Translations under genes and position numbers: made by a program
DNA from: Candidatus Saccharimonadota bacterium
GTDB taxonomy: Bacteria; Patescibacteriota; Saccharimonadia; Saccharimonadales; Saccharimonadaceae
DNA length: 64,000 nucleotides
Direction: 5' to 3'
NCBI GenBank assembly: GCA_009783235.1
Contig: WRHN01000002.1
Span: forward strand, 124,001-188,000
The notes under the pieces: generated by a model
Told to the model about the DNA's origin: nothing
Database searches by the model: none
What the model saw: only the letters and a program-made list of their open reading frames with translations
In this document: positions 1 through 64,000 of the stretch, piece after piece
How the letters are laid out: each line of letters begins with the position of its first letter
How positions within the stretch are numbered: the first letter of the stretch is position 1

Positions 1-572
1 ATCAAAGCACGAGTCGGTTTATTCGGTTCACCCTGTGGTTCGGGAACTTTTTTGACAATAGAATCTAAAACTTTTTTCACACCCTCACCAGTCTTGGCGC
101 TAATTTTAATAATATCGTTCTCATCACAACCTAGTAAGTTCATGACCTCCTTACTGACTCGCTCTGGATTAGCTGCCGGTAGATCAAGTTTATTAAGCAC
201 CGGAATAATTTCCAAATTAGCCTCCAGAGCCAGATAAACATTGGCCAGCGTCTGAGCCTGAATTCCTTGGCTAGCGTCAACCACTAAAACTGCACCCTCG
301 CAAGCAGCCAACGACCTGGAAACTTCGTAACTAAAATCGACATGGCCAGGTGTGTCAATTAGATTTAGATCAACACCTTGCCATTTCATTCGTACCGGCG
401 CCAGTTTAATTGTGATACCCTTTTCGCGCTCCAGATCCATTGAATCAAGTAACTGCGACTTCATCTCACGTTTCTCGACCGTGCCGGTCATCTCCATCAT
501 TCGATCTGCTAGAGTAGATTTGCCATGATCAATATGGGCGATAATGCAAAAATTGCGAATGTTGTTTGTCAT
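1..572 (-). CDS. lepA: Elongation factor 4 (LepA), N-terminal part
   Basis: Ribosome-associated translational GTPase that back-translocates or remodels stalled ribosomes. Only the first ~190 codons are in the window; the gene runs off the left edge. The translation from ATG 572 begins [20 protein letters not shown], the G1 P-loop of translational GTPases, followed by the LepA-type stretch with 'MEKREMK'-like spacing ('[25 protein letters not shown]'-type G2 region) and the G3 and G4 regions (DTPGHVDF-type sequence near 325-345 on the minus strand). Its ATG overlaps the rnpA stop in an ATGA, so the two are translationally coupled at the end of a murJ-rnpA-lepA run. Family assignment is secure; truncation is due to the window. 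Confidence 0.93.
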
Positions 573-904
573 TTTAATTCCGAAATTAATTTTTTTAATT
601 GTTCTTCTAGTTCTTGGCGACTAGCTATCAAAACTTCGTCCGAAAAAACCGTCACCGCAATATCATATGGTATTTCAAAATTAAAGTGCTGACGCAAAAT
701 TTCATAGACCTTTCTGCGCATACGATTTCGTTTAACTGCAGACTTGGCTATTTTTTTTGACACAATTACCGTTAACCGCGGGTGGCCACGGTGCAGGTTT
801 TCAACATATCTCAATCCAAAAAACTTACTGCGCGCACCTTCGCCGTTTTGAAAAAGATATTTTAGACTACCGTAACCGTGAAATCGAAATTTTTTACTTA
901 TCAT
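569..904 (-). CDS. rnpA: Ribonuclease P protein component
   Basis: Basic protein subunit of RNase P, which with the catalytic RNA removes 5' leaders from tRNA precursors. The 111-residue length is typical. It shows the N-terminal aromatic segment ([13 protein letters not shown]) and the family signature with the RNR-type core ([14 protein letters not shown], about residues 58-71). It starts 1 bp before the murJ stop region (ATG 904, murJ TAA 905-907) and ends in an ATGA overlap with lepA. The usual partner rpmH is not next to it here; its upstream neighbour is the lipid II flippase gene, so the classical rpmH-rnpA cluster has been rearranged. Confidence 0.93.
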
Positions 905-2536
905 TTACAAGAATAGCGCCTTCTTAATCGCTTTAAGTACAGGGTTGGCTTCTTCGAGCTTCAGCAATTTTGACAATGCCAAATAAACTGAGAGCGACAC
1001 CGCCATGATAACACCTAGTTTCGGCAAAACCGTCATCATAGTTTGGTTGACAAACCGCAAGTCTAAAACCTTAACCAAGAAATAACACAGAACACCCATG
1101 ATAGCCGCGGCAATAATCATTTTAAGCACAGCGGCGATAAATCTAATTGTGAATAAGTTTTTAATTTTGTGGCCCATGATTATAAATAATATCGAAACTT
1201 CCAAAACCGCCCATATAACTTGTGCGAGCGCCAGGCCGTAGGCGCCCCAACCAAGCACCATGGTAAAAACAATTGCACAAACTATGGAAATGATTATCGA
1301 AAAAAGTGAAATTAGTAATGGGGTTTTCGTGTTTTGTTGAGCATAGAAACTACGCGTGGCCAAGTGAAAGACGGACCTGATTAAAATCACCATGGCGAAT
1401 ACCCCTAAGAGTCCAGCGATTAAGCTGTCGCCGCCCTGTTTGATGATGGAAACTATATAACCACGAGCGAAGAAAAACATCACCGCAACCGGCAACGCCA
1501 GCCAAATAATCACCCGCAAAACTCCCTGCAGTTCTTTGGCGAATAAGTCCGGACGACCTTGTGAAATCCGTTCTGTCATTTGCGGGAAAGCTGCAGTAGA
1601 GATAGCAATGCCAATGAGATTAATTGGCATTTGATAAAGTGTTGTTGCCTGGTTGTATGACCTGACCGTTCCCTCTACCATGCGCGAGGCCAAGTTCGTG
1701 TCAACCAAAGTTGAAACGTAATCAATGCCTTGATCAGCCGAGCGTGCTGGCAACAATTTCAGAACTTTTCTAAAGCCCAGGTTTTTCCAAAAAATTTTAA
1801 ATTCATATTTAAAATCAAGACCCGCTAGGCCAAAAGAAGAAACTATGAGCTGCAACAACGCGCCCGCTACTACGCCCAACGCCACTCCCATAATACCGCC
1901 GGAAAACAATTCTACACCAAAAGCGCTAATGCCGTTAGTCAAAACTAAAATGCCAAAAATAATTCCTAAATTATAAAGCGCTGGGCTAAGCGCAAAAAAC
2001 ACGAACCGCCCGACGGCCTGTTGCATTGACGAGATGACTGTAGCAATGGCGAAGATAAACGGGTTAATCGCGATGACGCGCATCATCGCCACGGCTAGCT
2101 GTTGCCCAGTTTCTTCTAACCCCGGGCCAACCACGTATTTCACTAACAATGGCGCAAACACAATAATCAAGATTGACGCCGCCAAAGTAACAAGCGCCAT
2201 GAAATTAATTATTGAACTCGACAGACGCCAGGCCGATTCCTTATTGCCGTTTAAATAGCGTTGATTAAAAACCGGTATAAATGTTACCGACAAGGCTCCA
2301 GAAACCAAAATAAAAAACATAAAATCTGGAATGGTAAAAGCTACCGTGTAAGCATCGATTCCGACTTTGTAGGTGTCAAGGTACATGCTGTTAAGTAACC
2401 TGTCGCGATACAAGCCCAAAACACTCGAGATTAAAGTCGACCCAGCTAAAAGCATAGCCGCGGTTTTAATACTGACTGTATTATTGGCTCGGGCTAAAGT
2501 TTTTTTAATTTTTTTGCTTACTCGACCTCGTGGCAT
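905..2536 (-). CDS. murJ: Lipid II flippase MurJ/MviN
   Basis: Integral membrane protein of the MOP exporter superfamily that flips lipid II, the peptidoglycan precursor, across the cytoplasmic membrane. The 543 residues contain many hydrophobic helices (about 14 expected) after a basic N-terminus, and the family opening motif 'STLISSVLGLYRDRLL' near residue 35 followed by a membrane segment ending in 'VSGALSVTFIPVFN', typical of MviN. It starts 2 bp after the lysS stop and abuts rnpA, so it is probably cotranscribed with lysS. It fits the other wall genes in the window (murA, murT-gatD, mltG). High confidence in the family; flippase activity is inferred from family knowledge. Confidence 0.92.
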   Translation of the reverse strand: MPRGRVSKKIKKTLARANNTVSIKTAAMLLAGSTLISSVLGLYRDRLLNSMYLDTYKVGIDAYTVAFTIPDFMFFILVSGALSVTFIPVFNQRYLNGNKESAWRLSSSIINFMALVTLAASILIIVFAPLLVKYVVGPGLEETGQQLAVAMMRVIAINPFIFAIATVISSMQQAVGRFVFFALSPALYNLGIIFGILVLTNGISAFGVELFSGGIMGVALGVVAGALLQLIVSSFGLAGLDFKYEFKIFWKNLGFRKVLKLLPARSADQGIDYVSTLVDTNLASRMVEGTVRSYNQATTLYQMPINLIGIAISTAAFPQMTERISQGRPDLFAKELQGVLRVIIWLALPVAVMFFFARGYIVSIIKQGGDSLIAGLLGVFAMVILIRSVFHLATRSFYAQQNTKTPLLISLFSIIISIVCAIVFTMVLGWGAYGLALAQVIWAVLEVSILFIIMGHKIKNLFTIRFIAAVLKMIIAAAIMGVLCYFLVKVLDLRFVNQTMMTVLPKLGVIMAVSLSVYLALSKLLKLEEANPVLKAIKKALFL

Positions 2537-2537
2537 A

Positions 2538-4046
2538 TTATAATTTTACGTCCTTATAAATTTCGCGCGTGACATCGGAGATTTCGTGACGCATGTGCGG
2601 AAATGGCACACCTTCTCGCCCTGAAACACCTTCAAGCAACCAAAAATTACGCTCGGAACTGCCCCATCCGCAAGTTGGCGGCATACCGTATTCTAACATT
2701 TCCACAAAATCAATATCCAACATCATCGCCTCGTTATCACCATCATCGCGCATTTTTTGCTGTTCAACAAATCGTGCTAGCTGATCAACTGGATCATTCA
2801 ACTCCGAAAAACCGTTACCCAATTCCGTGCCCAAAATAATTGGGTGGAAGCGCTGCGTTACACGCGAATCTTGCGGATCACATTTAGCAAGCGGCGAAAT
2901 TTCCACCGGCTCGTTAATCAGCCAAAACGGGCCCGCACTTTGGCGACGAATCAATTTCCAAACTCCATCTAGCAATCTTGAATCATTGGCGTTTTTATCG
3001 AACTCAACTTTGCTTTCTGTCAAAATTTTTTTTAGTTGCTTCGAATCAGGATTAAAAACGTCAACGTCAAATTTTTCTCTCATAATATCAGCGTAAGAAA
3101 TTCTTGGCCAATCTTGATCTAGATCAACTTTCAGACCATCACGTTCAAATTGCAAAGTCCCCCACGTTTCATTGGCGACGTATTTAATCATGGCCTCGTA
3201 AAACTTCATGCCGTCTTCATGATCCTGATAAGCCGCGTAGCTTTCCATGGATATGTGTTCTGGCAAATGTTCTTCATCGATACCTTCGTTACGAAAACGC
3301 GGGCCAATGTCGAAGACTCGCTCATAGCCAGCACCAATCAGGCGTTTCAACGGCAACTCTTGCGAAATGCGCAAATAAAAATCTTGGCTCAGGGCGTCCA
3401 TGTGAGTTACAAATGGATTGGCATCGGCGCCGCCGGTTGTGTGCTCCAGAACCGGAGTATTAATTTCAATAAAATCATGGTCAAGCAAAAACTGCCTGGT
3501 AGCTTGCCAAAACTTAGAGCGACGAACAAACCGATCCCTCACGTCTTTATTAACATTGATATCGATGTAGCGACGACGCAAACGCTCTTCTTTGTCTGAG
3601 AATTCTTCGTGCTGCAGTGGCATCGGTCGCAGACTTTTGGCAAGCAGGCGCAAAGTTTTAACGCCAATGGAGATTTCGCCAGTTTGCGTTTTTATAATCT
3701 CGCCGATCGCTTCGACAAAATCGCCCGTGTCAAGCAAATTCAGTTGTTTAATGCCCAGTTCGCCATTTTCTGGATTGACATTGCCAATTTCACCATCGCG
3801 AATAAACAATTGTAAACTGCCAGAAAAATCTTCAACGACAATAAAAGCAAGTTTACCGAATTTACGAATTGATTTAATACGCCCGACAACAGTTTCAGTT
3901 CGGCCTTGCAGTTTCTCAAAACTTTTTGTCGCTTCCGCCGCCATGATAGTGCGACCAGAATTAGCTGGGTACGGATTGATGCCCAGTTTTTTTATCTCTT
4001 CTAGTTTTCTAATTCGTTCGTCACGAAAATCTTGTAGCGTTGCCAT
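2538..4046 (-). CDS. lysS: Lysyl-tRNA synthetase, class II
   Basis: Charges tRNA-Lys. The N-terminal OB-fold anticodon-binding domain occupies about residues 50-140 (VVGRIKSIRKFGKLAF), followed by the class II catalytic core. Motif 2 is clear at about residues 244-262 (VFDIGPRFRNEGIDEEH). Motif 3 is divergent: near residue 465 it reads CGWGSSERNFWLLEG instead of the usual GIGIDRL-type sequence, although the ER pair of the general class II motif remains. The 502-residue length is normal. A -10 hexamer TAGAAT preceded by TGT lies 7 bp upstream of ATG 4046, suggesting a leaderless transcript continuing into murJ, rnpA and lepA. Confidence 0.9.
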   Translation of the reverse strand: MATLQDFRDERIRKLEEIKKLGINPYPANSGRTIMAAEATKSFEKLQGRTETVVGRIKSIRKFGKLAFIVVEDFSGSLQLFIRDGEIGNVNPENGELGIKQLNLLDTGDFVEAIGEIIKTQTGEISIGVKTLRLLAKSLRPMPLQHEEFSDKEERLRRRYIDINVNKDVRDRFVRRSKFWQATRQFLLDHDFIEINTPVLEHTTGGADANPFVTHMDALSQDFYLRISQELPLKRLIGAGYERVFDIGPRFRNEGIDEEHLPEHISMESYAAYQDHEDGMKFYEAMIKYVANETWGTLQFERDGLKVDLDQDWPRISYADIMREKFDVDVFNPDSKQLKKILTESKVEFDKNANDSRLLDGVWKLIRRQSAGPFWLINEPVEISPLAKCDPQDSRVTQRFHPIILGTELGNGFSELNDPVDQLARFVEQQKMRDDGDNEAMMLDIDFVEMLEYGMPPTCGWGSSERNFWLLEGVSGREGVPFPHMRHEISDVTREIYKDVKL

Positions 4047-4119
4047 GTCTGATATTCTAACACAAAAACCAGGTTAGTACCAGTAGTAATATATTGCCCA
4101 ATAGTTGATTTACGTTTAA

Positions 4120-4821
4120 TTATTTTTTAGCTTGACGAGAATGTTTGGTTTTGCTGGTCGCTCTGTTGTGGTGGACTGGATGTTGTTTTTTCTTTTTAGA
4201 TTTTTGCTTCTTAACCAGTACAAAGAATAAACCTATCATCGCCAGAGAAAGTACGACAATTATAACTACAATGCTGGCCATTCCCTTGTTGCTGACAATG
4301 TTACCGAAAAGTTTCATATAGCCCGTGTTCGGCATGCCCGGCACTACGTCTGGTATTAATGGAATTTCTGGCAATTTGACAGCCTCTAAAGTTATTTGGA
4401 ACGGAACTTCTTTACTGCCAGTAGAATTTTCCATGATTAAAATATAGTTGTATATTCCGGGCGTGTCGCCAATTAGAAAAACCGCCGTGATTTCTTCTAG
4501 GATTGATGTGGTTTTTGTCATGCTATATAACACGTTGCCGTTAGCGTCGATAATATAAATATCGCCAACGCCGCTGGCTTCAAACACCACCCTCGCGGTA
4601 TCTTGCGTCGTGGTGTAGTTGCCACTGTCGCTTTGTTTGCCATTGATGCTGGTGAGACTCAAATCAACGTCGTCGTTACCAACGATTACATTGATTGTAG
4701 TCCCACTGGTTTGAGTGGTAGCCGCCGAAGCGCTAGTAGCGCCACCGAACACCGGCAGCGCTACTATAGCCAAGAACAAGCCTGTTAATATTTTTTTATA
4801 ATTAACGCTTATTTTTGACAT
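4120..4821 (-). CDS. Secreted surface protein with MPNTG sortase-like C-terminus
   Basis: Third gene of a three-gene surface locus. It has an N-terminal signal peptide (basic start then TGLFLAIVALPVFGGATSASA), a beta-rich extracellular part of about 130 residues resembling a single immunoglobulin-like domain, then MPNTG near residue 165, a spacer of about 13 residues, a hydrophobic segment (SIVVIIVVLSLAMIGLFFVLV) and a Lys-rich tail. That order is the cell-wall sorting signal layout, with Met in place of Leu in LPxTG. Two sortases are encoded elsewhere in the window (19941, 59777). Spacing to the upstream gene is 26 bp, so it is probably in the same operon. Anchoring is inferred; the tail could also simply be a membrane anchor. 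Confidence 0.72.
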   Translation of the reverse strand: MSKISVNYKKILTGLFLAIVALPVFGGATSASAATTQTSGTTINVIVGNDDVDLSLTSINGKQSDSGNYTTTQDTARVVFEASGVGDIYIIDANGNVLYSMTKTTSILEEITAVFLIGDTPGIYNYILIMENSTGSKEVPFQITLEAVKLPEIPLIPDVVPGMPNTGYMKLFGNIVSNKGMASIVVIIVVLSLAMIGLFFVLVKKQKSKKKKQHPVHHNRATSKTKHSRQAKK

Positions 4822-4847
4822 GCTTCAATTTTTTATTCTTCCGTGTA

Positions 4848-5810
4848 TTACTTGCGGCCTTTTTTAGCAGCTGGTTTTTTAGCAGGCGCGCGACGAGCAG
4901 CTGGTTTCTTGGCAGTTTTACTGTTTTGCAACTTGATAATCAACAGCGCAACAATAGCAATTACTACGGCTACCATGATGACTAATATCCACACTGGCAT
5001 CAACAAAACAAATTGCTTGTAGGTTTTTTCCGCGTTGTCCAAGAACTGAACGCTTTGCTTAATGGTGTAAAAACCAATTCGCATGTCGCTGTTCCAGTCC
5101 AAAGATATACTTCGCGAAGTTTCTGGCAGAACTTGGTTGGTCTTAAGGCCGGAATTGTAAATCTCCACGCCAAAGATGTTGTAGACTCTCAAAGTAGTGT
5201 TTACTGCAAAATCAGTGTTGCCAGTGTTTTGAATATCAACCGAAGTTTGTACTGGGCTAGTTTTGTACCATTTATCAATGTTGCTGCCCAGGAACGCTCC
5301 TTTTTCGATAGTGGTGCCAGCAATCGAGCTGAAGACCAACATGCCGACACGGCTAGAAGCATTAACTCCATCGTCAGATTGAGCAATTACGCTCTCGGCC
5401 ATAATCGCGGCGTATTGACCGCCAGCTGGCACGCTCGCGGGAACGTTTACGTGGTAGGCAATTTGCGCGGTTGCGTTAGGCGCCAAGGTGTACTCTTCTT
5501 GGTCGAAAGTAATCCAGCGTGCAATTTGAGTGCGATTTAATTCGCCGCTAAATTGCAAGTTTTCATAGTCATTATTATTTACATAAAACGGCGTGGCATA
5601 AACTTTGAAAGTCAGATTTGATGTACCAGAGTTAGTGACTTTAAAATTGCCGTCAGTTGTAGTGCCCGGAGCCAACTGCAACTTCGCGCTGACTGGTGAA
5701 ATGGTTATGCTGTCTAGTGCTGGATCTGCTGCGTAAGCAACCGAGTTAAAGGCAAAACCCAGACCGAAGACTACCGCCAGCCCCATTAATATTTTAGTTA
5801 GTTTTTTCAT
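4848..5810 (-). CDS. DUF916-like (WxL-interacting-protein-like) membrane-anchored surface protein
   Basis: A 320-residue exported protein. Signal peptide at residues 1-27 (ending SVAYA), then a beta domain opening 'ITISPVSAKLQLAPGTTTDG' that is typical of DUF916: N-terminal strand, glycine-rich turn and 'VTNSGTSNLTFKV'. A second beta domain follows (about residues 185-265, 'VDIQNTGNTDFAVNTTLRV'), then a transmembrane helix (about residues 271-293) and a tail rich in Lys, Ala and Pro. This two-domain plus TM layout matches the DUF916/DUF3324 proteins of Firmicutes WxL operons, which bind WxL proteins and wall. A good ribosome site (GGGAGGGGAG) precedes ATG 5810. It lies 38 bp after the small beta protein gene. 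The family link is by pattern, not by search. Confidence 0.7.
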   Translation of the reverse strand: MKKLTKILMGLAVVFGLGFAFNSVAYAADPALDSITISPVSAKLQLAPGTTTDGNFKVTNSGTSNLTFKVYATPFYVNNNDYENLQFSGELNRTQIARWITFDQEEYTLAPNATAQIAYHVNVPASVPAGGQYAAIMAESVIAQSDDGVNASSRVGMLVFSSIAGTTIEKGAFLGSNIDKWYKTSPVQTSVDIQNTGNTDFAVNTTLRVYNIFGVEIYNSGLKTNQVLPETSRSISLDWNSDMRIGFYTIKQSVQFLDNAEKTYKQFVLLMPVWILVIMVAVVIAIVALLIIKLQNSKTAKKPAARRAPAKKPAAKKGRK

Positions 5811-5848
5811 TACTCCCCTCCCTTATTGGTTATCTAAATTATATAGTT

Positions 5849-6412
5849 TTACGGATTGACCACCGCGGTATAAAGTACTTCGCCAGTGTAAGTACCGCTT
5901 GGCAAGCTAGCTGTTGGTTGTGCGCCAAATGTCACATAAGTAGCTACAGCGTTAGCCGTGGTACTTGAGCTAGCGATTGTTGAAGGCGTACCCTGAGTCG
6001 GAATGGTCAAAAAGGTTGATGCTGCAACGTTAGTTGTGCCGAAATTATAACCCCAGGTATCATTTTGCAGGGCTGCTGCTGTTGTGCCGTTAGTAGTGGC
6101 CGTAATAGCGTTGGCGCCACTGAGCAAAGATTTGTTAATGCTGTTCATCTCAATTTGCAACAGATAACCAGTTGTATTGTTGGTAGTAACCGTCAAAGTT
6201 TGAACGGCCGTACCAGTAGTGCCTAGTGTCGGGTTGATATTAACCGTTGTGTTTCCATTACTTAGTGTAATTTGCGAACCAACATTAACGTTCACTGTAG
6301 TTGTGCCACTGTCTTGTGCCTGTACTGCTGCGGCAATACCAGGAAAAGCCACGACGCTCAGGACTAGCGCTCCTGCTGCCAAACCAGCTGTTAGGTTTAT
6401 GTTTTTTTTCAT
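5849..6412 (-). CDS. Small secreted beta-rich surface protein, WxL-like
   Basis: First gene of the surface locus; 187 residues from ATG 6412, chosen because AGAAAGGG lies just upstream and the reading begins with a proper signal peptide (MKKNINLTAGLAAGALVLSV, cleavage near FPGIAAAVQA). The mature part is Thr/Asn/Gly/Ser-rich and lacks charge, with beta pattern 'TNNTTGYLLQI', 'LLSGANAI', 'NDTWGYNF' and a C-terminal 'LPSGTYTGEVLYTAVV'. WxL domains end with the same GTYTGxLxW-type strand, but the final WxL tryptophan is replaced by Tyr here. The very strong promoter upstream suggests an abundant surface or S-layer-like protein. A longer upstream start is in frame but would place the promoter inside the gene. 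Confidence 0.7.
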   Translation of the reverse strand: MKKNINLTAGLAAGALVLSVVAFPGIAAAVQAQDSGTTTVNVNVGSQITLSNGNTTVNINPTLGTTGTAVQTLTVTTNNTTGYLLQIEMNSINKSLLSGANAITATTNGTTAAALQNDTWGYNFGTTNVAASTFLTIPTQGTPSTIASSSTTANAVATYVTFGAQPTASLPSGTYTGEVLYTAVVNP

Positions 6413-6455
6413 AGTTTGAAATCCCTTTCTAATTATGTTTTTATTATATGGCCCA

Positions 6456-6484
6456 ATTATACAGAAAAAAAAGCATAAAGTCAA
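6456..6484 (-). promoter_or_regulatory. Near-consensus sigma70-type promoter of the surface locus
   Basis: On the minus strand, -35 TTGACT (6479-6484), a 17-bp spacer containing a run of eight T, and -10 TATAAT (6456-6461). The start point would be near 6449, giving a leader of about 37 nt with a ribosome site before ATG 6412. It is the best match to consensus seen in the window. Confidence 0.85.
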
Positions 6485-6509
6485 TCAACAGAGTCTTTTG
6501 AGCAAGTGA

Positions 6510-6538
6510 TTGCGTTCATATGTCATATATGATATACT
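6510..6538 (+). promoter_or_regulatory. murA promoter with embedded palindromic operator candidate
   Basis: -35 TTGCGT (6510-6515), 17-bp spacer, -10 TATACT (6533-6538); start point about 6545, giving a leader of only ~5 nt. The 18-bp sequence TATGTCATATATGATATA (6519-6536) is a palindrome with one mismatched pair, lying across the spacer and -10. A bound repressor there would block the promoter. The HTH domain of the gene it drives is the obvious candidate ligand (inference). Confidence 0.65.
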
Positions 6539-6549
6539 TGGCGCTACTT

Positions 6550-8067
6550 ATGACAAACTATAAGTTGAAAATTGGTAAGATTATATCAGAAACCCGCGAG
6601 CGCAAAGGTCTAACGCAAAGCCAGCTGGCAAGCAAGATTAGCTCATCTCAAAGTGCCGTCAATCAAATTGAGCGCGGGCAACGCAATATTAGTGTGGAAC
6701 TGCTTGACAAAATCTCTACTGCGCTGGGTCAGGACATCTTACAAATTAACGATACTGGTAAAATAAATTTTCGCGTCAATGGGCCGACTAAACTGAGCGG
6801 CGAATTGACGGTGAATACTTCAAAAAATGCCGCCGTGGGCCTGCTCTGCGCCAGTTTGCTCAACAAAGGAAAAACCACTCTGCGTAATGTTGCGCGCATC
6901 GAAGAAGTTTATCGCATCATTGAAGTTTTGCAGAGTTTGGGTTCTAGTTGTCGCTGGATGAACGAAAATGATCTAGAAATTATTCACCCGCGTGATTTAA
7001 AACTCAACGAAATAGACGTCAAAGCGGCCGCTAGGACTCGCTCTATACTAATGTTTTTGGGGCCGTTGCTCCACCAATGCGCAGATTTCAATATACCATT
7101 TTCTGGAGGTTGCGCGCTAGGCGTTCGCACAGTTGAACCACACCTAAAAGCGCTAAAGTCTTTTGGTCTCGATGTTCAAATTTCTGGCGACACTTATCAT
7201 GCCACCACCAAAAAAACCGCGCCAGCTCGTGCGATTGTTTTGACCGAACGCGGCGATACCACCACAGAAAATGTGATTATGGCGGCGGCGCTGTCGGATG
7301 CCGAAGTCATCATTCGCAACGCCAGTCCCAATTATATGGTGCAGGACGTTTGTTTCTATCTGCAAAAACTAGGCGTCAAAATTGAGGGAGTTGGCGCGAC
7401 CACCCTGAAAATCCGTGGTCTATCGCAAATCTGCAAAAACGTTGAGTACTTTATCTCTGAAGACCCGATTGAAGCCATGACTTTTGTAGCGGCCAGCATT
7501 GTCACCAAAAGCGAACTGAAGATTAACCGCATACCGATTGAATTTATGGAACAAGAGCTGGCAGTGCTCGAATCTATGGGGTTGATTTATGATATCAGCG
7601 ACGAATACACATCGAAAAACGATCGTACCCGCTTGGTGGATTTACATATCTACCAGAGCCAGCTCATAGCACCCAAGGACAAAATTCACGCCCTGCCGTT
7701 TCCGGGAATTAATATGGACAATCTTCCCTTTTTTGGCCTTATCGCAACCACCGCAAAGGGGCGCACGCTCATTCACGACTGGTCTTATGAAAATCGCGCC
7801 ATCTATTTTACCGACCTAGCTCCGCTGGGCGTTAATGTTGAGCTGGTTGATCCGCACAGAGTCTACATTTCTGGGCCAACTTCTTGGCGCGCCGCAGACG
7901 TCATAGCGCCGCCAGCACTCAGACCCAGCGTGGTTTTACTTTTGGCAATGATGGCGGCCGACGGTACATCAATGTTGCGCGACGTCTATAATATTAATCG
8001 TGGCTACGAAGAATTCGCCGACCGCTTAAATGCTGTGGGCGCCCATATAGAAACCGTTCGCGACTGA
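6550..8067 (+). CDS. murA: XRE-type HTH domain fused to UDP-GlcNAc enolpyruvyl transferase (MurA)
   Basis: First committed step of peptidoglycan synthesis: transfers enolpyruvate from PEP to UDP-GlcNAc. The start is taken at ATG 6550, just after the promoter; an in-frame ATG at 6520 lies inside the promoter. Residues 8-65 form a Cro/CI-type helix-turn-helix (TQSQLASKISSSQSAVNQIE). Residues 75-505 are the MurA two-domain inside-out barrel. The active-site Lys/Asn pair is at about 92-93 (TSKNAA) and the PEP-loop Cys is Cys188 in GGCALGVR, with Arg two residues after the Gly-Val. It is divergent from the surface locus with 37 bp between the promoters' outer edges. The fusion suggests that precursor level and transcription are coupled (inference). 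Confidence 0.88.
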   Translation: MTNYKLKIGKIISETRERKGLTQSQLASKISSSQSAVNQIERGQRNISVELLDKISTALGQDILQINDTGKINFRVNGPTKLSGELTVNTSKNAAVGLLCASLLNKGKTTLRNVARIEEVYRIIEVLQSLGSSCRWMNENDLEIIHPRDLKLNEIDVKAAARTRSILMFLGPLLHQCADFNIPFSGGCALGVRTVEPHLKALKSFGLDVQISGDTYHATTKKTAPARAIVLTERGDTTTENVIMAAALSDAEVIIRNASPNYMVQDVCFYLQKLGVKIEGVGATTLKIRGLSQICKNVEYFISEDPIEAMTFVAASIVTKSELKINRIPIEFMEQELAVLESMGLIYDISDEYTSKNDRTRLVDLHIYQSQLIAPKDKIHALPFPGINMDNLPFFGLIATTAKGRTLIHDWSYENRAIYFTDLAPLGVNVELVDPHRVYISGPTSWRAADVIAPPALRPSVVLLLAMMAADGTSMLRDVYNINRGYEEFADRLNAVGAHIETVRD

Positions 8068-8088
8068 CCCGCGAATCAACTGACGACG

Positions 8089-10515
8089 CTAATCGCTCGA
8101 TTTAGTGCTGGAGCCGCTGCTAAATCCCTCTACTTCATCAAGCTCAGCTATACCAATCTGCACGGTTTCGCCTGGTTTGATTTCATTTTTAAGAGTTTTT
8201 TCAGCGATAATGTTTTCAATGGTTTTCTGAACCACGCGCCGCATCGGACGAGCGCCCAGGCGCGGATCGTATCCGGCATCAACCAGCGCAGCCTTAGCCG
8301 CATCATCAACCTCGACCGACACTTTTTGCAACGACAAATTTTTATTAACGCTAGCAATAATTAACTCCAAAACTTGTAGCAATTCTTTCTTTTCTAACGG
8401 CCGAAAAACTGCAATTTCATCAAAACGGTTGAGAAATTCTGGCGCAAAAACTCGCTGATCAATCAATTCATTAGTAATTTCTTCCTGCAAAATTTCAATA
8501 TTTTTACCTTCGTCAATAAGCTCGCGAATGCGGTTGGCGCCAGCATTGGACGTAGCAATGATGATCGTGTCACGAAACGATACTTCGCGGTTATTAATAT
8601 CACGCAGAATCCCCTCGTCCAACACCTGCAGCAAAGTTGTCAGAACTTGATCGTCGGCTTTCTCGATTTCATCCAACAAAACCACGCTGAATGGATTTTT
8701 TCGCACCTGGGCGGTCAAAGAATTAGCGTTGGTGGCGCCATCTTCAATCAAACGTGCTACATCGTCAGCCTTGACATATTCATTAAGATCGATGCGCACC
8801 ATATTGTCTTCGCTGCCGAAATACACCGCCGCCAAAGATTTCGCCAATTCAGTCTTGCCAACGCCAGTAGGGCCCAAAAACAGGAACGTCCCAATCGGGC
8901 GATTTTCGTTTCTGACCCCAGCTCGCGCTCGCCGCAAAGCCGCAGAAACCGCCTTGACGGCATTGGCCTGGTTGATCATTCGTTCGTGAATTTGCTCTTC
9001 CAGATTTAGCAATTTCTCTTTTTCTTCAGCGTTCTTGGTTGCGCCAATTTTTACCCCCAGAGTTTTCTCAAGAGCCTCATTAACCGTCTGCGCTGTAATC
9101 AGCCCGCCCATATTGGCAGAACTTTGCAACAGCTGCACCGCCGCACCTGGCTGCGCCACGTCGTTAATATAACGACTACTCAAACGATAAATCTCGCGCA
9201 GAGCCTGATAAATAAACGTGACGTTTTTTTGATATTCCAGCATGATGATTTGATCTTGCAGCACCATCATGGTTTCTTCTTCGGTGGCTGGCGGTATATT
9301 CAAACGATTTAAAGCTGCCGCCAAAGCTGGATTAGCAGTCGAAATCTGCAGATATCGCTGTTCGTTCATGGCAAAAACCATCTTCAAAGCACGGTTTTCG
9401 ATAACCGGCAACAACAAGTTGGTAATGTCAACTGAACCAGTGCCGCTCTCAAAAAACAATTCGGCATTATCAAAAAACAAAATGATGTTTTTGGCGGCTT
9501 GAGCTTCGTATAAAATGCGGTTCATCAGCCCGTCCAGTCCGCCCGCGCTCTCAGCAACCGACAAAAGGCGCGAGGCGTCCAGCATAAATACTTGCTGATA
9601 CTGTAGATTTGGCGGAATTTTAGCCGTCGGATCCATCAGTCGCTCGGCAAAAGCCTCAACCACCGAAGTCTTGCCGGCGCCCAGTTTGCCAATCAACGCC
9701 ACGTTGCCGCCACCCTTGCTATCTAGATTTTTCATGATAAAATCAATGGCGTCTTTATGGGTTTCTAGTTTAACATTCAAACTGCGACTAGCGGAATATT
9801 GCGTAGAAATGTTGGTGCCAAATTGCTCCAGCGTACGGATATAACCAAACGCCCAGTCGCGCCCCACGCCGCCAGTCATTTTTGGCTTGGCGTGTTCATG
9901 CACCAAATGATCTAAATGCGCGCCCCAGAAACATCCATTCAAGATATCCTCTTCTTCCAGATACAGCGCTGGCAAAATCTGTAAAATTCTAGCCTGTGTC
10001 AAAATCAGAGTCGCCATCACTATCGTCGACGAAATAAAACTGTCGCGCTCTGGCAGGTTAGCGTAAATATCACTTGCCGCCGCCCAAATTTCTTTGGAAC
10101 CCTCTGGATCATCACCGCAAAGCTCTGGTAAGTTGACCATCGGAATGCCAAAACGCGCCACAAAAAACTTGCCGCCAGCAGTTTTCAACAGCGCCTTCAT
10201 GATGTCTTTTGGCGACGGATTCTTCGGCAAAAGCCCCAACAAAGCCGGATCCAGCATGCCCGACACTGTGCCAGTTGCCGTTTTAGGATTTTTCAAATCA
10301 TCTTTAATCCAAATCCTGAGCGAATACAACGGAAAAGCAAAACTGACCAAAAATAGGCCGATTTTATCACCAGATACCATAAAAATCATCAAGCCGCCCA
10401 AAAGCGCAAATACCGCTAACACTGTCGATATTAACGCCAGCGGCTTACCGACGCGCGCGTAAAATCTCGCCTTGGCAGCACGCCGATCGCGATAATCAAA
10501 TAAATAATCCGACAT
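8089..10515 (-). CDS. Membrane-anchored Clp/Hsp100-type double AAA+ ATPase
   Basis: An 808-residue protein starting at ATG 10515, which overlaps the upstream stop as TAATG. Two hydrophobic helices (about residues 24-46 and 51-67) anchor it. A helical region reminiscent of degenerate Clp N-repeats follows, then AAA+ D1 with Walker A GKLGAGKT near 277 and a weakened Walker B (FFDNAELF), and D2 with Walker A GPTGVGKT near 550, Walker B VVLLDEIEKAD near 615, sensor ATSNAGA and arginine finger region FLNRFDE. The C-terminal small domain has GYDPRLGARPMRR. No IGF/IGL ClpP-docking loop is visible after the D2 sensor, so it is more likely a membrane-linked unfoldase or disaggregase than a ClpP partner. 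No clpP lies nearby. Confidence 0.85.
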   Translation of the reverse strand: MSDYLFDYRDRRAAKARFYARVGKPLALISTVLAVFALLGGLMIFMVSGDKIGLFLVSFAFPLYSLRIWIKDDLKNPKTATGTVSGMLDPALLGLLPKNPSPKDIMKALLKTAGGKFFVARFGIPMVNLPELCGDDPEGSKEIWAAASDIYANLPERDSFISSTIVMATLILTQARILQILPALYLEEEDILNGCFWGAHLDHLVHEHAKPKMTGGVGRDWAFGYIRTLEQFGTNISTQYSASRSLNVKLETHKDAIDFIMKNLDSKGGGNVALIGKLGAGKTSVVEAFAERLMDPTAKIPPNLQYQQVFMLDASRLLSVAESAGGLDGLMNRILYEAQAAKNIILFFDNAELFFESGTGSVDITNLLLPVIENRALKMVFAMNEQRYLQISTANPALAAALNRLNIPPATEEETMMVLQDQIIMLEYQKNVTFIYQALREIYRLSSRYINDVAQPGAAVQLLQSSANMGGLITAQTVNEALEKTLGVKIGATKNAEEKEKLLNLEEQIHERMINQANAVKAVSAALRRARAGVRNENRPIGTFLFLGPTGVGKTELAKSLAAVYFGSEDNMVRIDLNEYVKADDVARLIEDGATNANSLTAQVRKNPFSVVLLDEIEKADDQVLTTLLQVLDEGILRDINNREVSFRDTIIIATSNAGANRIRELIDEGKNIEILQEEITNELIDQRVFAPEFLNRFDEIAVFRPLEKKELLQVLELIIASVNKNLSLQKVSVEVDDAAKAALVDAGYDPRLGARPMRRVVQKTIENIIAEKTLKNEIKPGETVQIGIAELDEVEGFSSGSSTKSSD

Positions 10516-10883
10516 TACAGCGCCCCCATGACTATTAGAGTAACGTAAATAATTGGCACCAGCGGTATAATTGGCCAAAACAATAGCCAGGTAATTTGCA
10601 CGAGACAGACCAAAACTAGTACGAACATGCCGACCATTATAGTAAAAGTGCGCACCACAAAACCAAACATGCGACTAAATGAGCGGTTAAACCAAGCTTT
10701 TAAGGCCTCACTTGGCCCGCGACCAGTCTCGTTGGCCGAATATTGATGGAAAGGCGCGAACAAAGTTTTGGCCAGTTGTGAAACTGAGAAAAAATCTTCA
10801 ATTCTGGCCAGTCTGGCCCTAGACCCGTCGAACTGTTTCTTCCACCCAGAAGAATACCACCACAAAAAATATGCGATTATCAT
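10515..10883 (-). CDS. Small membrane protein coupled to the Clp-type ATPase
   Basis: A 122-residue protein without a recognised name. An N-terminal hydrophobic stretch (IIAYFLWWYSS), an amphipathic basic region with 'FSVSQLAKTLFAPFHQYS', then a hydrophobic C-terminal half with two likely helices (about residues 71-95 and 98-120). It is translationally coupled to the ATPase (TAATG overlap at 10515), which suggests a two-protein membrane complex. The arrangement is one I associate with CPR genomes, but the function is unknown. Confidence 0.75.
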   Translation of the reverse strand: MIIAYFLWWYSSGWKKQFDGSRARLARIEDFFSVSQLAKTLFAPFHQYSANETGRGPSEALKAWFNRSFSRMFGFVVRTFTIMVGMFVLVLVCLVQITWLLFWPIIPLVPIIYVTLIVMGAL

Positions 10884-11007
10884 ATGCTTCTCGGTCTACA
10901 ACTTTCCTTGAATTATTATTGCCATAATAGCTATATTATACACCATTTTGACTTAACCTAGTTTTCATACCATTAGATAAGAATGGGACAAATGGGACAC
11001 TACGGGT

Positions 11008-12209
11008 CTAAAATATGATGGTCTTGCCGTCGGGGGTCTTCATTTGCTTACTATTCCAGTCAATCTCATCAATATCACCGTCGTCATCGACTTTTTTGTA
11101 TTTTAGCTTCTTGTCTTTCGCTACTAGCTTTACTAGATCGTCCTCTTGCTCGTAAGCACGGATTCTTCCATTCAGGTAACCTAGCCTATAATGTATTCCG
11201 TCAGACATGAGTCGCCAATTCGTGTCATTGAGTGCCTTGTCGATAATCTTCTTTAGCTCTTTCTTGCTCGTATAATCATCTCGTTCAGATTTCGTGTCTA
11301 GGCAATTAAAACCAATGGTCACATCGCGCCCCATTTCTGGTTTATCTAAGTTGAATTCAGAATAGCCTCCTTTTTCAAGAACTGGAGTCAACAAAGTAGT
11401 CAGCTCAGCTATTTTTGGCTTCTTCAATTCCTTAACCGCATCATAAATCTGCTTGTTGTCTTTGCGTTCCTTGAACTTCTTTCCTAATTCTGCCATCTGC
11501 TCGAAACGATATTTCGTATCACGCAGCATGTTCGCTTTCTCTTTACTCAGTAGACAATATTCTGTTCTATCTTTGTCGAAGTCGGGATCTTCCGATTCTT
11601 TTTTAATGGTTAAATCAAAATCCTCACTATAGGTATGCTTGCAGCTTGGGCAGCTATATGTCGTCGTCACTTTTTTCTTTGTGCTGGTATTTTTATGTTC
11701 CATGATCGAATGGCATTTTGGACAATAAGTGTGGATTCTTTCCCATTCGCTCCCATCTTCCCAGTAGGCACTATTTTTCTGGCAATGTGTACACCTTAGC
11801 ATAAACAGAACTTCTTCCGGGTCGTCGTATTCATGATTATCGCATCGATGCATTAAATTTTTGTCTGTGATGCGAAGCCCGGTTTTTTGCAGTGTTGGCA
11901 AACCGGTTCAGAAGTTAGGCGGGCATCGGTAATCTGCAGGTCTTTATTCTTGTCCCTTTCCATCCATTCCTCAATTTTTCGATCTCGGTTGTCGTATCTA
12001 TCAAGCAAATCATTACCTACGGTCTGCATATAAAACAGATTTAACATAATGACATTGCCAGGCCTGTCGATCGTGTCGTCCTTGGGCATTTTTTCTTTTA
12101 TTTCTTTATAGAAGTCCTCATAATATTTTATACCACGGCGAGCATAGTCGATGGTGTGTTTATCATACAGCTTTTCGTAGTATTCACGATCTTTGAGATG
12201 GATATACAT
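11008..12209 (-). pseudogene. Multi-zinc-ribbon protein gene, split by a -1 frameshift
   Basis: Two overlapping frames belong together. The 5' part (12209 to about 11885) encodes an alpha-helical N-terminus ending in CQHCKK; the 3' part (to 11008) continues with 'TGLRITDKNLMHRC', then CTHC, CPKC and CPSC pairs and a charged C-terminal region of about 200 residues. Joined, they give about 400 residues with two or three zinc ribbons. The frames change at a run of six A (coding strand) after TGC; a seventh A would restore one frame. It is therefore a one-base deletion, sequencing error or slippage site. ATG 12209 has TATAAT 6 bp upstream. Function unknown; zinc ribbons suggest nucleic acid or protein binding. 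Confidence 0.6.
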
Positions 12210-12263
12210 ACGACCATTATACTTGAAAACTTTATACCGATACGCTCACACAAGGCATCGCGT

Positions 12264-12331
12264 TTGCATTGTCAAATGACTGTGATATACTAAATATAGT
12301 GCTTATGGCACTAACTATCAACTAGATAGTT
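12264..12331 (+). promoter_or_regulatory. Promoter and two 5' hairpins of the methyltransferase leader
   Basis: -35 TTGCAT (12264-12269), 16-bp spacer, -10 TATACT (12286-12291); predicted start about 12298. The transcript would begin directly with two tandem perfect stem-loops: AGTGC/GCACT (12298-12312) and AACTATC/GATAGTT (12313-12331). A six-codon ORF (ATG 12305, TAG 12323-12325) lies across them. Confidence 0.6.
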
Positions 12332-12391
12332 ACACAGTTCCACAAACGAGGTCAGAAGAAGGCTGCTCGCCCTAAAAAGCGTAGAAAGAAA

Positions 12392-12465
12392 GCCGATCGT
12401 GAGGAATTGATTACAACAGCGTTTTGTTGTTGTAGTTAATTCTCTGTGATCGGCTCTTTTCTTTG
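12392..12465 (+). terminator. Long stem-loop with T-rich tail in the methyltransferase leader
   Basis: GCCGATC (12392-12398) pairs with GATCGGC (12448-12454); inside, GAATTGATTACAACA pairs with TGTTGTAGTTAATTC using two G-T pairs, with an unpaired 5-nt internal loop. It is followed by TCTTTTCTTT. This has the form of an intrinsic terminator or attenuator between the promoter at 12264 and the gene at 12520. A second hairpin (TCTTTTC/GAAAAGA, 12455-12471) overlaps the T tract and could compete with it. Confidence 0.55.
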
Positions 12466-12487
12466 GAAAAGAACCATCGAGAAATAT

Positions 12488-12518
12488 GTGGCTATCTGCA
12501 ATAAAAGAAAGGAGCCAC
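12488..12518 (+). promoter_or_regulatory. Stem enclosing the ribosome-binding site of the methyltransferase gene
   Basis: GTGGCT (12488-12493) and AGCCAC (12513-12518) can pair around a 19-nt loop that holds most of the Shine-Dalgarno AAAGGAG (12508-12514). The ATG at 12520 follows the stem directly. The same hexamer pair, also with a 19-nt spacing, surrounds the start of the nuclease gene at 15708. Confidence 0.45.
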
Positions 12519-12519
12519 T

Positions 12520-13884
12520 ATGGCTACATCTACAAAGTTGCAGGTTCAGCAACTTAAAATAAGTGAACTGAAACCCAGCGAGTACAATCCTCGCAAGTGG
12601 AGCGAAGATCAACTAACGAAACTTCGAGAAAGTATCGAGAAGTTTGGTGTGGTTGATCCGCTAATCGTTAATAATCACGAATCGCGCAAGAACATCGTGA
12701 TAGGCGGCAATATGCGCCTCAAAGTCCTGAAGGAAATGGGATTCAAAGAAGTGCCTGTAGTCTTCCTAAACCTGGACGAGAATCAGGAGCGTGACTTGAA
12801 TGTTCGCCTCAATAAGACAGGCGGAGATTGGGACTTTGACCTACTCAAAGAGTTTGATGAAGATCTGCTTGCAGATATCGGGTTCGACAGCAAAGAACTG
12901 GACGAAATCTTTGATGACGAAGATCTAGAAGAAAAGAATACTTTCGATCTTGAAAAAGAACTAGACAAAGTCGGCATTGAAGAAATCAACGTCAAGAAGG
13001 GCGACATCTATCAACTAGGCGATTCTCGCCTAATGTGCGGTGACAGCACCATCCCAGAAGATTTCGCCAAGCTCATGGGCGACGAGAAAGCAGATATGTG
13101 CATGACAGATCCGCCATACATCTTAGATTACCTAAACGCCAAGCGTGGCGGTAAACCAGTAACTGGCTTCGGCTCAAAACGTAATCGTCGCTATCTTGAA
13201 ACCGATTCTTTACCAGACAACTTTACTGAACTATGGATGAAGAATATCGCTGACCACGCAAATCCAGACTTCTCTATCATTTGTTATGAAAATTGGAAAA
13301 ACCTGCGAACCATTTGGAGCGAAATGGAAAAGTATTGGAAGGTAAAGAATATGATAGTCTGGCACTTGCCGAATCGACATCAAGGTTTCGCCGCCAAATA
13401 CAAGTTTTTTTCTAAACACGACATTGCTATGGTCGGCGGATCGGGTGAAGTTCCGTACAATACGGCAGGCGAAGAAGACCCACTGCAAGAAATGTACGAG
13501 ACGGCACTTTATGCCATTTCGGGCAAACCGCAATGGGAGGGCTACGAAAAAGGTCAGAAATATATGCCTACTGATTTTATCGAGTTCAATGCAGCTGATG
13601 AGAAAAGTTCAGGTCAAGGAATCATCTTTGGCGTGAAGCCACTGGAAATCCTGATTCCATATATCAAAGTCCTGACCAAGCGTGGAGGCTTAGTTGTTGA
13701 ACCGTTCTGCGGCAGCGGATCAACTTTGATCGCGTCAACCAAGCTGAAACGACGTTGTTTCATTATGGAGAAATCGCCAGTCTACGCTGAAGTCGCGATG
13801 AATCGCTGGGAAAAAGAAACTGGCTTGAAACGTAAACTGATCTCGAGGATAAACGGAGATGAGGAAGTCAGTCAAAGCGACTGA
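12520..13884 (+). CDS. ParB-domain-containing DNA N4/N6 methyltransferase
   Basis: A 454-residue protein of a type common in phages and plasmids. Residues ~12-100 form a ParB/Srx-like N-terminal domain (PSEYNPRKWSEDQ, IVIGGNMRLKVLKEMG). Residues ~165-445 form a DNA methyltransferase with DPPY at about 197-200 and the SAM-binding FCGSGST motif near 396, i.e. the motif IV before motif I order of beta-class enzymes that methylate adenine N6 or cytosine N4. A perfect AAAGGAG precedes ATG 12520. The last 26 bp overlap the next gene. No cognate restriction enzyme is adjacent, although a PD-(D/E)XK nuclease lies 0.7 kb away on the other strand. The recognition site cannot be inferred. Confidence 0.88.
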   Translation: MATSTKLQVQQLKISELKPSEYNPRKWSEDQLTKLRESIEKFGVVDPLIVNNHESRKNIVIGGNMRLKVLKEMGFKEVPVVFLNLDENQERDLNVRLNKTGGDWDFDLLKEFDEDLLADIGFDSKELDEIFDDEDLEEKNTFDLEKELDKVGIEEINVKKGDIYQLGDSRLMCGDSTIPEDFAKLMGDEKADMCMTDPPYILDYLNAKRGGKPVTGFGSKRNRRYLETDSLPDNFTELWMKNIADHANPDFSIICYENWKNLRTIWSEMEKYWKVKNMIVWHLPNRHQGFAAKYKFFSKHDIAMVGGSGEVPYNTAGEEDPLQEMYETALYAISGKPQWEGYEKGQKYMPTDFIEFNAADEKSSGQGIIFGVKPLEILIPYIKVLTKRGGLVVEPFCGSGSTLIASTKLKRRCFIMEKSPVYAEVAMNRWEKETGLKRKLISRINGDEEVSQSD

Positions 13885-14587
13885 CAAGATAATTGCCGAG
13901 CTGGAAAAGCACGGCATCGTCTTGAACGCATGCAGCAAAGTAGGTATTAGCACTAGTACCTACTATCGCTGGTGCGATGACGATTCGGAGTTTAGGGTCA
14001 GAGCCAATGAAGCCATAGAGATTGGTAGGCGTAATATCACCGACCTTGCCGAATCGAAGTTGATTCAGAATATTAGAAATGGGGATCAGCGAGCTGTTGA
14101 GTTCCAACTCAAAGGCAACGATAGAAGGTATATGCCAATGAACCATAAGAATATGCATGACTTTATGGAAGATTGGAAGGCTAAGAATGATATGACTCAG
14201 ATGAAAGAGAATCTGGAGTATCTTGCAACAGGCCTAATGGAAATGTATAAAGAAGACGATCTTGAAAAATTTATGCTCACCAGAATAGCTAGTGCAGGTC
14301 CATTAGAAAAACATCCGGAATATAGCCGTCATGGCGGCATGACTGAAGAACAGTATATCGGGAGAATGATGGCGACCGCAACCATGCAAGAAGTTCTAAG
14401 CTACCTAAAAAATGAGATTGGAAGCGACGTTTCTAAATCTATGGGGAGGTATAATGCCGAAGATACCGAATATGACTATCCTGAAGCCAGAAGACAGCTT
14501 TTGTTGGATTACCATAGAGAATGTAAGGAGCAAGGAAGGATTGCGAAAAAGTTTGAGCCAATCCCTGGTGCTCCTGATGGGTGGTAA
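13859..14587 (+). CDS. HTH protein resembling phage terminase small subunit
   Basis: A 242-residue protein. Residues ~10-95 contain a helix-turn-helix of the phBC6A51/terminase small subunit kind ('ACSKVGISTSTYYRWCDDD') followed by 'SKLIQNIRNGDQRAVEFQLKGNDRRY', a typical C-terminal partner sequence of that domain. The remainder is helical and charged without a motif I recognise, ending in a Pro/Gly-rich tail. It overlaps the methyltransferase gene by 26 bp and is probably cotranscribed. No large terminase follows, so a DNA-packaging role is uncertain; it may serve as a DNA-binding regulator. It ends 5 bp from the convergent nuclease gene. Confidence 0.65.
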   Translation: MRKSVKATDKIIAELEKHGIVLNACSKVGISTSTYYRWCDDDSEFRVRANEAIEIGRRNITDLAESKLIQNIRNGDQRAVEFQLKGNDRRYMPMNHKNMHDFMEDWKAKNDMTQMKENLEYLATGLMEMYKEDDLEKFMLTRIASAGPLEKHPEYSRHGGMTEEQYIGRMMATATMQEVLSYLKNEIGSDVSKSMGRYNAEDTEYDYPEARRQLLLDYHRECKEQGRIAKKFEPIPGAPDGW

Positions 14588-14592
14588 AAGCT

Positions 14593-15708
14593 TTATACTG
14601 CAGTTGATTCTTCTTTGCAAACCTCAACAAATCGTTTGAGTTGGTTTGAAACTCTTGGGTCGTTCTTAGGATCCGTGAAATACAGATTGCGGATCGACCA
14701 TTGTGAAGCCGTCAGATTCTTCTCAGTTTTTTCCACGATCCGCTCTTCGATTAGCCGACGAAGGACTCGTTCGCAGTACTCGGCAATTGCGCCAGTCTTA
14801 TTATTCCTGAACCATACTTCACCATTAGACAGCAACGAGATAAGCTGGCCACTTGTCTCAGAATAAATGTTAAATAGTAGCCGATTTGCATTTTCAGATT
14901 TGTAGTATTCGGTAGTCCCACTAAATTTGTCTGTTATTTTCTGGTAGATGTCTCGCAAATTAAGGATTGCCTGTCTGCCATCGTCACTCAGATTCGCATT
15001 GACTTTGACGGTAGATTCAAATTCTTCGGCAGTGACTCGGAGATACTTATAGCTCCCTCCAGTGCTCTTTGTTGCCACATCCTTTTTCACCTCAGATCCA
15101 AATAATTTAGGAATAATAATCTCAAACTCGTTGTGTTTGTAATATTCAAGCTCGACAGCGTATAGGTCAAATTTACTGTTCTGGTTTACATAGACGATCA
15201 GGTCTTTTAGCCGATCGTGAAGCTTGTCCATAAGGACGACGAATTTAATAACGCCAGAACTAAGGTTCTTTTGCATATTCTCGAAGGCAGTAGCTGAGTC
15301 GATTTGGAAGAAATCCTCAAACTTATCTTTGAATGAGGTGCTGAATGTTTTTTCGGTATGCGAATCAAGTTGAGAGATGAATTCATCAAAATCTACTTTG
15401 TGTCGCCAAAGTGAAGCTCCGTAATCCAAGGCTTGTGCGACAACTGTTCTTTTGTCGGGATTCTTGTAAAGTTTAGTTTCAACGACGTAGATATTGCCGT
15501 ACTGATCGAAACCAAGAGCATCAATTGGGCCGCTATTGGTAGCAAATTCACGAGCTGCGATAAACAACCTAGCGTCTTCCTCGATTTCATAGATCGGAAC
15601 CGATTCGGGAACGTCGGCAATGTACTCTTGCAGATGATCCTCTAGACCAAAGTACTGTTCTTCTAACTTAGTCGCATCCTTGTGATTTTTTGAGATAATT
15701 ATAGCCAC
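14593..15708 (-). CDS. PD-(D/E)XK superfamily nuclease
   Basis: A 371-residue protein. I chose GTG 15708 because AAAGGAG lies 5 nt upstream; longer in-frame starts read through the leader hairpins. Residues ~60-90 hold the nuclease core: PIDALGFD (Asp63), then YVVETKLYKN with Glu77-x-Lys79, followed by 'RTVVAQALDYGASLW', a pattern found in restriction-like and DUF-type endonucleases of mobile elements. The C-terminal half is mixed alpha/beta, without a recognised domain. It sits opposite the methyltransferase pair, so it may be a defence or anti-phage effector, but partnership with the methylase is not shown. Its long structured leader (15703-15872) implies tight control. Confidence 0.72.
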   Translation of the reverse strand: MAIIISKNHKDATKLEEQYFGLEDHLQEYIADVPESVPIYEIEEDARLFIAAREFATNSGPIDALGFDQYGNIYVVETKLYKNPDKRTVVAQALDYGASLWRHKVDFDEFISQLDSHTEKTFSTSFKDKFEDFFQIDSATAFENMQKNLSSGVIKFVVLMDKLHDRLKDLIVYVNQNSKFDLYAVELEYYKHNEFEIIIPKLFGSEVKKDVATKSTGGSYKYLRVTAEEFESTVKVNANLSDDGRQAILNLRDIYQKITDKFSGTTEYYKSENANRLLFNIYSETSGQLISLLSNGEVWFRNNKTGAIAEYCERVLRRLIEERIVEKTEKNLTASQWSIRNLYFTDPKNDPRVSNQLKRFVEVCKEESTAV

Positions 15709-15750
15709 GTTTTCTCCTTTCATTATCGTGGCTAAAAGAAAAACAGCCAC
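15703..15750 (-). promoter_or_regulatory. Mutually exclusive hairpins at the nuclease ribosome-binding site
   Basis: On the minus strand the order is GTGGCT (15750-15745), 11 nt, AGCCAC (15733-15728), 19 nt with AAAGGAG, then GTGGCT (15708-15703) which is the start codon itself. AGCCAC can pair with either copy. The upstream pairing frees the ribosome site; the downstream pairing buries the start codon in a 6-bp stem and loops out the Shine-Dalgarno. This is a plausible on/off switch. Confidence 0.5.
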
Positions 15751-15761
15751 GTACGTAAGCT

Positions 15762-15884
15762 GTTCAAACTTTCACAATCTAGGCTTTCAGACCCGGATGC
15801 GAGTACGTGACTGCATTCTGATCTGAAGGTCTCGATTGCTCGATTCCCTAGATTGAAATTGAAAGTTTGAACTCTGTTATTATA
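15762..15884 (-). promoter_or_regulatory. Promoter and 111-nt structured 5' leader of the nuclease gene
   Basis: Minus-strand extended -10 TGCTATAAT (hexamer 15879-15884) puts the start at about 15872. The RNA from there begins with a 13-bp perfect stem (15860-15872 with 15762-15774), then after a 4-nt internal bulge a 9-bp stem (15847-15855 with 15775-15783), enclosing a 63-nt domain with further short pairings (15822-15827 with 15786-15791). The outer 22 bp of pairing are not explained by coding. It is compatible with a riboswitch-like or RNA-binding-protein target; no known class was recognised. Confidence 0.6.
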
Positions 15885-15956
15885 GCATAGATTCATCTAA
15901 TGGAATAGAACGAGGGCCTATGTTTTATAGAGACGGCAACATGCTACAATAGTATT

Positions 15957-18206
15957 GTGAGAATAAAATCAAGTGTCACCTTTCTGAAGCGAACTACGTG
16001 TATCGTATCAAGTATGGCTCTAAGGGGTGTTTTGAAGTTGAAAGATCTTGCAATCAGTATTGCCAAATTCTCGGTTCGACTGCTCAAGTTTATATATGCG
16101 ATATCGCTACCCATTAGCTTCTTGATAGTTCTGACGACAGTCGTGATTTTAGTAAAAATGGCTAATTTTGGTGAGCTTAGCAAAGACTATTCGGATATAT
16201 TTCTAACTACGCTGGGGGCAATCTTAACCGTGTATGGCATTATGTTTAGCATTATTCTTATACCCGTCAGTCACATTGCCTCTCAATATTCGCCGAGGTT
16301 CTTGGTTCATATTGTTAGAGATAAGGTCTATTGGCTAATAAGTCTATTCGCAGTTATGGCCATTATGTACAATTTGGCTTTTGGTAATATAGGCGGCTCA
16401 GTCGAAATCTTCATTGGGTCAGTAATCTTACTAGCTTACTTCTTTGTGCTATTAGTGGTTGGGCTTGTTCACACCATCAGAATAATGAATCCTAAAAACA
16501 GTATTCTCCGTCCAGAAAAAAGGCGAGCCAAGCGCGTAATCCGCAGATATTTCAGGTCTAATTATCGCAAAAAATACAAATTGTTTAAGGGCTCGAGAAA
16601 AAATAGACCGAACGCCGATGAATTAATATACAACACTGATAATAATGAACTCACAGACAAAATAGAAAAACTCATTCTGCCATTAAGGGATGTTACGATG
16701 CGTGCCATAAAAAGTAATCGCTTGGAGGAGACCGTTGACGGAATCGATGCTATTACAAGTGTAGTTGAGGAGTACATTGTCGGACGCAGAAAATATCAAA
16801 CTCAGAGAGAGAACCTGCTGACTTTTTTAGCAACTGAATTTGAGTCGTTTAGAAACGAATCAATAAAAAGTGGTATGGAAATACAGGTTCATCCTGAAAT
16901 TATTCGCTCACTACTATCTATCTCAAATACGATTTTAGAGAAAACTGAAATTAAGAAAACTTATTATCGCAATTCGAATGACCTGCTACTTTTCCCAGTG
17001 AAAGGTATTTATGAGATTAGCATTGCGAACATTGCGAACCAAAATTCTTACTCTCCGATTCGGTCAGTGACGGCACTAAGGGATATCGGCATTAAGGCGG
17101 CGGACTTAGGATATATTCAGTCCACATATGATATTGTCGGAAAGTTGAAATATATTGTTGTACTGTATTCAGCAATGCGCAGCCTACACTTTGTTAGATC
17201 TGCTGCACTAGACTCAATGAAGCAGATATTGCTGCATATCATAAATAATACGGAGTCAACTAGCCTGCGTTGTCAGCGCGACTACTCAACAGGCGAATGT
17301 ATAGATAAGATGTATGAAGCCTCATCAGAGTATCTGAAATCAAAGATATCTGGGGATATGTTTGAGGATGATTCACTGATACCAATAACTGGCTATATCC
17401 TAGGAAGTGATAATAATATTGGTATATCCGAAGTTGTTGCTAACTTAATATACAGAGGTAATATAGATGATAGAATTGCTATCTTCGATTACAAGTTGAT
17501 GGGGGACATCAATGAAAAAATATACTCGCGATTACTGTATCAAATGATGAGCAGTACTAATCATGAAGCTGCAAAGGAGCACCTGCTCGAGACGATCTAC
17601 AGATCGCAAATATATTTATTATCGGTATTTGTGGCAAAAATTAGAAAAAGCTTGTTAATGGATGGAAGGACTGTACCTAAAAATATCAGTGAGGACTTTA
17701 AACAACTAACCTTCACTTACTTCGTAGATGTTGTAGATATACTTTTAAGGCACTTCGTTAGACAGAAAAGAAATCACTACACACAGGATGACTTTTGCGA
17801 TGTAATATTCTCCCTATTTTTCATTTGCATAGAATATCGCAATCATCTTGATGTCGGTGACCGAAACTTGGCAGATATTCTGTATGGAAAGATTAAAGAT
17901 GCACATGGGGATTACAAGAAACGACTACCTTTAGATGGAGATGAGACATTCTATAAATATATACGATTGTCTAATCAAATATTTGATAAGTTCGATCATA
18001 AATACTCAAAGTTTACTAGTGTGCCAAAGGTTGTTGATGACTCAACGATGTTTTATGGTGTGAGAAGTGGCGGAATACCCATGAATAAACACTCGCTTGG
18101 TAGGCCCGGTTGGCGAATAATTGATAACTTAGCATATATAGACCAGTCCTTGTATGCGGAGTTAAACAATAAGCTATTCGGCGCAGACAAGACAGACTTT
18201 TTCTAG
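15957..18206 (+). CDS. DUF2254-like multi-pass membrane protein with large cytosolic domain
   Basis: A 749-residue protein with four predicted membrane helices between about residues 45 and 178. The sequence after helix 2, 'SHIASQYSPRFLVHIVRD', resembles the signature of DUF2254 predicted membrane proteins. The rest (about residues 190-749) is a long, mostly helical, Ile/Asn/Lys-rich soluble region without a motif I recognise. GTG 15957 lies 6 bp after an extended -10 TGCTACAAT, matching the leaderless pattern; a start at the in-frame ATG 16014 is possible. The region is more AT-rich than the flanks, which supports horizontal origin. It may be an effector or stress protein of the element; function unknown. 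Confidence 0.7.
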   Translation: MRIKSSVTFLKRTTCIVSSMALRGVLKLKDLAISIAKFSVRLLKFIYAISLPISFLIVLTTVVILVKMANFGELSKDYSDIFLTTLGAILTVYGIMFSIILIPVSHIASQYSPRFLVHIVRDKVYWLISLFAVMAIMYNLAFGNIGGSVEIFIGSVILLAYFFVLLVVGLVHTIRIMNPKNSILRPEKRRAKRVIRRYFRSNYRKKYKLFKGSRKNRPNADELIYNTDNNELTDKIEKLILPLRDVTMRAIKSNRLEETVDGIDAITSVVEEYIVGRRKYQTQRENLLTFLATEFESFRNESIKSGMEIQVHPEIIRSLLSISNTILEKTEIKKTYYRNSNDLLLFPVKGIYEISIANIANQNSYSPIRSVTALRDIGIKAADLGYIQSTYDIVGKLKYIVVLYSAMRSLHFVRSAALDSMKQILLHIINNTESTSLRCQRDYSTGECIDKMYEASSEYLKSKISGDMFEDDSLIPITGYILGSDNNIGISEVVANLIYRGNIDDRIAIFDYKLMGDINEKIYSRLLYQMMSSTNHEAAKEHLLETIYRSQIYLLSVFVAKIRKSLLMDGRTVPKNISEDFKQLTFTYFVDVVDILLRHFVRQKRNHYTQDDFCDVIFSLFFICIEYRNHLDVGDRNLADILYGKIKDAHGDYKKRLPLDGDETFYKYIRLSNQIFDKFDHKYSKFTSVPKVVDDSTMFYGVRSGGIPMNKHSLGRPGWRIIDNLAYIDQSLYAELNNKLFGADKTDFF

Positions 18207-18270
18207 TCGCTCACCTTTCTCGCTCTTTCCCCTAGACTTCCCAAGCCTCTTGCGGTACCTTGTCCTTGCT

Positions 18271-19701
18271 ATGAAAGAAATGCAAGAAAACACCAGTTCC
18301 GACCAAGGAACGACAGACTTGATGCCACAAGACGCATCAGGACTGAAATATTGCCTATATGCTCGCAAGTCAACTGAGCAAGATGAACGGCAGGCGATGT
18401 CAATTGAATCGCAAATCAAGGAAATGAAAGAGTTGGCGAAACGTGAAGGATTGTATGTCGCTGAGATCAAGCGCGAAAGCCACTCAGCCAAAGAGTCAGG
18501 GCTGAGGCCAGTATTCAACGAGATGATTACTGAGCTGAAAGCCAACATCGCCAGCACAGTAGTTGCGAGCCCCGGAAGTATCGAGTCAGCTATGAGTATA
18601 GGCGGTAAGTTCAACGCCATACTAACTTGGGCGCCAGATCGTTTGGCTCGAAATGCTGGAGATCTAGGCAGCTTAGTCGACCTGATGGATCAGAAAAAAC
18701 TTATCAAGATACGAACCTTCACCCAAGAATTTAAGGATGACCCAAACTCTAAGTTCCTCCTGATGATCCTCGGCTCACAAGCTAAACTTGAGAACGACAA
18801 CCGAGGGCTTAGTATTAAGCGAGGCGTGAGAGCTAAGTGCGAATCAGGTTGGCGACCAGGGCCAGCTCCACTTGGATATATGAATCGGAGTTTCAATGGG
18901 CAGAAAGACATCATAGTGGACCCGGATAGAGCGCCAGTCATTAAAGAACTATTTGAACGGACTGCCCAGGGCATGACAGGCAGAAAAGCCCTCGCCTGGC
19001 TAAATAATGAAGTAAAGTTCACTTCCAAAGCTGGTAACAAGCTATCTCTCAGTATGCTTTATTTAATACTGAATAACCCCTTCTATTACGGAGAGTTTGA
19101 GTACCCAGCCGGATCAGGTACCATGTGGCCGGGCAAACATAAACCGATCGTCACAAAGGAACTATGGCAACAAATACAGGATCAGAAACGGGATTGGACG
19201 AACAAGATAGTCTGGGGATCGAAACAGTATGCTTTCAAGAATCTATTCGTCTGCGGTAGTTGCGGCGGAACTTTCACGGCAACCGATTGCTTCAGTCAGA
19301 AGAAAGACGGCACATTCACAAGACGAGTCTACTACCACTGCACAAAGATGGTAGATCCGAACTGCAAAGAACGCAGAATGAGAGAGGATGAAATACTGGA
19401 ACAGCTGACACAATTCTTCCTAGATAACGTCGGCAAGATTAGAATAACTGACGAATTACGGAAGACTATAACTAGATACAAAGACCTAGCCGAATATACA
19501 CTCAGACGGCACAATGTCGAGAAGATCATAGATGACCCACTGGGCGAATATGCCAACTTCATCTTCCAGCATGGATCGTATGCCGAGCAAACTAAGCTAG
19601 TTGAGAATATCCACACCGCCTTTGTCATCAGAGACAAGAAGATGAGGGTAAATGAGAATCTGATGCGACCTGCGGTTAGACAGGCGCAAGCTGTAGCGTA
19701 A
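18271..19701 (+). CDS. Large serine recombinase (element integrase)
   Basis: A 476-residue site-specific recombinase. Resolvase domain: YARKSTEQDE with nucleophile Ser34, then APDRLARN in the E-helix region, and 'LDNRGLSIKRG'-type sequence. The recombinase domain follows (PLGYMNR, residues ~200-290), then a zinc ribbon with CGSCGG near residue 327 and later Cys residues (YHC, NCK), and a short C-terminal helical region. ATG 18271 was chosen over a TTG seven codons upstream; ATG 18280 is also possible. An insertion of ~22 residues (about 91-112, 'ASTVVASPGSIESAM') interrupts the usual 'ELKAGKFNAIL' strand. It lies at the right end of the element, as expected for an integrase, and is followed by a terminator. 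Confidence 0.88.
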   Translation: MKEMQENTSSDQGTTDLMPQDASGLKYCLYARKSTEQDERQAMSIESQIKEMKELAKREGLYVAEIKRESHSAKESGLRPVFNEMITELKANIASTVVASPGSIESAMSIGGKFNAILTWAPDRLARNAGDLGSLVDLMDQKKLIKIRTFTQEFKDDPNSKFLLMILGSQAKLENDNRGLSIKRGVRAKCESGWRPGPAPLGYMNRSFNGQKDIIVDPDRAPVIKELFERTAQGMTGRKALAWLNNEVKFTSKAGNKLSLSMLYLILNNPFYYGEFEYPAGSGTMWPGKHKPIVTKELWQQIQDQKRDWTNKIVWGSKQYAFKNLFVCGSCGGTFTATDCFSQKKDGTFTRRVYYHCTKMVDPNCKERRMREDEILEQLTQFFLDNVGKIRITDELRKTITRYKDLAEYTLRRHNVEKIIDDPLGEYANFIFQHGSYAEQTKLVENIHTAFVIRDKKMRVNENLMRPAVRQAQAVA

Positions 19702-19729
19702 CAGAGCCAAAAAGCAATAAAACCTGCGT

Positions 19730-19751
19730 GAGAACCGAGAGGTTCTCTTTT
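19730..19751 (+). terminator. Intrinsic terminator after the serine recombinase
   Basis: Perfect 7-bp stem GAGAACC/GGTTCTC with a GAGA tetraloop (19730-19747) followed by TTTT, 29 bp after the recombinase stop. Confidence 0.85.
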
Positions 19752-19940
19752 GAGATGTTGAGGGCTTGATGGTCTAGATGCTCGGTCAAAAGAACAACCG
19801 CACAGGCATCAGGGGCTTGTGCGGTCTTGATTTGTTGCAAAACTTAATTAAAGGGGTGATTTCTAACGGCTCAGTCCGATCTGGCTTAACGGTCTGACGG
19901 ATTGGTGCTGAGCTTCCCTAAGCATATTGTAGCATATTTT
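19752..19940. other. Non-coding gap with inverted repeats at the element's right edge
   Basis: No ORF with support. An 8-bp stem ACCGCACA/TGTGCGGT encloses 13 nt (19797-19825). Further right, GCTCAG and CTGAGC (about 19870 and 19910) bracket a region with an inner TCCG/CGGA pairing. These could be a terminator for the minus-strand sortase gene, recombinase att-site arms, or a small structured RNA. I could not find a matching sequence near 10890-11000 to define attL/attR. Confidence 0.4.
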
Positions 19941-20831
19941 CTAAATCTTCTTCAGCAAGGTGGTGTAAACAATAGTTCTGTCGCTGTAGCTCTCTGCGTT
20001 TCGATCATACTGACCCGAGCAAGTAATCAAATTCAAGCCCTGGTCCGCTCCGCCTATCACCTGGAACAACTTATTTGAATCGACATCTTCCAGTCGAACA
20101 GTTTCAACTTTTTGAACTTCGTAACTAAATTTAGTAGTGTCGCCCCGCTCGATAACAATTATGTCACCCGTTTTCAGTCGAGAAACTTTTGCAAAAATAC
20201 CATCTTGCGAAGGACCGCTGACATGACCATTGATCACTACTGCACCCTTGTCGTTTGGCCGAGCAGACTCGTTAAACCACGCAGCATCAAAAATATTATC
20301 CGCCACAGCAACTTGGCCGTTGTCGTCTTGCCCGACGTTCTGCACCCTGGCGTCAACACCGAGCGACGCTATTCTAATGTACCGTGGCTCTGCTCGTGGT
20401 ACTTTATAGTCCATTTTAGATTGATTAGAAATCGGTTCTTCGCTCACATCTGGCATACCAGCAAAAGCTGCTGCTACCATACCGTCGCCTCTAGAGTCAA
20501 AATATTCGCTATAAACTCCTTCGCCCGCCGCAAAAGCCAGCGCCAACACCACCACTGACATTGTCAAAAAATGAACCGGGCCAAGTTTCTTGCGCGGCAG
20601 TCGCCACTCTTCTTGGATTTTTTCGGCAATAGATAATTCCTTTTGTTCGTGCCGACGCTGACGCTCCAGGCGTTTACGCTCGCTGGAAACCTTGCGGCGG
20701 TTAGTTTTTGGAGTTTTTTTAATGTCTGCCTTGCCTTCTAAAAAATCTGGCATCACAAAACTGTCATCAGATCCAAGTTCAACAAAATCGGCGCTCGAAA
20801 CGCCACTGGTGTGGTGGGTTTGTTTGTTCAT
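19941..20831 (-). CDS. Sortase with long cytoplasmic N-terminus
   Basis: Transpeptidase that joins sorting-signal proteins to the wall or polymerises pilins. The 296-residue protein has an 80-residue, very basic cytoplasmic N-terminus, one TM helix (about 86-103) and a sortase beta-barrel with the catalytic triad His203 (NGHVSG), Cys271 (ITCSG) and Arg285 (SDRTIVYT). The TLxTC-like form 'LNLITCSG' and length suggest class D/E-type rather than class A; the exact class is not certain. Its promoter may be the TATGTTAAATT sequence near 20870. Possible substrate: the MPNTG protein at 4120. It follows a tRNA-modification gene across an 80-bp gap. Confidence 0.88.
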   Translation of the reverse strand: MNKQTHHTSGVSSADFVELGSDDSFVMPDFLEGKADIKKTPKTNRRKVSSERKRLERQRRHEQKELSIAEKIQEEWRLPRKKLGPVHFLTMSVVVLALAFAAGEGVYSEYFDSRGDGMVAAAFAGMPDVSEEPISNQSKMDYKVPRAEPRYIRIASLGVDARVQNVGQDDNGQVAVADNIFDAAWFNESARPNDKGAVVINGHVSGPSQDGIFAKVSRLKTGDIIVIERGDTTKFSYEVQKVETVRLEDVDSNKLFQVIGGADQGLNLITCSGQYDRNAESYSDRTIVYTTLLKKI

Positions 20832-20911
20832 TTTTTAATTTTTATCTTTCTCTCTCGCACTCCCAATTTAACATAAACTTTTTGCTTTTGCAATAGATTT
20901 TACAAAAAATC

Positions 20912-21958
20912 TTAATCGGTGACTATGCCGCCGCCCAGGCACACCTGCCCATCATAAAATACCGCCGACTGCCCTGGCGCAATGGCCCGCTCAGGTTTTT
21001 CTAATAAAATGACGTTTTCGGCTTTAAAGGTTGCACCCGTCAGCGGCGCTCGATGACGCAGGCGCACTTGGTAGGTTTTGCCAACTTCCGGAGTTTGCCG
21101 CCAAAATACATCTTTTAGCTGAATTTCTTTGCGCCAAAAACCCTCATCATTAAGGTCGCGCGAAACATACACCACATTTTTCTTCATATCTTTGCCGACG
21201 ACATAATACGGCAACCCGCCACCGACATCTAGCCCATGTCTTTGACCAAGCGTATAAAAAATAGCTCCGTCGTGTCGGCCAACAGTTTTACCAGTTTTCT
21301 TATCGACAATATCTCCAGGTTTTGCCTCGATGTATTGACTTAAAAATTCGCGAATTCCCACCGCGCCGACAAAACAAATGCCCATGGACTCTTTGCGGCC
21401 CGCCGAAATCAACCCGCGCTTTTCAGCCTCCGCCCTCACTTCTGACTTCAACATCTCGCCAACGGGAAAAATCGTCTTAGCCAAAGCGGTCGCACTCACC
21501 CGACAAAGAAAATAAGTTTGATCTTTATTATCGTCCTTTGCCCGAAGCAACGTCCCCGCATCAACTCGCGCATAATGACCCGTTGCAATCATCTCCGCGC
21601 CATCTTCCAAAGCGCACTCCAAAAAAAGTTTAAATTTGACTTCTTCATTACACATAATGTCTGGGTTTGGCGTCCGACCAACTTGGTATTCTGACAACAT
21701 ATAATCAACGACTTTTTGTTTGTACCCCTTCTGAAAATCATAAACCCTCAACGGAATACCTAACTGCACCGCCGCACGCTTAGCGTCCGCCAAATCTTCC
21801 GCCCACGGACATTTATTTCCTGGCAGATCTTTCGTCCAATTCTTCATGTAGACGCCAGTTACGTCATGGCCCTGTTCCAGCAAAATAGCTGCCGCCACCG
21901 ACGAATCTACTCCCCCGGACATGCCAACAAAAACTTTCAACTTAGTCGCTTTTTTCAT
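20912..21958 (-). CDS. mnmA: tRNA-specific 2-thiouridylase MnmA
   Basis: Thiolates U34 of tRNA-Lys, -Glu and -Gln using ATP and a persulfide carrier. The PP-loop SGGVDSS is at residues 14-20. The catalytic Cys pair is present in NPDIMCNEEVKF (about Cys103) and ESMGICFVG (about Cys197), and the central GHYAR and C-terminal beta-barrel sequences match the family. The 348-residue length is normal. No strong ribosome site is visible; the 63-bp gap to mltG holds only AT-rich sequence. The substrate tRNA-Glu(UUC) is encoded in this window at 41810. Confidence 0.93.
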   Translation of the reverse strand: MKKATKLKVFVGMSGGVDSSVAAAILLEQGHDVTGVYMKNWTKDLPGNKCPWAEDLADAKRAAVQLGIPLRVYDFQKGYKQKVVDYMLSEYQVGRTPNPDIMCNEEVKFKLFLECALEDGAEMIATGHYARVDAGTLLRAKDDNKDQTYFLCRVSATALAKTIFPVGEMLKSEVRAEAEKRGLISAGRKESMGICFVGAVGIREFLSQYIEAKPGDIVDKKTGKTVGRHDGAIFYTLGQRHGLDVGGGLPYYVVGKDMKKNVVYVSRDLNDEGFWRKEIQLKDVFWRQTPEVGKTYQVRLRHRAPLTGATFKAENVILLEKPERAIAPGQSAVFYDGQVCLGGGIVTD

Positions 21959-22022
21959 AATCCAAACAGTTCTTTCTCAAAGTTATTTTTACAAAAATAT
22001 CATGAATATTGTTAAATGTCAA

Positions 22023-23087
22023 TTACTGACACAGCTTATGGCAGTGATTGCGTACGTTCTCAAAATGGCCGTCGGCATCCGTCGCGTAATACGTCTTGCC
22101 ATTGTCCCCTGCCACAAAAAAGAAGTGTTCGTTTTCGGCGGGATGCAAAACCGCCTGAATGGCCGCGTATTCCATATTGGCAATCGGGCCGGGCGGTAGG
22201 CCTTTGTAAAGCCGCGTGTTATAGACCGAATCACAGTCTGGCGTGTTAGTGGTACAATAACCCTGTTTATAGGCATAGTGAAAAGTTACATCACTACCAA
22301 GAAGCATATCCCATTGTAAACGATTGGCAAACACCCCCGCCACGTTTTTTTGCTCTTCTGGATCTGACACTTCTTTTTGCACTATCGAAGCCATGACTAA
22401 AGTTTGGTAAATAGTTTTACCCTGACTTTTCATGACGTCCAAACTGCCGTCGCTCTTCAATTTATTATATAAATTATCAATGGCCATTTGAACGAGCGTA
22501 GAAGCATTGTCCTCCGCGTCTAAATGATAGGTGTCTGGAAAAATATATCCCTCCAGCGTACTCGCGGTTGGTTTGTCAGACAACAGCGGCGAATTGTAGA
22601 CCTTATCGAAAGCTTCGTCAATATCGCCCGCAGCAAAACCAACAGCAATCAAGCTAACTTTTAACTCCGCTAGGGTTTGGCCTGCTAAAATCGTCACTTG
22701 TCTATATTCTGAGCCAGCCATTTTCTGCAAATCAAAAGCAATTTGTAAAACACTTTGGCTTGGCGACAGATAATGCGTTCCAGCCATGACCGTTTTATTT
22801 GTCAACTTAGCAACCACGGTAAAAACAAAACTGTTACGCACCAAACCTTCTTTTTGAAGATTCAGTCCGACAATTTCTAACGTGTCTCCTGGTTCAACTA
22901 TAAAAGGTTGTTTTTCGTTGGCGCCGCCGACTGGTTGCATGGCCACGATAAACCAAACTACAAAAGTTACAGCCGCCAAAACTGTCGCTGCTGCTAACCA
23001 GCCAAAAATTCTACGTCCCGAACTTCGCTTTTTTTTCAAAGTGAGTTGTTTATTGGAGCGTCTCAAAGTTGTTTTAGAGTCTTGCAT
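22023..23087 (-). CDS. mltG: Endolytic murein transglycosylase MltG
   Basis: Cleaves nascent glycan strands in the periplasm-facing wall, setting strand length. The 354-residue protein has a basic cytoplasmic start, one TM helix (about residues 28-50), a LysM-like region with 'FIVEPGDTLEIVGLNLQKEG', and the YceG catalytic domain with the conserved Glu (ASIVQKE, about residue 237) and 'NRLQWDMLLGSDVTFHYA'. The C-terminus has the family 'YTNTRLYKGLPPGPI'-like sequence (YNTRLYKGLPPGPIANM). ATG 23087 overlaps the ruvX stop (TAATG), so the two are coupled. Confidence 0.92.
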   Translation of the reverse strand: MQDSKTTLRRSNKQLTLKKKRSSGRRIFGWLAAATVLAAVTFVVWFIVAMQPVGGANEKQPFIVEPGDTLEIVGLNLQKEGLVRNSFVFTVVAKLTNKTVMAGTHYLSPSQSVLQIAFDLQKMAGSEYRQVTILAGQTLAELKVSLIAVGFAAGDIDEAFDKVYNSPLLSDKPTASTLEGYIFPDTYHLDAEDNASTLVQMAIDNLYNKLKSDGSLDVMKSQGKTIYQTLVMASIVQKEVSDPEEQKNVAGVFANRLQWDMLLGSDVTFHYAYKQGYCTTNTPDCDSVYNTRLYKGLPPGPIANMEYAAIQAVLHPAENEHFFFVAGDNGKTYYATDADGHFENVRNHCHKLCQ

Positions 23088-23479
23088 TAAAAATTCCTTT
23101 CTAAATAATCATTCAAAATTAACACAGCGGCGGCCACGTCAATGTCGCCCTTGGAATAAGTTTTTTTACTAGATTTTAATTGCTCTTCTGCTAATACTGA
23201 TGTCAAACTTTCGTCTTGAAAATGAACTGGCACCGACGACTTTAGCTTCGCCACAAAATCTTGAACGTAAGCCGATTGCTTGGTTTCCTCGCCCTTTGAA
23301 TTGCGCGGCAAGCCCACTACTATAGCTCGAACTTTCTGATTAACAACCAATTCACTAATTCGCTCAAAAACTGTCTCATCGTTGATCAAAACCTCGCCAG
23401 GACTCGCCAATTTAACATCAGAGTTTGCCCAGGCAACCCCAATACGTCTCTCGCCAATGTCCAGCCCAAGCAATCTCAT
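23087..23479 (-). CDS. ruvX: YqgF/RuvX family RNase H-fold nuclease
   Basis: Putative Holliday junction resolvase or 16S rRNA 5'-end processing nuclease (YqgF). The 130-residue length and motifs fit: GLDIGERRIGVAW with the first acidic residue at Asp6, 'VVGLPRNSKGEE' in the middle, and DESLTSVLAEEQL near residue 90, ending 'DVAAAVLILNDYL'. It sits between the FtsA-like gene and mltG with zero to one base spacing, the conserved ruvX-mltG pairing of many bacteria. Which of the two proposed roles applies cannot be told from sequence. Confidence 0.92.
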   Translation of the reverse strand: MRLLGLDIGERRIGVAWANSDVKLASPGEVLINDETVFERISELVVNQKVRAIVVGLPRNSKGEETKQSAYVQDFVAKLKSSVPVHFQDESLTSVLAEEQLKSSKKTYSKGDIDVAAAVLILNDYLERNF

Positions 23480-24748
23480 CTAAATCCTCAAAATCCGGTT
23501 GATTTTTTCTTTTACTGTGTCGCTCTCATCGCCACCAATCAGCGTATCGTAACCCACGCGCAACAAACCCATCGCGGTAATCATCGTGTGATCTTCGATT
23601 GTTTCTGTGGTGTCAACAATTCCCAGTACGTCGTCGGGAGAAATATGTTGCACGGTCGGCCGTTTGGTAAACGGCAAATCTTTATACCAATCGCCCAGGG
23701 CCAACCGCTCAACCAAAGCGTCCAGACTCGATCCGCCGCCGCACAGTAAAACTCGACTTGGCAAATGATCTACCGCGTCAAAATCATCTAGCGCCAACTC
23801 CACGCCCTGCTCCCAGACATCCAGCGTCTTTTCGACTGACTCATAGAGCGCTTTTTTAGCAGTAGGTTTGACTTTCGGATCATCTATACGCAGTTTTAAT
23901 TGTTCTGCGGAATCATAATCCAGACCCAAATCACCAGCTATGGTCTTAGTGAAAGAACGACCGCCCACGCCAAACATGCGCGTGCCCTCAACCCCTCCGT
24001 CATTGACCACAGCAATGTCTGTACTGCCGCCCCCAACATCAATTAAAATCGCTGTGTAGTTACTGGAAGCGTCGCTACCCAACACCGCTCGCGCCACCGC
24101 AAACGGCTCGGCTGCCACCGCCAACAATTCTAAATCTAGCTCCGAAGCTACTCGTTCAAGCGCACCAATATGCACCATCGGCGCAAAGGCTGTGTAAATT
24201 TGGATAGCTACGTCCTTACCCTGAAAACCCAACGGATTAGTTACCTTATAACCGTCAATGCGCAAGTTCACAATGGCTGAATTTACCAACTTAACCTCTA
24301 CGTCTGGGTTGCCAGTCTCAGCGGCGATTTGTGCTCGAGCTTTTTCAGCGCTGCGCTCCTGCACTTTTTGAATAATCAACTCCATTTCTGGTGCATCGAG
24401 CTCTTTTTTCGGGTTCGGTCGACGATAGCGAATAGTACTGGTCAGTCCCTTCACAAATTCTCCCGCTATGCCAATGACCACCCGCTTGGCCTGCAGCCCC
24501 GCCATGTCTTCAGCCTTCACCAAAGCGTCCTCGCAGTTCCGCACCACACCAGTAATATCAGCTATGGCGCCCGAGTACATATTGCCGATTTCTTGACGGG
24601 CCCGCCCCACGCCGACGACTTCCAACCCACCATCACTGTCAACCCGAGCAATCAATGCCTTGGTGTACTCCGTACCAATGTCCAGCGCAACAATGTAATC
24701 ATCCGGATCAGCAGTTCCTCCTAGCTTCTTTTTAAATTCATTAAACAT
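23480..24748 (-). CDS. ftsA: FtsA/PilM-type actin-like ATPase
   Basis: ASKHA-fold ATPase; FtsA ties FtsZ to the membrane, PilM has the same fold in pilus assembly. The 422 residues show the phosphate-1 motif VALDIGTEYTK, an SHS2-like inserted domain, phosphate-2 IDVGGGSTDIAV and adenosine motif LCGGGSSLDAL. I start at ATG 24748 because the -10 TAGAAT (24755-24760) ends 6 bp upstream; the ATG two codons earlier would abut the -10. No clear C-terminal amphipathic membrane helix is seen ('KEKINRILRI' may serve). Its operon with ruvX and mltG favours division/wall growth over pili. Confidence 0.82.
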   Translation of the reverse strand: MFNEFKKKLGGTADPDDYIVALDIGTEYTKALIARVDSDGGLEVVGVGRARQEIGNMYSGAIADITGVVRNCEDALVKAEDMAGLQAKRVVIGIAGEFVKGLTSTIRYRRPNPKKELDAPEMELIIQKVQERSAEKARAQIAAETGNPDVEVKLVNSAIVNLRIDGYKVTNPLGFQGKDVAIQIYTAFAPMVHIGALERVASELDLELLAVAAEPFAVARAVLGSDASSNYTAILIDVGGGSTDIAVVNDGGVEGTRMFGVGGRSFTKTIAGDLGLDYDSAEQLKLRIDDPKVKPTAKKALYESVEKTLDVWEQGVELALDDFDAVDHLPSRVLLCGGGSSLDALVERLALGDWYKDLPFTKRPTVQHISPDDVLGIVDTTETIEDHTMITAMGLLRVGYDTLIGGDESDTVKEKINRILRI

Positions 24749-24811
24749 GACCATATTCTATCACGAAGCAGGCAAATAAATAAAGTTTCGGTTTTTTGGC
24801 CGACCGTGTCC

Positions 24812-26050
24812 CTATCTATCCATCAAACTATCAACGCCCGGCAAATTCAACCCCGACAGTAATTCCAAACTAGCGCCACCGCCAGTGGAGATATGCGAAA
24901 AGCTGTCAACTTTTTGAACGTCCCAATTGCGAATAAAACTAGCGGTATCGCCGCCGCCAATGACCGACACGATACCTTGGTCATTCGCTAGAGCCTCGGC
25001 AACTTTAGCGGAACCGTTAGCCCAAGCTGGCTCTTCAGTCAGACCGAGCGGGCCATTCCAAATCACGGTGCGAGAACTTCCAATCAGCGCCGTTGCGTAA
25101 CCGATAGTTTGCTCGCCAATGTCCAGAATCTTGGTCGCTCGACTGAGCTGTTTGTCGCGACTCAAAACGACCTCTCGACGCTTGGCCTTAAGGTCTCCAG
25201 ATTCGCTAATCGCCACGTCACTCGGCAGGATAAACTTCGCCAAATATTCCTCGCCAAATTTATTTTGAGCCTGGTCAATGATTTTTTGGACCGTTTCGCC
25301 TTCACCGTCTTCAAACAAACTGTCGCCAATATCGAAACCGAGGTGCTTCAAGAAAGTGTTAGCCATAGCGCCGCCAATGATTATACCGTCGCAAATCTCA
25401 ATAAAATGACTGACTAGCTCAATTTTATCGCTAATCTTGGCTCCACCCAGCACTGCCACCAAAGGTCGCCCCGGATCATCAGTTGCCTGTTTTAAAGCCG
25501 TCCATTCGCGCTCGACCAAAAATCCTGCTGCGCTTGGCAAAAATTCGACTATCGCGTCGGTTGATGCCGCTTTGCGATGCACCACACCAAAACCGTCTTG
25601 CACAAAAAAATCGGCGGCCGAATCTTTGGCCAGCCTCTCGGCAAAATCGCGCTCATTGTCTTCTTCGCCTGCGTAAAATCGCAAGTTTTCTAACAATAAA
25701 ATTTCACCCTCAACCAAACCAGAACTAGCCGCGCGCACTTCTGGACCTACACAATCACGAACGAACTTCACTTCTCGACCCAACGCTTGAGCCAACTTTT
25801 TGGCTACTGGTTTAAGTGAGAATTTTTCATCACGCTCACCGCTAGGACGACCCAAATGCGAACAAATAACCACCTTGGATTGTTGCTCAAGCAAATAATT
25901 AATGGTCGCCAAACTCGCCTCAATGCGAAAATCGTCGTCTATCTGGCCATCAGCCGTCATTGGCACGTTATAATCAACTCTTAGCAAAACAGTTTTGCCA
26001 ACCACGTCAATATCATGCAGAGTTTTTTTAGGAAAAACCACCTGACTCAT
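24812..26050 (-). CDS. pgk: Phosphoglycerate kinase
   Basis: Glycolytic enzyme forming ATP from 1,3-bisphosphoglycerate. The 412 residues start with the family motif 'KTVLLRVDYNVPM', with substrate-binding 'CSHLGRPSGERDEK' near residue 60, 'AVLGGAKISDKI' and the C-terminal nucleotide-binding 'GGGDTASF' and 'STGGGASLELL'. ATG 26050 overlaps the pyk stop (TAATG), making a two-gene glycolytic operon for both ATP-yielding steps. This fits an energy metabolism limited to substrate-level phosphorylation. Confidence 0.95.
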   Translation of the reverse strand: MSQVVFPKKTLHDIDVVGKTVLLRVDYNVPMTADGQIDDDFRIEASLATINYLLEQQSKVVICSHLGRPSGERDEKFSLKPVAKKLAQALGREVKFVRDCVGPEVRAASSGLVEGEILLLENLRFYAGEEDNERDFAERLAKDSAADFFVQDGFGVVHRKAASTDAIVEFLPSAAGFLVEREWTALKQATDDPGRPLVAVLGGAKISDKIELVSHFIEICDGIIIGGAMANTFLKHLGFDIGDSLFEDGEGETVQKIIDQAQNKFGEEYLAKFILPSDVAISESGDLKAKRREVVLSRDKQLSRATKILDIGEQTIGYATALIGSSRTVIWNGPLGLTEEPAWANGSAKVAEALANDQGIVSVIGGGDTASFIRNWDVQKVDSFSHISTGGGASLELLSGLNLPGVDSLMDR

Positions 26051-27450
26051 TATTTAATCTCGACCACACGCACCGTATCGGCACCCTTAGATTCCGTCGA
26101 ACTGATAATAATGGCTTTTTTGTGTTTGAAATTATCTTCCTGCATATACCGCAGACCGTAGTCGAGCTTGGTGTCTTTGGTGATAATTGACTGCACGCCA
26201 AACAACATCTCCATTTGATTTGCCACGCGTTGGTTGTTAGTGATAGCAATAATCGGTCGCTCGGGTCGCTGCAAAGACACACTTTGTGCCGTCGCACCGC
26301 TGCGTGTCTCCACGACTATTGCGTCAGCATTTTCTGCGTGCAATAAATCAACCGACTCAATCGCTAAGTGATCACGTCGGGCATCAATCACCCGTAAAGC
26401 GTCAGTGATACGAGTGGGCGGCATAGCACTCTGCGCGTAGGCTATAGTTTTTTGCATCACCTTCACAGCCTCAATAGGATACTGACCGTTGGTCGTCTCA
26501 TCAGACAACATAGTTACGTCAGCACCAGACATCGCCGCGTAGGCAATGTCAGAAACTTCGGCGCGCGTCGGATTAGGATTTTCCATCATTGAGGTTAACA
26601 TTTGGCTCGCCACAATACTAAATTTGCCGTATTTCTCGCACAGTTCCAGGATTTCCTGTTGAATCACCGGCACTTTTTCAACACCAATATCAGCGCTCAT
26701 ATCATTTCTAGCAACCATCACTCCGTCCGACGCTTTAACAATTTCTTCAAGGTTGTTCCAATCGGTAGCTGACTTAGTTTCGACTTTGGCAATAATTTTT
26801 GCCTCAGATTTGCGAGTTTTAAGCATACGTCGCAGTTTTTCAATATCGCTAGCACGCTGCACAAAACTCATCGCCACATAATCATAATCCTGCGTTGCCC
26901 CCCACGCAATATCCTCTAGGTCTTTTTTAGTGAAAATATCGCCGCCAAAATCTGTGTCGGGCAAATTAACGCCTTTTTTACTCATCAAAAAACTCTTGTT
27001 TTTTATTTTGACGTGCACAGTTTTGCCAACAACTTTAATAATTTCCGCATTAATCGTGCCGTCCGATAAAGTCAATTTTTCACCTGGCTTAACGTTTTTA
27101 GAAATGTCGTGCTGGATTGGTAAATTCGGCCCGCCGTCATGTTCAATACCGTAGGTCAGCATAATCACGTCGCCGGCTTTAATGTCGTAATGATTATCGA
27201 CGAGCTTACCCAAACGAATTTTCGGGCCTTGCAAGTCTTGAATAATCGCTACGTTGACTCCGCGCTTTTTAGCAGCAGCACGAATCCATTTGAATTCCTG
27301 CGCGCGCTCTTCGTTTTTGCCGTGAGAAAAATTATGCCTGAAGCCACGCACGCCCAAATGAATCATGCGGTCGATTTTGGCGGGGCTAGACGAAGCCGGG
27401 CCCAGAGTAATTAAGATTTTTGTTAAGTTGTATTTTAAATTAATGCCCAT
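26050..27450 (-). CDS. pyk: Pyruvate kinase
   Basis: Final glycolytic step, PEP plus ADP to pyruvate plus ATP. The 466 residues have 'TLGPASSSPAKIDRMI', 'RHNFSHG', 'IIAKVETKSATDW' containing the catalytic Lys and metal ligands, 'MVARNDMSADIG', and 'SGADVTMLSDETTNGQYP' in place of the common 'MLSGETAxGxYP'. A C-terminal domain of normal length follows, without the extra PEP-utiliser domain. ATG 27450 lies 6 bp after TAAACT with an upstream TGT, so the pyk-pgk transcript is probably leaderless. Confidence 0.95.
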   Translation of the reverse strand: MGINLKYNLTKILITLGPASSSPAKIDRMIHLGVRGFRHNFSHGKNEERAQEFKWIRAAAKKRGVNVAIIQDLQGPKIRLGKLVDNHYDIKAGDVIMLTYGIEHDGGPNLPIQHDISKNVKPGEKLTLSDGTINAEIIKVVGKTVHVKIKNKSFLMSKKGVNLPDTDFGGDIFTKKDLEDIAWGATQDYDYVAMSFVQRASDIEKLRRMLKTRKSEAKIIAKVETKSATDWNNLEEIVKASDGVMVARNDMSADIGVEKVPVIQQEILELCEKYGKFSIVASQMLTSMMENPNPTRAEVSDIAYAAMSGADVTMLSDETTNGQYPIEAVKVMQKTIAYAQSAMPPTRITDALRVIDARRDHLAIESVDLLHAENADAIVVETRSGATAQSVSLQRPERPIIAITNNQRVANQMEMLFGVQSIITKDTKLDYGLRYMQEDNFKHKKAIIISSTESKGADTVRVVEIK

Positions 27451-27468
27451 GGGCTCAGTTTAACATAA

Positions 27469-28911
27469 TCACTTTAACTTGTCGAGCGGCAAACTAAAAC
27501 CAAACACCGAACCTTCGCCCTCGATGGAGCTAAAAATAATCGTGCCGCCATGAGTCGTAATAATTTTCTTGGCTAAAAACAAACCGATGCCAGTGCCATC
27601 TGGCCGAGTAGTACGCGCGTTGGATGCGCGGTAAAACTTGCTGAACAATTTAGATTGCTCTTTAGCTGGCACACCGATGCCCTCGTCTTCCACGGTAAAA
27701 ACTAACTGCTTGCTGTGAACCACCAGATCAATCACCACTTTATGTTTTGGGTATGTGTAATAAATTGCGTTATCAATAAAATTCATGACAACTTGGCTGA
27801 TTTTTTCTTCGTCTATCATCACCGCTTCTGGCAGCTTTTTACCATATTGTGCAATAATCTTGACGTTTTTTTCGCTTGCCATGGCGCGCGTTTGGGCAAT
27901 GCGTTTTTCGACGATTTCTCTCACGCTACATTCTGTTTTATTCAGCACAAAATGCCCCGTCTGAATACGCGATATGTTCAAAAAATCTTTCACGGAACTC
28001 GACATATTTGTTGCACTTTCGTTAATCTGGCGAATAGCCCTTTCTTGTTCTTTGGTCAATTTGCCAAAATCTCCCCGCGCCAACATATCAGAGTAGCCCT
28101 CTATGGCCGTAATTGGCGTGCGTAGTTGATGCGAGGCAATCGACATGAATTCATCTTTGGCAACGCTCAGGCGCTCCATTTTATCTTTGGCGGTCGTTAC
28201 TGCGCCCAACATTTTGGTCTCTGGGTTCTCGATGGTGTTAATCATAATGACGACAATGATAGTGTGGGCCAGCGTGCTGAGCAATATCCATCTACCAAGT
28301 AGCCCCTGAACAATAACCGTAGCGCCATACAAAACAATAAACGTGAGTACCGGAATAAACCGTCGTTTGTTGATATTGCGTGACAATTTTAGATTTTTAA
28401 TCGCTATCCACAGCCAAAAAGCCATCATACAGCCAACCACCGGTATCATAAAATACGTGATGATCGGGCTGTAACTATATCCGTGCATGCCATCGTAAAA
28501 AACATCTAATTTAGTTGAAAGCGTAAATACCACAAAGACCGCTGATAAAACAGCTAGAGAGATTCCCCCGTTTCTTATGCGCTGACGTCTCTTCTCTATC
28601 GAAATCGTTCTGTCGATTGATATCACGTACAGAGTCATCAAAACCGTTACAGCAAAAATCAAAACCACGTACATCTTCAAAACAAACATCCACCAAAGAT
28701 AATTATCGGGCAGACTTTGCACCGCAACGTAGCAACCAAACTCGAAGACAACTTCCGCAATGACTGTAAAAAGTAGAAAAACAAAAATTTTATTTGATAA
28801 ATCGCCAATTGGTTTCTTCAAAAAATAAATAGCCGCGCTAAGAATCAATACGACCAAGCACGCTAGATTAATTCCAGCGAAAAGCGAGAATGGATTGAAA
28901 TCAACAACCAT
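27469..28911 (-). CDS. Orphan sensor histidine kinase with seven-helix membrane sensor
   Basis: A 480-residue kinase. The first ~225 residues form seven membrane helices, resembling 7TM histidine-kinase N-termini. HisKA follows with SIASHQLRTPITAI (His about 262), then HATPase_c with N box 'VMNFIDNAIYY', G1 'VEDEGIGVP', F box 'FSKFYR' and G2 'GTGIGLFLAKKI'. No response regulator gene lies nearby, so its partner is encoded elsewhere. ATG 28911 is preferred; GTG 28917 is in frame and only 5 bp from the -10 TATAAT (28923-28928), so a leaderless GTG start is also possible. Confidence 0.9.
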   Translation of the reverse strand: MVVDFNPFSLFAGINLACLVVLILSAAIYFLKKPIGDLSNKIFVFLLFTVIAEVVFEFGCYVAVQSLPDNYLWWMFVLKMYVVLIFAVTVLMTLYVISIDRTISIEKRRQRIRNGGISLAVLSAVFVVFTLSTKLDVFYDGMHGYSYSPIITYFMIPVVGCMMAFWLWIAIKNLKLSRNINKRRFIPVLTFIVLYGATVIVQGLLGRWILLSTLAHTIIVVIMINTIENPETKMLGAVTTAKDKMERLSVAKDEFMSIASHQLRTPITAIEGYSDMLARGDFGKLTKEQERAIRQINESATNMSSSVKDFLNISRIQTGHFVLNKTECSVREIVEKRIAQTRAMASEKNVKIIAQYGKKLPEAVMIDEEKISQVVMNFIDNAIYYTYPKHKVVIDLVVHSKQLVFTVEDEGIGVPAKEQSKLFSKFYRASNARTTRPDGTGIGLFLAKKIITTHGGTIIFSSIEGEGSVFGFSLPLDKLK

Positions 28912-28948
28912 AACCACCTTAAATTATATCACAGCCAGGGCCGCCGTA

Positions 28949-30730
28949 CTAGTGGACAATTATGTCGCCCGCGTCGATGGGCTGCTTAATCGGATCACCA
29001 TACTCTGGAAAAGAGACCTCGTAGAGCTGCCCCGCTTCATCATAATTATAGTAACCCGACCGAATTGACGGCAACGACTGATATTCTCGTTTGTGAGAAA
29101 CAGGATTCGTGCCAAATTTATGCAATAAATAATAGCCTACAGGTCTTTCTTCTGGCGGCAACTCCAAACATTTATCGTGCAGCCGCTTAATCACATCGGC
29201 CCTAAACTCATTGTCGCCGTCCTTTAGCGCTAAATAAGCAGCTGGCAACTGCTGCCCTCCACTAACAGTCAGAGCTTGCGCTTCCACCTCTAAAACAGCT
29301 GGATCTTTATCAATAAATTGCTCAATGGAAAACAAATAATGTATTTCACCGTTAGCGTCCGCAAAACTATCGTTAGCGCGGCCCAGAACCTCTTCGTAAC
29401 CGTCCGTATCACGTTTTGCATAATCACCAGTTTTCCAATAACCGTCTGCGGTCTGAGATTCCTGAACCAGCTCGGGCTGCTTAAAATACCCTTTCATTTG
29501 GGTTTTTGGAGCGCTAACTTCCAGCTTGCCACTTCCAGCGCCAATAACTTCCTTGCCCTCTGAATCAATCAAGCGAGATTTGACGCCAGGCACTGGCCGA
29601 TAAGTTCTATGACCAAGCGTCATGTGGGTCAATGGACCGAGCTCGCTCATGCCATAACAAACAGTCAAAGGATTTTGCGCGCCGAACCGATCTACCATTG
29701 CGCGATTAATATTCTCAAATAACTCTGGGCTAACGGGCTCACCGCCGCAAATTGCTAATCTGAGGTTCCTCAAGGCCCCGTCCGGCAGATTAGCCTGAGG
29801 AAACATAGCGAAATGGCTAGGCGCTGCCACGGCAATGTTCAAGTTCAATCCGTAAACATCATCTGGAAAAGTTAATCTATTATAAAACGGTTGCGGCACC
29901 TGAGTAGTGCCGAAAAACCACTGGGCTATCGCACTATTGACTAAACCCGTTGGGTGGTTACCCGGGATGAAAATTCCGTTGCGCTCACCCGGCTGCAGAT
30001 TAAGACCCAAGGCGGGATCATCGTAAACCTCCCCCATAGCCACCAGTTCCCGGTCTGTTTTTTCGATTCCCTTTGGTGTGCCAGTTGAACCACCAGTGTA
30101 CAGTAAAACTGAAGTTCTATCAGGTTGGTAAACGGCCTCAAGGCAGTCGCTCTGACTGGCACCCCCCCCCAGCAAATCACTTATCGAAAAAAGTTCTATG
30201 CCCGGCATGGCTCGGCTCTTAATCGCTTTCATAGCGCTGTGGTCTTCTGGGTCTAAAACACGCTTCAGTTGATCTGGCAGTTGCGGCGGAACGTCAACAA
30301 CATTATCAGCAAACGAAACTATCACTAAATTTTTAACACTGGTGCGAGCAATTTGCTCAGCTACCCTAGGATAAAACGCGTCTAAAACTACCACTGTCTC
30401 TGCATTTGGACGATCAAGATAAGTCGGGCCATCATCAGCTAACATAGTGTCGCCCACAAAATTAGCCTGAATCCCCGCTTTGTTCAACCCATAAAGACCG
30501 TTCATCGTAGACGGCACTGTCGGCACGCAAAAAGTTACCGAGCTGTCTTGGTCAGTCTGCAGATTTTTAAAAGCTCTCGCGTAACGATCCATTTCTGCAT
30601 CGGCCTCGGCGAAAGTCATTTGATTGCCAAAATAATCAATAGCTGGAATATCAGAATCATCCCAATGATCCCGGTTAACATCCCGCCAGTTTTGATACAA
30701 CGATTTATCTAAATCTAACACTTCTCTCAT
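28949..30730 (-). CDS. AMP-forming acyl-CoA synthetase/ligase (ANL superfamily)
   Basis: Activates a carboxylate (fatty acid or other) as an acyl-adenylate. The 593 residues have the P-loop-like LLYTGGSTGTPKG near residue 210, 'AICGGEPVSPELF', 'YGMSELGPL', the hinge 'KTGDYAKRDTDG' and the C-terminal catalytic Lys in NPVSHKREYQ. Substrate is unknown; no fatty acid pathway genes are nearby. A run of nine G on the coding strand (30162-30170) at about residue 187, encoding Gly-Gly-Gly, could cause slippage frameshifts. A ribosome site GAGGTG precedes ATG 30730. It is followed by the histidine kinase and preceded by metG. Confidence 0.87.
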   Translation of the reverse strand: MREVLDLDKSLYQNWRDVNRDHWDDSDIPAIDYFGNQMTFAEADAEMDRYARAFKNLQTDQDSSVTFCVPTVPSTMNGLYGLNKAGIQANFVGDTMLADDGPTYLDRPNAETVVVLDAFYPRVAEQIARTSVKNLVIVSFADNVVDVPPQLPDQLKRVLDPEDHSAMKAIKSRAMPGIELFSISDLLGGGASQSDCLEAVYQPDRTSVLLYTGGSTGTPKGIEKTDRELVAMGEVYDDPALGLNLQPGERNGIFIPGNHPTGLVNSAIAQWFFGTTQVPQPFYNRLTFPDDVYGLNLNIAVAAPSHFAMFPQANLPDGALRNLRLAICGGEPVSPELFENINRAMVDRFGAQNPLTVCYGMSELGPLTHMTLGHRTYRPVPGVKSRLIDSEGKEVIGAGSGKLEVSAPKTQMKGYFKQPELVQESQTADGYWKTGDYAKRDTDGYEEVLGRANDSFADANGEIHYLFSIEQFIDKDPAVLEVEAQALTVSGGQQLPAAYLALKDGDNEFRADVIKRLHDKCLELPPEERPVGYYLLHKFGTNPVSHKREYQSLPSIRSGYYNYDEAGQLYEVSFPEYGDPIKQPIDAGDIIVH

Positions 30731-30747
30731 AACACCTCAATTCTACT

Positions 30748-32196
30748 TCATTGCTTCCTCTCAAACAATACCTTGCTAAGCTCGCCTACCGACGCGCCGC
30801 CAAATATGTCTTTAATTTTCTCGGCCGTATCTGGCAAAAACGGCGTCAATAGTTCGCCGACCTGTCTCAAACCAGTTGCCAAATAGTTCATCACCGCCGC
30901 TACTTCCGCCTGTTTTGAACTATCTTTATTCAATTCCCACGGTTTTTGCTCGTCAATGTACTGATTCAAATGCTGAACCAATTTCCATATTTCTTCCAGC
31001 GCCAAATCAAATCGCAGCTCGTCCATTTGTTGAGAAAACCTGGTCGAATCCCAGACGAAATCTTTTGACTTAGCAATTTTACCGCCCGCAAAACGCGTTA
31101 TCATATTGGAACTGCGCGAAACTAAATTGCCCAAAGTGTTGGCCAAATCACTATTATAAGAGTTTTTAAACCGCTCTGGCGTATAGTCGCCGTCGTCGAA
31201 AGTCGGAACATAGCGCAAGAAGAAATAGCGAAAAGCGTCGCAGCCATACTCATCAATAATGTCCAGCGGCGAAATCGCGTTGCCCTTAGATTTGCTCAAT
31301 TTGTCGCCGCTAAGATTAACGAAGCCATGCACCAGCAATTTTTCAGGCAGCTCAAGTCCCAGCCCCAGCAAAATCGCTGGCCAAATAACCGCATGAAACC
31401 GCAGAATATCTTTGCCCAAAACTTCAATTTCAGCTGGCCAAACTTTTCTGGTCTCCAGATTTTTCCACCAGTCCTCTAGCTTAGCACCCTGGTCAAGCAC
31501 CGTAATATAATTCGACAGCGCGTCAACCCACACGTACATCACCTGGGTTTCATCGCCCGGCACCGGCACTCCCCAGCTCAACTTTTCAACCGAACGGCTA
31601 ATCGAGACGTCTTGCGCGCCGTTTTTTATCAACTCGCGAATTTCCTTACCCCGCCACTCAGGCACAATCTGCTCAGAGAATCGTCGTATTTCCTCAGTAA
31701 ACTGACTGACCTTCAAAAAGTAATTTTCGTCTTCAACTTTTTCGAGCTTGGCGTGGTTCGGGCACCGATAGTTCATCGCTTTCGCCTCGGTTTCTGTCAC
31801 AAAACCTTCGCAGCCCACGCAGTACCAACCTTCGTATTTAGCTTTATATATCATACCGGCGGCGTCCAGTCGGCGCCAAACTTCCTGCACTCTCAACATG
31901 TGCTCGGCGTCGGTAGTGCGCACAAACTGAGTATGACTAATGTTCATTTGCCGCAAAAAATCTTGAAAAATCGGCGTTAGCTGGTCGACAAATTCTTGCG
32001 GGGTTTGATTCTCGGCCTTAGCTTTTTCGGCAATCTTGGTGCCATGCTCGTCCAGGCCAGCCGAAAACAGCACTTCGTGGCCCTGGTTTTTTTGATAGCG
32101 AAACCACACGTCCGCCAGCAAATAGTCCATGGCGTGGCCAATGTGGGGCTGGGCGTTGGTGTATGGAATGGCGGTAGTGATATATTTAGTTTTCAT
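30748..32196 (-). CDS. metG: Methionyl-tRNA synthetase
   Basis: Charges tRNA-Met. The 482-residue class I enzyme has the HIGH-type motif in YTNAQPHIGHAMDYL, a zinc-binding connective peptide with CVGC and YRCPNH, and the KMSKS-type DKLSKSKGN. It ends after the anticodon-binding helical domain, with no C-terminal EMAP-like dimerisation domain. ATG 32196 lies 7 bp after TAAACT preceded by TGC, suggesting a leaderless mRNA. It diverges from the left pilin-like gene. Confidence 0.95.
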   Translation of the reverse strand: MKTKYITTAIPYTNAQPHIGHAMDYLLADVWFRYQKNQGHEVLFSAGLDEHGTKIAEKAKAENQTPQEFVDQLTPIFQDFLRQMNISHTQFVRTTDAEHMLRVQEVWRRLDAAGMIYKAKYEGWYCVGCEGFVTETEAKAMNYRCPNHAKLEKVEDENYFLKVSQFTEEIRRFSEQIVPEWRGKEIRELIKNGAQDVSISRSVEKLSWGVPVPGDETQVMYVWVDALSNYITVLDQGAKLEDWWKNLETRKVWPAEIEVLGKDILRFHAVIWPAILLGLGLELPEKLLVHGFVNLSGDKLSKSKGNAISPLDIIDEYGCDAFRYFFLRYVPTFDDGDYTPERFKNSYNSDLANTLGNLVSRSSNMITRFAGGKIAKSKDFVWDSTRFSQQMDELRFDLALEEIWKLVQHLNQYIDEQKPWELNKDSSKQAEVAAVMNYLATGLRQVGELLTPFLPDTAEKIKDIFGGASVGELSKVLFERKQ

Positions 32197-32265
32197 AAGT
32201 AGTAGTTTAGCACATTTTGGACGTTTCTCTTAACTCAGACCGTCGCGGCGACGGCCGGCGCACGT

Positions 32266-32471
32266 TTTTAATAAACAAAGGGAGGGAAAATGAATAAATT
32301 AGTTAAAAAAGAAAAGGGCTTCACCATTATCGAAGTTGTTTTAGTCTTGGCTATTGCCGGACTTATCTTCATGGTAGTATTCTTGGCAGTGCCAGGTCTA
32401 CAAAGAAGTCAACGTGATACACAGCGTAGACAAGACGTTGGACGTCTGATATCAACTATTACGAGTATTCA
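32266..32471 (+). repeat. Left arm of a perfect 206-bp inverted repeat
   Basis: Identical, base for base, to the reverse complement of 33230-33435. It covers 24 bp of leader with the GGGAGGG ribosome site plus the first 61 codons of the pilin-like gene. The identity stops abruptly on both sides. Confidence 0.97.
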
Positions 32472-32814
32472 AGGCAACACTAGGGGCCAAATACCAGCAG
32501 ACATGGGTGATTATCAAGAGGATCCAGGCGGCAACCACGGCACAGTCTATGCGGAGTTAGTCTCTGGCGGCAGTAGGTTTAGCGACCCCTCGACTCAGGG
32601 CGCATATCAAATAGTAGCTATAGCTGATGGCGCTGACTTAACGACCGCTAATGGTGCGATGACTGCTGTTGGTCAGTTCGTTATAGCTATTAACGCTTCT
32701 TGTGCTGATAACCCATCAGCAGCGACGCCATTCCAGGCTTCGGGCGGTGCTAACAATGCTTCCTTTGCGGTAGCGATGCAGATGGAAGGTAGCGTTTATT
32801 GCCAAAACGGTTAG
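32290..32814 (+). CDS. Type IV pilin-like protein, left copy
   Basis: A 174-residue prepilin: basic leader MNKLVKKEKG, cleavage before Phe in GFTIIEVV with Glu5 of the mature protein, a ~25-residue hydrophobic helix, then 'RSQRDTQRRQDVGRLISTI' and a variable C-terminal domain ending in a Cys pair (NASCAD and VYCQNG). The first 61 residues are identical to the convergent gene at 32890; the C-terminal parts diverge but keep 'GGSRF.DPS.QG' and 'GANNASFAV'. Only a weak promoter is visible; a hairpin (32240-32254) lies just upstream. Probably a silent or lowly expressed partner of the right copy (inference). Confidence 0.88.
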   Translation: MNKLVKKEKGFTIIEVVLVLAIAGLIFMVVFLAVPGLQRSQRDTQRRQDVGRLISTITSIQGNTRGQIPADMGDYQEDPGGNHGTVYAELVSGGSRFSDPSTQGAYQIVAIADGADLTTANGAMTAVGQFVIAINASCADNPSAATPFQASGGANNASFAVAMQMEGSVYCQNG

Positions 32815-32828
32815 TTAGAACCTGAACT

Positions 32829-32870
32829 GTATTTTAAAAATCCGCCGTTGACGGCGGATTTTTAAAATAC
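32829..32870. terminator. Bidirectional terminator between the convergent pilin genes
   Basis: Perfect inverted repeat with 20-bp arms around TG (GTATTTTAAAAATCCGCCGT and its complement). The A- and T-rich flanks let it work in both directions. Its centre coincides within 1 bp with the centre of the 206-bp repeats. Confidence 0.92.
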
Positions 32871-32889
32871 AACCTAGCTAAATTAAATA

Positions 32890-33411
32890 TTAGCCCTGCT
32901 GACAGTAGTAACCACCCTCGGTCACCATACCAACAGCAAATGATGCATTATTAGCACCACCAGCTTCTACGAAAGGATCAGCAGCACTAGTACCACAGTT
33001 AGCATTGATAGCTATAGCAAAATCACCTGCGTTATCCAGGCCAGCGTTGTTATAGCTGGTCTCGCCAGAAGCAAAGACAGCTACAACATTGTAAAGGCCT
33101 TGGTTAGATGGGTCATTGAAACGACTACCGCCAGCTTGCAGTTCATCGATTACCTGACCGCCAGCTTGGTAAGGTACGACACCTTCAGTACCGCCTTCAC
33201 TACCAGGTATATCACCTCGGTTGTTTGACTGAATACTCGTAATAGTTGATATCAGACGTCCAACGTCTTGTCTACGCTGTGTATCACGTTGACTTCTTTG
33301 TAGACCTGGCACTGCCAAGAATACTACCATGAAGATAAGTCCGGCAATAGCCAAGACTAAAACAACTTCGATAATGGTGAAGCCCTTTTCTTTTTTAACT
33401 AATTTATTCAT
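32890..33411 (-). CDS. Type IV pilin-like protein, right copy
   Basis: A 173-residue prepilin sharing the first 61 residues exactly with the left copy: leader, GFTIIEVV cleavage site, hydrophobic helix and start of the globular part. The C-terminal domain differs ('GSEGGTEGVVPYQAGGQVID', then 'GGSRFNDPSNQGLYNVV') and ends with NANCGT and YYCQQG, likely a disulfide pair. GGGAGGG lies 5 nt before ATG. A good promoter sits just outside the repeat (33452-33479), so this copy is probably the expressed one. Assembly genes (pilB, pilC, pilD) are not in the window. Confidence 0.88.
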   Translation of the reverse strand: MNKLVKKEKGFTIIEVVLVLAIAGLIFMVVFLAVPGLQRSQRDTQRRQDVGRLISTITSIQSNNRGDIPGSEGGTEGVVPYQAGGQVIDELQAGGSRFNDPSNQGLYNVVAVFASGETSYNNAGLDNAGDFAIAINANCGTSAADPFVEAGGANNASFAVGMVTEGGYYCQQG

Positions 33412-33435
33412 TTTCCCTCCCTTTGTTTATTAAAA
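33230..33435 (-). repeat. Right arm of the 206-bp inverted repeat
   Basis: Exact reverse complement of 32266-32471. The segment between the arms (32472-33229) carries both variable pilin tails and the shared terminator; recombination between arms would exchange the tails. Confidence 0.97.
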
Positions 33436-33451
33436 TTAGTTTATAACGTAC

Positions 33452-33479
33452 AGTCTAGCAGAAATTTTTCAAAAAGCAA
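33452..33479 (-). promoter_or_regulatory. Promoter of the right pilin-like gene
   Basis: Minus strand: -35 TTGCTT (33474-33479), 16-bp spacer, -10 TAGACT (33452-33457) with an extended TGC. It lies just outside the inverted repeat, so it stays in place whichever tail is connected to it. Confidence 0.6.
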
Positions 33480-33494
33480 GTGTTTAAAAAATTT

Positions 33495-34202
33495 CTAAAA
33501 ATCTGCGTTGGTGTGCACCGCCACGACGTCGTCAAGCTCATCAAGAGCGTCCAGCAACTTGAGCAGTTTTTCTTGAGTGGATTGATCGGCGAGCGGCACT
33601 TGGTTTTTGGCAACATACTCCAGGCCGAAATCTTTAATTTCTAGATTGGCATTCAATAAGTTCTGGCGCACTTCGGCCAGTTTTTTGTCTTCGGTATAGA
33701 TTATAATTTCGCCGTCTTCTTCGTTGGCGTCCTCAGCCCCAGCATCAAGCACAGCCAACAGCGCATCTTCACCAGCGGCCGCCACCCGAATAACACCCTT
33801 GCGATCAAAATTAAAAGTTACCGAACCAGGCTCGGCTATGTTGCCACCATTTTTGTTAAGAGTGGAGCGGACATCTGGGAAAGTACGGTTGCGATTATCT
33901 GTCGCAGCCTCGATAATAATTGCGGTACCACCTTGGCCGTAAGCTTCGTAAACAACCTCCTCCAACTGAGCGGCCGATTTGTCGGCCACGCGCGCAATGG
34001 CTCGCTCAATATTAGTATTCGGCATATTAGCCGCCTTAGCTTTTTCAATCGCCAACGCCAAAGCCGGATTCATGGACGGGTCTGCCCCACCACGAGCCGC
34101 AATGGCTATTTGGTTGCCAATTTTAGTAAAAATCGCGCCGCGCTTGGCGTCGTTTGCGCCCTTGGCGCGCTTAATTGTTGACCATTTTGAATGTCCTGAC
34201 AT
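33495..34202 (-). CDS. YebC/PmpR family protein
   Basis: A 235-residue protein of the TACO1/YebC family, described as transcriptional regulators and, more recently, as factors easing ribosome stalling at proline runs. It begins with the hallmark MSGHSKWSTIKRAKGANDAKRG and contains 'NMPNTNIERAI' and 'YEAYGQGGTAIIIEAATDNRNRT'. Extended -10 TGCTATAAT (hexamer 34209-34214) ends 6 bp before ATG 34202, so the mRNA is probably leaderless. No ruvC neighbour here, although ruvC is present at 50360. Confidence 0.93.
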   Translation of the reverse strand: MSGHSKWSTIKRAKGANDAKRGAIFTKIGNQIAIAARGGADPSMNPALALAIEKAKAANMPNTNIERAIARVADKSAAQLEEVVYEAYGQGGTAIIIEAATDNRNRTFPDVRSTLNKNGGNIAEPGSVTFNFDRKGVIRVAAAGEDALLAVLDAGAEDANEEDGEIIIYTEDKKLAEVRQNLLNANLEIKDFGLEYVAKNQVPLADQSTQEKLLKLLDALDELDDVVAVHTNADF

Positions 34203-34308
34203 GGGTATATTATAGCATACAATGACGGGGGTTAGCTAAACAGATTTTAGCATTTGGATTTTACCAGGAATCGTACTGGCTCCTATTATTTTATGTTATA
34301 ATCTAATC

Positions 34309-34791
34309 ATGAACGGTTTGATTATCATTGTCGCCACGTTCGTTGTACTGTTTTGTTTGGCCTTTTTTACTAAACGGCGCTTTGGTTATTTAGGACTGGG
34401 TTTAGCGGCGGGAGTGCTGCTCAACCAGCTGGTTGGCGGGCCACTGGGCGAATTATTCGCCAGCACAGGGCTAGAAGTCATCCCCCTACAACCAAAAGAC
34501 GTCGTGACTATATTGTTAACTATTTTGCCGAGTATTTTGCTGTTGTGGACCGGTCCGAAACATCGCCAGAAGCTTAGTCGATTTTTGACAAGCCTGCTCT
34601 ACGCTTCAATTACAACAGCTTTAATTTTGTTGCCTATTACTCAAGCCTTTCCAGTGGAAGATGCCGCCGCGCGAAACATTTTAACCCTAGTTTCTGACGT
34701 GCAAATTCCACTCTTAACGTTTGGTATTGTTCTTGCTATTTTAGATATATTGTTGCCTAATAATATCCTAGACAAACGCTCTAAAAAATGA
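34309..34791 (+). CDS. Four-helix membrane protein of unknown function
   Basis: A 160-residue protein with about four hydrophobic helices (residues ~3-18, 25-45, 62-80, 92-115 and a C-terminal 130-150). The N-terminal half with 'GYLGLGLAAGVLLNQLVGG' is reminiscent of CvpA-like proteins but I cannot assign it. TGTTATAAT ends 6 bp before ATG 34309, giving a leaderless mRNA. It is divergent from yebC and convergent with the small ORF at 34796. Confidence 0.72.
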   Translation: MNGLIIIVATFVVLFCLAFFTKRRFGYLGLGLAAGVLLNQLVGGPLGELFASTGLEVIPLQPKDVVTILLTILPSILLLWTGPKHRQKLSRFLTSLLYASITTALILLPITQAFPVEDAAARNILTLVSDVQIPLLTFGIVLAILDILLPNNILDKRSKK

Positions 34792-34795
34792 TTTG

Positions 34796-35002
34796 TTATG
34801 ATTCATTTAGTACTAGCTCTAGCTCGTTTGAAATCACTTCAAATTTTGCTAGTTTACGGCTGATGAAATCGGTAATTTCTTCAACAGTACGCTCCCTGTC
34901 CCAACTAAAAGAGTTGGGCACAGGAGTTTGCTCTATTTTCATATAAAATGAAACTCCTTCCTGTTTGATTTTTATTTTCAAATATCTCTTTGTTTTTGAC
35001 AT
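34796..35002 (-). CDS. Small hypothetical protein
   Basis: A 68-residue soluble protein, basic N-terminus (SKTKRYLKIKIKQEG) and acidic C-terminus, with no motif I recognise. Support is modest: good start position in an otherwise empty gap, a -10-like TACACT upstream, and convergent placement 4 bp from the membrane protein gene. Confidence 0.5.
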   Translation of the reverse strand: MSKTKRYLKIKIKQEGVSFYMKIEQTPVPNSFSWDRERTVEEITDFISRKLAKFEVISNELELVLNES

Positions 35003-35093
35003 TTGATGTCTCTAGTGTATCATACTTATGTTAAAAAGTCAATATACTGCCAACAGATAAAACGCGAAAAATGTATATTTATTAAAAAATATT

Positions 35094-36860
35094 TTAATTA
35101 TGGTCGCGAGAGGCCCACAAATCTTGCAGCTTCTGAAACGAATCATGCACGCCAGTCGACTGCAAATCAACGACGATTTTATTGTAACTTTTGATGGTTT
35201 CGTTCAAAAGTTTGGCTTTTTCTGGATTTTCGCAAGTCGAAAACTGAACTTTCAACGATTTGAGATCCAGCTCATAATTGACAAGCTCCAAGTTACGATA
35301 ATAATCCATCAACTCGTCCCTGTCGCTTTGTTTCTCGGCAAACAATTGATCGGCAATCAACTCCAACTCAGCCAAGCGACTAACCACCTCATCTTCTGCC
35401 AAAATTTCTTTCTCTTCCTCCAAAATAAACCAGCGAATCTTGTACAATTCTTGATCTAGGTAACGATCCGGAATATTGTAAAGCAGACCAGCCAACTTCG
35501 ACCATTTGAGCGAAGTGGCAAAAATATAATTTAGATAAACTTTTTCATCACGGCGCCGAATATTAGTACGCTCAAGTTTAGAGTTTTTTAAGCGCGGCTG
35601 GGCGAGCATACTGTTGCCTTCTAGTTTGCTAGTAAGCGCGGTCATAGACGCACCAGTCAGCCTAGATAATTCTTGCAAATAATGATCTTGCTCGACTGGA
35701 TCGCGTAATTTTTTTATAAGCGCCAGCACGTGGTTCGTCAAAACTTTTTTGCCCTCCGCTGTCGCCAAATCTACTTTGTCCGCATAAACTTCAATCAGCC
35801 ACTGAATTGCCGGTTTTGCTGACTCAATAGCCTTTTGCCAAGAGTCTGGATTTTGGCGCACCAATTCGTCGGGATCTTTAGCGCCGTCAATGGTGATGAT
35901 CGACAGATTTAAGTTCAAATCTTGCGCCATCGGAATAGCCCGCTCAGTAGCAGCGATACCAGCTTTGTCAGCGTCAAAACAGAAACAAATATTTTGCGTC
36001 AATCGACTCAGCGATTTTAAGTGGTCAAAAGTCAGAGCCGTACCAGCTGCCGCCACCACGTTTTTAATTCCAGCTTGATGCGATGATATGACGTCTAAAT
36101 TACCCTCAACAACAATTGCTCGGTCTTGCTCACGAATGGCTTTTTTCGCCATATACAGCCCAAAGACTTGGCGGCCCTTATCGTACAATAGCGTTTGCGG
36201 CGAATTAATATATTTTGGCTCGCCCGGGCCGATAATGCGACCTGAAAATCCAACTACTTGACCCTGACCATCGCATAGCGGCATCATCAGCCTCGAACGA
36301 AACATTGCCCCGCCCGCGCCACCAATCAAACCAGCCTCGCGAATTTCGCATTCGGTGTATTTTTTGCTAACTAACAACTCTTTGAGCTTAGGCTGCCCAG
36401 GCGCAAAACCAATACCCCAATCTAAAATGGTGTCTTTTTGCAGTCCGCGAGACTTTGCGTAGTCAAGCGCAGTTTTTGATTTAACCAAACATTGTTGAAA
36501 ATGATTTTTTGATATATCGTTCATTTCTAGGATACGCTGGCGTTTGTCGGCATTGGTGCGAGACCTGGACGAATCATACTGACTCAAATCCACGCCCGCT
36601 TTACGCGCCAAAAACTCTAATGCACCGCGAAAATCCAGCCCTTCCATTTCCATAACAAAAGCGTAGATATCCCCGCCGCGATTAGAAGAAAAATCATGCC
36701 AAATATTCTTGTCGGGCGTGACAAAAAAGCTCGGCGTTTTTTCATTAGTAAACGGACTCAAGCCCCGCCACAAACGCCCAGACCGTTTAAGCTGAACGTA
36801 CTCTCCAATCACATCTTCAATGGCCAATCGCGATCGGATTTCTTCTCGCGCGTCATTCAT
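35094..36860 (-). CDS. dnaG: DNA primase DnaG with degenerate zinc domain
   Basis: Synthesises RNA primers at the fork. 588 residues from ATG 36860, which fits a -10 TATAAT at 36870-36875 (leader ~3 nt). The N-terminal domain keeps the fold sequence (SGRLWRGLSPFTNEKTPSF, WHDFSSNRGGD) but all four CHC2 zinc ligands are replaced: Ser35, Thr38, Asp56 and Ser59. The catalytic core is normal: basic region, TOPRIM 'IVVEGNLDVISS' and 'FCFDADKAG', then the C-terminal helicase-binding region, which is short and helical. It is divergent from a 55-codon membrane ORF with overlapping -10 elements. Confidence 0.92.
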   Translation of the reverse strand: MNDAREEIRSRLAIEDVIGEYVQLKRSGRLWRGLSPFTNEKTPSFFVTPDKNIWHDFSSNRGGDIYAFVMEMEGLDFRGALEFLARKAGVDLSQYDSSRSRTNADKRQRILEMNDISKNHFQQCLVKSKTALDYAKSRGLQKDTILDWGIGFAPGQPKLKELLVSKKYTECEIREAGLIGGAGGAMFRSRLMMPLCDGQGQVVGFSGRIIGPGEPKYINSPQTLLYDKGRQVFGLYMAKKAIREQDRAIVVEGNLDVISSHQAGIKNVVAAAGTALTFDHLKSLSRLTQNICFCFDADKAGIAATERAIPMAQDLNLNLSIITIDGAKDPDELVRQNPDSWQKAIESAKPAIQWLIEVYADKVDLATAEGKKVLTNHVLALIKKLRDPVEQDHYLQELSRLTGASMTALTSKLEGNSMLAQPRLKNSKLERTNIRRRDEKVYLNYIFATSLKWSKLAGLLYNIPDRYLDQELYKIRWFILEEEKEILAEDEVVSRLAELELIADQLFAEKQSDRDELMDYYRNLELVNYELDLKSLKVQFSTCENPEKAKLLNETIKSYNKIVVDLQSTGVHDSFQKLQDLWASRDHN

Positions 36861-36865
36861 GTTAA

Positions 36866-36875
36866 TATAATTATA
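36866..36875. promoter_or_regulatory. Overlapping divergent -10 elements for dnaG and a small membrane ORF
   Basis: Plus strand TATAAT (36866-36871) ends 6 bp before ATG 36878. Minus strand TATAAT (36870-36875), with extended TGC, ends 9 bp before the dnaG ATG 36860. The hexamers overlap by two bases, so the two promoters should exclude each other. Confidence 0.65.
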
Positions 36876-36877
36876 GC

Positions 36878-37045
36878 ATGGGACAACCTGAAAAAAAATC
36901 TGGTGAAAATAATTTTGCAAAATTTATTTTGTTTTGCGTGATCATTGCGCTGATTTTAGTAACGCTCGGGCTGTGCTTATATCGCTCTACTGGCACCCAA
37001 GACCTTGACCGATCGTTGCCAAAATACGTGCTCGGCGAAAAATAA
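36878..37045 (+). CDS. 55-residue single-pass membrane protein
   Basis: Starts MGQPEKKSGENNFAKF, then a hydrophobic helix (ILFCVIIALILVTLGLCLY) and a short hydrophilic tail ending KYVLGEK. Below the usual length cut-off, but the -10 at exactly 6 bp, the clean membrane segment and the tight fit (stop at 37045, the next gene's stop at 37046) support it. Function unknown. Confidence 0.6.
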   Translation: MGQPEKKSGENNFAKFILFCVIIALILVTLGLCLYRSTGTQDLDRSLPKYVLGEK

Positions 37046-37570
37046 TTATTCGAGCGATTTCTGTTCCAAGTACGAAACCAGATCGCTAATTCGACCTTTT
37101 AATGTTTCTTTATTTGGGACGCTAAGATCGTAGGCTTCGCCGTCTGCCATTTTCGCTAAATTCGCAACTAGCTCGCTGCAGTCGTTAATCAAACTCTCAG
37201 CTCTAATTTCGATGACAGTATAAATATTGTGAGCGTCAACATCGCTGGTAATTAATTTATTATGATTTAAATCATACACACTATTTCTGAATGCAGAGAT
37301 TTGCTCTTGCAACCTTTCGGAATTTTCTCGAGCAGTGAGTTCTGTGCTTTGTTCGATGTCAATTAAACCAACTCTCTCGAGATTATCCAGAACTTGGCGC
37401 GCTTGCAGGGCCGCACCAGAATAGGTATTGATACGATTTAGCTCGGAGCCAATCTTGACGAAACTGCCTATCGCCGACACCACGACAACCGCCGTAACCG
37501 CCACAATAACTATGGCCGTCGGTCTGTTTCTTCTGTCGCTGGTTTTATCGCTATTGAACAACTTTTGCAC
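37046..37570 (-). CDS. Membrane-anchored hypothetical protein downstream of the SDR gene
   Basis: A 174-residue protein with a short basic N-terminus, one TM helix (about residues 18-40, TAIVIVAVTAVVVVSAIGSF) and a mostly helical extracytoplasmic part with heptad-like Leu/Ile spacing. No motif recognised. Its start overlaps the SDR stop by 20 bp, so it is probably the last gene of the recA-SDR transcript. Confidence 0.7.
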   Translation of the reverse strand: MQKLFNSDKTSDRRNRPTAIVIVAVTAVVVVSAIGSFVKIGSELNRINTYSGAALQARQVLDNLERVGLIDIEQSTELTARENSERLQEQISAFRNSVYDLNHNKLITSDVDAHNIYTVIEIRAESLINDCSELVANLAKMADGEAYDLSVPNKETLKGRISDLVSYLEQKSLE

Positions 37571-38228
37571 CCTTGCGATTGGCGATGACTTCGCTTAGCT
37601 CATACGTTTTTGGCGACGTCACAACATTGAAAAACAGGTCGGCCACATCTGCGAGCGGAATATATTGATCAAAGTCAGCAATATCACGGCCAGCCTTTTC
37701 AAAAAGTTTAGATTGAAATCCGCCAGGCATAAAGCAGATTGCGCGGCTAGGCTTACCTTTGAAAAACTCTTGCAAACATTTTGTGTGTCCACGCACCGCC
37801 CATTTACTTGGACTATAAACTTGTTCATTCGCCACCCCCCTGGTCGCCATAGTTGAGGCCACGTTAATAACATCTGCTTCATCAGTCAAAAGCTTATCTA
37901 ACAGTAGCGAAGTCAAATAAATCGGCCCCTCCACATTAATCTTAAAAACTCGTTCAATTTCACCACGGCGCTGATTATCCAGACCGCTAAAACTGGTCAT
38001 CACGCCAGCACAATTAATCAACGCTGCAATTTTTTCACCACGATTTTTGATTTCGCCAACCGCATATTCGACTGACTCTTCGTTGGCCAAATCCAAATCA
38101 ATATGACCAATACGATCATCACTAGGCGCGCTCGGCGAAAGATCTATCACGGGCAGCCCTGCCTCAACTAAACGCTTGGCTAGTTCAAACCCCAAACCAT
38201 CGCCGCTAGCACCCGTGATATAGTACAT
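37551..38228 (-). CDS. Short-chain dehydrogenase/reductase
   Basis: A 225-residue Rossmann-fold oxidoreductase. The nucleotide-binding motif ITGASGDGLG is at residues 4-13, 'NCAGVM' near 72, the catalytic Ser region 'NVASTMA' and the YxxxK motif in YSPSKWAVRGH near 138-142. Substrate unknown. It starts 2 bp after the recA stop, so it is cotranscribed with recA, and overlaps the following membrane protein gene by 20 bp. Confidence 0.88.
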   Translation of the reverse strand: MYYITGASGDGLGFELAKRLVEAGLPVIDLSPSAPSDDRIGHIDLDLANEESVEYAVGEIKNRGEKIAALINCAGVMTSFSGLDNQRRGEIERVFKINVEGPIYLTSLLLDKLLTDEADVINVASTMATRGVANEQVYSPSKWAVRGHTKCLQEFFKGKPSRAICFMPGGFQSKLFEKAGRDIADFDQYIPLADVADLFFNVVTSPKTYELSEVIANRKGAKVVQ

Positions 38229-38230
38229 TT

Positions 38231-39280
38231 TTATTCGTCTTCTTTCTGTACTTTGTCGCGCACTTTTTTCTCAACCTCAGCCAACAACTTAGTGTCCGAC
38301 TTCAACAGCTCTTTAACAGCTTCGCGACCCTGACCAAGTTTCATATTCTTGTCGCCCTCGCCGTAGTCAAACCAGGCGCCAGATTTGTTAATGATACCCT
38401 TGTCAACCGCCAAATCAATAACGTCGCCAATCTTAGAAATACCTTCGTTGAACATGATGTCAAACTCTGCCGTACGAAACGGCGGCGCAATTTTATTCTT
38501 AACAATCTTTACCTTGACGCGGTTGCCGGTAATGTCGTCGCCCTCTTTAATTTGACCGATTCGGCGAATATCCATGCGCAAAGACGCATAAAATTTCAGG
38601 GCGTTGCCGCCCGTGGTGGTTTCTGGATTGCCGAACATGACACCAATTTTCATACGAATCTGGTTGATGAATATAACTGTGGCCTTTGATTTATTAATAA
38701 TGCCAGTTAGTTTGCGCATAGCTTGGCTCATCAATCGCGCCTGCAGACCCATTTGAGCGTCACCCATGTCACCGTCAATTTCGGCCTGCGGCACCAAAGC
38801 TGCCACCGAGTCTAGCACAATAACATCTACCGCGTTCGAGCGCACCAAAGTTTCTAGAATCTCCAGCGCCTGTTCGCCGCTGTCGGGTTGCGAGACCAAA
38901 AGACTCGTGGTATCGACGCCTATTTTCTTAGCATAAGCCGGGTCAAGCGCATGTTCCGCATCGATAAACGCTGCTGTGCCACCTTTTTTCTGAGCTTCTG
39001 CGATAGCGTGCAATGTTAAGGTAGTTTTGCCAGAACTTTCCGGGCCATAAATTTCCACTATGCGCCCTTTGGGATAACCACCGCCCATCGCCAAATCTAG
39101 AGAAAGCGCCCCCGACGGATAGGTTTCCACGTCGACATTGTAAGCATCGCCCAGCTTCATAATTGAACCGGCACCAAACTGCTTGGTGATTTGATCCAAC
39201 GCCAAACCAAGTGCCGCTGCCTTGCCCTCGTTGTCTTTAGATTTTTCGCCCATCACTTTGGTAGATTTTTTTGTTGCCAT
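38231..39280 (-). CDS. recA: Recombinase RecA
   Basis: Strand-exchange protein for homologous recombination and SOS. I start at ATG 39280 (349 residues) because AGGAGGG lies 7 nt upstream; a start nine codons earlier would read through it. Walker [11 protein letters not shown] near residue 72, '[15 protein letters not shown]', Walker B '[14 protein letters not shown]', loop L2 region '[18 protein letters not shown]' and a short acidic/lysine C-terminus. RecA would be the natural driver of recombination between the 206-bp pilin repeats. Confidence 0.96.
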
Positions 39281-39350
39281 TAAGACCCTCCTATTTTTGC
39301 CACCCAACTTAAATAACTATACCCCTATTTTAACATAAACTTGAATAAAA

Positions 39351-40316
39351 CTATACATGTCCGCGTGTGTGATGTACGTGTTTGTGCGGATGGCGCCGCA
39401 CAAAAATAATACCAATAATGACAAATGTTCCGCCAATAATTACTTCTAGCGGCAATTTTTCCCCTAGCAAAATCAGCGGCAAGGCAATAGCCAGCGCGTA
39501 ATAAAGATAGTTAATCGAGGCCGTCGTAGCGGTGCCAAGGTTTTCATATGCTTTGGTGTTGAGCCAGCTAACCGCCACCGAGAAAAAGAGGGCTTGGAAA
39601 AGTATTATTGCCCAACCCCAAGACGGCAGCGTGGTTACTGCCGTAAACGACTCTGGGCCATGTACGGTTAATGCCAAAACTGACGACACGATAAGAGTTT
39701 GGCAATAAAATATGGCTAAAATTGGCATTAACGACAGGCCGCCAGTGTTGAGCTTGCGTAAGACCACTGGCCTGCCCGCATCTACCAACATATAGACCGC
39801 TATCAACAACACCGGTATCAGACCAAAACCGGACACTCCAGACCAGTTAAAAATCATTGGCAACAGTAAAATTATACTACCGCCCAACATAGCGAATAAA
39901 ATGCCAATAAAAGCGTTGCGAGTTAGCTTATCTTTGGTGGCTAAAGTAGAAATAATCACAAACAAAATCGGCGTTAGCAAATCCATAATGGCTACAAACG
40001 ACACTTCAGTCATAGAAATCGCCGCGATGTACGCTGGCGAAGCTGGCGTTGCTAGTGCGCCGAACAACAAAATCCACTTGAGTTTTTTCTTCAGAACTTT
40101 CTTGTGCTGTTTAAAATACTTTATCAAAACCGGCAGTAAAACTATTGCTGTAACGAAAGCCCTGAGGGTCGCAATCACAAACGGCTCAAGCTCAGTGCAT
40201 AACAACTTAGTTAAAATACCAGCTGGCGCCACTAAAACAGTCGTAAAAACTAGCACAAACAACCACGGGTTGGCCTTACCCTTGATGAGCTTATTGCTGG
40301 ACTTATTTTTGAACAT
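39351..40316 (-). CDS. EamA/DMT-family transporter
   Basis: A 321-residue membrane protein with about ten helices arranged as two EamA repeats ('LCTELEPFVIATLRAFVTAIVLL' and the second half after residue 165), typical of drug/metabolite exporters. It has a His-rich cytoplasmic tail (HPHKHVHHTRGH) that might bind metal. Substrate unknown. Its first 14 bp overlap the end of glyS, so it is probably cotranscribed. Confidence 0.85.
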   Translation of the reverse strand: MFKNKSSNKLIKGKANPWLFVLVFTTVLVAPAGILTKLLCTELEPFVIATLRAFVTAIVLLPVLIKYFKQHKKVLKKKLKWILLFGALATPASPAYIAAISMTEVSFVAIMDLLTPILFVIISTLATKDKLTRNAFIGILFAMLGGSIILLLPMIFNWSGVSGFGLIPVLLIAVYMLVDAGRPVVLRKLNTGGLSLMPILAIFYCQTLIVSSVLALTVHGPESFTAVTTLPSWGWAIILFQALFFSVAVSWLNTKAYENLGTATTASINYLYYALAIALPLILLGEKLPLEVIIGGTFVIIGIIFVRRHPHKHVHHTRGHV

Positions 40317-41661
40317 ATTGCACCAGGTCGCTAATTTTAACCCGCTCTTGCTCAGTGGTGTCGCGATTGCGCACAGTTACCGTGTCATCTTCCAAAGTTT
40401 GAAAATCAATCACAATACAGTTCGGCGTGCCGATTTCGTCTTGGCGGCGATATCGTTTGCCAATATTGCCATTGTCGTCAAATTCGCACATAAAACTTTG
40501 GCTCAAACCACTATAAACCTCGCGGGCCCTATCGACTAATTCTGGTTTATTTTTTAAAAGCGGAAACACGGCGCATTTAATCGGCGCCAATTCTGAACTT
40601 AGTTTCAGCACGGTTCGCTTCTCGCCATTTTTGGTTTCTTCCACCGAATAAGCATCGCACAAAAAAGCCAAAAACATACGGCCTAAGCCCACTGAAGTTT
40701 CCAATATCCACGGCAAATATTTTTCGCCAGTTTGAGAATCCGTATAATTCAAATCCGCGCCTGAATGCTGCATATGTTGCGTCAAGTCATAGTCCGTGCG
40801 ATCGTGAATACCCTCTAGCTCATCAAAACCATACGACGGATAGTTATATTCAATATCCCAGGCGTCGTTAGCATAGAACACTACGTTTTCGTGTTGGCGC
40901 AAACGCAGATTTTTTTTATCAATGCCCATGTTCACATACCAATCCAGCCGCTCTTGTTTAATCTTTTCGTAAGCGTCTTTGTTCTCGCGCGGCTTAACAA
41001 AATACTGTGTGTCAGCTTGCTCGAATTCGCGACAACGAAATAGAAAATTCCGCGGGCTAATTTCATTGCGAAACGCTTTGCCGATTTGCGCTACGCCAAA
41101 CGGCACCTTAACGCGCATGGTGTCAATAATGTTTTTATAATTTAAATATATTCCCTGGCAGGCCTCACCTGGTAAATAAACTGGCTCTTCGTTTTTGCCA
41201 GTAAAATCACCAAGGTTGGACTGCACCAACAGATTAAATTTCTTAATCTCAGCCCAATTAGTAGAACCGCAAGTCGGACATTTAATTTTATCTTTATTGG
41301 CGTCAAATAGCGCGCTCAGTTCTTGCTCGGTCATTTTTTCGTCGGCCTGAACGCCAATTTTTTCCAGTTCTTTATCTGCGCGAACGCGCGCGTGACATTT
41401 TTTACACTCGGCCAACGGATCGGCAAAACCACCCACATGTCCACTCGCCACCCAAACTTTTGGATCTTTAAACATCGCGCTGTCCAGCCCTACATAGTTT
41501 TCTTTAAGCTGTACATTAGCCCGCCACCAAGCTTGCTTGATATTATTTAGAAGTTCAACGCCATATGGCCCAAAATCATAAAGGCCAGCCACGCCGCCAT
41601 AAATCTCTGATCCTGGATAAACAAACCCTCGTCTTTTGCAAAGTGAAATAATTTCTTCCAT
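40303..41661 (-). CDS. glyS: Glycyl-tRNA synthetase, single-chain type
   Basis: Charges tRNA-Gly. The 452-residue alpha2-type enzyme (the form in archaea, eukaryotes, Gram-positives of some groups and CPR) has 'CKRRGFVYPGSEIYGG', a zinc-like insertion with CKKCHAR and CPTCGSTNW, motif 2 'AFRNEISPRNFLFRCREFEQ', motif 3 'ETSVGLGRMFLA' and a C-terminal anticodon-binding domain. TAAGAT preceded by TGT lies 9 bp before ATG 41661. Two tRNA genes lie just upstream on the same strand. Confidence 0.95.
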   Translation of the reverse strand: MEEIISLCKRRGFVYPGSEIYGGVAGLYDFGPYGVELLNNIKQAWWRANVQLKENYVGLDSAMFKDPKVWVASGHVGGFADPLAECKKCHARVRADKELEKIGVQADEKMTEQELSALFDANKDKIKCPTCGSTNWAEIKKFNLLVQSNLGDFTGKNEEPVYLPGEACQGIYLNYKNIIDTMRVKVPFGVAQIGKAFRNEISPRNFLFRCREFEQADTQYFVKPRENKDAYEKIKQERLDWYVNMGIDKKNLRLRQHENVVFYANDAWDIEYNYPSYGFDELEGIHDRTDYDLTQHMQHSGADLNYTDSQTGEKYLPWILETSVGLGRMFLAFLCDAYSVEETKNGEKRTVLKLSSELAPIKCAVFPLLKNKPELVDRAREVYSGLSQSFMCEFDDNGNIGKRYRRQDEIGTPNCIVIDFQTLEDDTVTVRNRDTTEQERVKISDLVQYVQK

Positions 41662-41729
41662 ACTTGTTACATCTTAACATAAAACCCCCGGAACGAAAAC
41701 AACCCTCACGGGTTGCTTGAAAAATCACT

Positions 41730-41806
41730 TGGCGTGCCCGACACGATTCGAACGTACGACCTTCAGCTCCGCAAGCTGACGCTCTATCCAGCTGAGCTAC
41801 GGGCAC
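41730..41806 (-). tRNA. tRNA-Arg with anticodon GCG
   Basis: Complete cloverleaf: 7-bp acceptor GTGCCCG/CGGGCAC, D arm GCTC/GAGC, anticodon stem TCAGC/GCTGA with loop TTGCGGA, T loop TTCGAAT, discriminator G and an encoded CCA. The anticodon GCG reads CGC and CGU. Most bacteria use ACG (inosine) for these codons, so this is unusual. It lies 3 bp after tRNA-Glu. Confidence 0.93.
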
Positions 41807-41809
41807 AAC

Positions 41810-41884
41810 TGGTGATCCCAAGCGGAATCGAACCGCTATTGCCAGGATGAAAACCTGGTGTCCTAACCGTTAGACGATGGGACC
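41810..41884 (-). tRNA. tRNA-Glu with anticodon TTC
   Basis: Acceptor GGTCCCA/TGGGATC with one G-T pair, anticodon stem CCAGG/CCTGG around loop TTTTCAT, T arm GCGG/CCGC around TTCGATT, discriminator A and encoded CCA. First of a Glu-Arg tRNA pair upstream of glyS. Confidence 0.95.
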
Positions 41885-41961
41885 ATTGCGGGTCATATAA
41901 TACCAAAAAAGCGTCGGTTTTTCAAGTGGTAATGATTTACTGAGCATGCTAAAATGATTCC

Positions 41962-42132
41962 ATGCATATTTTCGTCTCTGGAATTGGCGGTACTGATCTG
42001 GGCCTGCTAGCCACAATAGACAAAGGTGCGGATTGCTCCGCTTCGGGTTCCGAACCTAAAGAAGGCGCCCACTTGCTAAACTTAAAGCACCGCGACGTTA
42101 ACATGGCTAGTGAGCAAATGTGTTATGAATAG
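41962..42132 (+). pseudogene. Remnant of a MurC/Mpl-like N-terminus
   Basis: A 56-codon ORF beginning MHIFVSGIGGTDLGLLATI and continuing 'CSASGSEP', which matches the N-terminal Rossmann segment of MurC/Mpl ligases (HxxGIGGxGxGxLA...VSGSD). After that the resemblance fades and a TAG ends it; a full ligase has ~450 residues. Extended -10 TGCTAAAAT ends 6 bp before ATG, so the promoter is intact. Its 3' end overlaps the nuclease gene start by 8 bp, so the remnant may now only deliver ribosomes to that gene. Confidence 0.6.
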
Positions 42133-42892
42133 CACGTACCGTCGCCGGCGCAATACCGCGCTGGGTATAATTCTAGTCGGTTGTTTGCTGTTTTTGATTT
42201 ATAGCAATTTTACTGCATCGCCAAACGATCCCGAGCCAGAAGCCGCGCCTGTCGAGACCATCGAGCTTGAAGATGATGACGCTGAATTTAGCTACATGGG
42301 CGAAGAAGTCAACGAGCAACCTTTAGCCATTCACGAACTGGGCAAATTAGCGGTGCGAGAATGGGCGGCGCATGCTGGCTATTCGCGGAAGCAGTTTCTG
42401 AGTTCTGGCAACTGGAACAGATGGGGCAACGGTTGCAATGTACGAGAAAAGATTTTGAGTAGAGATCTTGATGAAATAATTTATGGCGACAATGGCTGTA
42501 CGGTTATGTCTGGGATCTTACTCGACCCATACACTGGCAACACCATTCATTTTACGCGTGGCGTGAGCACATCATCTGCCGTGCAGATTGATCATGTCGT
42601 TGCGCTCTCAAACGCCTGGGCGACAGGTGCGCAGAACTTAGACCCGGCTGCTCGCAACGCATTAGCCAACGATGATTTGAATTTATTAGCCGTGGACGGC
42701 CCTGCCAATCAACAAAAATCTGACTCGGACGCCAGTCAATGGTTGCCGCAAAATAAAGGTTTTCGCTGTATTTATGTCGCGCGTCAAATCGCCGTTAAGG
42801 TCAAGTACACCCTCTGGGTAACTGCCGCTGAACGAGATGCTATGCAGGGGGTACTAAACTCTTGCCCTGACCAAACTATGCCAACTCAGTAG
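42125..42892 (+). CDS. Secreted HNH-family nuclease (DUF1524-like)
   Basis: A 255-residue protein from ATG 42125 (a GTG at 42110 is in frame). Short basic start, one signal-anchor helix (GIILVGCLLFLIYSNF), a low-complexity acidic linker, then the nuclease: WNRWGNGCNVRE, 'CTVMSGILLDPYTGNTIHF', the catalytic VQIDHVVALSNAW and 'NLLAVDGPANQQKSD...WLPQNK'. Cys pairs suggest disulfides outside the cell. Very similar domain wording occurs in secreted actinobacterial nucleases, which suggests exchange with actinobacterial hosts. A role in degrading environmental or host DNA for uptake fits a nucleotide auxotroph (inference). Confidence 0.87.
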   Translation: MNSTYRRRRNTALGIILVGCLLFLIYSNFTASPNDPEPEAAPVETIELEDDDAEFSYMGEEVNEQPLAIHELGKLAVREWAAHAGYSRKQFLSSGNWNRWGNGCNVREKILSRDLDEIIYGDNGCTVMSGILLDPYTGNTIHFTRGVSTSSAVQIDHVVALSNAWATGAQNLDPAARNALANDDLNLLAVDGPANQQKSDSDASQWLPQNKGFRCIYVARQIAVKVKYTLWVTAAERDAMQGVLNSCPDQTMPTQ

Positions 42893-42914
42893 CGAACGAC
42901 AAGCCTTTCAATCT

Positions 42915-43391
42915 CTACTTCTTCGTCACGCGCACCATCGCTTCGCGCAAAACCTTACCGTCCAACTTGTAGCCAGCTTGTAACTCTTCGGCAATCACCT
43001 CAGTTTCGCCCTCGACCTCGTCCATGACCACAGCGTTATGTATTTCGTGATTAAATTCTGCCCCCGCCGAAGCATCTATTCTCTCTACGCCAATCTCGCT
43101 CAAAATCTTATCTAGGTTTCCGCCTAGATTTTCTACCCCCTGCACCCACGCATTGTCTTGCAGCTCCTGCGGTACATTTTTGACGGCGCGCTCGATATTG
43201 TCCACCACGCCCAAAAACTTTTTCAGCATTTCTTCTGCGCCGAATTGCCGCATTGCTATTTTTTGTTCATCAGCATTTTTGCGATAATTCTCAAAATCGG
43301 CACGTAGTCGCTGCAGGTCAACCGTCAACTCTTCAATTCTCAAATCTTTGGCGTCTTTTTTGGGCAACTTCTTATCGGTTGGTTTTTTCAT
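42915..43391 (-). CDS. grpE: Nucleotide exchange factor GrpE
   Basis: Co-chaperone that releases ADP from DnaK. The 158 residues have an N-terminal coiled coil (RIEELTVDLQRLRADFENYRKNADEQ) and a C-terminal beta domain with 'FNHEIHNAVVMDEVEG' and 'VLREAMVRVTKK'. Last gene of the hrcA operon; it starts 1 bp from the previous stop. dnaK and dnaJ are not in this window. Confidence 0.93.
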   Translation of the reverse strand: MKKPTDKKLPKKDAKDLRIEELTVDLQRLRADFENYRKNADEQKIAMRQFGAEEMLKKFLGVVDNIERAVKNVPQELQDNAWVQGVENLGGNLDKILSEIGVERIDASAGAEFNHEIHNAVVMDEVEGETEVIAEELQAGYKLDGKVLREAMVRVTKK

Positions 43392-43718
43392 TTACAACTC
43401 ACTTTCTTCTATTAGCGGATATATGTCTATGACGGGTTCTTCGTAAGGATGCGCGGCCCGTAGCTTGGCTATGACTTCTTTGGTTATCGCTTTGTCGCAA
43501 GCCACTTCAACTATTTCTTCTTCAACAATCTCTGATTTACCGTGTTCACCAATTGTCGGATTTGCCTTGTCAGATGGCAAAAATCTTCCTTGCGTCAAGT
43601 AGCTCGTGCTGCAGAAACTATACTCGCCAATCTTGCCCGCGCCAGCCTCACCCAAAACTTTGCGGATCTCATTGGCTTGATCAACTGGCACCGTCACACA
43701 AATTTTTACCTTGCCCAT
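43392..43718 (-). CDS. NIF3/YqfO-type CutA-fold protein
   Basis: A 108-residue protein with 'KICVTVPVDQANEIRKVLGEAGAGKIGEY' and 'RAAHPYEEPVIDIYPL', the pattern of the C-terminal (CutA-like) domain found in NIF3/YqfO proteins and as stand-alone proteins. Function is unknown; the fold often binds small molecules or metals. It sits between hrcA and grpE with 1-bp spacings, so it shares their heat-shock control, an unusual insertion in that operon. Confidence 0.8.
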   Translation of the reverse strand: MGKVKICVTVPVDQANEIRKVLGEAGAGKIGEYSFCSTSYLTQGRFLPSDKANPTIGEHGKSEIVEEEIVEVACDKAITKEVIAKLRAAHPYEEPVIDIYPLIEESEL

Positions 43719-44408
43719 TTACAAAATCCTCTCCAGCATCTCACCAGTTTGAGCGACTAAATTCATCACCCGACCATAACTTTGGCGTGTCGGGCCAAGA
43801 ACGCCGATGTACGAACGATCCGACAGCGGCGAACGAAAACGCGAAATAATCAACGACACTCCCGAATCTCGACCGATCGGATTTTCATGGCCAATAAAAA
43901 CATTCAAGGGCTCATTAGGCGCCGCTTCGCGCAGCCACGGCTCTAAGTTATCAAGCAGCTTAGCAACTTTTTGAACATGCGATCCGTCGAGAAATTCCGG
44001 CTGCGAAAACAGATTCGAGATTCCCGACAAGTAAAGCTGGTCGCCAATAGTGGCCACGCCGAGGTTATGCGTCAGCTCGACCAACGAATCGACCGCCGAA
44101 CGAATAGCACGATCGGCGCGATTGGCCGACACCCGCGACTCAATAGCCCGCACCTGACGATTTTCATTCGTGTCCAGCGTAAGCTTGTTGACATAAAAAC
44201 GATATCCGTCATCAGTCGGCACGCAGCCAGCCGAGGTATGGGGGCGAGAAACCAAGCCCAGGTCTTCAAGCGCTGCCATTTCATTGCGCACCGTCGCCGA
44301 AGAAATTTCAAACAGTTTCGCCAAAATCACCGAGCCGACTGGCGCCGCTACTTCGGCGTATTGCTCGATAATAGCATTGAGAATTTGTTGTTGACGTTCT
44401 GTCATCAT
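43719..44408 (-). CDS. hrcA: Heat-shock repressor HrcA (short form)
   Basis: Represses chaperone genes by binding CIRCE. The N-terminal winged helix contains 'LNAIIEQYAEVAAPVGS' and 'SSATVRNEMAALEDLGLVSRPHTSAGCVPTD', the HrcA signature. At 229 residues it is shorter than the usual ~340 because the middle domain is reduced; the C-terminal 'YIGVLGPTRQSYGRVM' is kept. The -10 TAGAAT ends 6 bp before ATG 44408. A CIRCE lies in its own promoter, so it is self-repressed. Confidence 0.9.
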   Translation of the reverse strand: MMTERQQQILNAIIEQYAEVAAPVGSVILAKLFEISSATVRNEMAALEDLGLVSRPHTSAGCVPTDDGYRFYVNKLTLDTNENRQVRAIESRVSANRADRAIRSAVDSLVELTHNLGVATIGDQLYLSGISNLFSQPEFLDGSHVQKVAKLLDNLEPWLREAAPNEPLNVFIGHENPIGRDSGVSLIISRFRSPLSDRSYIGVLGPTRQSYGRVMNLVAQTGEMLERIL

Positions 44409-44414
44409 AAGAGT

Positions 44415-44454
44415 ATTCTAGCAAAAATTAGCACTCTAGTCAACAGAGTGCTAA
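44415..44454 (-). promoter_or_regulatory. hrcA promoter with CIRCE operator
   Basis: Perfect CIRCE: TTAGCACTC (44428-44436), 9-nt spacer, GAGTGCTAA (44446-44454). Minus-strand promoter -35 TTGACT (44438-44443), 17-bp spacer, extended -10 TGCTAGAAT (hexamer 44415-44420). CIRCE spans the -35 and spacer, so HrcA binding would block RNA polymerase on hrcA-yqfO-like-grpE. Confidence 0.95.
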
Positions 44455-44461
44455 TGAGCGC

Positions 44462-47400
44462 CTAGTCTTTAACCACTTCGATTACGTCGGCGATAATCTT
44501 AGCGTCTTCAATTTTATAACCCGAGGCGTCGGTGCCAGAAATTTTACCCGTTACCTTGATAAATCTGTCTTGTTCTAGGTCGTTCACAATTTGAGCGTAC
44601 ACCTTTGGAAAAACAATTATCTCGCATTCGCCACTGCGATCTTCAATAGCCACAAACGCCATTTTATCGCCCTTTTTAGTAAGAATTTGCCGCACCGAGT
44701 CAACCAGCCCGTGCACCGTCACTCGCTGGCCGTCTCGCTCTGGTTTTATCCTGGCCAATGTTTCGCCGTCTTCGTCAAAGTGATCGGCGTATTCATCTAG
44801 CGGGTGGCCCGACAAATAAAGCCCCAGCAATTCCCTTTCCCAGGCCAATTTTTCTTTATCGCTATGTTTGGACGGCGCGGTGGCAATCTGCACCGTCGAT
44901 AATATTCCGTCCGTCGTAGCACTGTCCCCGAGTAGGCTGAACAAATCAGCTTGATTCGAAGCCGCCTCTTTCTGCGTTTTTGATGCAAACTCCAATATGG
45001 CATCAATGGAATAAAGCAAGTCCGAACGATCGCCGAATTGGTCGAAGGCGCCCGTGCGAATTAGGTTTTCCCAAACACGCTTGTTAGAAAGCCGAGAGTC
45101 TATACGCTTGCAATAATCTTCAACCGATTTAAACGGCCCGTTGGCCTTTCTATCTTCAGCAATGGTGTCGGCCACTTTTTCGCCCACGCCCTTCACCGCC
45201 GCCAAACCAAAGCGTATATTATCCGTTTCTGGCACCACGCCAAACTCTACAAATGATTCGTTAATATCTGGATTCAAAACTTTAATGCCCATTTTTTTAC
45301 ATTCGGCAATCTCGATCGCTAAACGATCGGTGTTGCCAGAATCGGAAGTTAACAGTGCCGCCATAAACGCCGACGGGTAATGCGCTTTGAGATAGGCCGT
45401 CCAATAAGCTATTAGCGCGTAGCACGCCGCATGAGATTTATTGAAACAATAGTTAGCAAATTCTTCTAGCTGATCCCAGAATTTTTCCATGACTTCGCGC
45501 TTCGCACCAGAGTTTTTGACCGCGCCGTCAATGAATTTTGGCTTGATTTCCTTCATCATATCAATTTTTTTCTTGCCCACGGCCTTGCGCAAATAATCTG
45601 CTTCACCACCGCTGAAGCCGCACATATCCTTGGCGATCTGCATAAATTGTTCTTGATAAACCAAAATTCCATAAGTGTTTTCTAAGGCCGCTTGCATGTG
45701 AGGATCCAAATAAGTGATTTCTTCGCGCCCGTGTTTACGCGCAATGAACGAGTCGATAAACTGCATTGGCCCCGGCCGATACAACGCCACCATAGCAATA
45801 ATATCTTCAAACTCTGTCGCTTTGAGATCTTTCAAATATCGCTTCATGCCCGCCGACTCTAACTGAAACACGCCCGTGGTATCTGCGCGCTGAAAAAGTT
45901 CCATGGTCTTTTTATCATTAAGCGGCAAATCCGACAGTTCAATTTTGTTGCCATAAACTTTGCGCACAATACGAATAGCGTTAGAAACAATAGAGAGATT
46001 CGACAGCCCCAAAAAGTCCATTTTGAGCAGACCCAAATCTTCCACCTGCGTCATCGAAAACTGCGTCGCCACTACCCCTTTGCGCGACATTTCCAGTGGC
46101 AAGTAATTAACCAGGGCGTCTGGCGCTATCACCACGCCGCAAGCATGAACCCCGTGGCTACGAATGGTTCCCTCTAAACGTTGAGCGTAGTCCAAAACCT
46201 CTTTCTTCCAACCGCCTTCTTGATAAGCCTTGGACAAATCCGGATCATCGCGAATAGATTTTTCCAGCGGTACATGCCGACCCTGCACCAATTCTGGCAC
46301 TGTTTTTGACAGTCGATCCGCATCAGAATACGGAATGTCCAACACGCGCGCCACATCGCGCACACTAGAACGCGCCGCCATTTTACCAAAAGTTAAAATG
46401 TTCGACACGCGATCCTGACCATATCTGCGCGCACAATATTCCACCACTTCGTCGCGACGAGTATCTTGAATATCAATATCAATATCTGGCATAGAAATAC
46501 GATCGGGATTTAAAAATCTCTCAAACAGTAAGCCATATTCCAACGGATCTAAATCAACAATTTTCAACGCATACGCCACAATTGAACCGGCCGCTGAACC
46601 ACGCCCCGGGCCAAAAACTATTCCCTGCTCGCGCCCCCACTTCATGAAATCCCAAACGATCAAAAAATAGCCGAAGTAACCCATGTTATCCACCACCGAC
46701 ATTTCGTAATCAGTCCGCTCTAATTGCTCTTTACTCAGCAATTTCTTAGCTTGCGCGACAGTCAGTTTCTCGGCATCCTTGGCTGGAATTCCAGCGTATC
46801 GCTCGGTCAGACCCCGGTAAACTTTTTCATACAGATATTCTTTCTCGGTTTTACCATCTGGACAATCGAAAGTCGGAATTAACATGCGCCCCATCTCAAT
46901 ATCCACATCACATCTATCAGCAATTTTTTTAGTGTTCAAAACAGCTTCTTTGTGAGTAGCGCCCCAACGCTGAATTATCTCTTTCGGGTCGATAACATGC
47001 AGGTGAAAATCTGCCAAAGTCATTCTGTCGGTGTCCGTCAGCAGAGAGCCAGTGCCCACACACAACAAAATTTCATGGGCCTCAGTGTCTTCGACATTGG
47101 GATAGTGCGCATCACAAGAAATCACCTTCGGAATGCCCAGCTCTTGGCTTAATCTATCCAAACCTTCGTTGACTTTTCTTTGGTCTTCCCAGTGTTTTGG
47201 CGCGTCTTTGTGGCCATGATCCTGCAACTCCAGATAATACCGATCGCCAAAAACGCTCTGGTACCATTTGGCTAATTCCTTGGCATCTTCGTATCGACCT
47301 TCCCTCAAGGCCATCGACACTTCCGAGCCAGCACAGCCAGACAAACAAATAATCCCTTCGTTATATTCCTCTAACAAATCGTGATCAATACGCGGCCGAT

Positions 47401-47767
47401 AATACATACCGTCCAAATTCGCAATGGTCGAAAGCCGAATAATATTGTTGGCCCCCTTATTGTTCATGGCCAAAAGCGTCACGTGATACCGCTCTTTATC
47501 GTGATTTGGGTCCTTGTCGGTGTACTTTCGGGCCGCCACATAGGCCTCATATCCTAAAATCGGCTTCACATCATTAGCCTTGGCTTCCTTGTACAATTCG
47601 ATCCAGCCGCTCAACGTACCGTGATCAGTCATGGCCACGGCATCCATGCCATATTTTTTAGTCAACTCAATCAATTCTGGAATTTTCGTCAAACCGTCCA
47701 ACACAGAATGATTGGTATGATTGTGCAAATGCACAAAATCCGACGTCTGTAACTTGCCCTCACTCAT
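44462..47767 (-). CDS. dnaE: DNA polymerase III alpha subunit
   Basis: Replicative polymerase. The 1101 residues have the N-terminal PHP domain (HLHNHTNHSVLDG, MTDHGTLSG), the polymerase palm with GPGRGSAAGS and the catalytic acidic triplet PDIDIDIQD, fingers 'LEGTIRSHGVHACGVVI', the tandem HhH region and a C-terminal OB fold (VTVHGLVDSVRQILTKKG). No 3'-5' exonuclease insertion as in PolC, so this is the DnaE1 type. PHP metal ligands appear intact, so it may proofread itself. The -10 TAGAAT with TGC lies 7 bp before ATG 47767. Confidence 0.96.
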   Translation of the reverse strand: MSEGKLQTSDFVHLHNHTNHSVLDGLTKIPELIELTKKYGMDAVAMTDHGTLSGWIELYKEAKANDVKPILGYEAYVAARKYTDKDPNHDKERYHVTLLAMNNKGANNIIRLSTIANLDGMYYRPRIDHDLLEEYNEGIICLSGCAGSEVSMALREGRYEDAKELAKWYQSVFGDRYYLELQDHGHKDAPKHWEDQRKVNEGLDRLSQELGIPKVISCDAHYPNVEDTEAHEILLCVGTGSLLTDTDRMTLADFHLHVIDPKEIIQRWGATHKEAVLNTKKIADRCDVDIEMGRMLIPTFDCPDGKTEKEYLYEKVYRGLTERYAGIPAKDAEKLTVAQAKKLLSKEQLERTDYEMSVVDNMGYFGYFLIVWDFMKWGREQGIVFGPGRGSAAGSIVAYALKIVDLDPLEYGLLFERFLNPDRISMPDIDIDIQDTRRDEVVEYCARRYGQDRVSNILTFGKMAARSSVRDVARVLDIPYSDADRLSKTVPELVQGRHVPLEKSIRDDPDLSKAYQEGGWKKEVLDYAQRLEGTIRSHGVHACGVVIAPDALVNYLPLEMSRKGVVATQFSMTQVEDLGLLKMDFLGLSNLSIVSNAIRIVRKVYGNKIELSDLPLNDKKTMELFQRADTTGVFQLESAGMKRYLKDLKATEFEDIIAMVALYRPGPMQFIDSFIARKHGREEITYLDPHMQAALENTYGILVYQEQFMQIAKDMCGFSGGEADYLRKAVGKKKIDMMKEIKPKFIDGAVKNSGAKREVMEKFWDQLEEFANYCFNKSHAACYALIAYWTAYLKAHYPSAFMAALLTSDSGNTDRLAIEIAECKKMGIKVLNPDINESFVEFGVVPETDNIRFGLAAVKGVGEKVADTIAEDRKANGPFKSVEDYCKRIDSRLSNKRVWENLIRTGAFDQFGDRSDLLYSIDAILEFASKTQKEAASNQADLFSLLGDSATTDGILSTVQIATAPSKHSDKEKLAWERELLGLYLSGHPLDEYADHFDEDGETLARIKPERDGQRVTVHGLVDSVRQILTKKGDKMAFVAIEDRSGECEIIVFPKVYAQIVNDLEQDRFIKVTGKISGTDASGYKIEDAKIIADVIEVVKD

Positions 47768-47842
47768 GATTTATATTCTAGCAAAATTTAAACCAGTTTT
47801 ATCTGTAAAATTAACAACACCGCTAGTTGAAACTGCCAGCCG

Positions 47843-48715
47843 CTATATCTGTGCCAGTTTTTGACATTTCGGACAAAGATGCGTGCCACGACCAGCAACT
47901 TTAGTTTTGACAATTGTGGTTTGGCAACGGTTGCAAGGCTGCCCATCGCGCCGAAAAACATTGGCAAATTTTTCCAAGTAATTACCTTTGCTGCCGTCGG
48001 CTTTGACGTAAGTCTGCATGGTTGAACCTCCGGAATCAATCGACTTCTGCATAACCTTGCCCGCCGCCCGACAAATCTCTTCAAGTTTTTTATCAGAAAG
48101 ATTTTTCACACGAGTTTCTGGGTGGGTTTTTGTCGCCCACAGCGACTCGTCAGCGTAAATATTACCGATGCCCGCCATGACTGATTGATCAAGAATCGCT
48201 GGCTTAATCATCGAATTTTGATGACGTCGAATGTTTTTAAGAAACTGCTTACTAACCCCAGTCTCCCACGGTTCAGGGCCCATTTTAGCAAGAAACGGAA
48301 TTTTAACGACCTCGCTTGACGGCATTAGTTTAATCCAGCCGAATTTACGCTGGTCATTAAAAAATAATTTGGTTTTGTGGTTTAGACCAAAAATCACCCG
48401 CGTTGAGCGATCCGGTAAATCTGCCATAAAAGAATCGGTCGGGTGGCCCGCTGCGAAATTTTCTTGACCACGCACAACAATTTGCCCAGTCATTTTAAGA
48501 TGGCAAACTAATGAAAATCCACCTGATAAATCAATAATCAAAGCCTTGCCGCGGCGGCGAATTTTATTGACCCGCGCGCCAATTAAGTTTTTTTGTGAGC
48601 AGTTCACGCACTCAAAACTCTTCTCGTTTAAAACGTCAACTCGCAAGATTTGTTTCCCCACGATGAAGTTTTCTAGGCCTCGCCGTACGGTTTCAACTTC
48701 TGGTAATTCTGGCAT
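47843..48715 (-). CDS. mutM: Formamidopyrimidine-DNA glycosylase (Fpg/MutM)
   Basis: Removes 8-oxoguanine and opened purines, then cuts the abasic site. The 290 residues begin MPELPEVETVRRGL with catalytic Pro2/Glu3, carry the conserved Lys (LKMTGQ) and 'GIGNIYADESLW', and end with a four-Cys zinc finger (CNRC and CPKC) around 'GRGTHL'. Extended -10 TGCTACAAT ends 6 bp before ATG 48715, and the divergent neighbour at 48761 has the same arrangement. Confidence 0.95.
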   Translation of the reverse strand: MPELPEVETVRRGLENFIVGKQILRVDVLNEKSFECVNCSQKNLIGARVNKIRRRGKALIIDLSGGFSLVCHLKMTGQIVVRGQENFAAGHPTDSFMADLPDRSTRVIFGLNHKTKLFFNDQRKFGWIKLMPSSEVVKIPFLAKMGPEPWETGVSKQFLKNIRRHQNSMIKPAILDQSVMAGIGNIYADESLWATKTHPETRVKNLSDKKLEEICRAAGKVMQKSIDSGGSTMQTYVKADGSKGNYLEKFANVFRRDGQPCNRCQTTIVKTKVAGRGTHLCPKCQKLAQI

Positions 48716-48760
48716 GGTTTCATTGTAGCAAAAATAAAAGGTTTATGTTAAAATATCACC

Positions 48761-49369
48761 ATGAACCCGAATCAAGACCAGAATGGTTTCGACCCGAACT
48801 GGAATACAGCGGTCGGAGCCTCGGAATACCTCGACCAAATATCCGCGAAGCCTAAAAGTGGTTTTAATTTTCTAGATAAAAAAATGATGATTATACTGGG
48901 CGGCGTAGTGGCGGTTATTCTGATTATCATAGTTGTGATCGCCAGTAGTTCTGGAAAAAAAACCGTGGATATCTCGGCAGTGCTCTCGCAAGCTAGCGCT
49001 CAATACGTCGACGCCATGCAGGTTATCCAATACGGCGTGGATAATTTGGACAGCGGTTCGCTTGCTCGCAATAACGCCATTGCCAGTTTGGTTGTAGGTA
49101 GTCATAAAACCGAGTTGGTTACCAGAGTTGGCGAGGGTGGAGCATCTACGCGCGATCCATCAACGGCCCACGAAGAACTACGGCTCGCTAAAGAAGCTGG
49201 TCGGCTCGAGAGCAAATACCGAGAAACCACCGGGTTATTTTTGCAAGATATCATTGACACTTTATCGATGATCAGCGCCACAAAAGACGTTGCCCAGAGT
49301 GACAGAGAAATGGCCGCGCAGTACATCGAAGAGCTTGAGACCATTAAAAGTCGCATTGAAGGCATTTAA
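48761..49369 (+). CDS. Membrane-anchored hypothetical protein
   Basis: A 202-residue protein: polar N-terminus (45 residues, Asn/Asp/Gln-rich), one TM helix (about 44-64, MMIILGGVVAVILIIIVVIA) and a helical extracytoplasmic domain of ~135 residues with charged heptad-like segments. No motif recognised. TAAAAT with upstream TGT ends 6 bp before ATG. Confidence 0.72.
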   Translation: MNPNQDQNGFDPNWNTAVGASEYLDQISAKPKSGFNFLDKKMMIILGGVVAVILIIIVVIASSSGKKTVDISAVLSQASAQYVDAMQVIQYGVDNLDSGSLARNNAIASLVVGSHKTELVTRVGEGGASTRDPSTAHEELRLAKEAGRLESKYRETTGLFLQDIIDTLSMISATKDVAQSDREMAAQYIEELETIKSRIEGI

Positions 49370-49428
49370 AAAACCGAAAGCGCGACTTAAAAAACGCGCA
49401 ATCAGACTTAGCTATTTCTCCAAAACTT

Positions 49429-49848
49429 TTAGGCCTGACCCAGAAGCTTGTCTTTGTTGTCGGCAATTTCTTGCTTAATAGTCTCCAGGGTTTGACGAAC
49501 AATTTCAGGGTAGTCTGGACGATTAATCTGCAGCCACCGCGTAGCGCCAAACTCAGCCATCAAGTCAATTTCGGAAGCATCTGGCATTCTTTCTTGTAAT
49601 AACTTATAATCTGGCTGATTGATGTAGTCCGACAAATTAATAGAAAACCAATCTCGCACTCCTTGTTCATTCTTGTCGACAAAATAACCAAACTCATCTA
49701 GCTGCGCGTCGTTCATACCCTCGGTCAATTTTTCGCCCACGCGAATTTCCAACTCACTATAAATATGTTGCAAGAAAGCCTGTTTCTGTTCTTGCGGCAT
49801 ATCGCCCAACCCAAGTTGCGCTAAGAACTCTTCATCTAGTTTAAACAT
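49429..49848 (-). CDS. DUF5663-like small acidic protein
   Basis: A 139-residue soluble acidic protein. The first half matches the DUF5663 pattern I know from CPR proteins: 'FLAQLGLGDMPQEQKQAFLQHIYSELEIRVG' followed by 'LTEGMNDAQLDEF'. The second half ('WLQINRPDYPEIVRQTLETIKQEI') is helical. Function unknown. TGCTACAAT ends 6 bp before ATG 49848. Confidence 0.75.
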   Translation of the reverse strand: MFKLDEEFLAQLGLGDMPQEQKQAFLQHIYSELEIRVGEKLTEGMNDAQLDEFGYFVDKNEQGVRDWFSINLSDYINQPDYKLLQERMPDASEIDLMAEFGATRWLQINRPDYPEIVRQTLETIKQEIADNKDKLLGQA

Positions 49849-49927
49849 AAACTAATTGTAGCACAAGCAAATGAAAATGCAACTATCATCTATAGTTAAA
49901 AAACCAGCTTTATGTTAAGATAAAAAT

Positions 49928-50317
49928 ATGCAAAAAGAAAAAGGGTTCACCGTTATTGAGCTGGCGATTGCCATAGTGGTTTTGGTGATTATTGGCGTGT
50001 TTTTCTTGGTCCAGCGTAACGACCTCGAGGTAACGGCTCGCGATCAACAACGCAAGGTCGCGATTAATAGCATATATTACAGTTTAACAGAGGTTTTTCA
50101 TAAAGAAAATGGTTTTTACCCCACATCTATCAACCATGGCAATCTCAAGAGTGTTGCTCCAGAGCTGTTTATCGACACCCAGGGCACGGCCGTTGGCGAA
50201 ATAGGCAGCGAATATTTTTACGAAGGCATTAATTGCAACTCTGACGGTAAATGCAGGGGGTTCAGACTCAGCGCCGCCCTAGAAAAAGAAGCCGAGTACA
50301 TCAGAGAAGTCAAATAA
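49928..50317 (+). CDS. Type IV pilin-like protein, short
   Basis: A 129-residue prepilin or pseudopilin: MQKEKG, then FTVIELAIAIVVLVIIGVFF with mature Glu5 and hydrophobic helix, then 'DQQRKVAINSIYYSLTEVFHKENGFYPTSI', a pattern usual in minor pilins/pseudopilins, and a C-terminal Cys pair (NCNSDGKC). It is unlike the pilins at 32290 and 32890 outside the N-terminus. TAAGAT ends 6 bp before ATG 49928. Confidence 0.85.
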   Translation: MQKEKGFTVIELAIAIVVLVIIGVFFLVQRNDLEVTARDQQRKVAINSIYYSLTEVFHKENGFYPTSINHGNLKSVAPELFIDTQGTAVGEIGSEYFYEGINCNSDGKCRGFRLSAALEKEAEYIREVK

Positions 50318-50359
50318 TTAGAAAATCAAAAACTACCCGCGGTTATAACCCAACCGAGC

Positions 50360-50839
50360 CTAGTCGTTCTTTGTCGTAAAAAAATGTGTCAAAGCCACAG
50401 CCAGAGCGTCCGCGCAGTCGTCCGGTTTTGGCGCTTGCTGCAGCCCCAATTCACGCTTGACCATTTCTTGAATTTGTTTTTTTTCAGCTCTACCGTAGCC
50501 CGTCAAAGCTTGCTTCACCTGCAGCGGCGTATATTCAGCAATTTCTAAGCCTTTTTGCTTAGCAATCAGCTCAACCACCCCGCGCGCCTCCGCAACAGAA
50601 ATCGCCGTGGTAACATTTCGCGCAAAAAATAGTTTTTCAATCGCCATAACTTCTGGCTTTGTCAAATCAATAATCTCACTCAACGAATCATAAATATCTT
50701 CCAGACGATCTGGCAACGACGTGTGCGCTGGCGTAGTCACCACACCAGCATCAACCATTTTTGGCTGGCTGCCCTTTTGCACGTCCAACACGCCAAAACC
50801 TAATTTTCCCGTACCTGGATCAATACCTAAAATTCTCAT
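50360..50839 (-). CDS. ruvC: Holliday junction resolvase RuvC
   Basis: Cleaves Holliday junctions. The 159 residues have the RNase H-fold acidic motifs: GIDPGTGKLGFGVLD (Asp7), 'MAIEKLFFARNVTTAISVAEARG' (Glu about 68) and 'KPDDCADALAVALTH' near the end. ATG 50839 overlaps the stop of the lamin-tail gene as ATGA. ruvA and ruvB are not in the window. Confidence 0.94.
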   Translation of the reverse strand: MRILGIDPGTGKLGFGVLDVQKGSQPKMVDAGVVTTPAHTSLPDRLEDIYDSLSEIIDLTKPEVMAIEKLFFARNVTTAISVAEARGVVELIAKQKGLEIAEYTPLQVKQALTGYGRAEKKQIQEMVKRELGLQQAPKPDDCADALAVALTHFFTTKND

Positions 50840-52386
50840 TTTGCTATCTTCCTAACAAAAACCTTTTTTAACCCTCGGCTGATTTCTTGGCGAAAACTCC
50901 AAACTATCATGGCCAAAGTCAAACCGATGCCAGCAGCGGCCACGATAATCATAATATTAGCTTCGCGACTCGTTGGTACATTTTGTACCGCAAAAGTAGG
51001 TGCGCTTGAATCTACGGCTTTACGACAACGGTTGGTCTCAGGGTTACGCTCATAGCCAATTTGACAAGCCGAGAGCACAGATTCCGACGCAAGCTTCTTG
51101 CAGCGATTGGTCTCAGGGTTACGAAAAGACCCAGTTGGACAAGGAGCCAGCGCTGTTTCGACTGGCAATTTCTTGCAGCGACCAGTTTCGGGATTGCGAT
51201 ACTGGCCCGTCAAACACTCCGCTAGTGGCGCAGGCATTTTTATACAATTGCCAGTTTGCGGGTTGATAATTTTTCCTGTTTCGCAAGTCTGAAACTGTTG
51301 ATAAATATTTTCCTCGCCTGGCGTTGGCGCGAAAGTTTGCATCCAACCGCTCCGCTCTTCTTCGTCAAACCACGCCCATGACGCGCCAGCCTTAACCTTT
51401 TTATATTGCACCAACGAATCTGTTATGCGAGTCGAGCCGTCATAAACATAAACGTTGACGTCAGCATTGGGTTCATTGATCAGTACATTAGTAACTGCGT
51501 ACGTTTTGATTTCGCCTGGCCCGACCAGCCCAGACAAATTGACAATCACCGTGCCTCTGCGCACTGAACAACTTGAAACATCAACGAGTTCTGGACTTTC
51601 GTTGATTATTTCTACAAACATTTGCCCGCTAGCAAACGATAGTTCATTTAGTTTTATCGGCGCACATTGCAACTTGTCGTCTGGGTCCACACCTGGTTCA
51701 GTGCCCTCGTCTGGCGGGGCGTCTGTATAGCCATGCGAACCCAGCACTGGGCTAATGACCTCTTTAAAGTATCTTGGCGCCGGCTTGGAAGTGAGGTCTT
51801 CATGCTCAGCTTGATCTATGGCCTCTTGATTGCAAGCCACGCGTTTCTTGTTTTCATTCAGACATTGAGCAAAACTACCAAGATTAAGCGGCGCATAAAT
51901 AATATAACCCGCACACATCTGATTGTCGCCAACGCCGATAATTTCCGACGGCGCGCTAGCCCAGCACAGTCCGTCTAATATCACTCCGTTTTCGACAATA
52001 AAAACAGCGCCTCGATTATTTGCCAAAATACTACTATTCGTAAATATTTTATCTGGATAAACACCACCGAGACCTTCTTCGCTTTGTGCCATCAAAAAAT
52101 AGCCGTTCGTCTCAAAGGTGCCGGTCAATTCAACGATTTTTGTCGGATTAGTTAGACCCATGGCCGCATTGTTTGAGTAATAATAAACACTCAAGTTTTT
52201 AGCATCGTAATCTGCCTCGCTCTGATTGTACAGCATGATGTATTTGTAATTATTTTTAGTATTTACGCCGGCTATAACTACGTCAGACCCAATCTGAGCG
52301 TCTTCGTCGGCCCATACTGCGTTACCGCTAAAAAAAGCGCCAGCCACCGCGCAAATCAAAATTGTAATTTTAATAATTTTAGTCAT
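50836..52386 (-). CDS. Secreted lamin-tail-domain protein with Cys-rich repeats and C-terminal TM
   Basis: A 516-residue surface protein. Signal peptide (residues 1-26, ending NAVWA), two lamin-tail-like beta domains (about 33-165 'YKYIMLYNQSEADYDAKNLSVYYY', and 240-365 'IKLNELSFASGQMFVEIINES'), four repeats of about 25 residues with pattern C-x2-G-x4-NP-x-T-x2-C-x-K (about 370-470), then a TM helix (about 480-502) and a basic tail. Each repeat has two Cys, so likely one disulfide each. Two lamin-tail domains on a surface protein suggest adhesion or nuclease-associated roles, but this is open. It overlaps ruvC by 4 bp and the FtsB-like gene by 8 bp. Confidence 0.8.
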   Translation of the reverse strand: MTKIIKITILICAVAGAFFSGNAVWADEDAQIGSDVVIAGVNTKNNYKYIMLYNQSEADYDAKNLSVYYYSNNAAMGLTNPTKIVELTGTFETNGYFLMAQSEEGLGGVYPDKIFTNSSILANNRGAVFIVENGVILDGLCWASAPSEIIGVGDNQMCAGYIIYAPLNLGSFAQCLNENKKRVACNQEAIDQAEHEDLTSKPAPRYFKEVISPVLGSHGYTDAPPDEGTEPGVDPDDKLQCAPIKLNELSFASGQMFVEIINESPELVDVSSCSVRRGTVIVNLSGLVGPGEIKTYAVTNVLINEPNADVNVYVYDGSTRITDSLVQYKKVKAGASWAWFDEEERSGWMQTFAPTPGEENIYQQFQTCETGKIINPQTGNCIKMPAPLAECLTGQYRNPETGRCKKLPVETALAPCPTGSFRNPETNRCKKLASESVLSACQIGYERNPETNRCRKAVDSSAPTFAVQNVPTSREANIMIIVAAAGIGLTLAMIVWSFRQEISRGLKKVFVRKIAK

Positions 52387-52771
52387 AATTCACGCCCAAT
52401 AAAAACTGCGCCCATTTTTGTTGATTGGTCAGCTCGTTGCTTTCGTTGTCGATAGCCTCTGTTGAATTCGCCGCTGTGTGTTCGGTCTTCGACAACAAAA
52501 CCAAATTTTCGCCTGGCATAGCTTTATTTAATTTAGCCCTAGCCTGCAATTCCATGAACTCGTCAGTTTTGTAGTAGGTTTGCTGTAAACGCAAGTTAGC
52601 ATTTTTAATTTTCAAAATATCATTAGTTAGCTGCCCCTCTCTCACCCTGGACAATAGCTCATAATTTTTTTGCAGCGAAGCAATCGCGTTGACCGCACAA
52701 AACAACGCGAAAACAAAAGCTACGATAATCGCAATATTCTCAATTGTCAGATGTTTTTGCACGTGTTTCAT
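52379..52771 (-). CDS. FtsB/DivIC-like septum protein
   Basis: A 130-residue bitopic membrane protein: cytoplasmic start, TM helix (about 12-31, NIAIIVAFVFALFCAVNAIA), coiled coil (SLQKNYELLSRVREGQLTNDILKIKNANLRL, split here only by description) and a conserved-looking 'YYKTDEFMELQARAKLNKAMPGE', the layout of FtsB/DivIC septum formation initiators. It would stabilise the divisome. It heads a small operon with the lamin-tail gene and ruvC. Confidence 0.8.
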   Translation of the reverse strand: MKHVQKHLTIENIAIIVAFVFALFCAVNAIASLQKNYELLSRVREGQLTNDILKIKNANLRLQQTYYKTDEFMELQARAKLNKAMPGENLVLLSKTEHTAANSTEAIDNESNELTNQQKWAQFLLGVNYD

Positions 52772-52814
52772 TTTTAGTATTGGTTAGCTTCAGTCCCAAT
52801 ATACCATAGATGTT

Positions 52815-53402
52815 TTAGTCTATCAAGTAATCGCGCTCAAAAAAGAAGTGGCCGTCGGCGTTTTTTTTGACAAAGAGGATTTCTTCCTTGACACTAATCG
52901 GTAAAGATTCATCTATTTTCGAAATGTTCACAATATTTTTGAGCTCGAAGATATGCGACATCGTATGCTCCAAGATGTCGCCGCGCTGGTTAGATATTTT
53001 AATATACGCGTCACCAATATGTTCTAAGTTAGGATTTTTACAATTCAGTTTTTTTTGAACTATTCTAGTCGCGCCAGCGTGGGTTCGTGGATCGTTGTCC
53101 AACAGCCGCCCGCTAATTATTTTAATTTTACCAGTTTTGTCATGCGCTAATATTTTAATGTCAATTTTTTTTGAACTAACTTTCGAAAAAACTCCCGTAG
53201 CGTAGCGCTCCCCGGAATTCGTTAGTTTATATTGCCCCTTGGCTGTCTTGGTTATTATGTTTAAATCCTCCAGTCTGCTTAAATGATAAGAATAAAGCCC
53301 TGGACCAACTGCAGGTTTCGGCCGAGATTCCTCAAAAGTGATTTCGTCATATTCCCAGAGACAACGCAAGATATATAGCTGAATCTTGTTAATACCAAAC
53401 AT
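52815..53402 (-). CDS. Winged-helix (PadR-like) regulator with C-terminal ligand domain
   Basis: A 195-residue protein. Residues 1-75 look like a winged helix ('QLYILRCLWEYDEITFEE', 'YSYHLSRLEDLNIITKTAKGQYKLTNSGERY'). Residues ~80-195 form a beta-rich domain reminiscent of NUDIX-like folds ('KIKIISGRLLDNDPRTHAGATRIVQKKL') but without a recognisable catalytic box, so it may bind a ligand. -10 TAGTAT lies 6 bp before ATG 53402. Target genes unknown. Confidence 0.68.
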   Translation of the reverse strand: MFGINKIQLYILRCLWEYDEITFEESRPKPAVGPGLYSYHLSRLEDLNIITKTAKGQYKLTNSGERYATGVFSKVSSKKIDIKILAHDKTGKIKIISGRLLDNDPRTHAGATRIVQKKLNCKNPNLEHIGDAYIKISNQRGDILEHTMSHIFELKNIVNISKIDESLPISVKEEILFVKKNADGHFFFERDYLID

Positions 53403-53452
53403 GCTTCTATACTACTACTCAAATTTTTTTGAGTCAAATTTTCTTGATAAAA

Positions 53453-54151
53453 CTATTCTGGCTTGGCGGTCAAAAAATGTATATTTTTACCCTCACCCAC
53501 AAAACGGGCTTCATAACTGGTCATCACCTTATATTTTTCTGGCAAATCGCTACTGTGCAAATCTTCCGTCTCTGTTAATATTTGCCAACCGCACTCTCGG
53601 AAACTCGCTAAGGAATATTCAAACAAACTATCACTATCTGTTTTAAAGTGCAATCTACCGTCTTTATTCAAGATTTCTTGATAAAGTTTTAGATATTTCT
53701 TATATGTCAACCGATGTTTTGCGTCAGATTTACGCGGATAAGGATCAGAAAACGTCAGCCAAATTTCAAACACGGAGTTACTCGAGAAAATTTGAACAAG
53801 CTCTTCAACACGCGAACGGACAAAGTAAATGTTGGTCACCTTCTCTTCTTGCGCTTTACGTGCGCCTTGATGTAACCTGTCGCTTTTAACATCTACCGCC
53901 ACAAATATTTTTTCTGGCGACAGCTTAGCCTGTTCAACCAAAAAAACTGCCGTTCCAGCGCCGATTTCTGCTACAACAGGTTGTTTATCAAGAAAATTTG
54001 AATGAGTTTTTATAAAATCCACCCACTCCCCTAACTGAAAACAACTACGTAGCTCATTAAACCTGGCGAACTTATATAATTTACGTTTTCTAGAGATAAT
54101 AAAATCGACAGCACCGGTAACTTTGGCGCCATCGATTTTCTCTTTTTTCAT
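53453..54151 (-). CDS. trmB: tRNA (guanine-N7-)-methyltransferase TrmB
   Basis: Makes m7G46 in tRNA. The 232 residues include the SAM-binding motif 'VVAEIGAGTAVFL', 'VAVDVKSDRL', and the TrmB signature 'WLTFSDPYPRKSDAKHRLT' followed by 'GRLHFKTDSDSLFEYSL'. It directly follows rpsU (stop at 54152), so both are one transcript. Confidence 0.92.
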   Translation of the reverse strand: MKKEKIDGAKVTGAVDFIISRKRKLYKFARFNELRSCFQLGEWVDFIKTHSNFLDKQPVVAEIGAGTAVFLVEQAKLSPEKIFVAVDVKSDRLHQGARKAQEEKVTNIYFVRSRVEELVQIFSSNSVFEIWLTFSDPYPRKSDAKHRLTYKKYLKLYQEILNKDGRLHFKTDSDSLFEYSLASFRECGWQILTETEDLHSSDLPEKYKVMTSYEARFVGEGKNIHFLTAKPE

Positions 54152-54385
54152 TTAGCGAGAACGCGGCACAAAGTTGCCGAGCTTAATTTGCAGGGTCTTC
54201 TCTTCGTTGCGGGCTTTTCTAATGATTGCTTTTTTGCGACGCTCGGTCTTACTAATTGGCTTTTCAAAGCGCTGTTTTGACTTAACAGTAGCCACAACAC
54301 CACTCTGCAATACACGTCGATTAAAGCGGCGGATCACGTTTTCGTTAGCTTCTCTGTCGTCTTTTCTTGTAACTGATATACTCAT
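54152..54385 (-). CDS. rpsU: Ribosomal protein bS21
   Basis: Small basic 30S protein near the anti-Shine-Dalgarno. 77 residues from ATG 54385; the earlier ATG 54394 overlaps the -10 TAAAAT (54393-54398), which ends 7 bp before 54385, so the shorter start is preferred. Family pattern: 'VTRKDDREANENVIRRFNRRVLQSGVVATVKSK' split as two segments, then Lys/Arg-rich C-terminus. The promoter sits at the very end of pgi. Confidence 0.88.
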   Translation of the reverse strand: MSISVTRKDDREANENVIRRFNRRVLQSGVVATVKSKQRFEKPISKTERRKKAIIRKARNEEKTLQIKLGNFVPRSR

Positions 54386-54398
54386 GCGACGCATTTTA

Positions 54399-55658
54399 TC
54401 ATACTTTCCCTAATAATGCAAACATATTCCTCTTGTAGGCTTCGACGCCAGGTTGGTTAAACGGATTAACTCCCGCCACATACGCTGAAACGCCACAAAC
54501 CACCTCCATGAAATAAATGAAATAACCTATCTCATAAGCGTCAATTCGCGGAATACGCACGACATTGACCGGCACGCCACCGTCAGAGTGCGCCTTAATG
54601 GTGGCCTCTAGCGCCTTGTCGTTGATGTACGAAAGATTTTTACCGGCCAGATAGCCCACATCATCTTCAGCACTGTCTTCTGGAATTTGAATATCGCTTA
54701 TCGGCTCAGCAATCACCACAAAACTCTCAAAGATTTGCCGCTTGCCGTCTTGCATATATTGCCCCAGGGAATGCAAATCAGTTGTGAAAATCATCGAATT
54801 TGGCATGATGCCCTGGCCGTCCTTGCCCTCAGATTCGCCGAACAGCTGCTTCCACCATTCATTAAAGCTGGCCCAACTTGGCTCGAAACAACTCATAACT
54901 TCAATATCATAACCCTTGCCCAGCAATATATTACGCGCCGCAGCATATTGAACGGCCGTATTTTTTTCATCAATCAAATCACCGCGCGCGCCTGCTGCGC
55001 CAGCCATCAAGGCGTCGATGTCAATGCCGGCTGCCGCGATCGGTAACAGCCCGACCGCTGTTAAAACCGAGTAACGTCCGCCAATATCGTCTGGCACCAC
55101 AAACATTTCCCATTCTCTATCAACGGCCAGATCGTGTAAAGTCCCGTGCTCGCGATCAGTGGTCGCAAAAATTCTCTTATTGGCTGCTTCTTCACCATAT
55201 TTTTCTATTAATTTTTGACGCAACACTCGAAAAACCACTGCAGGCTCTGTGGTGGTGCCCGACTTTGATATTATATTAATTGACCAATCTCGGCACTCTA
55301 GTCGCCACATGATGTCATTCAGTTCGCGCGCGCTCAAGGATTTTCCTGCAAAAATCACCTCGAAATCATCGTTGTCCGGCTGTAATAAATCAGTTACCGC
55401 TCGTGCGCCCAGATACGAGCCGCCAATGCCAATTGACACCAAAACGTCCGAGGTCTCGCGAATACGGCGCGCAACATCTTTGATTCTTGCGAACTCTTCT
55501 TTGTCGTAATTCTCAGGCAAACTTACCCAGCCCAAAAATTCCTCGCCAGGGCCGCCGCCGTTGAATATCAACTGATGTGCGGCTTTCACTTTGTCAGCAA
55601 TAACCTCCAGGTCTTCGTCGCTAACGAATTGTCGCCCTATCTCCACCGTAACTGCCAT
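54399..55658 (-). CDS. pgi: Glucose-6-phosphate isomerase
   Basis: Interconverts glucose-6-P and fructose-6-P. 419 residues from ATG 55658, which overlaps the upstream stop as TAATG; longer starts reach into the DUF975 gene. Motifs: 'VSIGIGGSYLGARAV', 'NIISKSGTTTEPAVVF', 'GGRYSVLTAVGLLPIAAAG' and C-terminal 'NPFNQPGVEAYKRNMFALLG' with the catalytic Lys. Short bacterial/archaeal-like form, as in Firmicutes. Fits glycolysis with pgk and pyk. Confidence 0.94.
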   Translation of the reverse strand: MAVTVEIGRQFVSDEDLEVIADKVKAAHQLIFNGGGPGEEFLGWVSLPENYDKEEFARIKDVARRIRETSDVLVSIGIGGSYLGARAVTDLLQPDNDDFEVIFAGKSLSARELNDIMWRLECRDWSINIISKSGTTTEPAVVFRVLRQKLIEKYGEEAANKRIFATTDREHGTLHDLAVDREWEMFVVPDDIGGRYSVLTAVGLLPIAAAGIDIDALMAGAAGARGDLIDEKNTAVQYAAARNILLGKGYDIEVMSCFEPSWASFNEWWKQLFGESEGKDGQGIMPNSMIFTTDLHSLGQYMQDGKRQIFESFVVIAEPISDIQIPEDSAEDDVGYLAGKNLSYINDKALEATIKAHSDGGVPVNVVRIPRIDAYEIGYFIYFMEVVCGVSAYVAGVNPFNQPGVEAYKRNMFALLGKV

Positions 55659-56248
55659 TACTTCGTCACCTTTTTCAGCTGAATATAATACGCCGCTAAG
55701 GTCGCATTCAAATACGGCAAAACATAAATTAGCCCAATACCCAGCGTTACCACAACCAACAAAATCCACGGCATAAACGATAAATATAAATTGAACAACT
55801 CCATTTTGTGCCCACGCATCATTTCCATGCTGCGCGCCTGCGCCTCACTAGGCTCTAATTTTGGATCGTCAGCCATAAGATAAAACATTTGCGAATACGA
55901 AAACCACTTGATGATACCTGGCACAATCAACAAAAGCGACCACGCGAAAGTGAAAAATGTACAGCGCAGATAACCAATTAGCCCACGCCCAAAGTTGCCG
56001 TTTTTAAACCCAAACAGCAGATCTTCCACCTGCGGCTTGCGGTGTTTTTTTACAAGTTCCAAAAAAATCATCGCCAAAGCTAGCGTAATTGAACCCGCAA
56101 GCAACAAACCGACCACGCCGCCAACAAAGGACGTAATATACGCCAACAACATTTGCGACGTAAACACCACTATAAAAATAGCCGCTATCATCCACAGGTT
56201 GCCCTTGATAGCTTGTTTAGCCTTGCTCTTTAAAACCGCGCGTTCCAT
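55658..56248 (-). CDS. DUF975 family membrane protein
   Basis: A 196-residue protein with about five helices. It matches the DUF975 layout: N-terminal 'LKSKAKQAIKGNLWMIAAI', central 'GFKNGNFGRGLIGYLRCTFF' and 'LLLIVPGIIKWFSYSQMFYLMADDP', then 'ARSMEMMRGHKMELF' before the last two helices. Function unknown; family members are widespread integral membrane proteins. Coupled to pgi by a TAATG overlap. Confidence 0.85.
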   Translation of the reverse strand: MERAVLKSKAKQAIKGNLWMIAAIFIVVFTSQMLLAYITSFVGGVVGLLLAGSITLALAMIFLELVKKHRKPQVEDLLFGFKNGNFGRGLIGYLRCTFFTFAWSLLLIVPGIIKWFSYSQMFYLMADDPKLEPSEAQARSMEMMRGHKMELFNLYLSFMPWILLVVVTLGIGLIYVLPYLNATLAAYYIQLKKVTK

Positions 56249-56305
56249 TTTTCTCCTCGTTTACTATTTATTTATTCTAGCACATTTAAATGGTACAATT
56301 GAACT

Positions 56306-57545
56306 GATGAAAAATATTACCAAGATTGCTGCCCGCAGCGCAAAACTTCTGACCAAGGCAAAAGGTTCGGGCGGTTCGGCTCTGCCTGGCCTAGTGATTG
56401 AAAAACTTGAACCAGATTTTCTTAGCAGAACTCTGGCAAATTTACCGCACGGAGTGGCGGTGGTTTCTGGAACCAACGGCAAAACCACCTCAACAAAAAC
56501 CGTGGTTGAATTACTCACGACTGCTGGGCTGAGAGTGTTCACTAATCCTACTGGCTCTAATTTTACTCGCGGCATTGCCAGTGCGGTTTTTTGCGAAATT
56601 GAAAAGAGCGGCAGTTTTCATTTTGACATTGCAGTGTTAGAGCTCGACGAAGCGCACGCTGTACACTTTGTTAATAAGGTTGCGCCCAGATACTTTCTGT
56701 TGCTCAATGTCCTGCCAGATCAACTTGATCGTTTCGGTGACGTTAATACCACAGCTGGTTTTTTAAAAACCGTGGCCAAGGAGACCACTAACGGCGTCGT
56801 TCTTAACGCTAACGATTCGTTGCTAAATAAAGTCCGTTCTGGCGACAAAGTCGTGCATTTTTTTGGCTATGATTCTAACTTAACTAAGCTGTTTTCGCCC
56901 GATAACGAACGCCCTAGCTCCGACAATAAACCAATTAATCCCGACGTGGTGCTAAAGAAAATTAGTGGCAAAAAAGTAGTTTTCAACATTGGCGAGACAA
57001 CTCTGCAGCTTAGCGGGGCCCATAACGCGCTGAACTCTGCTGGTGCACTGGCGCTAGTTAAGGTGATTTTAGGCCGCGAATTCAACGCCAAAAAAATGCT
57101 CCGCGCTCTTTCCAACGTTAAACCAGCTTTTGGTCGCGGCGAAGTTATCAGTGTCAATGGCAAACCAGTTGAGTTAGTGTTGGTGAAAAATTCTGCTGGT
57201 TGTCGCATGTCTTTAGCCGCACAAAACAATGAGCAAACCGCGACTATGATTGCTATTAACGATACGCCATCTGACGGCCGCGATATCAGTTGGTTGTGGG
57301 ATGTCGATTTCACCGCCCTTAAAAACGTCGCTTGTGTTTCTGGAGTTCGTGCCTATGACATGGCCTTACGCCTGCAACACGATAATATAGCCGTCGGCTC
57401 AATCGACACAAATCTGCGCCGTAGCCTCAGTCGATTTATTTCCGACAATAGTTCATCGAATTTCCAAATTTACTGCACTTACAGCGCCATGCTAAAACTA
57501 CGAAAATACCTCGGATTAGTCGCCCAGGTGGAGAAAGCCTTATGA
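56306..57545 (+). CDS. murT: Lipid II isoglutaminyl synthase, Mur-ligase subunit MurT
   Basis: With GatD, amidates D-Glu of the peptidoglycan stem peptide. 413 residues from ATG 56306, which follows TACAAT by 6 bp; the open frame upstream is antisense to the DUF975 gene. Mur ligase ATP loop 'VVSGTNGKTTSTKTVV' near residue 52, 'ELDEAHAVHFVNKVAPRYF', and the C-terminal DUF1727 motif 'SDGRDISWLWDVDF' with the MurT-specific Asp. The four-Cys zinc ribbon of Gram-positive MurT is absent. The last 4 bp overlap gatD (ATGA). Confidence 0.92.
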
Positions 57546-58306
57546 CTAAGCAAGTGAAAACTCTCGATAAAAAACAGCCCTCGCGCAACAAAAGCCTGAC
57601 CGTGATGGTGCTTTACCCCGCGAGAATGAGTGCTTATGGCGATCAGGGCAACTTATTAGCACTAAAACACCGCGCTAAATTGCACGGCTATGACACCAAG
57701 GTAGTGCTGCACAAACCGGGCGCTAAATTTGACGAAAAAGTTGACATTATCCTGGGGGGTGGCGGACAAGAATCTGACCGAAGTGCGGTTCTGGACGATT
57801 TAAGCAAAATTGGCCCCAAACTTAAAAAACTAGCCGATTCTGGTACGCCTATGCTGGTCATTTGTGGCATGTATCAACTTTTTGGCAATTATTTTTTAAC
57901 TCAATCTGGCGACAAATTAACAGGGGTCGGCATTTTCGACACTTATACTGAAGACAACCCCAAACGTCTCATCGGCAACATCATTACTAAAAGCGACAAA
58001 TTGGGTCTGCTTATCGGCTATGAAAATCATAGTGGGCTGACATATTTCAATCAGGGTCAGGCTGCGCTGGCTCGGGTGAAAAAGGGTGCTGGCAACAACG
58101 GTCGCGATCGCACTGAGGGTGCACGCACCAGCAATGTTTTTGGCTCATATCTTCACGGGTCGATTTTGCCAATGAATCCTCGCCTGACTGACGAGCTTAT
58201 TCGCCTAGCCGCCGTCAAAAAATACGGCGAGTTTTCCCCTAACGATAGAATAGATGACAGCTTAACTGAAAAAGCTCGCCGCGCTGCCCAAAAACGCTCG
58301 CGCTAA
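57542..58306 (+). CDS. gatD: Lipid II isoglutaminyl synthase, glutaminase subunit GatD
   Basis: CobQ/CobB-like class I glutamine amidotransferase that supplies ammonia to MurT. 254 residues with the nucleophile in MLVICGMYQLFG (Cys about 108), 'ILGGGGQESDRSAV', 'GYENHSGLTYF' and catalytic His in 'GSYLHGSILPMNP'. The pair murT-gatD is typical of Actinobacteria, Firmicutes and Saccharibacteria. The extra N-terminal 20 residues are basic. Confidence 0.93.
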   Translation: MTKQVKTLDKKQPSRNKSLTVMVLYPARMSAYGDQGNLLALKHRAKLHGYDTKVVLHKPGAKFDEKVDIILGGGGQESDRSAVLDDLSKIGPKLKKLADSGTPMLVICGMYQLFGNYFLTQSGDKLTGVGIFDTYTEDNPKRLIGNIITKSDKLGLLIGYENHSGLTYFNQGQAALARVKKGAGNNGRDRTEGARTSNVFGSYLHGSILPMNPRLTDELIRLAAVKKYGEFSPNDRIDDSLTEKARRAAQKRSR

Positions 58307-58311
58307 AACCA

Positions 58312-58357
58312 AACAAAAAGAAAGGGCCGTACAAACATAAATTTATGATGTACGGCC
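58312..58357 (-). terminator. Terminator of the 50-residue membrane protein gene
   Basis: 9-bp stem GGCCGTACA/TGTACGGCC (58325-58357) with an inner CATAAA/TTTATG pairing, followed on the minus strand by CTTTCTTTTTGTTT (58311-58324). The T tract lies on the minus side, so it serves the gene at 58379; gatD reads into it from the other side. Confidence 0.75.
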
Positions 58358-58378
58358 TGTGCCGTTAATGAACGAGTT

Positions 58379-58531
58379 TCAGTCATTTTTTGCTTTCTTG
58401 CCTTCGAGATAACTAGACCTAATCGCGAAGACTGCGAAGACCGCAACCAACACAAAGCCAACTCCGATAAAAAGAACGAGATTGTCGAAGAAAAACTTTA
58501 AAAAGTTCAATAGCCAATCTGGGAAAAACAT
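58379..58531 (-). CDS. 50-residue single-pass membrane protein
   Basis: MFFPDWLLNFLKFFFDNL then a hydrophobic helix (VLFIGVGFVLVAVFAVFAI) and a short charged tail (SYLEGKKAKND). A strong ribosome site AGAAGGAG lies 5-6 nt upstream of ATG 58531, the leader has an 8-bp hairpin (58554-58574), and a terminator follows 20 bp after the stop, so it is a self-contained small gene. Function unknown; the amphipathic Phe-rich start is toxin-like or holin-like in look only. Confidence 0.72.
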   Translation of the reverse strand: MFFPDWLLNFLKFFFDNLVLFIGVGFVLVAVFAVFAIRSSYLEGKKAKND

Positions 58532-58834
58532 TTTTGTCTCCTTCTGTCGGTGGCGACACTGACACCCAGTGTCGTGTTGTAAATGATCCTAATACTTTTT
58601 ACCAGTTAAACCAAGCAAAAACTGAAACTATCCTTTAACGTTCATGTGGTATGTTAAAACACCATACTCTGTCATTATAGCATAAACATTATAAAAAGTC
58701 AAGATACATCTTGCTGTACCGATAAGTTAATCCCGTGCATATTGTTGACCCCCTACCCAAAATGTGCCATAATTAAAATGTGAACATTATAACATCAATC
58801 CATTTAACCAAAAAACCAAGGAAGGAACATAAAT
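58532..58834. other. Divergent regulatory gap between two unknown genes
   Basis: Contains the hairpin CGACACTG/CAGTGTCG (58554-58574) in the leader of the minus-strand small gene. The central part is AT-rich with several -10-like hexamers (for example TATAGC and TTATAA near 58675-58695). The plus-strand gene at 58835 has the ribosome site AAGGAAGGAAC. No further ORF is supported. Confidence 0.5.
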
Positions 58835-59701
58835 ATGAGTAACAAAAATTTAGATACTGGCACCGAACAGGGTCAAGACCCAGTTGTCACTAGGTGGGAT
58901 GAACTGAGAGTCAAAGGGCAAGAGACGAATGAAGAGCCAACCTTGGAACAACAGTCAGAAACTGGCGAGCGACAAGACGAAGATGGTCAAGCAGAAAGAG
59001 CGGAATTGGCTTTGACTGAGTTGACGGCATTTGAGCGCGATGGCTCTCACAGCAGCAAGTCGGAACTTTACAAAAAGACTGCCTATGGCCTCGCTTTTCA
59101 TTTAGAAGGAGCTAATGGTTTCCCGCCCGATCGGAGGGACTGCACTGCTGAACACTATGTTGAAATCTATAAATTGATTAGTGAAGCCAAGGTTAAAAGC
59201 GATGCCAGGGCTCGTGAATGGGCCAGAAAGAGTTTCGGCGATACGGAGTTCAACTCCGATACAACTGCTCAAGAGCAACAGAGACCAGAAGCCGAAAAAG
59301 AAAACTGGAGAGAGGGCGTGGCATTGGCCAAAAAGGTTCTAGAGGAAACACTTAGCGACAACCCTCAAACAAGTGAAAAAAAGTTCCTAGATACAGCCGT
59401 TACCAGACTATCCCTCTATTTTCTTGGTTCTGAAGGTTTTCCGTCTGATAAAAAAGACCTGGCTCCTGAACACTACGTTAAATTTTATGAAATGATCAGC
59501 GAAGCTGAGAAACCAAGAGTAGAGACCGAGCAACAATCGAAAGCCGAACTTGAAGCGGCTGGTCCAGAAGCTATGATGGAACACATTAAGAATTTAGAGG
59601 CAGAGTTAAGAAGGACCAGAGAAAATATCGAAGATATGGTCGAAAAACAGCAAGGCACAGCAGCAAAGTTACGCAAAATTATGGAGTTAGCTGGCCAGTA
59701 G
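58835..59701 (+). CDS. Acidic cytosolic protein with an internal duplication
   Basis: A 288-residue, strongly charged protein without signal peptide or TM. Two copies of a ~35-residue segment are visible: 'GLAFHLEGANGFPPDRRD..AEHYVEIY' near residue 84 and 'RLSLYFLGSEGFPSDKKD..PEHYVKFY' near residue 188. A C-terminal coiled coil (about 240-280) follows. Codon choice resembles the neighbours less than the wall genes do. No family recognised; the duplication suggests a helical repeat protein that binds a partner. Confidence 0.72.
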   Translation: MSNKNLDTGTEQGQDPVVTRWDELRVKGQETNEEPTLEQQSETGERQDEDGQAERAELALTELTAFERDGSHSSKSELYKKTAYGLAFHLEGANGFPPDRRDCTAEHYVEIYKLISEAKVKSDARAREWARKSFGDTEFNSDTTAQEQQRPEAEKENWREGVALAKKVLEETLSDNPQTSEKKFLDTAVTRLSLYFLGSEGFPSDKKDLAPEHYVKFYEMISEAEKPRVETEQQSKAELEAAGPEAMMEHIKNLEAELRRTRENIEDMVEKQQGTAAKLRKIMELAGQ

Positions 59702-59776
59702 GCAGGGGCGTAAACTGACAAAAAACTAAGCTGCAAATTGATGTAACGTCCATCACGCGTACGATGTCGCAAAAAC

Positions 59777-60478
59777 TTAGTTAACCTGATAAGCATAAAC
59801 CACCGTGCGATGAGAGTAAGTATTGCCCTGGGGTTGGCCAGCGCACGTCATGATATTAAGCCCCTTAGCGCCGCCAACGGGCTTGTATAAAATACCAGAC
59901 CAAATGCCGTTAGAAGTTTGATTAAGCTGACTCAAAGAATAAGTCTGAACGTCGGCCACCCGATAGTGATACACTACCCCGCCCCAGGTCAGGCTAAAAA
60001 TCGAGCCAACTGAAGTGTTTTTTAAATTAGCAAACACACCAAAAACATGGCCGTCTAAGAAGACCACGCCGTTCTGGCCCGGTTGCGCGCCACCATTCCA
60101 CAAACCGACATTGCTAGACGGCACGTCAATTTCGCCCGAATTATTCAGACCCACTGTTTGCACCGCTCGATATACGCCAATGCCAGGAATTTCCAGATGG
60201 TTGGACATATCAACAGCGGCGTTTTGAGGCTGGGCAATGGGTTGCGCCATGGGCACTGCCGTGGTAATGATTGGCTGGTTGATTAAAGCTCGCTCTTCGG
60301 GTTCAGGTTTTTGTTTGACGTTTGGCACTGACTTTTGCGGTCGAACATCAGGGCCAGACACGCTTGCTAGCTTGACTTGATAATCCGGGTGCTCAGCATA
60401 AACATCATAAAGACCGCCCGACACCACTAGCCCGAACGCTAAGAAAATGCTTAAAGATAAAGTGACCAACCTCTTCAT
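59777..60478 (-). CDS. Sortase, secreted with N-terminal signal anchor
   Basis: A 233-residue transpeptidase. Signal anchor (residues 1-25), Pro/Gln-rich linker, then the sortase barrel with His144 (LDGHVFGV), Cys212 (MTCAG) and Arg224 (SHRTVVYA). The sequence 'SSNVGLWNGGAQPGQNG' is typical of class F/actinobacterial-type sortases. A -10 TTAAAAT-like element lies near 60525, and a GGAGG site precedes ATG by about 10 nt. It could act on the MPNTG protein at 4120 or on pilins elsewhere. Confidence 0.88.
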   Translation of the reverse strand: MKRLVTLSLSIFLAFGLVVSGGLYDVYAEHPDYQVKLASVSGPDVRPQKSVPNVKQKPEPEERALINQPIITTAVPMAQPIAQPQNAAVDMSNHLEIPGIGVYRAVQTVGLNNSGEIDVPSSNVGLWNGGAQPGQNGVVFLDGHVFGVFANLKNTSVGSIFSLTWGGVVYHYRVADVQTYSLSQLNQTSNGIWSGILYKPVGGAKGLNIMTCAGQPQGNTYSHRTVVYAYQVN

Positions 60479-60550
60479 AACACAAAAGACGCTTGAAACG
60501 CGCCCTCCTTATACTTCCATTTTAACACAAATGTGGCTTAATGTCAATAA

Positions 60551-60583
60551 TTAAACAAAACGGCCCCCACCAGAGAGGCCGTT
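60551..60583 (-). terminator. Terminator of the 66-residue protein gene
   Basis: Stem AACGGCC/GGCCGTT (60559-60583) followed on the minus strand by TTGTTTAA (60551-60558). Confidence 0.7.
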
Positions 60584-60603
60584 CTTAAAGGCAAAAACCT
60601 GAA

Positions 60604-60804
60604 TTATTTATTCTTGACGACTAGAAAACCGTTGCGCTCATTCTCAACTACGGTTTTGTTTGCTGGCAAATCACAAGGGGTGCCCTTACCACCTTCGGTC
60701 TTAGCGAAGAAATAAATTCTCTGCTCTTTACCGCCCTTTAGTACAACGTCCTTGTAATGCAAAATGTATTTTACTCCCTTTGAATTAGTGTGTGTATAAG
60801 CCAT
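60604..60804 (-). CDS. 66-residue soluble protein
   Basis: MAYTHTNSKGVKYILHYKDV, then 'GKEQRIYFFAKTEG', 'PCDLPANKTVVENERNGFLVVKNK'. Looks like a small beta-sheet protein; similar short proteins with 'YFF.....G....DLP.gy.V.En..tG.P.l' occur in several bacterial groups. A very strong ribosome site AAGGAGG lies 6 nt before the ATG and a terminator follows, so it is probably well expressed. Function unknown. Confidence 0.75.
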   Translation of the reverse strand: MAYTHTNSKGVKYILHYKDVVLKGGKEQRIYFFAKTEGGKGTPCDLPANKTVVENERNGFLVVKNK

Positions 60805-60860
60805 TTTTCCTCCTTATCTAATTAGCTTACATCTGTACCACCAGGGTACAACATACAATA

Positions 60861-61550
60861 TTAAAAAGCAAGCTTTTTGTGCGACTTGAGCTTGATCACC
60901 AACCTCAACAACAGATTAAATGTCACGCGCAATATTATCACCAACAGTAGTAGCAAACAAATCATAACCATGACACCCGCAAAATCTAAGCTCACTCGAG
61001 GTGGTGTAAAATTTACATAATAAAGCTCCTTCGCTGGCAATTTAGGGGCAGAAAAGTCGAAGTTCTGACCCATGTAATCAATATGCGAGCTGATGCAGTT
61101 GACATAATGCCACTCACCAGCTGCCAATTGGGGCTTACAATTGGCGTCATATCGCGCGTAGACCTCCGGTGAAATATTTAACTGCTGCCGCGCCACAGAT
61201 TCTTCAACCGCCCTAGCTACGTCTCGGTCATAACTGTGTTGCAAGGCAATGCCCAACTCACCCATGTAAGTGTTCATGTGCGTGCTGACGTATCTTTGCA
61301 GATCAGAGGTTGCGCGCGTCAACACTTCTTGGTCGCCGAACTCATCAGCCGCAATCACTTCTTGGCGCAACTCCAACATGCCTAGATTATTCAACCGTAA
61401 GGCATAAGCGGTAACCACTAGAAGTATCGTCAAAAACAAGGTTAACACCCAGGAAGAAAAAAGGCCTGCTCGTTTTAAGAGCTTCCTCAAAGCTCGCCGT
61501 TCTTTGCGATCTTTTTCCCACACCTCGTAGCCAATCATTTTATTGTCCAA
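60861..61550 (-). CDS. Two-helix membrane protein coupled to the LCP gene
   Basis: A 229-residue protein with a basic N-terminus, a TM helix (about 31-52, SWVLTLFLTILLVVTAYAL), an extracytoplasmic domain with two Cys (CKPQ and NCISS) and a second TM (about 190-215) and basic tail. Not recognised. It overlaps the LCP gene by 11 bp, so it probably acts with it in wall-polymer attachment (inference). Confidence 0.75.
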   Translation of the reverse strand: MDNKMIGYEVWEKDRKERRALRKLLKRAGLFSSWVLTLFLTILLVVTAYALRLNNLGMLELRQEVIAADEFGDQEVLTRATSDLQRYVSTHMNTYMGELGIALQHSYDRDVARAVEESVARQQLNISPEVYARYDANCKPQLAAGEWHYVNCISSHIDYMGQNFDFSAPKLPAKELYYVNFTPPRVSLDFAGVMVMICLLLLLVIILRVTFNLLLRLVIKLKSHKKLAF

Positions 61551-63234
61551 ATATAATTATAAAGTCAGCCCCGTCGCTTGGGGTGATTGCCCCATTTGCT
61601 TGAGCGATGTCCTTAACATTCACCGAGTATACTTCAGCCAGTTTTTTGGCAGTAGCTGGATTATCATTGTTGAGCTTGTAAATCGTTACTCCGACGTAAT
61701 CATCAGTCGGGGCCGTGTCTATGGCGCCAACTTGAAAACCCGACTCTTGAACCTGGCGCGCCTTAGCGGCCGCAAGACCCGAAACACCAGAACCGTTCAG
61801 TACATCAATCACCGCTCGCTCTTTTTCCCAACCCTCTGCCAGAACGATAATACTGCGAATATATTGGCGAATCTCCGAAAAATCATTCAGGCCAGCCATC
61901 GAGACGACGTAGCTGATATCGTTCATCATAGCTGTGGTGACGTATGCGATATTGTTTTCCGGATCAAACAGCGGAACTGTAGTAATCTCTTCCGCGTTCA
62001 TATTTTTTGCCACCCTCGCTAGGGTGCGCACTTCTGATGTTTGAAAATCCGTGCTCAAAGTGTCGCCCAGAGCATTCATCAAGTCCACCACTGTTTGCGA
62101 ATTAGCCAGGGTGCCGTTGGCCAAGGCCTTTTGTTGCATGCCGCGAAGTATCGCTTGTTGATTGCGCTCGCGCACAAAGTTAGAGGAACTAAAGCCGTAC
62201 CCACCAAAAGCGCCGCGAGCGCGCGCTAAGGCCAAAGCCTGCTCGCCGTTCAAGTGCGCCGTCTCGCCCTGAGCATATTTCACACCGCAACTGGGATCAT
62301 ACAGCCCTCTCGGGTCATCACTCTCAATTGTCACTTCAATGCCGCCCAAGGCATTAGTCACCTGTCGCACGCTGTCCCAACTGAGATGTATATAGTACTG
62401 AACATCCAGCCCCGTCACGTCTGTCACCGCTCGTTTCAACTCCGCAGCGCCAGCTTTGTCGTCACGTTTTTCGTCCTCATAACCGTTCTTGTTAACACTT
62501 TGCAGCATGCCGTAATAATATATTTCGTTAATTTTACCTCTAGTTCTCGTCACCCCATCGGCATAAACATGCTCAACATACAAGTCTCGCGGCAGCGAAA
62601 TCATGTACACCGAACTATCGTCTTGGTTAAGCGATATTAAAATGATTGAATCAGTCAAATGCGAGCCATCGTGATCTTCTGGTTCGGTACCAAAGACTAG
62701 AATGTTAGTGCGGCCGTTTTTATCGCGCATCAGCTCTTGCTCATGCAGAAAACCAAAAATGCTGCCGTCAAAAATGCTACCAGTGGCCTTAATCGCGTTG
62801 TAAGCAAAATAGCCACCATAGCCCAACACCGCCAGTAAAATCAAAATCAACAGCCGCTTGAAAAAACGCCTCACTCTAAATTGCTTCTTGTTTAGCTTTT
62901 TCTTGCCCTTGCGCGCGCGTTTTTTATTTTTGCGGTCGAGTTTTAATTGAAGTTTGTCGATATTTTTGGTTCTCCTGGGTTTTTTTGGTTGTTGCTCTAA
63001 ATCAGTAAAATCATCGTCGCGCTGAACATCCAAATCCTTAAGGCTATCTTGCAGTTCTTTCTTGAGCGCAATCGAATCAATTTCGGCCTCAATCGACTTG
63101 CTCTTGACTTGTTTTTTAGCAGGCGCACGCGGAGTCAATACTGGCGCACCACCGTAAGATTTCCTACGAGGCTTTCCGCCCAATTGTCCGCGCGGCACAA
63201 AGCCGTCAATTGACTGTCGTTTCTTATCTACCAT
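61540..63234 (-). CDS. LytR-CpsA-Psr (LCP) family wall-polymer ligase
   Basis: Transfers glycopolymers from undecaprenyl carriers to peptidoglycan. The 564-residue protein has a long basic cytoplasmic N-terminus (about 128 residues, Lys/Arg-rich), one TM helix (about 129-150), the LCP domain ('DSIILISLNQDDSSVYMISLPRDLYV', 'GKINEIYYYG', 'LNGEQALALARAR') and a C-terminal LytR_C domain ('VIDVLNGSGVSGLAAAKARQVQ'). Its likely polymer donor pathway includes the sugar-phosphate transferase at 63327. Confidence 0.92.
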   Translation of the reverse strand: MVDKKRQSIDGFVPRGQLGGKPRRKSYGGAPVLTPRAPAKKQVKSKSIEAEIDSIALKKELQDSLKDLDVQRDDDFTDLEQQPKKPRRTKNIDKLQLKLDRKNKKRARKGKKKLNKKQFRVRRFFKRLLILILLAVLGYGGYFAYNAIKATGSIFDGSIFGFLHEQELMRDKNGRTNILVFGTEPEDHDGSHLTDSIILISLNQDDSSVYMISLPRDLYVEHVYADGVTRTRGKINEIYYYGMLQSVNKNGYEDEKRDDKAGAAELKRAVTDVTGLDVQYYIHLSWDSVRQVTNALGGIEVTIESDDPRGLYDPSCGVKYAQGETAHLNGEQALALARARGAFGGYGFSSSNFVRERNQQAILRGMQQKALANGTLANSQTVVDLMNALGDTLSTDFQTSEVRTLARVAKNMNAEEITTVPLFDPENNIAYVTTAMMNDISYVVSMAGLNDFSEIRQYIRSIIVLAEGWEKERAVIDVLNGSGVSGLAAAKARQVQESGFQVGAIDTAPTDDYVGVTIYKLNNDNPATAKKLAEVYSVNVKDIAQANGAITPSDGADFIIIFGQ

Positions 63235-63326
63235 GTGCCTATCATTCTACCAAAAAATCCGCATTAAGCCAAGGCACGCCCCGAGCTTTGCTGATTAGCC
63301 AAATCATGGTAGAATATATCATACTA

Positions 63327-64000
63327 ATGAAGCGAGAACCTGTATTTCTTTTTAAGACAGCGCTCTGTGTTGGCGATGTTCTAGCTATCAGTCTGGCCTT
63401 TGGACTGGCCTATTTTTTGCGCACACATGTTGACCCCCGCCCTTTTTATTTCAACTCGGCGACCATTGAGTTCGTAAAATCTATCGTGGTGCTGATTCCA
63501 ATATGGATTTTAGTCTTTTTTATCTCTGGCCTTTACCAAGAGTCAATCTATATGCACCGCCCCAAAGAATACGGTCGTTTACTGATTGCTAGCGGTATTG
63601 GCATTATGGCGTTGATTACCTATGATTTTTTCACTGACGGCAATCTCTTTCCAGTGCGTATTATCGCCATATTTGCTTTCGCCCTCTGTTGGCTAGCTTC
63701 GATTTTCTTGCGTGAAGTGGCTAAATTCGTTCGCAAGATTCTGTGCATAAACAACATTGGCGTTTTGCGCCTACTGGTGGTGGGCAACAGCGAGCAAACC
63801 GCGACTCTGATTAAAAACCTGCGCAGCAACTTAGCTTCGGGCTATAAAGTTGCTGGAGTGGTGGCAAAAGCCCAATACCTACCAGATTTCGCCAAACCAC
63901 TTCACTATAAAACAGTCGGCGAGGCCTGCAAGGACGGTCGTTTTGATATCATTGTCCAAACTGAAGATCATAACACAGAGGTCATTTACTCGCACGCCGT
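63327..64000 (+). CDS. Polyprenyl sugar-phosphate transferase, N-terminal part
   Basis: Initiates glycopolymer synthesis by moving sugar-1-phosphate to undecaprenyl phosphate. ATG 63327 to the window edge gives 224 codons: four TM helices (within residues ~10-130), then a Rossmann-like CoA-binding-type domain ('RLLVVGNSEQTATLIKNL'). The catalytic C-terminal sugar transferase domain lies beyond the window. Extended -10 TGGTAGAAT is 11 bp before ATG. Divergent from the LCP gene with 92 bp between them. Confidence 0.82.
   Translation, partial: MKREPVFLFKTALCVGDVLAISLAFGLAYFLRTHVDPRPFYFNSATIEFVKSIVVLIPIWILVFFISGLYQESIYMHRPKEYGRLLIASGIGIMALITYDFFTDGNLFPVRIIAIFAFALCWLASIFLREVAKFVRKILCINNIGVLRLLVVGNSEQTATLIKNLRSNLASGYKVAGVVAKAQYLPDFAKPLHYKTVGEACKDGRFDIIVQTEDHNTEVIYSHA

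Follow-up and report, generated by a model that had tools for sequence, protein, structure and literature searches.

A three-gene operon of a Candidatus Saccharimonadota bacterium (genome of 677 kb, six contigs) probably encodes a divergent surface-display module of the WxL/WxLIP type, the binding and function of which we infer. Gut Firmicutes hang adhesive proteins on the cell wall by using the WxL system. The operon was studied in a stretch of 64,000 nucleotides, referred to as the window (Table 1). Its genes, named P1, P2 and P3, all lie on the minus strand, and each product carries a signal peptide. The order given in the first-pass annotation (a small secreted β-rich protein, a DUF916-like two-domain protein with a transmembrane segment and a protein with an MPNTG motif) was confirmed from these co-directional genes. 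The suggestion of a distant or new version of the WxL system was likewise upheld: P2 scores below the Pfam threshold, its likeness to DUF3324 is weak, and P1 has a moderate profile signal and no WxL motif.

The promoter upstream of P1 had been called the strongest in the window; it is good but tied with four other sites, as five sites in all score 11/12, two of them with an extended -10 TG. The operon start, formerly placed at 6484, was corrected: P1 starts with the ATG at 6412, and 6484 is an upstream TTG that overlaps the promoter. The upstream region is common to the operon and a divergent gene (6520-8067, plus strand), in the product of which an XRE-type helix-turn-helix seems to be joined to a MurA/EPSP-synthase-type enzyme.

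Table 1. Features of the operon and of related loci. Positions are those of the window, except where a locus number (L) precedes them.
Feature	Position	Strand	Basis or remark
Sigma-70-type promoter, TTGACT-17 bp-TATAAT	6456..6484	-	upstream of P1; 11/12 matches
P1, small secreted β-sandwich protein, 187 aa, WxL-like partner	5849..6412	-	AF2 model, profile
P1 signal peptide	6326-6412	-	
P1 mature N-terminal strand GTTTVNVNVGS, proposed docking strand	6275..6307	-	
P1 GYLLQ, in register with WxL motif 1 (GWxL)	6155..6169	-	profile alignment
P1 C-terminal strand LYTAVV, in register with WxL motif 2 (WxL)	5858..5875	-	profile alignment
P2, WxLIP-type membrane-anchored protein, 320 aa	4848..5810	-	fold, profile, model
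P2 DUF916-like domain (WxLIP_PGBD), residues 30-170	5301..5723	-	Pfam and profile-profile match
P2 hairpin tip VIAQSDDGVNASS, residues 141-153	5352..5390	-	model; alignment to 9i25; putative equivalent of the WxLIP hairpin tip
P2 second Ig-like domain, position of DUF3324	5007..5300	-	AlphaFold model
P2 C-terminal transmembrane helix, basic tail after	4911..5003	-	model and sequence
P3, secreted protein with sortase-type sorting signal, 233 aa	4120..4821	-	
P3 mature N-terminal strand GTTINVIVGN, P1-like	4675..4704	-	
P3 MPNTG sorting motif	4321..4335	-	then transmembrane segment 4284-4213, then basic tail
Sortase domain (PF04203, E 6e-21)	19956..20378	-	profile match
Second sortase domain in the window (E 8e-16)	59786..60196	-	profile match
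P1-tailed giants beside P2-type genes	L139 94-4914; L144 41-4960; L131 6425-9841		
Dockerin-like-ended proteins beside P2-type genes	L132 1178-1960; L134 2474-3736; L138 6025-6960; L152 3769-4995		
Strand-bearing small LPxTG proteins, Firmicutes	L086 5817-6137; L089 9010-9378; L161 3167-3535; L166 4922-5272; L167 11346-11678		

P2 is a true relative of the WxLIP proteins (PF06030 and PF11797; structures 9i1y and 9i25), with a signal that is mainly that of DUF916. Like these proteins it has a signal peptide, two Ig-like domains, the first of them DUF916-like, and a C-terminal transmembrane helix, here followed by a basic tail (AlphaFold pLDDT 91; model built from 56 sequences of its own family), and its gene adjoins that of a small secreted β protein. 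When the model was compared with 350,542 PDB chains, the top three matches were WxLIP structures (9i1y, 9i25; E about 3e-13 to 1e-11) rather than unrelated folds, as the earlier proposal of a WxL-type complex had implied; these were followed by various Ig-like proteins and by a large number of pilus chaperones. The fold match covers both domains; TM-scores against 9i1y were modest (0.38-0.45), which may reflect a different angle between the domains. The sequence profile of the P2 family placed EfmWxLIP1 first among all PDB chains (E 1e-4).

Profile-profile comparison by using hhalign gave 98.3% (E 1e-14) against Firmicutes WxLIP sequences, which came from plasmids, and rose to 99.3% (E 2e-20) when the alignments were enlarged. 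Homology had at first seemed to extend over both domains; once these had been separated, the signal proved to lie mainly in DUF916: the first domain matched Firmicutes PGBD at 97.9% (E 5e-13), and the second matched DUF3324 (WxLIP_HBD) at 45% locally (E 2e-4) and 3% globally, which is suggestive and weak. Of the relationships originally proposed for P2, the one to DUF916 was thus borne out, whereas that to DUF3324 held up weakly. P2 itself stays below the Pfam cut-off for WxLIP_PGBD (PF06030; 21.3 and 23.1 bits, cut-off 27.3, E 3e-4), and the same model was matched by 30 of 56 P2 family members, far beyond chance for the family. Among 380 sampled candidate-phyla genomes, 55 encode at least one protein above the PF06030 cut-off, and none encodes one above that of DUF3324 (PF11797). 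A further difference lies in the motif NQIDKxxxYFDLK, which is highly conserved near the N terminus of DUF916 in WxLIP (PMC10599100) and does not occur in the P2 sequence; the long basic tail also sets P2 apart, as does its occurrence in candidate phyla as against Bacilli. The hairpin of WxLIP is predicted to insert into WxL beside the WxL N terminus (PMC10599100), and the tip VIAQSDDGVNASS would be its equivalent in P2; in the model the tip is bordered by strands 130-140 and 154-163 and has lower confidence.

Two observations were made in passing. PF06030 was found above the cut-off in the control genome of Thermotoga maritima, which means that DUF916 also occurs outside Firmicutes and candidate phyla. 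The plasmid record CP069367.1 (Klebsiella pneumoniae) encodes, at 102088-102462, a 53% match to an Enterococcus WxLIP, possibly through contamination or misassembly.

For P1, homology to the WxL domain (PF13731) is likely, judged from sequence profiles. Like WxL, P1 is a secreted β domain (about 160 aa) that occurs alone or at the C terminus of giant proteins. The W-x-L motif is absent from the P1 sequence, in agreement with the first-pass remark that the tryptophan motif is not conserved. Single-protein scans of Pfam, NCBIfam and PHROGs gave no named family for P1; PF13731 matched none of 49 P1 members at E<=1 and was not found in P1's own genome. The AF2 model (pLDDT 82, low at the N terminus) had weak Foldseek matches in the PDB, mostly chaperone-usher pilins (E 2e-3), and the WxL chain of 9i25 was not among the top 50. 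In hhalign, P1 aligned globally over 146 columns with WxL proteins of candidate phyla (62%, E 1e-5), a moderate similarity; none of 60 column shuffles scored as high, and real Ig-like control families scored far below it in global mode. In this alignment GYxL coincides with WxL motif 1, and the C-terminal YTA with motif 2. Against Firmicutes WxL alone, P1 reached 9% locally, which is weak, and 40% globally. An initial comparison with nine WxL sequences was not significant; the later one was run with larger sets and with controls. One apparent bridge, a protein that looked like a member of the P1 family as well as of the WxL family (L129 4838-5458), was rejected as circular because the match vanished once the P1 profile had been rebuilt without it.

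The WxL proteins of candidate phyla are themselves firmly WxL (98.4% in hhalign against those of Firmicutes), and their second motif is often YTL, FTL or YTV. PF13731 was found in ten of the 380 genomes, five of them above the Pfam cut-off, and all ten have P2-type genes. At several loci these proteins adjoin P2-type genes and, in sister lineages, occupy the position that P1 has here. Genuine WxL proteins were seen at the candidate-phyla loci L110-L119, L120, L126, L127, L129 and L130.

The pairing of P1 with P2 is conserved. The P2-carrying relatives that were retrieved are Candidatus Saccharibacteria, and P1- or WxL-type genes flank the P2 homologues at 40/45 Saccharibacteria loci and 32/37 wider loci. 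A gene with a P1/WxL domain is found on the same strand at a distance of up to 1.5 kb, usually upstream, for 61 of 69 P2 genes of the family and 45 of 53 of the wider phylum; as the loci were picked for having P2, these rates are conditional on P2. Chance adjacency is estimated at about 1%, given the few P1 genes per genome. Among 151 family genomes, P1 was present in 94 of the 115 with P2 versus 2 of the 36 without, so that P2 occurs in 94 of 96 P1-carrying genomes (Fisher p 5e-17, from hand-taken counts and with relatedness not corrected). The co-occurrence in relatives that the original proposal called for was thus found for P1 and P2: about 88% of the P2 genes examined have a P1 homologue as neighbour. 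In other candidate-phyla lineages, proteins with dockerin-like C termini (ADINSDGxVDLxDFSxMMxYW) adjoin P2-type genes (Table 1).

The operon itself has one P1 gene. The only other P1 domain of the genome forms the C terminus (residues 1828-1985) of a 1987-aa RCC1/TIG-repeat protein, encoded outside the window at a distance of about 32 kb from the operon. In two relatives (L033, L044) an RCC1-type giant directly precedes P1 and P2, which brings the small, the large and the P2 genes together in one operon; this layout appears to match the small-WxL, large-WxL and WxLIP composition of WxL clusters. Elsewhere, the giants at L139 94-4914, L144 41-4960 and L131 6425-9841 (1100-1640 aa), which adjoin P2-type genes and end in P1-like tails such as GTYSGNVTFTATALLF, contain no Pfam domain at E 0.001.

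P3 received no usable name from single-protein scans of Pfam, NCBIfam and PHROGs. Its MPNTG layout, transmembrane segment and basic tail, together with the sortases of the genome (four, two of them within the window), mark it as a putative sortase substrate with predicted cleavage; the sortase at 19956..20378 is a possible enzyme for it. Nine P3-type proteins of the family loci, all encoded beside P2, have an xPxTG motif, a transmembrane segment and a basic tail; a tenth xPxTG match is a P2-type protein itself. The small LPxTG proteins of Bacilli WxL clusters resemble P3 in having a sorting signal and a WxL- or P1-like N-terminal strand after the signal peptide. They differ in being about 100-120 aa long, mostly linker and of LPxTG or LPQTN type, whereas P3 is 233 aa long and has MPNTG and a middle domain that looks folded.

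P1 and P3, though unrelated elsewhere, both begin with a similar alternating strand just past the signal peptide, as in L033 (NSTIRVHV in P1, NSTIQVTV in P3). This likeness suggests a common docking strand. The segment could instead be a feature of export or signal processing, or the ordinary first strand of β-rich secreted proteins, as its position directly after the signal peptide in both proteins, its simple pattern and the partly hand-set registration of the P3 segments would allow; we regard this as plausible, if on balance doubtful. P3 N termini fit a P1-derived matrix better than those of other signal-bearing reading frames (p 8e-8), and they also exceed P3 interiors (p 3e-4) and the N termini of P2 (p 5e-5), which takes the same export route. 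The P1 and P3 strands of one locus are more alike than those of different loci (permutation p 0.0015; hand-set register, 18 related loci, few effective groups). A P1-like strand also opens the P1 domain of the 1987-aa protein, where no signal peptide is near. In Firmicutes WxL clusters, most of the small proteins inspected were seen by eye to consist of a WxL-like N-terminal strand, a linker and a sorting signal (LPxTG; Table 1); examples, also compared by eye, are TNGNIEF of WxL and TEGTIGF of the LPxTG protein in L089, and ATVKV and KVTVRI in L166. Published models have the WxL N-terminal strand mobile, on a long unstructured segment (PMC9772566), an idea that the P1/WxL-like strand fits.

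We infer the steps of binding, wall anchoring and host attachment as follows. P1, P2 and P3 would all be secreted, and P2 would be held in the membrane by its C-terminal helix. P2 would then hold P1, the small WxL-like β-sandwich, probably by strand pairing of its DUF916 hairpin with P1; the pairing is proposed by analogy, since that of WxLIP with WxL is itself predicted. Large adhesins with a C-terminal P1 domain, here the 1987-aa RCC1/TIG protein, would be displayed through the same contact. P3 would be joined to peptidoglycan by a sortase at MPNTG and tether the assembly to the wall and, as it carries the N-terminal strand of P1, could dock into the same groove. More speculatively, and in our judgement rather unlikely, WxL-type systems of Firmicutes and candidate phyla alike may work by strand exchange: WxLIP would be a membrane-bound chaperone with a hairpin that completes the WxL fold, and the copy of the WxL strand on the small sortase-anchored protein would let the WxL domain and its adhesin be handed to a covalent wall tether. 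If true, this would be a principle like that of chaperone-usher systems in single-membrane bacteria.

At the level of fold, P1 does resemble pilins and P2 resembles PapD-like chaperones, and strand complementation is possible in both systems. P1 might accordingly polymerise into a thin fibre by donor-strand exchange, with P2 as membrane chaperone or base, P3 as the wall-anchored end and the likeness to WxL due to a pilin-type principle instead of descent. The predominance of chaperone-usher pilins among the P1 matches, weak contacts of three P1 members with Pfam SCPU, the pilus chaperones that follow WxLIP among the P2 matches, the mobile-looking N-terminal strand common to P1 and P3 and the three P1 genes in a row at some loci (L045) are consistent with such a fibre. 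We nevertheless consider it improbable: the matches to pilins are weak and Ig-like folds tend to give hits broadly, the genome has one small P1 gene only, P2 is anchored by a transmembrane helix, an usher or pilin polymerase is not expected in a cell with a single membrane, and sister lineages have true WxL genes beside P2 in the place of P1. That P2 is a generic Ig-like membrane protein of the NEW3/NPCBM-associated kind, co-expressed with an unrelated P1 and without a WxL-like interaction, would accommodate the matches of P2 members to NPCBM_assoc and fn3_5 at similar E-values and the missing database match of P1, but is likewise improbable in view of WxLIP ranking first among all PDB chains by both fold and sequence, the phylum-wide adjacency and co-presence of P1 and P2 and the WxL genes in the place of P1 in some lineages.

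The reading as a divergent WxL/WxLIP-type module extends a system that has been described as nearly exclusive to Bacilli (PMC10599100, PMC9772566). The occurrence of DUF916 in candidate phyla is not in itself new to databases, since Pfam already picks up part of that set. What is new in this variant is the lineage, the WxL partner and the sorting protein. The link at the level of the system is absent from the literature searched, outside which lay most subscription journals and all preprints: no link of WxL to Saccharibacteria, no relevant one to Patescibacteria and, in the same scope, none of DUF916 to a surface system of candidate phyla was found.

The strand common to P1 or WxL and the sortase-anchored proteins offers a possible reason for the frequent presence of a small LPxTG gene in WxL clusters. 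P2-type proteins were found in 186 of the 380 sampled candidate-phyla genomes and may therefore belong to a surface system that is common among organisms living attached to other cells. The operon gives named candidates for the display of adhesins by such bacteria and, as relatives across the candidate phyla carry the module, it may be one way in which they hold on to their hosts.

Follow-up and report, generated by a model that had tools for sequence, protein, structure and literature searches.

A perfect 206-bp inverted repeat in two convergent pilin genes of a Saccharibacterium: probable homogenisation of the arms by recombination and a possible pilin switch

Introduction

The pilin genes of Moraxella have matching 5′ parts and differing 3′ parts. 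For Moraxella bovis and Moraxella lacunata, inversion of pilin DNA (piv) is described in sections of PMC4073114. According to sections of another source, pilin paralogues of Neisseria (pilE/pilS) exchange sequence by RecA-dependent gene conversion, the pilS copies having neither promoter nor ribosome site, and in Mycoplasma pulmonis an inversion at vsa places another tail behind a promoter and its amino-terminal coding DNA (PMC4534519).

Nanosynbacter lyticus TM7x, a cultured Saccharibacterium, is described as having two type IV pili, which function in host binding and survival; no pilA1 deletion could be obtained, pilA2 has a part in host binding, and a recAX operon is located in one of the pilus loci (PMC12206443). 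The main text of that paper contains none of the terms ‘phase variation’, ‘hypervariab’ and ‘recombination’, and its sections on which this account draws report no exchange between pilin copies. A literature search, with most subscription journals outside its reach, found neither pilin gene conversion in Saccharibacteria nor pilin phase variation in Patescibacteria. Saccharibacteria and phase variation co-occurred only as single mentions of each term; the gracilibacterium paper among these concerns, in the part bearing on the mention, a hypervariable repeat gene (PMC6851277).

Here we describe two convergent pilin genes of a Saccharibacterium. The window, i.e. the whole stretch of DNA analysed, comprises 64 kb of a genome (G000) of 677,568 bp, which is 97% complete and consists of six contigs.

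Geometry of the repeat

The pilin pair sits between metG and yebC (Table 1). Reverse complementarity between the arms extends over 206 of 206 positions and ends abruptly on both sides; among exact direct or inverted repeats of at least 40 nt this pair is the only one within the window. Chance is excluded as the origin of this repeat, which is real and informative. At the outer edge of the arms similarity stops, and at the inner edge the genes run on as diverged homologues, the heads of pilin A and pilin B being identical at 56 of 112 aligned residues. Both copies carry the same ribosome site and the full N-terminal part. The hairpin between the two stop codons is palindromic and terminator-like on both strands, and recA ends 4.8 kb past the right arm.

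Most of this arrangement had been proposed in the initial annotation and was confirmed by our analysis: the convergent pilin-like genes, the exact complementarity of the arms, the ribosome site, leader and hydrophobic helix inside them, the differing C-terminal domains and the RecA gene at 38231. The length of 61 codons that it gave for the arm is correct to within one codon, as each arm spans from 24 nt 5′ of the ATG through 60 full codons and 2 nt of codon 61.

Table 1 Features of the pilin locus and its surroundings (positions in the window)
Feature	Position	Strand	Evidence
Left arm of the 206-bp perfect inverted repeat (ribosome site, leader, α1 helix)	32266..32471	+	exact match
Right arm of the 206-bp inverted repeat	33230..33435	-	exact match
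Pilin A, 174 aa; probable extra inverted copy, metG side	32290..32814	+	ORF; PF07963 1.4e-05, above cut-off
Pilin B, 173 aa; downstream of yebC, place and orientation as the single pilin of G003	32890..33411	-	ORF; PF07963 1.3e-05
Segment invertible by crossover between the arms (two diverged heads and terminator)	32472..33229	.	in-silico inversion
Hairpin, 20-bp stem, probable bidirectional terminator common to both genes	32828..32871	.	dG -28.6 kcal/mol, z -9.06
Pilin A upstream region, between metG start (opposite strand) and arm; no recognisable promoter	32197..32265	+	score 5.4
Pilin B upstream region; candidate TTGCTT-16-TAGACT by eye, not significant by score	33436..33494	-	score 8.4
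metG, left flank	30748..32196	-	PF09334 3.1e-103
yebC, right flank	33495..34202	-	PF01709 4.8e-50
recA	38231..39307	-	PF00154 3.2e-138

Pilin identity and predicted structure

Both gene products pass the Pfam gathering cut-off of the N_methyl model PF07963. In an alignment of 26 pilin sequences GFTIIE (N_methyl motif GFTxxE) and the cysteine pair C138 and C171 are invariant. An AlphaFold2 model of pilin A, aligned with the 25 other sequences, comprises a helix at residues 13–63 and four strands (mean pLDDT 79.3). Since a helix of this extent and a small strand-rich head are predicted, the identical part would correspond to leader and α1 and the divergent part to the head; the arm end coincides with the end of the predicted α1 helix at residue 63. 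We class pilin A and B by these features as PilA-type type IV pilins, for which filament formation is predicted.

A Foldseek comparison of the pilin with the PDB gave no match at E ≤ 0.001, and a profile search of PDB sequences gave one weak match, to the geopilin domain 9egp (E 0.0044), in the N-terminal part only. The sequence of the pilin pair had no match in the viral contigs searched, and a scan of genome contigs returned one distant pilin relative (43%) on a contig titled Candidatus Saccharibacteria.

Seven N_methyl matches are present in the genome, among which only pilin A and B look PilA-like by length and motif. Another ORF of the window, at 49928–50317, encodes a small pilin-like protein of 129 aa with a borderline N_methyl match, once over the cut-off and once just under it. 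The pilus assembly genes pilC and pilD are neighbours on contig C4, and no gene for a PilA-type pilin separates them.

Different ages of arms and heads

Within codons 1–60 none of the 58 codons specifying the same residue in pilin A and B (Met and Trp left out) differs synonymously. In the heads (codon 61 to the end) synonymous differences were found in 36 of 55 such codons, a divergence for which dS could not be computed. The same 60 codons differ at 30 of 45 same-residue codons between this genome and G003, a genome of another genus of the same family; the arm therefore does evolve. By this contrast, a single gene pair combines young arms with old heads. A tract free of synonymous differences, with many of them beyond its borders, is a mark of gene conversion.

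A search with head A in 388 genomes of the family gave head B as the best non-self match (1.4e-23), the next one reaching 6.5e-6. The heads are therefore to be regarded as sister paralogues, and import of a head from elsewhere was ruled out on this ground. From the synonymous contrast together with the mutual closeness of the heads it follows that the arms recombined long after the genes had split. The pair thus split within its own lineage and was made alike in the arms afterwards, and the last exchange between the arms is recent relative to the age of the heads.

A recent duplication after which the heads came under rapid diversifying selection, with the arms never recombining, would suit heads that are surface domains and differ at half of their aligned residues. 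Nevertheless, selection at the protein level cannot produce the observed contrast at synonymous sites. Unless mutation was confined to the heads, this contrast rules the explanation out, and we consider it very unlikely.

Genomic setting and origin of the two copies

In G003 the order yebC, one pilin gene, metG is found on a single strand. Because of this order pilin B likely occupies the ancestral place and pilin A would be an inverted addition, unless G003 has lost a copy. One genome each was compared for the genus of G000 and for that of G003.

The end of contig C4 repeats exactly, over 109 nt, the beginning of a minor pilin-like gene on contig C1 (L171:4336-4444 and L170:7903-8011), the sequence preceding the copy differing between C4 and C1. 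Either the start of another pilin gene is repeated here, or the assembly broke at this point. The copy indicates that the assembly breaks at repeats.

Shared runs in other pilin loci

A scan of 169 loci yielded 194 distinct pilin ORF sequences (ORFs truncated at the end of a locus may have been counted double) and 102 within-locus pairs. In-register identical runs of at least 60 nt were found in 15 of these 102 pairs, a proportion that is not an unbiased rate because the loci were chosen by a match to this pilin and partly by two nearby copies. The 15 pairs come from ten genomes (G000, G011, G027, G079, G219, G291, G352, G374, G379 and G424) and comprise ten tandem, three divergent and two convergent pairs, the latter being the pair described here and one in G424. 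Nine of the ten genomes belong to the same family, and G079 to another family of the order. G226 was left out: its two copies are 93% identical over 539 nt including the heads, and the genome has 3% contamination.

For example, a tandem pair in G379 has a run of 208 nt (heads 53% identical) and one in G374 a run of 175 nt (heads 50%); a tandem trio in G011 shares runs of 172, 83 and 83 nt. A divergent pair in G352 has a 98-nt run inside the gene and heads that are 75% identical. In G291 the run extends far upstream of the gene and the heads are 78% alike, so that recent duplication alone may suffice there; for heads as similar as those of G291 and G352 it explains more than it does elsewhere. 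The run of the convergent pair in G424 lies mostly upstream of the gene. In G352 and G424 there are also shared stretches inside the gene that are preceded by synonymous differences. The borders of the runs vary between genomes, a few reaching well upstream (G291 and one G424 pair). Tracts with borders differing from genome to genome are the usual trace of gene conversion, and they are found without an inverted orientation as well.

G079 contains eleven matches to this pilin. Several of them lie in mixed orientation within one 11-kb stretch (L154:1-11001) and share identical runs of up to 79 nt.

Long runs occur in ten tandem pairs out of 15, where inversion is impossible; homogenisation thus explains the repeat without any switch, and the inverted orientation is not needed for the identity of the arms. 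We consider it probable that the arms were homogenised by homologous recombination, in its simplest form RecA-dependent gene conversion between paralogues. This reading is based on the identity itself, the synonymous contrast, the recurrence in tandem and divergent copies and the genome-specific borders. As to the direction of exchange and the mechanism, the same pattern could also result from a double crossover, an inversion or the switching of templates.

That the repeat is a chimaeric palindrome made during assembly might be suspected in a six-contig draft with one contig ending in a copy of a stretch of another. Yet each head has its own full ORF, the terminator common to both genes fits between them, the heads are half identical, and nine other genomes show similar patterns of shared runs; an artefact of this kind is most improbable.

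Search for a dedicated invertase

The initial annotation had cited the pilin inversion of Moraxella with its dedicated invertase as a precedent, and this comparison did not hold: a search of the genome, which is 97% complete, with PF01548, one of two IS110 models and covering Piv, found nothing at E ≤ 0.01. A site-specific recombinase that, like Moraxella Piv, acts on sites within the arms might still be sought in a tyrosine recombinase encoded at G000:C1:66888 or in a large serine recombinase at 18250–19701 of the window. The latter lies about 12.6 kb away, and the 206-bp identity is far longer than the site of a recombinase and stops at a border between protein domains. We therefore regard a dedicated invertase as extremely improbable.

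The product of 18250–19701 has Resolvase, Recombinase and zinc-ribbon domains, presumably the set of integrase-type large serine recombinases, and was judged unrelated to the pilin genes by distance and domain set. Its gene adjoins one for a 749-aa DUF2254 membrane protein (15957–18206), and the two are possibly a small integrated element.

Possible inversion of the middle segment

According to the initial annotation, recombination between the arms would exchange the tails of the two genes. Indeed, inversion of the middle segment in silico gave two intact chimaeric ORFs with the frames kept and the heads exchanged. A RecA-type crossover could in this way reversibly invert the segment, so that the better promoter on the pilin B side would receive either head and a mixed population would arise. 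Such a switch is favoured by arms that are long, in frame and end before unlike upstream regions, by the palindromic terminator, and by the presence of RecA in the genome. It is opposed by the fact that only the assembled orientation was seen, in one draft genome, although, for a 758-bp middle enclosed in 206-bp repeats, the reads may permit the opposite orientation as well.

Promoters were scored with E. coli sigma-70 weights, against 300 shuffles of each sequence. The best score upstream of pilin A, 5.4, is the second lowest of 16 rows, two of which (the first copy of G379 and the second of G374) were cut at a wrong start codon, and 68% of the 300 shuffles were as good. Pilin B reached 8.4, and the single pilin of G003 has a near-perfect promoter (16.0, 0 of 300 shuffles as good). 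The second tandem copies of G379 (6.4) and G374 (4.3), which follow closely on the first gene, also scored low, as a reserve of silent heads would; the second copies of G219 and G027 lie in between (9.0 and 9.5). Nevertheless, the promoter argument is weak because the promoter of pilin B is itself not significant, 31% of 300 shuffles being as good, and both copies of G291 as well as two of the three in G011 have good promoters. The second tandem pilin of G374 (L149:1533-2030) starts with GTG, has no visible ribosome site and has 175 nt in common with the first gene; it looks like a silent copy.

The exchange of tails among relatives, proposed earlier as a check, was looked for in 28 other convergent pairs. 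These are situated at another locus, next to pilD or pilC in every case, and in most of them the arms are unlike. A head ending in CIDDQ was found on the pilC side in 22 of them and on the pilD side in 0, the mark being absent from 6, so that no exchanged head was recognised. Because of the other locus and the mostly unlike arms this is no test of the pair between metG and yebC; it shows that facing pilins need not be a switch.

In G030 the contig with pilC and the contig with pilD both break off in an identical 123 nt of a pilin arm (L068:2315-2437 and L069:2024-2146), which is what a convergent repeat would lead to. Breaks of contigs within pilin arms were discarded as evidence for inversion, since any repeat or strain variation longer than the word of the assembler can break contigs there. 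The pilD-side copy of G030 has no ATG at the usual place and an in-frame ATG upstream. In G404 two contigs, C17 at its end and C52 at its start, share an exact overlap of 141 nt, on one strand, that lies within the arm (L081:1411-1551 and L089:1-141); the assembly stops inside the pilin arm, either from a second copy or from strain variation.

Of the invertible switch proposed in the initial annotation, the geometry that permits it and the presence of RecA were upheld, while the repeat on which it was founded is explained by homogenisation, as most pairs with shared runs are tandem. We regard the switch as possible but unlikely.

Discussion

If the arms were homogenised, the heads would have diverged over a long time while recombination made leader and α1 module identical again, with RecA as the likely recombinase. 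A possible reason is that both subunits would have to fit the same secretion and filament machinery, which presumes that they co-assemble. As the copies face each other, any such event that ended in a crossover would flip the middle segment, so that the two heads would trade their unlike upstream regions, and expression might be affected as a consequence.

A wider scheme, which we judge rather unlikely, would see in these loci a system of pilin head exchange in Saccharibacteria and their relatives, with one expressed pilin, weakly or non-expressed copies, an identical leader and α1 module kept by RecA, and exposed heads that are swapped. Exchange would then proceed by inversion for facing copies (G000 and probably G030) and by conversion or deletion for tandem ones (G379, G374 and G011). 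If true, it would represent a diversifier for host recognition or phage escape in the candidate phyla radiation.

In several genomes a recombination border falls between the helix and the head of the pilin; it marks where these pilins tolerate change and points to the loci at which head exchange within populations should be looked for. Should exchange be frequent, the locus would be part of a surface-diversifying system in a group for which our search, with most subscription journals outside it, found none. Should it not be frequent, the locus would clearly exemplify concerted evolution of a structural module.

Pilin A and B resemble the Moraxella genes in facing each other and in combining matching 5′ parts with different 3′ parts. 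They differ from them in arms of 206 bp instead of a short site, in a genome with no Piv/IS110 match, and in that both copies are full-length with ribosome sites; inversion is here a prediction from the sequence. With Neisseria (as described in sections of PMC4534519) the locus shares the presence of RecA and, probably, an exchange of sequence between pilin paralogues by gene conversion. Conversion there alters the variable part, whereas in G000 the constant part is made alike, and G000 has two copies, both full-length with the same ribosome site, although the promoter of pilin A is not recognisable. Compared with the account of Mycoplasma pulmonis vsa in the same source, an inverted pilin middle would likewise join an upstream region and N-terminal part to another tail; site-specific inversion is reported there, whereas the pilin pair is known from its DNA sequence. 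Among Saccharibacteria the nearest counterparts are PilA1 and PilA2 of TM7x, described in PMC12206443 as lollipop pilins and, like pilin A and B, of the PilA type.
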